Below, in pieces: positions 1 through 22,052 of a stretch of DNA of 22,052 nucleotides (positions within the stretch are counted from its first letter, which is position 1; each line of letters starts with the position of its first letter). Both the position numbers and the translations under genes were made by a program. Origin of the DNA: a virus; IMG/VR virus record IMGVR_UViG_3300043433_000136, positions 1-22,052 of that record; one strand, given 5' to 3'. The notes beneath the pieces are model-generated. The model did no database searches and was not told the origin of the DNA. It worked only from the letters and a program-made list of their open reading frames with translations.

Positions 1-262
1 TTTTTATCTTATACCCTAAAAAACTAAAGGGTATTTTATACAATTCAATATTATAAGAGTATGTAATTACACCTCTTTGACTAAAATCATAATCGAAATA
101 GGTGAATTTACTATGTATTGTATCATAATCACTTTCATTACTATGAAAAGTTTTTATGGTTTTTGATTTGGTCTCATTATATGGAGTTATTTTTCTATTG
201 GTAAAATTAATACTAGATGTCGCATTATATATTGTTTGTAATAGATTTATATCGTTTGTCAT
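1..262 (-). CDS. Unknown protein, N-terminal 87 residues (runs off the left edge)
   Basis: An open frame begins with ATG at 262 and stays open to the window edge, so only the N-terminal part is visible. It starts MTNDINLLQTIYNATSSIN and is rich in Tyr, Asn, Ile and Lys, with no membrane segment or motif that I recognise. It lies 4 bases after the stop of the small membrane-protein gene upstream (TAAATAAATG), so it is the fourth gene of a tight minus-strand operon. I do not know its function. Codon usage and operon spacing support a real gene. Confidence 0.7.
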   Translation of the reverse strand, partial: MTNDINLLQTIYNATSSINFTNRKITPYNETKSKTIKTFHSNESDYDTIHSKFTYFDYDFSQRGVITYSYNIELYKIPFSFLGYKIK

Positions 263-266
263 TTAT

Positions 267-527
267 TTATTTTCTCTTAAAGTTATTACTAATTTTGTTT
301 TTAAGTGGTATTCCGAAAATATATCGAAAAAAGGTAATTATAATTACCAATAACATTGCGAATACCGTTATTAATAATACTATTGCAATTCCACCCCATA
401 GTGGTGCAGTTACCCACCACCAAGACCAATCAATTTGATTAGTCAGTTTTAGTCCTAAGAATAATAAAAATAATAATCCGGCGAAACTAACACCGGAAGA
501 TTTTACGTTTGTATTTGTTTTTTTCAT
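267..527 (-). CDS. Small two-helix membrane protein with WSWWWV motif
   Basis: 86 residues. A short polar N-terminus is followed by a hydrophobic segment (about residues 14-28), the motif IDWSWWWVTAPLW (about 32-44), a second long hydrophobic segment (about 45-70) and a basic C-terminal tail ending NNFKRK. This layout matches a small family seen often in phages and often annotated, without functional basis, as transmembrane Fragile-X-F protein. It probably sits in the host inner membrane. The ATG lies 2 bases after the stop of the preceding gene, so the two are probably translationally coupled. Role unknown; small phage membrane proteins of this kind are candidates for superinfection exclusion or lysis control, but that is inference. 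Confidence 0.8.
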   Translation of the reverse strand: MKKTNTNVKSSGVSFAGLLFLLFLGLKLTNQIDWSWWWVTAPLWGGIAIVLLITVFAMLLVIIITFFRYIFGIPLKNKISNNFKRK

Positions 528-529
528 TT

Positions 530-697
530 TTATATAAAAAATTTATAAATTAATAATGTACTACAAAAGAAGTTTAGTAAACTTGCAAAGTAGAAAAATA
601 TTTTTATCCATTTAAAATGTGGTTCTGTTACTTTATATTTCCCATAGAAGGCAAACATTATTGCAACTATGTAACCTAGTATTATTACTGTTATCAT
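530..697 (-). CDS. Tiny membrane protein (55 residues)
   Basis: A short frame from ATG at 697 to TAA at 530-532. It has an N-terminal hydrophobic segment (MITVIILGYIVAIMFAFYG), a charged middle with KYKVTEPHFKW, and a second hydrophobic segment (IFFYFASLLNFFCSTLLIY), so it probably spans the membrane twice. It fills the gap between two genes of the same operon, with 9 bases to the upstream stop and 2 bases to the downstream ATG, which is the main reason to believe it is expressed. No family recognised. Confidence 0.7.
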   Translation of the reverse strand: MITVIILGYIVAIMFAFYGKYKVTEPHFKWIKIFFYFASLLNFFCSTLLIYKFFI

Positions 698-706
698 ATT
701 TTTATT

Positions 707-1102
707 TTATTTTTCGTAGTCATTTATATCATAATATAAATCTTCACTGGTTAGAATGTTTTTATCATATATGATATTTTCATCATCACCAAAATTTATA
801 TTTATCTCATGTTGTATTAAATCATGCCATATTTGTTTTTGTTTATGTGCAATTATAAACCCTTCTTCTCTATCAACATATCTATCAAAAGAAGTTAAGA
901 AACCAAAGTCTTTTCTTTCAATTAAGTTAGTATCAAAATCGGATTTTAATTGTTGTAATATCATAAAACAATTATTATGTCTTCTTCCACTTATAACAAT
1001 CCCAGTTGATACATTTCTAGGTTGTTCTTTATAAACAATTCCATCTTTATACCAAATTGCTGCACATAATATATATTCTTCTCTATTTTTTTCTGGTTTC
1101 AT
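707..1102 (-). CDS. Conserved phage protein of unknown function (GRRHxxC type)
   Basis: 131 residues from ATG at 1102 (MKPEKNREEYILCAA). The frame is open three codons further up, but there it would need a TTG start. Recognisable blocks are EEYILCAAIWYKDG near the N-terminus, TGIVISGRRHNNC in the middle, and GFLTSFDRYVDREEGFIIAHKQ later. These blocks recur in a family of phage and bacterial proteins with no known function; the conserved R, H and C residues could bind a ligand or metal. It is the first gene of the minus-strand operon 1102-1 and is divergent from the toprim gene. A TATATTTG element lies just upstream, resembling the host -7 box. Confidence 0.8.
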   Translation of the reverse strand: MKPEKNREEYILCAAIWYKDGIVYKEQPRNVSTGIVISGRRHNNCFMILQQLKSDFDTNLIERKDFGFLTSFDRYVDREEGFIIAHKQKQIWHDLIQHEININFGDDENIIYDKNILTSEDLYYDINDYEK

Positions 1103-1140
1103 ATGATACAAATATAGTAATAATAATTAATATATACATA

Positions 1141-1986
1141 ATGAAACATTTATTATTATTTGAAAACTTTGACACTACTTCACATTTAAAAGGTAGAGGT
1201 ATAGATACAGAAAAAACACGAGTTATAATTGATGAAGAATCCGGTGATATTTTTTTCTTTTTATATAATTTAACCGGACAAATGGTTGGTTATCAAAAGT
1301 ATAATCCTAAATTTCCAAAGAAAGGACAAAATAGTAAAAATTTGAGTAATCCAAGAGATACCAAATATTACAATTGGGTTGGTGAAGAAGATGAAGGTAA
1401 AAAAATTGCAGTATGGGGTTTAGAATCTTATAATGTTAGTGATAAATATATGTTCATAACGGAAGGTATATTTGATATAGCAAGAGCTCATGAGGCAGGC
1501 TATCCGGGTATTGCAGTTTTAGGTAATGATCCAACACCACAATTAAAATTTTGGTTAAAAACTTTACCACAAACTAAAATTGTTATCTATGATAATGATA
1601 AGGCAGGTGAGAAATTAATAAAACTTGGTGATTATGCATTCTCTGTTGAAACTGGTAAGGATTTAAATGATTTAACACCTGAGCAAGCTAAAGTATTTTT
1701 AGAAGATATAATTAATAAGATTGAAAAAGTAAATGAATCAAATGCTTACTCACTTGAAGAGTATAATTCTTATATTGCTTCTGAATTAGGGAAATATGAT
1801 TTAAGACCTGCTCAAGTTAATCAACTACTTGATTTTTATTCAGATGAAATTGAAGATTCTCGCAATACTGGTCAATTCCCTAAAATATTTGTTGATAAAA
1901 TTGTTAGTGAATTGGAACTTAACACAGGTGGATTTCCAACGATTAAAATACCAAATGCAAGTATTAAACAATTAAAATATCTATAA
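1141..1986 (+). CDS. Toprim-domain protein (primase/topoisomerase-like)
   Basis: 281 residues from ATG at 1141. The open frame extends upstream, but MKHLLLFENF is the natural start because it repeats an N-terminal motif seen in four other proteins here. The central part (about residues 95-190) is a toprim domain: the conserved glutamate is in FITEGIFDIARA, followed by GIAVLGNDPTPQ, and the acidic metal-binding motif is IVIYDNDKAGEKLI. Toprim domains bind Mg2+ and occur in DnaG-type primases, topoisomerases, OLD nucleases and RecR. No zinc finger or helicase domain is present, so it is a stand-alone toprim protein; a role in replication priming is likely but not shown. The C-terminal 90 residues are acidic and unassigned. 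A terminator follows at once. Confidence 0.8.
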   Translation: MKHLLLFENFDTTSHLKGRGIDTEKTRVIIDEESGDIFFFLYNLTGQMVGYQKYNPKFPKKGQNSKNLSNPRDTKYYNWVGEEDEGKKIAVWGLESYNVSDKYMFITEGIFDIARAHEAGYPGIAVLGNDPTPQLKFWLKTLPQTKIVIYDNDKAGEKLIKLGDYAFSVETGKDLNDLTPEQAKVFLEDIINKIEKVNESNAYSLEEYNSYIASELGKYDLRPAQVNQLLDFYSDEIEDSRNTGQFPKIFVDKIVSELELNTGGFPTIKIPNASIKQLKYL

Positions 1987-1989
1987 TAT

Positions 1990-2015
1990 AAAAACCCACC
2001 AAATGGTGGGTTTTT
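1990..2015. terminator. Bidirectional intrinsic terminator
   Basis: The stem ACCCACC / GGTGGGT has an AAAT loop and is flanked by A and T runs on both sides. It lies between the convergent toprim gene and the minus-strand gene ending at 2019, so it probably serves both. Confidence 0.85.
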
Positions 2016-2018
2016 ATA

Positions 2019-2798
2019 TTATCCTAATACTAAATCAATTACATCTGCTCTATCATCTGCTTTAATCTCTGCGAATATTTCTTCATACTCTTCGACCTCA
2101 TCTTGATCCATATAATCTAATCTATCTATCAATTTATTTTTAATTACTTCTCTGTAACATTTTAACATTTCATAGTGTAACACGATAGATTCATCTTGAG
2201 AACCATAATTAGATGGTTGATATTTAGCACTTAAATCAGATATAGTCCAGTTAAATCTAATCATATCACCGATTTCTTTACTATTTACAGTTTTTAATAA
2301 TTCAACAGGTTGACCTGAACTATCATGACTATAACTTCTACCATCCAATAATAATTGACTACAGTATTCACTGATGTTTGGAACACCCTGATATTTTTTA
2401 ATACCCCATAACATTCGCATTCTTTCTAGTTTAGGATCATCTGTTTTTTCATCTTCATTCTTTTGAATTGCTAATTTAGTACACTCAATAGATAAATCAA
2501 CAGAACAGATATTTCTGTCTTCATCTGTTAAATTAGATTTAAAGTTTGGATTTAATTTTAACAATTCTCTTTCCATATCATCAATATGATAAATATGATC
2601 TACTTTTTTACCATTGCTATCAACTAAATGACCCCATTGACCATCAGAATGATATTCGTATCCGGGTAAATCGGTATGTATCCAAGTTTTTTTATATCTA
2701 GTATCAGAATTATCTTCTATTTTAGAAAATCCAAATTTATTTAAAAAATATCCAACTAAATATCCTTCGGTGTAGTACAATCTTTTTCTACTTGCCAT
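2019..2798 (-). CDS. Unknown protein, 259 residues from the first ATG
   Basis: From the first in-frame ATG the protein starts MASRKRLYYTEGYLVG. It is mixed polar and acidic, with an Asp/Glu-rich C-terminus (DQDEVEEYEEIF, then DDRADVIDLVLG). No family recognised. The same frame continues upstream for 107 more codons with convincing protein-like sequence, so the ATG at 2798 is probably internal and the annotated protein lacks its true N-terminus (see the separate entry). It is convergent with the toprim gene and shares the terminator at 1990-2015. Confidence 0.7.
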   Translation of the reverse strand: MASRKRLYYTEGYLVGYFLNKFGFSKIEDNSDTRYKKTWIHTDLPGYEYHSDGQWGHLVDSNGKKVDHIYHIDDMERELLKLNPNFKSNLTDEDRNICSVDLSIECTKLAIQKNEDEKTDDPKLERMRMLWGIKKYQGVPNISEYCSQLLLDGRSYSHDSSGQPVELLKTVNSKEIGDMIRFNWTISDLSAKYQPSNYGSQDESIVLHYEMLKCYREVIKNKLIDRLDYMDQDEVEEYEEIFAEIKADDRADVIDLVLG

Positions 2799-3119
2799 TT
2801 TTTTATATACTGAAGTATGTTCTAGTGTAAATGTAAGTTGTTTATATAGTTCTTCATTCTTTGTACATTTTATAGTACCACCATGACGACCAACTGAGTT
2901 ATCATCAACTTCATCAATAATTGATTTTATATCTAATCCGAAATAGTCTTCAATAAATTTAACCGAGTCGGTTCTTTTAATATTTTCAATTCTACCATAA
3001 TCATCATATTGACCAAATACAGGTAGAAAAACTGGTTCATACCAGTCAGTACTATATACTACACCACCTTTTTTTGAATCACAATATTTATTTGGTTTTA
3101 CAATTAAATAATTAAATAT
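2799..3119 (-). other. In-frame upstream extension of the 2019-2798 gene with no ATG/GTG/TTG start
   Basis: Reading back from the ATG at 2798, the frame stays open past 3119 and gives sequence that looks coding: YLIVKPNKYCDSKKGGVVYS, then DWYEPVFLPVFGQYDDYGRI, then KRTDSVKFIEDYFGLDIKS. No ATG, GTG or TTG codon occurs in this frame before the in-frame TGA upstream of it, only ATT and ATA (for example ATT at 3104 and ATA at 3119). Either translation starts at a rare codon, the start codon has been lost by mutation, or there is a sequencing error. No other gene fits this 320-base stretch on either strand. Confidence 0.6.
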
Positions 3120-3145
3120 TTTGTATATTTGTATAAAATAAAAAG

Positions 3146-3595
3146 ATGTTCAATATAATATTTTTAGATATAGACGGTGTATTAAGAACACACAAAAGTG
3201 ATTTGGAATGGTCCAATCAGTTAAACACACCTATACTTAAAGGTACTAATCGTTTATTTTGTAAAACTGCAGTAGATAACTTAAATGAAGTTATATTTCT
3301 AACTAAGGCAAAGATTGTTATTACATCAACTTGGAGACTCAATCTTTCAATAGATGAATTAACTAAAATATTTAAAGAAAGAGGTATTATTGGTGAAATA
3401 GTTGATAAGACTGAGATTAATTTTAAGGGTAGAGGTTTTGAAATTAAAGAATGGTTAGATAATAATCGATATAAAAATTATGTTGTTTTAGACGATCAGA
3501 TTAAAGATATTATTAACATTGTTGATAATGTTATAAAAGTGGATTCTCAAATTGGATTTGATGAAGTGGATTTAGTTTTAGATATTTTATTATAA
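3146..3595 (+). CDS. HAD-superfamily phosphatase, RNA-repair (SAK) type
   Basis: 149 residues. Motif I is FLDIDGVL at residues 5-12, where D7 would be the nucleophile and D9 the acid/base. Motif II is VITSTWR, with the RGFEIKEWL block typical of this subgroup, and the final acidic motif is YVVLDDQ. The DIDGVL...STWR...RG.EI..WL...VLDD pattern matches the small HAD domain found in Swiss-army-knife RNA-repair proteins and as free-standing phage proteins, which are thought to remove phosphates from nucleic-acid ends. It could act with the RNA ligase encoded 1 kb away; this is inference. It is flanked downstream by a strong terminator. Confidence 0.75.
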   Translation: MFNIIFLDIDGVLRTHKSDLEWSNQLNTPILKGTNRLFCKTAVDNLNEVIFLTKAKIVITSTWRLNLSIDELTKIFKERGIIGEIVDKTEINFKGRGFEIKEWLDNNRYKNYVVLDDQIKDIINIVDNVIKVDSQIGFDEVDLVLDILL

Positions 3596-3597
3596 TA

Positions 3598-3627
3598 AAA
3601 AACCCAGTATTAATACTGGGTTTTTTT
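3598..3627. terminator. Bidirectional intrinsic terminator
   Basis: Stem AACCCAGTA / TACTGGGTT around a TTAA centre, with A and T runs on either side. It separates the plus-strand HAD gene from the convergent cold-shock gene. Confidence 0.88.
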
Positions 3628-3650
3628 AATCAATAATTATTTGTTTATGA

Positions 3651-3854
3651 TTAGTTTGCTTCTTCTTCAACTTCTACATTAACTGCATTAAGTCCTTTTT
3701 TTCCTTCAGTTACTTCAAAAGTAACTACATCATTTTCACGGATTTCATCAATTAGTCCTGATACGTGTACAAAAATATCTGTACCTGTTTCGTCTGTAAT
3801 GAATCCAAATCCTTTAGCTTCGTTGTAAAATTTTACGGTGCCATTTTTTCTCAT
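3651..3854 (-). CDS. csp: Cold-shock domain protein (CspA family)
   Basis: 67 residues, the normal length of a single cold-shock domain. It shows RNP1 (KGFGFI, residues 14-19) and RNP2 (DIFVHVS, residues 26-32), and starts with NGTVKFYNEAKGFGF. These proteins bind single-stranded RNA or DNA through a five-stranded beta barrel and act as RNA chaperones. The C-terminal tail is acidic (VEVEEEAN). It stands alone between intergenic stretches and a terminator. The family assignment is secure; whether it serves phage RNA, or antagonises host regulation, is unknown. Confidence 0.95.
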   Translation of the reverse strand: MRKNGTVKFYNEAKGFGFITDETGTDIFVHVSGLIDEIRENDVVTFEVTEGKKGLNAVNVEVEEEAN

Positions 3855-3906
3855 TCTATTATTTATTTATTTTATTATTTGGTATTATTACCAAGAGTTA
3901 TATAAC

Positions 3907-4212
3907 TTATGAATCAAAAAGTTTAGTTATTTGATTATCTCTAAATTCTTTAATAAAGTTTTTAAAGATATAATCCACCATTTCCTTCTCACTTAATTCC
4001 AAAACATCACGTTGCATACTATGAAGTGGTGTTGTTATATCTTCTAATTTACCATCATCATTTTGTGGTTGATAGACTGTCCAGTTTGAAAGGACAAGAC
4101 CATTTATAATATCATATCTTTTATCATTATGATATAAGGTGTAATTCACTTGAAACCTACTCGGCTTATGTGAATCACATCCTATTATCTCTAAGTACTT
4201 AGTTGCGTTCAT
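3907..4212 (-). CDS. Unknown protein, 101 residues
   Basis: I chose the ATG at 4212 (MNATKYLEIIGCD) because it follows the RNA-ligase stop directly (TAATATG), a common coupled arrangement here; an ATG six codons upstream at 4230 is also possible and would overlap the ligase by 17 bases. The protein contains SRFQVNYTLYHNDKRYDI, then NWTVYQPQNDDG and a helical C-terminus ending TKLFDS. No family recognised. It is probably translated from the same messenger as the ligase. Confidence 0.7.
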   Translation of the reverse strand: MNATKYLEIIGCDSHKPSRFQVNYTLYHNDKRYDIINGLVLSNWTVYQPQNDDGKLEDITTPLHSMQRDVLELSEKEMVDYIFKNFIKEFRDNQITKLFDS

Positions 4213-4213
4213 A

Positions 4214-5452
4214 TTAGTTATCTTCTTCATTTAATTCTTCATCTTGGAAAAAGATTGATGGATCTCTTTCAGTAAGGAAATTTCTAGCAATTAAAAGTCT
4301 TTTAGTTTTATCTCTAATCCAATCTTTTGCCATTTCATGTAAATCTTTACCTCTTGATAAAGACATAACATAGCCAAAATTTCTATCCTTGTTATGTACT
4401 AAAGCATATTCTTTGTGGTTTTCACCCATATCTAAAAATACTTGATAGGATTTTTGTATATCTAATACTTTTTCAGTAATAGTTTTTTTAATCACTGCAA
4501 TTATTTTTTCAATTCTTTCATGTGCTTCTACTTGGTCTTCTGGTATTTGTCCCAAAATATCATCTATCTTATCATCTAAAACATACCCAATAAGCACATT
4601 TTCTCTATATAAATCTTCTGTTAAAAGACCGTGTCTTTCACAGTACCAAGGTGTTTTTAATTTGAAAAAGAAATCATTTCCATTTACATCTTCTGCTTGA
4701 ACAATAACACCTTCTTTATCTTCTTGTTTTGCAACAACTTCGATTAAGTGGTCTAAATCATTATATTCATCTTCAAATGGTGCAATTTTAACAGAACCTA
4801 TTTTATCTAAGTGGTCTTTTAAATCTATATGTTTACCAGTTTTATTATCTCTTAATCTTAATAAAATCAATTCTTCTTTAGAATATCGTAATACGATACG
4901 ATTTTGTGGCGCAACATATTCAAAAATGGCAACAATATCATTATCTAAAGTCCAGTCAACTAATTTTTTTATATCTGAGTTAGTTTTATAAACTCTATCA
5001 ATACCAATTGCTTGGTCACTTTCAAATGACATTTTAGATTTACCTAAAACTTTACCATTTGGAAATTTAACAAATGACGCAATTGATCCATCTTCTTTGT
5101 TATTTACATATTTTATTTTGTAATTTTTAACAATAGAATACATAGATTCAGGTACTTGGTTCAAGTTAAAAAACTTTTCAAGTAATAAATATCTATTAAA
5201 TACTGATCCATCGGTATTGAAAACAAAAGTTAACCCTCTCATTTCATAACCATTATAGTTTACAAAGTCTTTATATTGTGCAAGTCTGTAGTTGAAAAAA
5301 GATACATTATATCCATCAACTTCAGTTTTAATTTCATAAAATGGAGAATCCTCATCAGAGCACATTTCAACTGCTTGATCATAAGTAGGTAGTCTATAAC
5401 CTTTTACTTCTAAATTTTCATTTACAAATTCTATGTATTTTAATACTTTCAT
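4214..5452 (-). CDS. rnlA: RNA ligase 1 (T4 Rnl1/RnlA family)
   Basis: 412 residues, slightly longer than T4 Rnl1 (374). The nucleotidyltransferase motifs appear in order: motif I KEDGS (about residue 118, lysine being the AMP acceptor), a following GKSKMSFES block, motif III IFEYVAPQNRIVLRY, motif IV KEGVIVQ, and motif V FFFKLKTPWY. T4 Rnl1 seals 5'-phosphate and 3'-OH ends and repairs tRNA anticodon loops cut by host anticodon nucleases; the same role is likely here, given the nearby tRNA island. The N-terminus MKVLKYIEFVNENL carries the motif shared with four other proteins in this window. The gene starts 2 bases after the upstream stop. Confidence 0.92.
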   Translation of the reverse strand: MKVLKYIEFVNENLEVKGYRLPTYDQAVEMCSDEDSPFYEIKTEVDGYNVSFFNYRLAQYKDFVNYNGYEMRGLTFVFNTDGSVFNRYLLLEKFFNLNQVPESMYSIVKNYKIKYVNNKEDGSIASFVKFPNGKVLGKSKMSFESDQAIGIDRVYKTNSDIKKLVDWTLDNDIVAIFEYVAPQNRIVLRYSKEELILLRLRDNKTGKHIDLKDHLDKIGSVKIAPFEDEYNDLDHLIEVVAKQEDKEGVIVQAEDVNGNDFFFKLKTPWYCERHGLLTEDLYRENVLIGYVLDDKIDDILGQIPEDQVEAHERIEKIIAVIKKTITEKVLDIQKSYQVFLDMGENHKEYALVHNKDRNFGYVMSLSRGKDLHEMAKDWIRDKTKRLLIARNFLTERDPSIFFQDEELNEEDN

Positions 5453-5454
5453 TT

Positions 5455-5763
5455 TTATTCTAATATTTTTTCTATTTTATAATCTCTTGTTATATCTTCA
5501 AGTAATCCATCTCTTATTAATATTTGTATGGGTACTAAGCTTAATCCATCAAATAAACTTGTTACTCTTTTCCAAGGTGGTGTATTTTGGTTTAATTTTA
5601 ATATGTGTTGTTTATCATTAAATCCATAAATGAATTCTTTTAAAACATATGAGTTATATTCACCATCTTCACAAAATAATATATCACCTTTATATAAACT
5701 AAATGTTGAGTTTAAAGGGGCACCTAATTCTGTTTTAACTAATAATATTTTATTATATTTCAC
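5455..5763 (-). CDS. Unknown protein, 102 residues, GTG start
   Basis: The frame starts with GTG at 5763, inside the last codons of the HD-domain gene (11-base overlap), and stops 2 bases before the RNA-ligase ATG, so translational coupling at both ends is likely. The protein begins MKYNKILLVKTELGAPLN and contains YKGDILFCEDGEYNSYVL and PPWKRVTSLFDGLSLVPI. A small beta-rich fold is plausible; no family recognised. It belongs to the HD protein - unknown - ligase - unknown operon. Confidence 0.75.
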   Translation of the reverse strand: MKYNKILLVKTELGAPLNSTFSLYKGDILFCEDGEYNSYVLKEFIYGFNDKQHILKLNQNTPPWKRVTSLFDGLSLVPIQILIRDGLLEDITRDYKIEKILE

Positions 5764-6343
5764 TTACTTTTTTAATTTTAAAAATTGAATTAATATTATC
5801 AAGTTTCGATTTTATTTCATTAACTAAAATTCTTTGAATTCTATTTAAACTTCTTTCTTTTTCAACTGCACTTATAATAGCAACAGTTTCATTAAAATAA
5901 TTATTTCTAAATTTTTCTGATGCTGTAAAAGCATCTTCAATATTTTTTAGTCTATCTGCCAATTTTATAATAAGAGCATCATCACTCATATTTACTAATT
6001 TATGAATTAAGTAGTCTTTTTTACTTCCATCATATCTATGTTTCATTTCTTCTTCATTAGAAGTTAATTCCATAACTAAATCTGCAACTCTTTGACCAAA
6101 TAATTTTTTAATTTCAGAGTAACCTTCCCAGATACTATCATAACAATCTTCTGGAACATCGTGTAATATCGCAGCGATTAAAAGGTCTTCGTCAGTAGTA
6201 TATAACTTAACTGTACCGTTAACCTTTTGAACGTGTGCATCAAAATAAGATTTGCCCGAAAATTTTCTTACTTGTCCTTGGTGTGCCGCTTTAGCAAAAT
6301 CCCATGCTAATTGTTCTCTTGGTGTTATTGGTGAGTTTGCCAT
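5753..6343 (-). CDS. HD-domain protein, (p)ppGpp hydrolase (SpoT/Mesh1)-like
   Basis: 196 residues. The N-terminal 150 residues carry the RelA/SpoT-type HD signature: AWDFAKAAHQGQVRK (first metal-binding His), then SYFDAHVQKV, the HD pair in AAILHDVPED, and the later catalytic block IIKLADRLKNIEDA. Single-domain proteins of this type (Mesh1/SAH class) remove pyrophosphate from the alarmone (p)ppGpp, using Mn2+. There is no synthetase or TGS domain, so only hydrolysis is expected. A phage copy could damp the host stringent response or another nucleotide signal; that is inference. A TATCTTTG box lies about 37 bases upstream of the ATG. Confidence 0.85.
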   Translation of the reverse strand: MANSPITPREQLAWDFAKAAHQGQVRKFSGKSYFDAHVQKVNGTVKLYTTDEDLLIAAILHDVPEDCYDSIWEGYSEIKKLFGQRVADLVMELTSNEEEMKHRYDGSKKDYLIHKLVNMSDDALIIKLADRLKNIEDAFTASEKFRNNYFNETVAIISAVEKERSLNRIQRILVNEIKSKLDNINSIFKIKKVSEI

Positions 6344-6379
6344 AATTTCTTATTTCTTATTTCTGTTTATATATTAAAG

Positions 6380-6387
6380 CAAAGATA
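6380..6387 (-). promoter_or_regulatory. Possible -7 element (TATCTTTG) of the HD-gene operon
   Basis: The minus strand reads TATCTTTG, a match to the Bacteroidota -7 consensus TAnnTTTG, about 37 bases before the HD-gene ATG. No matching TTTG or TTG is seen at -33, so this is weaker than the tRNA promoters. Confidence 0.4.
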
Positions 6388-6395
6388 TGAAATAA

Positions 6396-6749
6396 TTATG
6401 TATATTTAGAGATTAATTTAACTAAAATATCACCGTGACATTTTTTCCCACCACCACCTTCATTTTTACACCAACATCCTAGTGTTTTATCTTTAAGTTC
6501 GTGTAAGTCATTTAGAAGATGTTTACCATCACCATTTTCTAACCAGTCCTCATACTTCTCAAAAAGTTCTTTCCTTGAACTACAGACATATTCTGCTCTT
6601 GTATCTCTATCTTTAATGATGGTAAAAGGACATCCCCATTTAGAAGGTCTGGCAATAAATATATCATAGTCATCTTTTTTAAAGTGAACTACTTTAGTAT
6701 TGTGTTTAGTCTTTGGTGTTGCTTTAAAAGAATCGAAAAAATCATCCAT
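6396..6749 (-). CDS. DUF4326-like protein
   Basis: 117 residues. The pattern KVVHFKKDDYDIFIARPSKW, then GCPF and a C-terminal LGCWCKNEGGGGKKCHGDIL matches the DUF4326 family, which is common in phages and has the conserved GCWCxPxxCHGD signature. Here a short glycine-rich insertion separates the cysteines. The Cys/His cluster could bind zinc. Function unknown. The gene is divergent from the plus-strand gene starting at 6810. Confidence 0.85.
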   Translation of the reverse strand: MDDFFDSFKATPKTKHNTKVVHFKKDDYDIFIARPSKWGCPFTIIKDRDTRAEYVCSSRKELFEKYEDWLENGDGKHLLNDLHELKDKTLGCWCKNEGGGGKKCHGDILVKLISKYT

Positions 6750-6809
6750 AATATTATATTAATTTTTTATAATTAGATTATTTTTTATATATTTGTAAAA
6801 AATATAGTT

Positions 6810-7349
6810 ATGTCAAAAGTTTGGTATGTAATAGGTAAATATGAATCTAGATTTTATAGAAGTGAGAGAGCCTTTCTTTCTGCCACTAATATTAATAGTT
6901 CATCTAAGGTTATAGTTTATGAAGAAGTAGAGAGTGGTATCACTGGTGAAATATATAGTAATATTCTTAAACAAAAAGAACGTGAACAACAATTGAATGT
7001 TATTTTAGGAACTGCGGATGAATATTCTGAAAAGTTTATGAAATTGGTTAATATGTATAGTGATATTGCAAAAGAAGAAGATAGAAATAAAAAATATTAC
7101 TTAAAAAACTTTAAGATAATAGGACCTGATAAGAAAAAAATTAGTAGTTTTTTAACCGGTAAAAAAAGATATTTTCTAATGTATGTTAGTAACTCAGTTG
7201 AATGGTATAAAACACTATTGGAGTGTCATAACTTCACAACAATTGATACTTTTGTAAATACTACACAGGAATCAATTGATAATTTTAATGAGGCAAAGAG
7301 ATTGATTAAATTAGATAAGATTAAAAACAAAAAAAGAGAGACTAAATAG
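6810..7349 (+). CDS. Unknown protein, 179 residues
   Basis: Begins MSKVWYVIGKYESRFYRSER and is highly basic, with a helical middle (EIYSNILKQKEREQQLNVIL) and a C-terminal lysine-rich helix (LIKLDKIKNKKRETK). No signal peptide, membrane segment or known motif. A TATATTTG element about 16-23 bases upstream of the ATG resembles the -7 box. The stop codon lies inside the terminator hairpin that follows. No family recognised; the charge pattern would fit nucleic-acid binding, but that is a guess. Confidence 0.75.
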   Translation: MSKVWYVIGKYESRFYRSERAFLSATNINSSSKVIVYEEVESGITGEIYSNILKQKEREQQLNVILGTADEYSEKFMKLVNMYSDIAKEEDRNKKYYLKNFKIIGPDKKKISSFLTGKKRYFLMYVSNSVEWYKTLLECHNFTTIDTFVNTTQESIDNFNEAKRLIKLDKIKNKKRETK

Positions 7350-7362
7350 TCTCTCTTTTTTT
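7331..7362. terminator. Bidirectional terminator overlapping a stop codon
   Basis: Stem AGAGAGACT / AGTCTCTCT with an AAAT centre, flanked by A and T runs. The last codons and stop (TAG) of the plus-strand gene form part of the stem; the convergent RNase H gene ends just beyond. Confidence 0.88.
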
Positions 7363-7828
7363 ATTTATTCTTTTCGTAATATTCATCTATTAGCAATTCT
7401 CTTTGTGAAGAAGCATTAACTGCAAGTACATCACATCTTTCATTTTGTGGGTGACTATTATGTCCTTTAACCCATCTGAAGTCAACATCATGTTTTTCAT
7501 AAACTTCTAAAAATCTTTTCCATAAATCTGGATTCTTTTTATCTTTAAAGTTATTTTTCTTCCAGTTAAAAACCCAACCTTTTTCAACAGAATCAACCAC
7601 ATATTTAGAATCCGAAGTAACTAAAACCTTTGCTGGTTTTTTTAATTTTTCTAAACCAATAATTACTCCTAAAAGTTCCATTCTGTTATTAGTCGTATAT
7701 CTAAATCCACCAGAAAATTCTTTAATATAAGTTGTTCCAACTTTTTCCATAATAAGGCCAAATCCTCCCTTACCGGGATTTCCTTTTGCTGCACCATCGG
7801 TGTAGATATTTACATCATATTTACTCAT
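7361..7828 (-). CDS. rnhA: Ribonuclease HI
   Basis: 155 residues from ATG at 7828; the frame is open further upstream, but that part lies inside the preceding gene. All four catalytic carboxylates are present: Asp in VNIYTDGAAKGNPG (residue 9), Glu in NNRMELLG, Asp in VTSDSKYVV, and Asp in ERCDVLA. The conserved WVKGH loop is present. The length matches E. coli RNase HI (155). It degrades RNA in RNA-DNA hybrids, for example removing primers during phage replication. Its ATG overlaps the stop of the HAD gene (TAATG), so the two are coupled. Confidence 0.95.
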   Translation of the reverse strand: MSKYDVNIYTDGAAKGNPGKGGFGLIMEKVGTTYIKEFSGGFRYTTNNRMELLGVIIGLEKLKKPAKVLVTSDSKYVVDSVEKGWVFNWKKNNFKDKKNPDLWKRFLEVYEKHDVDFRWVKGHNSHPQNERCDVLAVNASSQRELLIDEYYEKNK

Positions 7829-8247
7829 TATAATATATTTTGTTTTATTAATAATTTTTCTACTTCTATCCAATCTACGAATGGTCTATTTGATATACTT
7901 AAATCATATTTCAAAGGACATCCAAGTGCAGTATCATCTATTAAAAGTTCTGCATAACTTTTTGGTGAAGTTGTCCACATTAATTGAGTTGGATTACTTT
8001 GAATTCCATAAAGAGGAATATTGTTGTCTTTAAACCAATTGATAGCATCTGTTAAATATCTATTACCTGGTTTAATTTGATAATATTCATCCATCGAATC
8101 TGGTGTATCATCTCTCATAGTAAATAATATGAGTTGATGTCCTTTTTCGACTAGTTTTTTAAGTACTTTTTGTGCACCAATATCTTTACCGACTCTTGGA
8201 AAATCGTGTGTTGAAACTGTTCCATCAAAATCTATATTGATTGTCAT
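7828..8247 (-). CDS. HAD-superfamily phosphatase
   Basis: 139 residues. Motif I is INIDFDGTVS at residues 3-12 (nucleophile and acid/base Asp), motif II is ILFTMRDD, and the C-terminal acidic motif is YAELLIDDTALG, preceded by a lysine in SPKSYAE. There is no large cap domain. It resembles small phage and Bacteroidota HAD proteins annotated as hydrolases or nucleotidases; the substrate cannot be told. It is coupled to RNase H, which suggests a nucleic-acid or nucleotide end-processing role. A TATATTTG box lies upstream. Confidence 0.8.
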   Translation of the reverse strand: MTINIDFDGTVSTHDFPRVGKDIGAQKVLKKLVEKGHQLILFTMRDDTPDSMDEYYQIKPGNRYLTDAINWFKDNNIPLYGIQSNPTQLMWTTSPKSYAELLIDDTALGCPLKYDLSISNRPFVDWIEVEKLLIKQNIL

Positions 8248-8357
8248 GCTATTTATATTTATTATTTATATTATTTTTACAAATATAGTGATTTTTTATT
8301 AAAAACGGTAAAAACCAGTAAAATTTAGTTATATATAGTTTTAAAAAGAGAAAACTA

Positions 8358-8501
8358 ATGAAAAAAATCCTGGTTACCTGGTTCGGTTTAGAATGTTATT
8401 GTTTGTGGTTTCATTCTGGTAAAAGTGTTGAAAATGATGATACAAAATGGTATTGTAATCAATGTGAACGATCGAGGAAAAAGGATACTTTTTTTATTTA
8501 A
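8358..8501 (+). CDS. Small cysteine-rich protein (47 residues)
   Basis: A short frame from ATG to TAA, in an otherwise empty 260-base gap. It begins MKKILVTWFGLECYCLWFHS and ends with WYCNQCERSRKKDTFFI. Two cysteine pairs, CYC and CNQC, lie 17 residues apart and could form a small zinc-binding knuckle. Base composition is less AT-rich than the surroundings. No family recognised; no other evidence of expression. Confidence 0.5.
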   Translation: MKKILVTWFGLECYCLWFHSGKSVENDDTKWYCNQCERSRKKDTFFI

Positions 8502-8507
8502 TTTTAA

Positions 8508-8891
8508 TTAAAAATATTGTTTAATTAGTTCTAAAAGAACATAAGATATTTTATATCCAAAAAATGCACCTAATGCAGATGGTATTGGAAAAACAATTAG
8601 TCGACCTAAGTCTGTTACATATTTAGGTCGATTGACTATTTTACCCATAAAGAAGTAGTATATCAAATATCCTAATAACACTGCTATGTCAGTTCTTGTT
8701 GAAATGAAAACTACTAAGGTTGCACCTAGAAATCCAAATATGAAATTATCTCTAGTTCCATTCCAAATTTCTTTATTGGTTGCGCTTTTATATTCTTTGT
8801 ATATTTTTTTATACAATTTATGTTTCTTTGGTTTGTTTGATTTGTTTGATTTGTTTGGTTTGTTTGTACCAAAATCAGTATTATTTCCCAT
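8508..8891 (-). CDS. Multi-pass membrane protein with basic Asn-Lys-Ser repeats
   Basis: 127 residues. The N-terminal 30 residues are polar and low-complexity (NKPNKSNKSNKPKKHK), encoded by a run of about 9-base direct repeats at 8827-8866. Then come hydrophobic segments at about residues 48-65, 70-83, 95-110 and near the C-terminus, so three or four membrane spans are likely with the basic tail in the cytoplasm. No family recognised. It is divergent from the HAD gene at 8936. Confidence 0.75.
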   Translation of the reverse strand: MGNNTDFGTNKPNKSNKSNKPKKHKLYKKIYKEYKSATNKEIWNGTRDNFIFGFLGATLVVFISTRTDIAVLLGYLIYYFFMGKIVNRPKYVTDLGRLIVFPIPSALGAFFGYKISYVLLELIKQYF

Positions 8892-8935
8892 AGTTAGTTA
8901 ATTATATTAATATATACTAAAAAGTTTTAATTCAG

Positions 8936-9406
8936 ATGTTTAATAAATTTAGTGACATGATTAATGAAAGTAAAAGTTCTAAACCAAAACTTGGTTTAGA
9001 TATTCATGGTGTTATTAATACGATGCCGGAATTCTTTACATTCTTAGCAGACTCTTTTATTAAAAATGGTGGTGAAGTACATATAATAACTGGAGGTTCT
9101 TGGACCGAAAAACTTGATAATAAAATAAAATCGATTGGAATAAAATATACTCATAAGTTTTCTGTTTATGATTATCTTATAAAAACTGGTGAACCGACGA
9201 CTGGTCAGATTGAATTTCCCGATGGAACAATACAAATGAAATTTGATGATAATCTTTGGAATAGTATGAAAGGAAGATATTGTAAAGATAATAATATTGA
9301 TTTACATATAGATGATACATTGGTTTATAATGATTTCTTTAGTACACCATTTGCTAGATTATGGTCTCATAATAGTAAATCAAAATCTTCACATAAAGAT
9401 ATTTAA
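8936..9406 (+). CDS. HAD-like protein with unusual DIHGVI motif
   Basis: 156 residues. After the N-terminal stretch MFNKFSDMINESKSS, which matches the motif shared by five proteins here, motif I reads LGLDIHGVIN. The nucleophile Asp is kept, but the usual second Asp (DxD) is His. Motif II is VHIITGGSW, and the acidic motif is DLHIDDTLVYNDFF. Similar DxHGVI proteins occur in phages with unknown substrates. Loss of the second Asp could change phosphatase chemistry or mark a binding role. Its 3' end overlaps the convergent gene by 4 bases. Confidence 0.78.
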   Translation: MFNKFSDMINESKSSKPKLGLDIHGVINTMPEFFTFLADSFIKNGGEVHIITGGSWTEKLDNKIKSIGIKYTHKFSVYDYLIKTGEPTTGQIEFPDGTIQMKFDDNLWNSMKGRYCKDNNIDLHIDDTLVYNDFFSTPFARLWSHNSKSKSSHKDI

Positions 9407-9681
9407 TTTAATATTTCTGTAATTATATTATCTCTATAATAAGGTAACATATCAACATCAAAACTATCTATGTAGTCATAATCACCTATACCATATTTAT
9501 AATATATTTTTATTTTATTCTCATTTATAATTTCATATTTAAAATAGTGTTGATATCCAGTGTCTATTTTTATATCTTTAAACTTTTCATCATATCTTTC
9601 TATTACAAATGCATTTAGTCTTTTTTTATCAGACTCTATATCAATTAGATTTTGTACAGTTTTTTTTAATTCTATCCACAT
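9403..9681 (-). CDS. Unknown protein, 92 residues
   Basis: Begins MWIELKKTVQNLIDIESDKK, followed by a beta-rich Tyr-rich part (TGYQHYFKYEII, IKIYYKYGIGDYDYID). No motif recognised. The ATG overlaps the stop of the upstream gene (TAATG), so it is coupled to it. Confidence 0.7.
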   Translation of the reverse strand: MWIELKKTVQNLIDIESDKKRLNAFVIERYDEKFKDIKIDTGYQHYFKYEIINENKIKIYYKYGIGDYDYIDSFDVDMLPYYRDNIITEILN

Positions 9682-9950
9682 TAGGTTTTATCATTAAGTA
9701 ATTTATCTATTTTTTCTTGTCGTCTTTCATCTATATGAATTTTATCTCTCATTAACAATTCAACAGTTAGTGAAATAATAGCTTTATAATATTCAATACC
9801 TAACTCTGTATCATTTTTAATTTCTTCCACTATTTGTTCATTACTTATTTTACTCCTACCTGTGGTTACTATTCTATCACCTACTTTTTCATAAGTAGAT
9901 ATAAGTAAATCTTTTAATTTTTGTTCTAATGTTCTTTCCATTTTGGACAA
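9681..9950 (-). CDS. Unknown helical protein, 89 residues
   Basis: Begins MSKMERTLEQKLKDLLISTY; an alternative ATG three codons in is possible. Predominantly helical and charged (EQIVEEIKNDTELGIEYY, then DERRQEKIDKLLNDKT). No known motif. It lies 2 bases after the preceding gene's stop and overlaps the next gene by one stop/start (TAATG), in the run 11530-9403. Confidence 0.7.
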   Translation of the reverse strand: MSKMERTLEQKLKDLLISTYEKVGDRIVTTGRSKISNEQIVEEIKNDTELGIEYYKAIISLTVELLMRDKIHIDERRQEKIDKLLNDKT

Positions 9951-9952
9951 TT

Positions 9953-10270
9953 CTATACTATTATTAAGTTAATTTTTCTATCTCTCATATACACTTTCAT
10001 TTCATTCCAGATTGGATGATGAATTAATAATTCATGTTCACTCATTAGTTCTGTGTCAATATCAATAATTTCCCAATCTTCTATTATTTTGTCAAAAGAA
10101 TTAAAGTAACAGGATGGTTGTTTTTTATTCTTTGACACCAATTCAATTTGTTCAAATGGTTTATATGTGTCAAGTAAGTAAAAAGAATATTCTTTACCTA
10201 TTTTGTAACAATCATACATACCATACATAGGATTACCTTTGTATATTGCTTTTATCTTAAACATTGTCAT
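9953..10270 (-). CDS. Unknown protein, 105 residues
   Basis: Begins MTMFKIKAIYKGNPMYGMYD, with ATGs at codons 1 and 3. A beta-rich N-terminal half (CYKIGKEYSFYLLDTY) is followed by DWEIIDIDTELMSEHELL. No family recognised. It overlaps the 3' end of the upstream gene by 14 bases, which indicates coupled translation. Confidence 0.7.
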   Translation of the reverse strand: MTMFKIKAIYKGNPMYGMYDCYKIGKEYSFYLLDTYKPFEQIELVSKNKKQPSCYFNSFDKIIEDWEIIDIDTELMSEHELLIHHPIWNEMKVYMRDRKINLIIV

Positions 10271-10808
10271 TTATATTTAATTCATTATCAAAAATATGTA
10301 TGTTTTTTTGGTTAAAGTCGATAACTCTATTTAATTCTTCGGTTGAGTATGTTTCTTGTATCTTTTCTTTAGTTAATTTTAAATCTTCTAATATTAATGA
10401 GTGTTTAACTGCTTGTGCGAATTTGAAATTAGAATCATCAATTTCATGATAAGTTGCATTAACACAATACAAATTTGCCTCCAAATAATCGGAAATAATC
10501 ATACCCGTTGCGAGTCCTTTAAGATTATGTTTCTTGAAGAACTGGTCAGCATTACACCAAATACCAATGCATATTTTTTCTTTTAATAAATAAACATATT
10601 GACCATCAATTAAAAAGTTGAAGTCTCCATCAACCAAACCTTTTTCAGTACCATGTCCCATCATAATAATAGTATCATGTTCTTTTATTAGATTCTTTAA
10701 TTTTGACTTTCCAATATTTTTTTTAATTATAGTCCAATCCTTACCATCATAAATTGTTGATAAGAAATCGGTTGTACTATCCTCTGCATGTATTAGTAAA
10801 GTTTTCAT
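10257..10808 (-). CDS. Putative caspase-fold protein with His-Cys pair
   Basis: 183 residues from ATG at 10808 (MKTLLIHAEDSTTDFL); the frame extends five codons upstream only with a TTG start. After a hydrophobic strand comes IIMMGHGTEKGL (about residues 47-58), and about 30 residues later IGIWCNADQFFKKHNLKGLA. A strand ending in GHG followed by a second strand ending in Cys is the layout of the caspase/CHAT/clan CD catalytic dyad. The block IWCNAD...LKG.ATGM.ISD recurs, as I recall it, in uncharacterised Bacteroidota phage proteins. Proteolytic activity is a hypothesis. The gene is preceded by a terminator and followed by an overlapping unknown gene. Confidence 0.7.
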   Translation of the reverse strand: MKTLLIHAEDSTTDFLSTIYDGKDWTIIKKNIGKSKLKNLIKEHDTIIMMGHGTEKGLVDGDFNFLIDGQYVYLLKEKICIGIWCNADQFFKKHNLKGLATGMIISDYLEANLYCVNATYHEIDDSNFKFAQAVKHSLILEDLKLTKEKIQETYSTEELNRVIDFNQKNIHIFDNELNINDNV

Positions 10809-10821
10809 AATGTAAATATAC

Positions 10822-10857
10822 AAAAAAATCCATAAAAAGATTAACTTTTTATGGATT
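10822..10857 (-). terminator. Intrinsic terminator of the HNH gene
   Basis: A 14-bp stem (AAATCCATAAAAAG paired with CTTTTTATGGATTT) is followed on the minus strand by seven T. It begins at the HNH stop codon and ends just before the next gene. Confidence 0.8.
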
Positions 10858-11147
10858 TAATTTACTCTTTTTTTTCGCCACTCAATATATTTCTTAACTT
10901 CTGTATGTTTTAATAATAGTTCTAAAGTATTATATGATAGACCCATATCTTTCTCAGTAATGAATCTATGTATTTGAATATGACAATGTGATTTACATAT
11001 CCAAATACCATTACTTTGCATATATTTCTTATCATATAACTTTTCAAATTTTTTATTTGAATGTAAAGTACGAGGTATCAAATGATGAAAATTTAAATAA
11101 TCATCAAATGAACCACATAACTGACAATATTCTACTTTTTTATCCAT
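10857..11147 (-). CDS. HNH-type protein
   Basis: 96 residues. A CQLCG zinc-knuckle at residues 8-12 is followed by FHHLIPRTLHSNKKF (first HNH histidines) and by GIWICKSHCHIQIHRF, which supplies the second cysteine and histidines. This is the pattern of small HNH proteins common in bacteria and phages. It probably folds as a beta-beta-alpha-metal domain and may be a nuclease, though many such proteins are uncharacterised. It overlaps the DUF2452 gene by 16 bases. Confidence 0.82.
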   Translation of the reverse strand: MDKKVEYCQLCGSFDDYLNFHHLIPRTLHSNKKFEKLYDKKYMQSNGIWICKSHCHIQIHRFITEKDMGLSYNTLELLLKHTEVKKYIEWRKKRVN

Positions 11148-11530
11148 TTATTATCTGAATTTAATAGGAAAGTTCCAATGTGAAATTCTCCTTTACTCCA
11201 CTCATTAGGAGCAATTAATGATAGTATATTCTCACCACCAAAGTTATAAAGGTGATAAGGTTTACCTACAATTGGTTCAAAAGAAATTTTAGATTCCCAC
11301 ACCATCATCGAGATTGTATATTCATCTTGTAATTTTTCAATTCTTTCTACTATTTCCTGTCTTTCTCTCTCAAAAGCAGCAATCATTTTTTTAGAAGACT
11401 CTGTTCTAAAAAGTGAAACATCTGGAACGGTAAATGATGGAGCACCTACATTCGTAGGATATGATTTTAATTTAGCATCATATCCTAAGTCTTTTGTAAA
11501 TACTACTAAGTCTGGTTTTTTATCTTCCAT
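11132..11530 (-). CDS. DUF2452 family protein
   Basis: 132 residues. The blocks GAPSFTVPDVSLFRTESSKK, MIAAFERERQEIVERIE, SMMVWESKISFEPIVGKPY and LSLIAPNEW, with LNSDNKWIKK at the end, match DUF2452, a widespread family of unknown function in bacteria and T4-like phages. The middle forms a long helix. It is complete at both ends and starts the minus-strand run that continues through the HNH gene. Confidence 0.88.
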   Translation of the reverse strand: MEDKKPDLVVFTKDLGYDAKLKSYPTNVGAPSFTVPDVSLFRTESSKKMIAAFERERQEIVERIEKLQDEYTISMMVWESKISFEPIVGKPYHLYNFGGENILSLIAPNEWSKGEFHIGTFLLNSDNKWIKK

Positions 11531-11600
11531 TTTATTTTTAATCTATCTATACCAATGGGAAACCCATTTTTTAATATATATAATAAATGTAAATAAGTTT

Positions 11601-12326
11601 ATGATATGTAATGATATTTTAACAGGTAAAAGTGGAATATACAGAATAACTAATTTGATAAATGGTAAAATTTATATAGGTAGAAGTGTTAATTTAAAGA
11701 GTAGAAAATCTAAACATAAAACAAAAATATCAAATACTATAATTTCAAGAGCTATTCAAAAATATGGTCATGATAATTTTCTATTTGAGGTAATTGAATA
11801 TTGTGAGATAGATAAGTTAGTAGAAAGAGAGGGTTATTATTTAGATTTATTACAACCATTTAGAGAGAATAATGGTTATAATATATTAAAGGATAGTAGT
11901 ATTGGCGGATGGTTGGGTATGTTTCATACACCAGAAACAAAAATAAAAATGTCTAAATCTAAAAAAGGTACTTATATACCTTGGAATAAAGGAAAAAGGG
12001 GTGTACAAGAATGTAGTGAAGAAACTAGAAAGTTAATGTCAGAGAATAGAAAAGGTGAGGGTAATTCTTTTTATGGCAAGAAACATTCTGAGGAAACTAT
12101 TAATCATTTAAGAGAAATTGCAAAAAAAAGAGATATGTCTCATTGTAATAAGAAAGTTGCTCAATTGGATAAAATTACTGGTGAAATAATAAAAATATGG
12201 GATAGTATTTCTGATGCAGCAGAACAAATATTAGGTGATAAAAAAAACAGCCGAATTTCGGCTGTTTGTAGAGGTAAAGCTAAGTCTGCAGGTGGATTTA
12301 AGTGGTTATACTTTATTCAAGAGTAA
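11601..12326 (+). CDS. GIY-YIG homing endonuclease with NUMOD repeats
   Basis: 241 residues. The GIY-YIG catalytic domain (about residues 8-95) contains SGIYRITNLINGKIYIGRS, an arginine in the NLKSRKSKH helix and the metal-binding Glu in KLVEREGYYLDLL. The middle has NUMOD3-like DNA-binding repeats (FHTPETKIKMSKSKKG, CSEETRKLMSENRKG, KHSEETINHLREIAK). The C-terminus (about 190-241) is a NUMOD1-like helix-turn-helix: VAQLDKITGEIIKIWDSIS then AVCRGKAKSAGGFKWLY. Such free-standing Seg-type enzymes cut phage genomes at specific sites and spread with their flanks. The 3' end overlaps the convergent HisRS-like gene by 21 bases and contains that gene's terminator. Confidence 0.92.
   Translation: MICNDILTGKSGIYRITNLINGKIYIGRSVNLKSRKSKHKTKISNTIISRAIQKYGHDNFLFEVIEYCEIDKLVEREGYYLDLLQPFRENNGYNILKDSSIGGWLGMFHTPETKIKMSKSKKGTYIPWNKGKRGVQECSEETRKLMSENRKGEGNSFYGKKHSEETINHLREIAKKRDMSHCNKKVAQLDKITGEIIKIWDSISDAAEQILGDKKNSRISAVCRGKAKSAGGFKWLYFIQE
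12239..12266 (-). terminator. Terminator of the HisRS-like gene, inside the GIY-YIG coding sequence
   Basis: Perfect stem AACAGCCGAA / TTCGGCTGTT, followed on the minus strand by a run of T (TTTTTTTT). It lies about 40 bases beyond the HisRS-like stop and within the codons for KKNSRISAVCR of the endonuclease. On the plus strand it has no following T tract, so it should terminate only minus-strand transcription. Confidence 0.85.
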
Positions 12327-12944
12327 AATCCTATCTATTCCCAGTGCTAGTCCTATGCCGCCTTCATATGAACCACCACCACAGATTTGCTTTTGTGCTC
12401 CTAATTCAGGACAAGCAATTTCAAATCCTTTACCACCAGTATAATAATCAAGTCCTCTAGTTGCATCTAAGTTTACTTCATAACTATCCGTAGTTATTTC
12501 AATAAGTTTCTTTGCAATTTCTAAAAGTTCATCCGTATAATCTATTCTAGGATTGATTACCTCAACACCAAATTGTGTAAATTGTCTGTATCTACCTGCT
12601 TGTGGTTTCTCACCTCTAAAACATTCTCCGATATAAAATAGTTTTACATCTTTAGTCATTTTGAATGTTTCTTTTGATAATTGTTGGATTATAGATGTAT
12701 ATTCTGGTGCCAAACAAATATCTCTATTACCTCTATCGGTAAAAGTGTACATCATATTATTATTTTCTTCACCAACTTTTTTATCAAATGTTTCAGATAA
12801 TTGTATAACCGGAATCATCATTTCTTGGTAACCATAAGATTCAAGTATTTCTATCATTTTATTTAAGATAGTTCTTTTTTTCTTAGCAGTATCACCAAAG
12901 ATAATTCTAGTTCCCTTATATGTATTTTTTAATTTAATTTCCAT
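12306..12944 (-). CDS. HisRS-like catalytic core without anticodon domain
   Basis: 212 residues from ATG at 12944; the frame is open upstream, but that is read-through of the tRNA. Class II synthetase motifs of the HisRS type are present: motif 2 CFRGEKPQAGRYRQFTQFGV, the histidine motif RGLDYYTG with GFEIACPE, ICGGGSYEGG, and motif 3 GLALGIDRILLL. The protein ends directly after motif 3. Bacterial HisRS is about 420 residues, so the C-terminal anticodon-binding domain is absent and the insertion between motif 2 and the RGLDYYTG block is shortened. It may charge or modify an RNA without reading an anticodon, or act like HisZ. It lies 15 bases downstream of a tRNA gene in one transcript. Activity is unproven. 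Confidence 0.85.
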   Translation of the reverse strand: MEIKLKNTYKGTRIIFGDTAKKKRTILNKMIEILESYGYQEMMIPVIQLSETFDKKVGEENNNMMYTFTDRGNRDICLAPEYTSIIQQLSKETFKMTKDVKLFYIGECFRGEKPQAGRYRQFTQFGVEVINPRIDYTDELLEIAKKLIEITTDSYEVNLDATRGLDYYTGGKGFEIACPELGAQKQICGGGSYEGGIGLALGIDRILLLNKV

Positions 12945-12959
12945 AATTTCTATTAGTTG

Positions 12960-13044
12960 TGGCGAGAGAAGGAATCGAACCTCCGTTTTCCGGCTATAAG
13001 CACCGGCGTGATACCTTATGATGGTCCATTCCACGCATCTCGCG
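12960..13044 (-). tRNA. tRNA with D-loop hairpin insertion, anticodon uncertain (UUA or UAU)
   Basis: A complete cloverleaf on the minus strand. The acceptor stem is CGCGAGA / TCTCGCC with a C1-C72 mismatch, and the discriminator is A73 with no encoded CCA. The D stem is CGTG/CACG. The T arm GGAGG-TTCGATT-CCTTC is normal. The D loop is 21 nt instead of about 9: after GAATGG comes an extra ACCATCATAAGG that can form ACC/GGT around ATCATAA. The only good anticodon stem, CCGGT/GCCGG, gives the loop GCTTATA, which puts C at position 33 and UUA at 34-36; the standard count from the D stem would give UAU, but with an unpaired stem. It is transcribed with the HisRS-like gene. Confidence 0.75.
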
Positions 13045-13052
13045 ATTTTTAT

Positions 13053-13083
13053 CAAAGATACAATATTTATATTGTAGTTACAA
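13053..13083 (-). promoter_or_regulatory. Promoter of the tRNA / HisRS-like operon
   Basis: Minus strand: TTG, 20 bases, then TATCTTTG, ending 8 bases before the tRNA. It fits the Bacteroidota -33/-7 pattern. Confidence 0.75.
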
Positions 13084-13096
13084 CTTATTTTAAATA

Positions 13097-13126
13097 AAAA
13101 ATCCCCTAACTATTAAAAGTTAGAGG
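13097..13126 (-). terminator. Terminator of the large structured RNA
   Basis: Minus strand: CCTCTAACT pairs with AGTTAGGGG (one U-G pair), followed by ATTTTTTATTT. On the plus strand the same position would be a C-A mismatch, so the hairpin favours minus-strand transcription. Confidence 0.88.
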
Positions 13127-14024
13127 TTTCTATTTCACGTGTGTTGTTTATTTAGTAAAGACTGAGAATACATCTTTTAGTAAGTGTCTTTTGAAGAATT
13201 ATTGGTTCTCTTCGTTTCCATAGCCTTTTGGACTATAACACTCATTGACGATTAGTTAGACTAATCACTTCTTGAGGTATCAACTACTCTCTTATTACTT
13301 AACTCTCTTCAACCTTGCGAGCTGACTCAGGATTCGACTCCTTAGAGGTTTTTGGTAAGAATACGACTTAACTTGCGGTCTTATCGTGCACGGAACAGCT
13401 CCGTACTATGTAGTCAACTATCGTTGATACCTGATAGACACTTTTGCTTTTTAGTTTAATTTTACTTAAATTGTAAATTGCTTTGTGTTTGTGAATGTGT
13501 CGAAGAAGTGGTCTACCCTAAGCTTTGTTATCTTTTGAACAACAAAATACTAAACTCCTCCGTGAGACCTCCCGGTCGCCATATTTTAAGAATACTTCAA
13601 ACTAACATCTTGGTAGATATTTAGTAGGGATAGTAGCAGCACCACCTGTTCTCTACCTTACCTTTCGGTTTTAAGTAGCCTCTTATATTGGAACACGCAA
13701 TCATATGGTTGGAATGCCACATTTCTCACATAATTCCTATAGGTTATTCTTATTGGTGTTCCCACCTCAACTTGACAATTCACGTTGCCGAGTCAGTTTT
13801 CCATTTCATCTATACCGTTAGGCCTCGATTAATCAGGATGACTGATATCCTACTTGTGTACTTGAGCTCTTTTGAAGCCGCAAAACCCTTTGACTATTGG
13901 TTTCACTTTATCCTACTTTCGTAGTTTATTTAACGACGATACACCGCCGATTATCATTTTACTAACTACCGAAGTAACTAGTTGGATAATACAATATTTT
14001 CAAAGAACATATTTGTTTTAATTA
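13098..14024 (-). ncRNA. Large ornate structured RNA, about 0.93 kb (GOLLD/ROOL-like by setting)
   Basis: No coding frame fits this stretch, and its GC content is visibly higher than that of the genes. It has its own promoter and terminator on the minus strand. Minus-strand hairpins capped by stable tetraloops recur: a 9-bp stem with UUCG at 13961-13982, CTAC-GAAA-GTAG at 13913-13924, GGTG-GGAA-CACC at 13755-13766, ACC-GAAA-GGT at 13660-13669, GACC-GGGA-GGTC at 13566-13577, plus ACGGA/TCCGT at 13390-13404 and GATTAG/CTAATC at 13250-13266. Several stems need G-U pairs on the minus strand that would be A-C on the plus strand, which fixes the orientation. Phage-borne giant RNAs beside tRNAs are known (GOLLD, ROOL). 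Family membership is not established here, and the 5' end is inferred from the promoter. Confidence 0.82.
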
Positions 14025-14029
14025 TAGTA

Positions 14030-14061
14030 CAAAGATAATAAAAGTTGTTTAAACTACCAAA
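14030..14061 (-). promoter_or_regulatory. Promoter of the large structured RNA
   Basis: Minus strand: AAAAGATTTGGT, then TATCTTTG, with 20 bases between TTTG and TATCTTTG. It is nearly identical in layout to the tRNA promoters at 14824, 14941 and 15035. Confidence 0.85.
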
Positions 14062-14082
14062 TCTTTTTTACTTTATTTTTTA

Positions 14083-14156
14083 AAAAACTATAAATTACAG
14101 TACTAGCTGGTCTGCCTATAATGATTTTATTTTTGGCACTATAATTTATAGTTTTT
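14083..14156 (-). repeat. Long inverted repeat (15-bp perfect arms)
   Basis: AAAAACTATAAATTA and its exact complement TAATTTATAGTTTTT are 44 bases apart and can extend by a few more pairs inward (AGT/ACT). The loop contains GCC...GGC. It lies between the tRNA-Met transcript and the promoter of the large RNA, so it may end the tRNA transcript or be a separate small RNA. A/T runs flank both arms. Confidence 0.65.
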
Positions 14157-14201
14157 AAAAAATTCAAAAGATTTAATTCTTTTCTTTTTACTTAATTGTT
14201 A

Positions 14202-14259
14202 ATATAAGATTTTATTTATTCTTATATTGTATAAAGTTAGATTTTATTTATTCTAACTT
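14202..14259 (-). repeat. Two tandem hairpins with identical loops and different stems
   Basis: On the minus strand AAGTTAGA/TCTAACTT (14234-14259) and ATATAAGA/TCTTATAT (14202-14227) both enclose the 10-nt loop ATAAATAAAA. The outer stem bases differ but remain paired, as expected if the fold and the loop are under selection. They follow tRNA-Met by 7 bases and could be processing sites, protein-binding sites or weak terminators. Confidence 0.65.
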
Positions 14260-14265
14260 ATTTAG

Positions 14266-14338
14266 TAGCGGGAGCTGGACTCGAACCAACGACCTTATGG
14301 TTATGAGCCACACGAGCTACCTACTGCTCTATCCCGCG
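14266..14338 (-). tRNA. tRNA-Met (CAT), initiator-like
   Basis: A normal 73-nt cloverleaf: acceptor CGCGGGA/TCCCGCT, D stem GAGC/GCTC with a normal loop, anticodon stem TGTGG/CCATA with the loop CTCATAA, and T arm GTTGG-TTCGAGT-CCAGC. C1 opposite U72 is unpaired and A11-U24 is present, both hallmarks of bacterial initiator tRNA, although only two of the three G-C pairs of the initiator anticodon stem are kept. The discriminator is A73 and CCA is not encoded. It follows the preceding tRNA by 5 bases in one transcript. Confidence 0.93.
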
Positions 14339-14343
14339 ATATG

Positions 14344-14431
14344 TAGTCCATAAAGGATTCGAACCTTTGTTTCATCTTGTAAACAAGAAGCGTCCTGGAC
14401 AGTAAACTATCAACCGCTAGACGAATGGACC
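14344..14431 (-). tRNA. tRNA-Glu-like body with D-loop hairpin and abnormal anticodon hairpin
   Basis: The acceptor GGTCCAT/ATGGACT with A73, the D stem GTCT/GGAC and the T arm AAAGG-TTCGAAT-CCTTT are good. After AGCGG (G18-G19) the D loop contains an extra hairpin, GATAG-TTTA-CTGTC. The anticodon region forms TCTTG-TTTA-CAAGA, or CTTCT/AGATG with an 8-nt loop and one mismatch; no register gives a 7-nt loop with U33. U11-A24, U13-G22, A46 and the four-base variable loop agree with tRNA-Glu recognition elements. No CCA is encoded. The anticodon, and whether it decodes at all, are unknown. Confidence 0.78.
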
Positions 14432-14439
14432 GGTTATAG

Positions 14440-14547
14440 TAGGGTTACGGGTACCTACCTCCTGATATTGAAATCAGACCATCGTTCATTGATTGTAAGA
14501 TCCTAACGACTGATACTGTATTTGCCTACACTCAAGTATCTCCTTTT
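14440..14547 (-). ncRNA. Small folded RNA, possibly a degenerate tRNA
   Basis: It lies between the promoter at 14553 and the tRNA at 14431. Minus-strand hairpins in order: GATACT/AGTATC, CGTT/AACG, CTGAT-TTCAAT-ATCAG and GTAGG/CCTAC. Number and spacing recall a tRNA, but there is no T-loop consensus and no convincing acceptor stem. A tRNA remnant or an unrelated leader RNA both fit. Confidence 0.45.
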
Positions 14548-14552
14548 TTTTA

Positions 14553-14583
14553 CAAAGATAGTTAATTTTTTTGAGAAACCAAA
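14553..14583 (-). promoter_or_regulatory. Promoter of the 14547-14266 RNA operon
   Basis: Minus strand: TTTG, 19 bases, TATCTTTG. It should drive the small folded RNA, the Glu-like tRNA and tRNA-Met as one transcript, since no further promoter lies between them. Confidence 0.82.
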
Positions 14584-14589
14584 TATATT

Positions 14590-14692
14590 TATAAATTTTT
14601 TAATTCAAAGGTAACTAACCTATAACAATTAAATGAGAAAGAACCGTGTTAATTGGGTAGTTAATTCCCATATTTCTATCTTTCTGTTTTTG
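14590..14692. other. Spacer between two RNA transcripts
   Basis: It holds a weak GGG/CCC hairpin around AATTAACTA and a repeated AATTAAC on the minus strand. I see no gene, T-loop or clear terminator. Confidence 0.4.
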
Positions 14693-14808
14693 TAGTCTGT
14701 AAGGGATTCGAACCCATATTACTTCTCAAAAGAGAAGAGTCCTGTTTTACTTTACATTAGTGACCGAGGTCTTTTTATTTAGTAAAACATCCGTTAGACG
14801 AACAGACC
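14693..14808 (-). tRNA. tRNA-Glu-like body with 46-nt structured D-loop insertion
   Basis: 116 nt. The acceptor GGTCTGT/ACAGACT with A73, the D stem GTCT/GGAC and the T arm ATGGG-TTCGAAT-CCCTT (one mismatch) are recognisable. After AACGG (G18-G19) comes an insertion closed by the perfect 9-bp stem TGTTTTACT/AGTAAAACA and holding an inner GACC/GGTC hairpin. The anticodon hairpin CTTCTC/GAGAAG closes down to TTTT; an acceptable 5-bp stem leaves 6 nt (CTTTTG), not 7. U11-A24, U13-G22, A46 and a four-base variable loop are as in tRNA-Glu. It has its own promoter. Decoding ability is doubtful. Confidence 0.75.
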
Positions 14809-14823
14809 ATTTTATTTCTTTAA

Positions 14824-14855
14824 CAAAGATAAGATAACTTTTTCAATCTACCAAA
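14824..14855 (-). promoter_or_regulatory. Promoter of the 14808-14693 tRNA
   Basis: Minus strand: AAAAAAGATTTGGTA, then TATCTTTG 20 bases after TTTG, ending 15 bases before the tRNA. Confidence 0.85.
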
Positions 14856-14940
14856 TCTTTTTTAATTATTTTTAAAAGTTTTAGTTATACTACTTTTAAT
14901 TTTTCAAAATTTCTATGAACTTTTATTCTGATTTGTTTGA

Positions 14941-14972
14941 CAAAGATAAGATAACTTTTGTTATATACCAAA
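14941..14972 (-). promoter_or_regulatory. Orphan tandem promoter copy 1
   Basis: Nearly a copy of the promoter at 14824: the same AAAAAAGATTTGGTA and AAAAGTTATCTTATCTTTG blocks with a few changes between. No RNA gene lies in the 85 bases before the next promoter. Confidence 0.75.
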
Positions 14973-15034
14973 TCTTTTTTATTATTTTTGATAATAAAAA
15001 ATTATCTTTAAATAGTTTGTTTCATTTATATAAA

Positions 15035-15065
15035 CAAAGATACAAAAGTTTTTTATTTCACCAAA
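15035..15065 (-). promoter_or_regulatory. Orphan tandem promoter copy 2
   Basis: Minus strand: AAAAAGATTTGGTG, then TATCTTTG 19 bases after TTTG. It is followed only by AT-rich sequence with a weak GATAAT/ATTATC hairpin before the next promoter copy. It sits directly downstream of the inhibitor-like gene. Confidence 0.72.
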
Positions 15066-15082
15066 TCTTTTTAATTTATTTT

Positions 15083-15292
15083 TTAACCCCCATATGCATC
15101 AATAACAATATCATTTCTAACTCTAAAATTGATTCTATCTGTTCTAAAATCCATGGTTAACATTTTACCCTGTCCATTTTCTTCGGTAACTCTTGTTGTG
15201 AACCCACCTTGTTCCGCATATTCTACTGCCTCATCTAAGGTTTTACCTTCATATTCACCTTGTCTGATTATACCACCATTTCTTAGTCCCAT
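15083..15292 (-). CDS. I78-like proteinase-inhibitor fold protein
   Basis: 69 residues. The order GKTLDEAVEYAEQGGFTTRV, ENGQGKMLTMDFRTDRINF and then RNDIVIDAYGG matches the I78 / potato-inhibitor-I type pattern, in which a helix is followed by a strand, a reactive loop and the D(Y/F)RxDR(L/I)N signature. There is no signal peptide, so it would act in the cytoplasm. Whether it inhibits a protease is not shown; phages do encode inhibitors of host Lon-type proteases. It starts with ATG at 15292. Confidence 0.7.
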   Translation of the reverse strand: MGLRNGGIIRQGEYEGKTLDEAVEYAEQGGFTTRVTEENGQGKMLTMDFRTDRINFRVRNDIVIDAYGG

Positions 15293-15325
15293 CTTAATTA
15301 TTTATTTTTTATTATATTTATTTTT

Positions 15326-16042
15326 TTATTTTAGTTGTATATTAAAATTAATTACACATCTATTTTCTGATCCATAAAAAGGTTCTACTGAATGAACTAT
15401 ATCATAAGGCCAAATAATTAACATTCCTTTTTTGGGTCTTATGTAGTATTTCATACCTCTAATATGAAATGCAAATACACCAGAATATGGATGGTCTTTA
15501 ATTGGTAATCCATCTGATAAGTAATATCCACCACTGAACATCATCGGTTTGGCTTCTTCCGGACTCCATCTACAATGATTATGTGCATTGTGTCCTCTTC
15601 CACTATATGGATCATAGTACTGCATCCAACTTTCTGTTATTAGTGGAGTTGAGTTATGTTTATATCCGATTGACTCTAGTAAGTATAAGTATCCATTTTC
15701 AATTCTATCTTTTATAATTTTAACATCAACATTATCATCAATATTTAAAAAGTCATTAGGTGGTGTCCAGAATCTACTACCAATTGGTTGGAACTCATTT
15801 TCTTCTACCCATTCATCTTCTCTATCGTACCATACTTGAAAGTTATCTTGTCTTTCAGTATCAAAACGACCTGGTAGTTCTTGTCCCATTAATTTTTGTG
15901 CATCGGTTAACTTATCATATCCAAAGTCATAAACTTTTTTATGAAAATCATCTTCATCAAATTGGTGTTGGTATATTGGAATTGGTGCAAGAAATTTAAT
16001 ATCATCAATTCCTGATTCTATTATTGGTTTTTTAAAATACAT
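15326..16042 (-). CDS. 2-oxoglutarate/Fe(II)-dependent oxygenase
   Basis: 238 residues. The C-terminal half has the jelly-roll oxygenase pattern of the phage 2OG-FeII family: ESWMQYYDPYSGRGHNAHNH for the first metal ligands, FSGGYYLSDG, RPKKGMLIIWPYDIVHSVEP for the distal histidine, and ENRCVINFNIQ for the arginine that binds 2-oxoglutarate. The N-terminal half has IPIYQHQFDEDDFH, typical of the same family. These enzymes hydroxylate proteins, nucleic acids or small molecules. It is the last gene of a run with two glycosyltransferase-like genes and a second oxygenase. Confidence 0.85.
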   Translation of the reverse strand: MYFKKPIIESGIDDIKFLAPIPIYQHQFDEDDFHKKVYDFGYDKLTDAQKLMGQELPGRFDTERQDNFQVWYDREDEWVEENEFQPIGSRFWTPPNDFLNIDDNVDVKIIKDRIENGYLYLLESIGYKHNSTPLITESWMQYYDPYSGRGHNAHNHCRWSPEEAKPMMFSGGYYLSDGLPIKDHPYSGVFAFHIRGMKYYIRPKKGMLIIWPYDIVHSVEPFYGSENRCVINFNIQLK

Positions 16043-16057
16043 AATTTTAATTTTTTT

Positions 16058-17578
16058 TTAGTTTATATCATGTAAGAGATATATATCTTTTTTTATTTTA
16101 GTGTCAATATATGAATTAATTTTTTTAATAGCAACCGTCATATCATCTAAATTTTTATCTTTTTCTTTTCCTCTAATAACAATAGGTTCATATTTCGAAA
16201 TATACTCATCAAGAGTGCAGTTTGAGTATATCCACATAGCAAATTCTTCAATACACGCAGTGAGTCCATATTCATTTGATATTTTCATTAGTTCAGAAAA
16301 TACATTAACATCATTTGAATAGAAGAAACCAAAGCAAGGAAGTGCCAAAGCATCATTTATTTCCCAATTATATTTATATAAGTTTTTAATATGATGGTGT
16401 AAAAAATCATCCATATTATCTGAATATGTATTATTTTCCAATAAGAATTTTTTAATATCTTCTTTATAATTTTTGTGATATGCGTATAGTGGACATTGTA
16501 TATTATTACCACTTCTAATTAATTCATAAAATTTATAATCGATTTCTTTAGATAATGATATATCCCAGTCTAAAAATAAAAACTCTTTAAAGTTCTCTTC
16601 TGCTCTTTGTAAAGCAAACAACTTGTGTTGAAAGTGTAATAGATGTGTACTAAATATAAATTCGGTTATATCTAAACCCATTAATACTGTATCATATCCT
16701 AATGATATTAAATATTTTTGATTTTCAATTCCCCAAACATATACCAATTCATCATCAAATAAAGGAACCTTTGGAATTTCATTTAAAATATACTCTGATG
16801 AACCCCATAAAACTCTGATAATTTTAATATCATTTTTATGACTTATGTATATTTTTTTATCTAAAATTGAAGATATGTGTTTATTTATTATATTCAATCC
16901 ATCAGAAACTTCTTTTAAAGTATCTATTTGTTGTCCAATAGATACTATTGGTTCAAAGTTATCTATCCATTCATTCAAATTACAATTTGCCCAAATATAT
17001 AAAGCAAATTCTTCAACATTTGTTTTTATATCATGTTTAATAACAATATCAATTAGTTCTTTTCCAATTTTTGCACCATTTGAATAAAAAAATGAAAAGT
17101 TAGGTATAACATTTAAGTTGTCAAACTTCCAACTATACTTTTGAATGAATTCATTTTGTTGAAAAAAGTATTCACTCATTTCATCTGATAGATTTTCTTT
17201 ATTTATAACTTCTAAGAAATTATTTGGTAAACAATATAGTGGACATTGTATAGTACCTTTGCTTCTAAGTAATTTAGTAAATTCATCATCTAAATTTAGT
17301 ATAATTCTACTATCCCAATCTAAAAGTATGTATTCATCATACATATTATCCGCATATTCTATTACCAATAACTTATGTATATATTTTTTTAATTGATTTG
17401 AATATCGTTCGTCTGATTTATCCTCTGATATTAAATAGGTTTCATATCCTATACTCTTTAAGTAATTATTATTTTCACTTCCCCAAACATATACTATTTC
17501 ATTATCAAATTTAAATTTATTCGATACTTCTTTAATAGTATGTTGTATCTCACCCCATATTGTTCTTATTATCTTCAT
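16058..17578 (-). CDS. Glycosyltransferase-like protein made of two tandem copies
   Basis: 506 residues that divide into two homologous halves of about 253. Copy 1 has MKIIRTIWGEIQ, IVYVWGSENNNYLKSIGYET, YILLDWDSR, IQCPLYCLPNN, FFYSNG and EEFALYIWANCNLNEWI; copy 2 has IKIIRVLWGSSE, LVYVWGIENQKYLISLGYDT, FLFLDWDIS, IQCPLYAYHKN, FFYSND and EEFAMWIYSNCTLDEYI. The DWD motifs sit where GT-A glycosyltransferases keep their metal-binding DxD. Both copies retain it, so neither is obviously dead. Substrate unknown. Soluble, with no signal peptide. Confidence 0.75.
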   Translation of the reverse strand: MKIIRTIWGEIQHTIKEVSNKFKFDNEIVYVWGSENNNYLKSIGYETYLISEDKSDERYSNQLKKYIHKLLVIEYADNMYDEYILLDWDSRIILNLDDEFTKLLRSKGTIQCPLYCLPNNFLEVINKENLSDEMSEYFFQQNEFIQKYSWKFDNLNVIPNFSFFYSNGAKIGKELIDIVIKHDIKTNVEEFALYIWANCNLNEWIDNFEPIVSIGQQIDTLKEVSDGLNIINKHISSILDKKIYISHKNDIKIIRVLWGSSEYILNEIPKVPLFDDELVYVWGIENQKYLISLGYDTVLMGLDITEFIFSTHLLHFQHKLFALQRAEENFKEFLFLDWDISLSKEIDYKFYELIRSGNNIQCPLYAYHKNYKEDIKKFLLENNTYSDNMDDFLHHHIKNLYKYNWEINDALALPCFGFFYSNDVNVFSELMKISNEYGLTACIEEFAMWIYSNCTLDEYISKYEPIVIRGKEKDKNLDDMTVAIKKINSYIDTKIKKDIYLLHDIN

Positions 17579-17607
17579 TGTAAAGTTTTAAATAAATTTT
17601 TTTTAAA

Positions 17608-17760
17608 TCAATCTGTTCCAGATGGAACAGAATTGGTAACTATATTAAGATGAATATCAATATATTTTGAAATGAATTTTATACCTTCTAAAAAGTTTTC
17701 TAAAATCCAACCTCTATCTTTTGATATACCTACAACTACCGTAATTATTTGTATTTTCAT
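17608..17760 (-). CDS. 50-residue fragment resembling a glycosyltransferase N-terminus
   Basis: The frame begins MKIQIITVVVGISKDRGWIL and continues ENFLEGIKFISKYIDIHLNI to VTNSVPSGTD before TGA. It looks like the first strand-helix-strand of a GT-A fold and then stops. Its ATG overlaps the stop of the oxygenase gene (ATGA), so it would be translated by coupling. A hairpin, CTGTTCC/GGAACAG, covers its last codons and may act as a terminator. It may be a remnant of a once longer gene or a genuine small protein. Confidence 0.5.
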   Translation of the reverse strand: MKIQIITVVVGISKDRGWILENFLEGIKFISKYIDIHLNIVTNSVPSGTD

Positions 17761-18362
17761 ATCTCTTTTCCAAATTTATGTAGTTGTTTAACACCCATTG
17801 ACTGACCAACTAAAACAGTTCTTTCTCCACTTATTAACTCAGTGACACCATGTGGATGTGTATATGATCCAGGAAACAAAATTAAATCCCCTCTTTTTAA
17901 TTTAATACTAACTTCTTGTTTTGGGAAAACTAAATTACCACCTTCGTAATTATCATTGAGACACACAACGAATGTTATTCCACTAAAATCACAATGTATA
18001 TTAGAATTTAATTCAAATGTATTTAATTCATTATAAACTTGAATAAAAATATCTTTCCAATCTGTTCTTGCATGTTTTTTATAACCTTCAATTTGGTCTA
18101 AATTATTTAGATATTTGAAGTAGTAATCATACATCTGATTTTCTATTTTATCATACCAAAAATTATTAAATTTTTCTAAAAGTTCAGGGTATTTATAAAC
18201 CTCAATTCTACCACGAATACCCTCAAATGGAAATTGTGCATATCTTAAATCTCTATTAAAAATAATTTCTCTGTTAGTATCTACCAAAGAACAAAGTTCA
18301 TTTATAATTTCATCAGGTATTACTTCACCGAAGTATAATATATCACTTCCTAATTCTAACAT
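17757..18362 (-). CDS. 2OG-Fe(II) oxygenase, prolyl-4-hydroxylase-like
   Basis: 201 residues. The facial triad is visible: H and D in NIHCDFSGITFVVCLN (about residues 125-140), and the distal His in PGSYTHPHGVTEL. The arginine in SGERTVLVGQS would bind 2-oxoglutarate. The block NYEGGNLVFPKQEVSIKLKR followed by GDLILFPG is typical of P4H-type enzymes. A protein side chain is a likely substrate class. The start overlaps the upstream glycosyltransferase-like gene by 7 bases. Confidence 0.88.
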   Translation of the reverse strand: MLELGSDILYFGEVIPDEIINELCSLVDTNREIIFNRDLRYAQFPFEGIRGRIEVYKYPELLEKFNNFWYDKIENQMYDYYFKYLNNLDQIEGYKKHARTDWKDIFIQVYNELNTFELNSNIHCDFSGITFVVCLNDNYEGGNLVFPKQEVSIKLKRGDLILFPGSYTHPHGVTELISGERTVLVGQSMGVKQLHKFGKEI

Positions 18363-19300
18363 TTTATATTTTTATATTTTGGGAAGAATTCTACTATCTC
18401 TTCTAAGTATCTTTTAATATATTGATTTTTAAGTTCTTCATTATCACTAAATACTGCTTTCATATACCATAGATGTTCCCAAGAACATTTATCATTTACA
18501 TTACCATCAATGAATTTAAACCAAGGTTCTGCCATACCTAAATGTCTTTTATCTTTTCCAGTATGGTCACTATCACTTAAAAATACATTACTACTTATAG
18601 AAGATACATTATAATTACCTTCTCTAATAGTATGTCCTAAAATTCCTTGATCGGTTAATAACCAAAACCATTCAGGAACTTCAATTCCTTCATCACATAC
18701 TAAATTATCATGAAAGTTCAAATATTCCTTAATTAAATCTAAGTTATTGAACCATAAGAATGATGTATTTGGTACTAATGAGTTGGTATTATAGTTTTTT
18801 GGGTATTCACAGTGTGTTATTTCCTTTTTGAATTGGTCTTCGGTAAAATAATAATAACCTCTTGGTATTTCCCAATGTGGTATTGTTAGGTCATATTTAT
18901 TGAACTCCACATCATCGAGTTTACTTCTAACTATAAAGTCTTGGTCAATAAATACAAATGGTTCTTTTTCTTGTAGAAGACAATGTATTTTACCACTTGT
19001 CCAAAAGTGTGCAGGATCTATTCCTTTATATGATTCTAATGTTTCAACATCTACTTCATCGTAAATATCTAATATTCCTATTTTCTCATAGTAATCTCTA
19101 CCAACATAGTCTGTATAAAGTTTAATAGAACCATTTAATTTCTTCCACCAAAGTGCGGATAATAAAGTAGTTAATATTTGATATATTGGTTGAATATATT
19201 CTATTTCATCTTGAATATCTCGAAATACTTTAAATCCATGACCTCTTAATCTTTCTTTGTGAAAGAAAGGGGATGTCCAATTTACGTGTATTGCTTTCAT
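18356..19300 (-). CDS. Glycosyltransferase-like protein (DUF6734-type)
   Basis: 314 residues. The N-terminus is MKAIHVNWTSPFF, followed by SGKIHCLLQEKEPFVFIDQD, where DQD matches a GT-A DxD metal site after a hydrophobic strand. Later blocks include VPNTSFLWFNN and DQGILGHTIRE. The overall plan resembles uncharacterised Bacteroidota proteins grouped as glycosyltransferase-related; the family number is from memory. It is the first gene of the oxygenase/glycosyltransferase run, so a shared modification pathway is likely. Donor and acceptor unknown. Confidence 0.65.
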   Translation of the reverse strand: MKAIHVNWTSPFFHKERLRGHGFKVFRDIQDEIEYIQPIYQILTTLLSALWWKKLNGSIKLYTDYVGRDYYEKIGILDIYDEVDVETLESYKGIDPAHFWTSGKIHCLLQEKEPFVFIDQDFIVRSKLDDVEFNKYDLTIPHWEIPRGYYYFTEDQFKKEITHCEYPKNYNTNSLVPNTSFLWFNNLDLIKEYLNFHDNLVCDEGIEVPEWFWLLTDQGILGHTIREGNYNVSSISSNVFLSDSDHTGKDKRHLGMAEPWFKFIDGNVNDKCSWEHLWYMKAVFSDNEELKNQYIKRYLEEIVEFFPKYKNIKC

Positions 19301-19360
19301 CTAATTTATACTATAATTATTGAAAATTGTTTTATAAATTTAAGATTTAATATATAAGAA

Positions 19361-20068
19361 ATGAGATTATTAAAATTTTATGACTTCATAAATGAGTCTG
19401 ACGTAAAAAGTAAAAAAGAGTTAAATCGATTAAAATATTTTGTTCAAAAGGAAAATGAAATAATTGAGTGGCAGAACTTAGATAAGTATGGTATTCCTGA
19501 GAAGATTAAAACAATGATGAAAGATTGGCCAGTAATACAAAAGTCACCTTATTCGGATTCATTCTATAGTTCTACCGATATAGGTTGGTCACATAAACCA
19601 GAAGATTCTTATAGGGTATCGGATCACTGGAATTTTACTACTCACAGAGATGGTAAATCCGTTAAACATTGTATAACCGATAAGAGTGTTCCAACAACCT
19701 CACATATAACAATAGCACAATATAGAAATGGTATTTATCACGTCATATTAAGTGAACCTACTGAAAAACATGTTGAAAAAGAAATTAAACAAAAAGAGAA
19801 GTTAAAATATTTAAAGGATCCAGAAGTTATTTATCAAAAAAGACTATTTAAAGATAGAATTCATAGAGGTGAAATATTTGGAGATATTACTATAGGTGAT
19901 AAGACTTATAAAGGTAGAATTTCTAAATATACTGGTCAAGAGATAAAGATTGTTGATGATAATAATAATGTTATTTTCAATGAGAACTATTTAGTTGGCG
20001 GTCCTCAGTTTGTTCTTAATTTGTATGATAAACAAGGAAATAAAATAGAAGATTTATTAAAAAGATGA
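19361..20068 (+). CDS. Unknown protein with FINES-type N-terminus
   Basis: 235 residues. The N-terminus MRLLKFYDFINESDVKSKKE carries the motif shared with four other proteins in the window. The rest contains DWPVIQKSPYSDSFYSS, a histidine-rich stretch (SDHWNFTTHRDGKSVKHCI), a charged linker and a C-terminal beta-rich part (GDITIGDKTYKGRISKY). I do not recognise a family. It is coupled to the next gene by an ATGA overlap and is divergent from the glycosyltransferase-like gene. Confidence 0.75.
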   Translation: MRLLKFYDFINESDVKSKKELNRLKYFVQKENEIIEWQNLDKYGIPEKIKTMMKDWPVIQKSPYSDSFYSSTDIGWSHKPEDSYRVSDHWNFTTHRDGKSVKHCITDKSVPTTSHITIAQYRNGIYHVILSEPTEKHVEKEIKQKEKLKYLKDPEVIYQKRLFKDRIHRGEIFGDITIGDKTYKGRISKYTGQEIKIVDDNNNVIFNENYLVGGPQFVLNLYDKQGNKIEDLLKR

Positions 20069-20472
20069 TATACTTAAAAAAGTTTAATGAGTCTAACTCT
20101 ACTAAAAAAGATGAAATACTAAAATTCTGTGAAGAGAATTTAGGCTATCTATTAGATAGTGGTTTTGGTGTTATTGTTGTAGAAAGAGCTGATGATTTGA
20201 ATATAGAATTTGATAGAGGTGATAGTAAACTATTTAAGTGGGAAGATATTATGGATGACTTTGTACCATTCATAGAACTTTTTGATATGAAGTTTGGATT
20301 GAAGAAATTAAAACCAACAAGTGAAAGAGATAAGTTTAGTAAAAAATGTTCCATACTAATAGAAACTCCAAAACATGGTTATAGATATAGATTACAAGAC
20401 TTGGTTGATGATAATGTTAGTGGTATATTACACATAGAAATAGAAGCCATAGACTTTTTTACAGAAAAATAA
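20065..20472 (+). CDS. Unknown protein with short FNES N-terminus
   Basis: 135 residues, starting MIYLKKFNESNSTKKDEIL, a shorter version of the shared motif. It continues with CEENLGYLLDSGFGVIVVER and DDFVPFIELFDMKFGL, and ends with a beta-rich part (GILHIEIEAIDFFTEK). No family recognised. It overlaps the upstream stop (ATGA) and ends at a terminator. Confidence 0.75.
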   Translation: MIYLKKFNESNSTKKDEILKFCEENLGYLLDSGFGVIVVERADDLNIEFDRGDSKLFKWEDIMDDFVPFIELFDMKFGLKKLKPTSERDKFSKKCSILIETPKHGYRYRLQDLVDDNVSGILHIEIEAIDFFTEK

Positions 20473-20497
20473 AACCCACTTAAATAAGTGGGTTTTT
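20470..20497. terminator. Bidirectional intrinsic terminator
   Basis: Stem AAAACCCACTT / AAGTGGGTTTT with an AAAT centre, between convergent genes. Confidence 0.88.
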
Positions 20498-20501
20498 CAT
20501 T

Positions 20502-21329
20502 TTAGTCTTTTGCATAAGCATCAAATAACTGAGTACCTGATGTTCTTCTATCAATTGCTTTCCATCTTTTATCTAAGAAAGCTAATTTTGCTTTATCTAT
20601 TTTACAGTTTCTATCTGAGATATTACCATCATTGAATAAGTCAATCATTTGATCCATACTTAAAGTTGGATATTTCTTATCAAATAAAGGATCTGGATGT
20701 GACCAACCAAATTTGATTAACCAATTTAAGATTGCTACAGTACTGATGTCTTTATAATCATCAGTAGTACCATTTCCACTTCTTTTAGAAAGTTTTTTAG
20801 CTCCTTCAAAAAGTAATCCTGCATGAGTAATTATTGGGAATGGTTTATCACCATCCACTTTACAAATCAAATCCCAAATAACTTGTTGTTTAGATTGATT
20901 TGCAATATGGTCAACACCTCTGATGATGTTAGTTACATCATAATCATAATCATCTAAGATAGAACAGAAGTTATAAGTTGGAAATCCATTATTTCTTAAT
21001 ATAACCATATCATAAGCTTGATTATCATTACCAATCATATTGATAATATAACCATTATCAGTTTTAGTACCAATTTTCTTAGCCATATCAGAGTATCTAT
21101 CTAATCTATCTGATTGTCTGAAAGTAATATCATGGTCTAATCCAAACTGGCTCATTTGGTCATAGATATAGTCAATATAAGAAGCTTGATTTCTTTCTTG
21201 GTCCGTATCATCAATTCTTAGGATAAATGTCCCATTATTGGCCTTAGCCATCAAATAATTAAGAAGTGCAGTCCTCATGTTTCCAATTTGCATATATCCG
21301 GTCGGGCTTGGCGCAAAGCGTGTTATCAT
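20502..21329 (-). CDS. GluRS-like catalytic domain without anticodon-binding domain
   Basis: 275 residues. Class I synthetase features of GluRS are clear: FAPSPTGYMQIGNMRTALLN at the N-terminus, ILRIDDTDQERN, a central IIRGVDHIANQSKQQVIWDL and the KMSKS-type loop KKLSKRSG. The first residue of the HIGH motif is Gln (QIGN) instead of His. The protein stops at about the end of the catalytic and stem-contact domains, whereas bacterial GluRS is about 470-500 residues; the size is closer to GluQ-RS (about 300), but no zinc cysteines are seen. It may glutamylate an RNA without reading an anticodon. A TATCTTTG box lies 19 bases upstream. Confidence 0.85.
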   Translation of the reverse strand: MITRFAPSPTGYMQIGNMRTALLNYLMAKANNGTFILRIDDTDQERNQASYIDYIYDQMSQFGLDHDITFRQSDRLDRYSDMAKKIGTKTDNGYIINMIGNDNQAYDMVILRNNGFPTYNFCSILDDYDYDVTNIIRGVDHIANQSKQQVIWDLICKVDGDKPFPIITHAGLLFEGAKKLSKRSGNGTTDDYKDISTVAILNWLIKFGWSHPDPLFDKKYPTLSMDQMIDLFNDGNISDRNCKIDKAKLAFLDKRWKAIDRRTSGTQLFDAYAKD

Positions 21330-21347
21330 AGTTTTTAATTTAGATTA

Positions 21348-21355
21348 CAAAGATA
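21348..21355 (-). promoter_or_regulatory. Possible -7 element (TATCTTTG) of the GluRS-like gene
   Basis: Same box as in the tRNA promoters, but without a clear TTTG at -33. Confidence 0.45.
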
Positions 21356-21411
21356 TAAAATATTTTTCATTTATTTCAGTTAGGGGTGTTAATTTATTTT
21401 ATATATAAATA

Positions 21412-22052
21412 ATGAAACAATATATTTATACATTAAAAGACCCAATATCTAAAGAAATTAGATATGTTGGTAAGACAAACAATCTTAAAGATAGATTAAG
21501 AAGACATATGAGTGATTCTTATTTAATAGAATCTTGGACTAATAAAAATAAGTGGTTGTTAAATTTAAAAAATATAGGTTTATGTCCTATAATGGAAGTT
21601 ATTGATGAAGGTATTAACAGTAACATAAACGAGTTAGAGATTAAATGGATTTTACATTATAGAAATTTGGGTTTGGAATTGACAAATATGACTGATGGTG
21701 GTGATGGGTGTGATAATAAAGGTAGAAAAGCAAGTGAATCAACAATTAAAAAAATGAAATTATGTCATCCTAAAAGGAGGGAGATTATTCAATTTGACTT
21801 AAATAATAATAATATTATTAATATATTCAATTCTGCACATGATGCTTCTGAAAAAACTGGATTTTCAAGATCATCTATATCAAGATGTTGTTTAGGTAAG
21901 TATATACAAGTTAAAGGATATTATTTTAGGTTTATAGATGATTATTTTTCTTGTGGTAATAAAGCAAGTGGTAAAGTTGATGAATCTTTATTAAAGTCTA
22001 AAATTGGTGAATTTAATTCTACTAAAAATACATATTTGACTAAGAGACAAGA
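21412..22052 (+). CDS. GIY-YIG homing endonuclease (3' end outside the window)
   Basis: At least 213 residues, with the frame still open at the right edge. The GIY-YIG domain is at the N-terminus: YIYTLKDPISKEIRYVGKT, an arginine in NNLKDRLRRHM, and the Glu in INELEIKWILHY. Then come DGGDGCDNKGRKASEST, a NUMOD3-like piece, and a NUMOD1-like helix-turn-helix: IIQFDLNNNNIINIFNSAHD, GFSRSSISRCCLGKYIQVKG and YYFRF. It is a free-standing mobile endonuclease, only distantly similar to the one at 11601. Like that gene, it lies next to a truncated synthetase gene, here divergently arranged. Confidence 0.88.
   Translation, partial: MKQYIYTLKDPISKEIRYVGKTNNLKDRLRRHMSDSYLIESWTNKNKWLLNLKNIGLCPIMEVIDEGINSNINELEIKWILHYRNLGLELTNMTDGGDGCDNKGRKASESTIKKMKLCHPKRREIIQFDLNNNNIINIFNSAHDASEKTGFSRSSISRCCLGKYIQVKGYYFRFIDDYFSCGNKASGKVDESLLKSKIGEFNSTKNTYLTKRQ

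Follow-up and report, generated by a model that had tools for sequence, protein, structure and literature searches.

A full-length GOLLD RNA on a putative Bacteroidota megaphage fragment: predicted cage contacts and proximity to initiator-like tRNA-Met

Results and Discussion

Identity and extent of the RNA

The minus strand of positions 13098-14024 of the DNA analyzed here (the window, a 22,052-base fragment that is an IMG/VR virus record) is, with near certainty, a full-length GOLLD RNA. The RNA thus belongs to a known kind, and what is new is its linkage to initiator tRNA. The account developed below, in which a full-length megaphage GOLLD would assemble itself into a cage with a role in translation, is considered quite probable as a whole; the expression timing, assembly, cargo and function of the window RNA are in each case what we infer.

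Identification is based on the Rfam covariance models, a search that the original prediction had proposed for the minus strand. RF02032 (GOLLD) matches 13562-13159 (minus strand) over the whole model (1-416 of 416) and scores 315.4 bits where 150 is the cut-off (E 6e-90). At E<=1 the window gave no match to ROOL, OLE or any other large-RNA Rfam family. The GOLLD part of the earlier "GOLLD/ROOL class or new class" is therefore the one that survives, while ROOL, like OLE, is rejected, as is a new class. That the RNA is nonetheless a different giant RNA, or of an unrecognised class, might be argued from its 5' domain, which lies outside the Rfam GOLLD model; with a full-model match at twice the cut-off, and with the 5' and 3' domains remaining joined in at least 149 relatives, this reading is hardly credible. 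In env-38, the member of the class with a solved structure, the 5' domain comprises residues 1-420 and the 3' domain residues 421-833 (PMC12286853). Because the Rfam model spans the 3' domain only, 14024-13563 is the place where the 5' domain is expected. The principal features are as follows.

13563..14024, minus strand: GOLLD 5' domain, predicted cage cap; outside the Rfam model, assigned by homology and covarying pairs
13159..13562, minus strand: GOLLD 3' domain, the Rfam RF02032 match
13448..13500, minus strand: variable A-rich linker of low alignment identity, from the first stem of the 3' domain to the long-range closing stem
14030..14061, minus strand: Bacteroidota-type promoter, TTTG at 14061-14058, 20 nt, TATCTTTG at 14037-14030
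13093..13126, minus strand: intrinsic terminator, CCTCTAAC..GTTAGGGG-ATTTTTTATT, 8-9 bp stem and U run
13973-13970, minus strand: UUCG tetraloop hairpin
13920-13917 and 13666-13663, minus strand: GAAA tetraloop hairpins
about 13377-13372 and 13319-13314, minus strand: GCAA loop hairpins, one of which (L20) is a kissing loop

What had been read from the letters of this segment is borne out in every part. The longest open reading frames within 13098-14024 encode 41-78 aa on mixed strands, so that no credible protein gene is present, and among homologues the longest stop-free run has a median of 82 codons (n=76) with no conserved open frame. The GC content of the span is 0.34-0.38, compared to 0.22-0.30 for most adjacent coding windows. 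Folding z-scores against dinucleotide shuffles are -2.31 for the minus strand and an unremarkable -0.93 for the plus strand; since the Rfam match also lies on the minus strand, the RNA is placed there, as had been claimed. At least five minus-strand hairpins capped by UUCG or GNRA tetraloops had been counted, and this number stands; a plain GNRA cap is not an adequate description of the GCAA loop of L20, a kissing loop. ARAGORN finds no tRNA inside the GOLLD RNA or its linker in any relative scanned.

The promoter and terminator that had been noticed on either side were likewise found. The arrangement of TTTG, 20 nt and TATCTTTG is one that we take to be the Bacteroidota promoter type, and 63 of 74 relatives have TAnnTTTG somewhere in the 150 nt upstream, as against 14% of background windows; in 40 of the 63 that have the motif it stands at about -30. 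The terminator at 13126-13093 is the sole one in the region (0.5 expected by shuffling) and folds with a z-score of -4.06. A transcript running from about 14025 to 13098, with its start at about 14022-14025, is predicted, and its length of about 0.93 kb agrees with the earlier estimate. The promoter type (GATTTGGT..TATCTTTG) recurs in the tRNA/GOLLD stretch, at 14855-15040, 14550-14600 and 14030-14063, all on the minus strand; the units therefore seem to be separately transcribed.

Relatives and covariation

Relatives were gathered by scanning IMG/VR with two exact patterns, one per domain, followed by nhmmer iteration on the fetched loci. The two patterns fall on many common contigs at equal spacing, and nhmmer gives at least 200 matches, at least 149 of them full length over both domains. 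Among the matches listed, full-length relatives are mostly 840-940 nt long and the closest to the window RNA is 72% identical; a set made non-redundant at 90% identity from these matches contains 76 sequences. The bases of the exact patterns (around 13924-13907 and 13563-13545) are conserved in part because they were searched for, and the covarying columns discussed below lie elsewhere. The GOLLD of the 634,780-bp phage LR745206.1 (loci L002/L018) is homologous across both domains, with 64% identity over 858 nt. With at least 149 full-length relatives sharing one 5'-domain type, the entire RNA can be modelled, beyond the half covered by Rfam. A further pattern from the 3' end, TAAAAGNTGTANTCTCAG, proved unspecific, with GOLLD in one of its 50 matches. 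The plasmid collection contained no match, and in bacterial and archaeal genomes none of the 80 exact matches to the 5'-domain pattern was a GOLLD by nhmmer.

Covariation was evaluated in the 76-sequence MAFFT alignment by a G-test with average-product correction, using an in-house script in the manner of R-scape; the null consisted of 20 simulated alignments in which substitutions were re-dealt per branch of a FastTree tree. At E<=0.05, 56 column pairs covary; in 50 of these, over 80% of the sequences form a standard pair, and both domains are represented. The RNAalifold consensus (194 pairs) holds 43 of the covarying pairs, and the others include contacts that cross the consensus. Six of the 56 significant pairs are not predominantly standard pairs; some adjoin helix ends, where they probably reflect alignment or tertiary effects. 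The following contacts are of interest.

13856..13944, minus strand: 5'-domain loop-to-strand contact, GUGUA 13944-13940 with UACAC 13860-13856
13434..13516, minus strand: pseudoknot, 13516-13512 with 13438-13434
13247..13415, minus strand: pseudoknot, 13415-13413 with 13249-13247

In the first of these the 13942/13858 pair is GC in 46 sequences, AT in 16, CG in 10 and TA in 4, and is thus paired in 100% (n=76). In the second, 13515/13435 is CG in 43, TA in 28 and GC in 3, and 13514/13436 is GC in 55, AT in 17 and TA in 3. The 13414/13248 pair of the third is also always paired (AT 45, CG 23, TA 8; n=76).

The collection of homologues and the check for covarying pairs that had been recommended thus gave positive results, and neither coding potential in relatives nor a lack of covariation was found. 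These data bear directly on the notion that the segment is protein-coding or decayed DNA whose fold is accidental. AT-rich phage DNA with open reading frames of up to 78 aa could be cited in its favour; set against 50 covarying standard pairs relative to a tree-based null, a conserved promoter and the absence of a frame kept among homologues, it was rejected and is given practically no weight.

Contacts predicted to build the cage

In the env-38 cage of 14 copies, bridge B7 joins loop L20 of one chain to the linker of a second by base pairing, and bridge B8 is the pairing of L21a with its own copy in the opposite half-shell, as a GC-to-CG swap among relatives shows (PMC12286853). Candidate counterparts of both bridges are present in the window RNA; the names L20 and L21a are assigned here by helix order and kind rather than by direct alignment to env-38.

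13375..13447, minus strand: L20-linker kissing pair, 13447-13446 (GC) with 13376-13375 (GC), B7-like
13333..13338, minus strand: L21a loop GUCGAA with self-complementary CG, counterpart of the symmetric bridge B8

The linker/L20 pair 13446/13376 is CG in 39 and GC in 35 of the 76 sequences, and the adjacent pair stays G-C in 73 of 76. The L21a loop reads CGCAA in 58 of 76 sequences and UCGAA in 16, the window belonging to the latter group. Covariation separates intermolecular from intramolecular pairing only where adjacent bases covary, as in L21a; because adjacent bases cannot pair within a chain, the L21a swap supports self-association. Conservation in window-type GOLLDs of the two contacts that build the env-38 cage is thus supported by comparison of sequences, and the covariation is independent support for both.

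An alternative is that GOLLD acts as a monomer or as a scaffold of RNA and protein, such as a regulator that binds ribosomes, and that the cage is a property of the RNA in vitro. The covarying pairs lie mostly within one chain, as such a reading would have it; ribosomes are reported in GOLLD pull-downs, and phages close to that of the window are rich in translation genes. However, the self-complementary dinucleotide of L21a survives the GC-to-CG swap, which internal pairing of a single chain cannot explain, and published 14-mers are stable at nanomolar concentration. The monomer or scaffold is accordingly regarded as unlikely, and a cage formed by the window RNA during infection, by analogy with env-38, as likely.

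Association with initiator-type tRNA-Met

A tRNA-Met gene with initiator-like features lies upstream of the window GOLLD.

14265..14338, minus strand: tRNA-Met (CAU), 255 nt upstream of GOLLD; initiator-like in C1xU72, A11-U24 and GG/CC beside the anticodon loop

This proximity recurs among relatives. Of 54 ARAGORN tRNAs lying no more than 600 nt from one of the 76 GOLLDs, 27 are tRNA-Met, compared to 16 of 183 elsewhere in the loci (Fisher p 2e-10, on counts that ignore kinship), which corresponds to a tRNA-Met density of 0.31/kb within 600 nt versus 0.027/kb elsewhere, a difference of about 12 times. The gene is downstream in 14 loci (in 12 of them at 6-20 nt past the GOLLD core) and upstream in 12, including the window. 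An unpaired 1-72 position is a hallmark of bacterial initiator tRNA; a 1-72 mismatch is present in 38 of 46 distinct tRNA-Met sequences near GOLLD and in 6 of the 26 distant ones (p 9e-7, the sequences not being independent lineages), and 29 of the 46 near ones also show two G-C pairs at the loop end of the anticodon stem. The association is not universal: 50 of the 76 loci have no ARAGORN tRNA-Met within 600 nt, ARAGORN being prone to overlook odd tRNAs here, and tRNA-Met is also absent near two GOLLDs with different 5' domains (L019 and L367). For env-38 a Met-tRNA upstream has been published, with no mention of initiator identity (PMC12286853), and a literature search on initiator tRNAs in huge phages returned nothing relevant.

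It is tempting to suppose that, in Bacteroidota megaphages, a functional link exists between GOLLD cages and the phage initiator tRNA, which the cages may hold, protect, deliver or co-form with, within a translation initiation run by the phage; given the gene positions and tRNA features on which it is built, this proposal is put forward as a speculative one, with the odds clearly against it. The setting also comprises genes for proteins like pared-down aminoacyl-tRNA synthetases and for tRNA-like RNAs that depart from the standard form.

The same gene positions could be read to mean that GOLLD is mainly a tRNA carrier: as a long folded segment before or behind the phage initiator tRNA, it would shield the maturation of that tRNA or set its timing. 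In the 12 of 76 loci with tRNA-Met at 6-20 nt past the core, the two would share one transcript, to be separated by RNase P. On the other hand, 12 loci, the window among them, have the tRNA upstream instead, and in the window a separate promoter and terminator serve GOLLD. Moreover, 50 loci are without such a tRNA, and two conserved cage contacts would be left unexplained; a carrier function is thus very improbable, and the self-assembling cage is retained as the preferred reading.

Host and megaphage setting

The RNA ligase encoded in the window shares 71% identity with its counterpart in LR745206 and 67% with the one in LR756502. Both phages are in the megaphage group of PMC9723777, and LR745206 has a gene for a SusC-type TonB receptor, its host not being confidently assigned. 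The window comes from a relative of these megaphages of 635-642 kb, which belong with the largest known bacterial viruses. Of 16 relatives of the RNA-ligase protein, 2 (one of them LR745206) have GOLLD on the contig, many of the contigs being fragments. Since the scan of bacterial and archaeal genomes gave no GOLLD, the host call rests on promoter type, and conservation of the putative promoter argues for Bacteroidota hosts across the relative set. This GOLLD type is thereby placed in Bacteroidota megaphages. Other phage gene regions of the window are listed below; the genes are for T4-type RNA ligase 1/tail fibre attachment, primase, the GIY-YIG homing endonuclease described further below and two 2OG-Fe(II) oxygenases.

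4214-5452, minus strand: other phage gene region
1057-1986, plus strand: other phage gene region
11601-12326, plus strand: other phage gene region
15326-16042, minus strand: other phage gene region
17757-18362, minus strand: other phage gene region

Proposed function and comparison with known systems

GOLLD is a class with a solved cage structure, and we know of no function or cargo for it. In the proposed mechanism, a megaphage infecting Bacteroidota would transcribe GOLLD from its own promoter and stop at its own terminator, and the RNA would fold as 5' and 3' domains joined through a floppy A-rich linker. Held together by A-minor contacts and kissing loops, copies would then assemble into a closed cage that consists of RNA alone and has the linker in its interior. 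Such a cage might help the phage to take over translation during the lytic phase, in that it would enclose or hold some component of the translation apparatus; the best candidates for this cargo are the phage initiator tRNA and ribosome-related cargo. Published work shows that GOLLD expression rises at lysis. A translation role of the cage, suggested by the neighbouring genes, is a minority bet; initiator tRNA and translation nevertheless indicate where GOLLD function may be sought, and offer a testable clue.

The closest known system is env-38 (Kretsch et al. 2025, PMC12286853), which resembles the window RNA in its 3' domain, two-domain layout, variable linker and L20-linker and L21a contacts, in its length (833 nt versus about 0.85-0.93 kb here), in a Met-tRNA gene immediately upstream and in residing in a phage genome. 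The window RNA differs in having diverged in sequence and in its own Bacteroidota-type promoter, and its host group and megaphage setting are outside those in the published GOLLD accounts consulted for comparison. The LR745206.1 GOLLD shares the kind of promoter and the neighbouring tRNA-Met and D-loop-insert tRNAs, but has another tRNA order, with a D-loop-insert tRNA directly after GOLLD, in a record that is unannotated. ROOL is also a large phage RNA found near tRNAs and forms cages (8-mer); however, its sequence and fold are different, and the window has no Rfam ROOL match. The Mycobacterium aubagnense GOLLD lies in a phage-derived tRNA cluster and is expressed there, but contains an internal pseudo-tRNA, of which none was found in window-type GOLLDs, and belongs to another host phylum (PMC6582537).

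Neighbouring tRNA-like elements and synthetase-like genes

Two tRNA-like genes, at 14342-14430 and 14690-14810 (both minus strand), have a perfect acceptor stem, T arm and D stem, in a sequence (GGYCYRU-TC-GUC-UAGYGG...AG-GAC) that resembles Bacteroidota tRNA-Glu. The D loop carries a 15-45 nt hairpin, and the anticodon arm has 6- or 8-nt loops or tetraloops with an anticodon that is not constant; the folding z-score of 14690-14810 is -3.3. Kin are present in L002/L018, L101, L192, L199, L274, L275, L277, L278, L279 and L281, and D-loop-insert tRNAs recur in GOLLD-bearing huge phages, often about 1 kb or less from GOLLD. Pairing within the inserts is kept while sequence varies (e.g., GUUUUAC..GUAAAAC versus GUUUAC..GUAAAC). 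ARAGORN at relaxed settings or with introns gave noise only, and the literature on D-loop insertions in phage tRNAs yielded nothing relevant. These genes are possibly non-decoding tRNAs. In LR745206 (locus L018) a D-loop-insert tRNA occurs letter-identical at 721-817 and 1918-2012, before and directly after GOLLD, as though GOLLD had entered between the two or been duplicated along with the tRNA.

Just downstream of GOLLD, 12306-12944 (minus strand) encodes a 212-aa HisRS-like protein (motifs FRGEKPQAGRYRQFTQFGVE, RGLDYYTGG and GLALGIDRILLL) that looks reduced to the class II catalytic core, without the anticodon-binding domain. Because it is 73-74% identical in the megaphages LR756502 and LR745206, it is considered a protein that is kept and not a fragment. 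The 5' end of a longer HisRS-like reading frame is overlapped by a tRNA-like element at 12957-13044 (minus strand), with a 6-bp acceptor, C1xC72, a CGUG/CACG D stem, a 21-nt D loop and the anticodon loop GCUUAUA, for which neither ARAGORN nor Rfam makes a call. A GIY-YIG homing endonuclease gene with NUMOD3 adjoins the HisRS-like gene.

The 275-aa product of 20502-21329 (minus strand) resembles GluRS in its catalytic part (motifs SPTGYMQIGNMR and KKLSKRSG), but the anticodon-binding domain is absent and the acceptor-binding insertion mostly missing; it is 72% identical in LR745206 and falls under the NCBIfam cut-offs for GluRS and GluQRS. It may act on the nearby tRNA-Glu-like RNAs or on a non-tRNA target. 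Together, the tRNA-like genes and the two small synthetase-like proteins may depart further from known systems than this GOLLD does.
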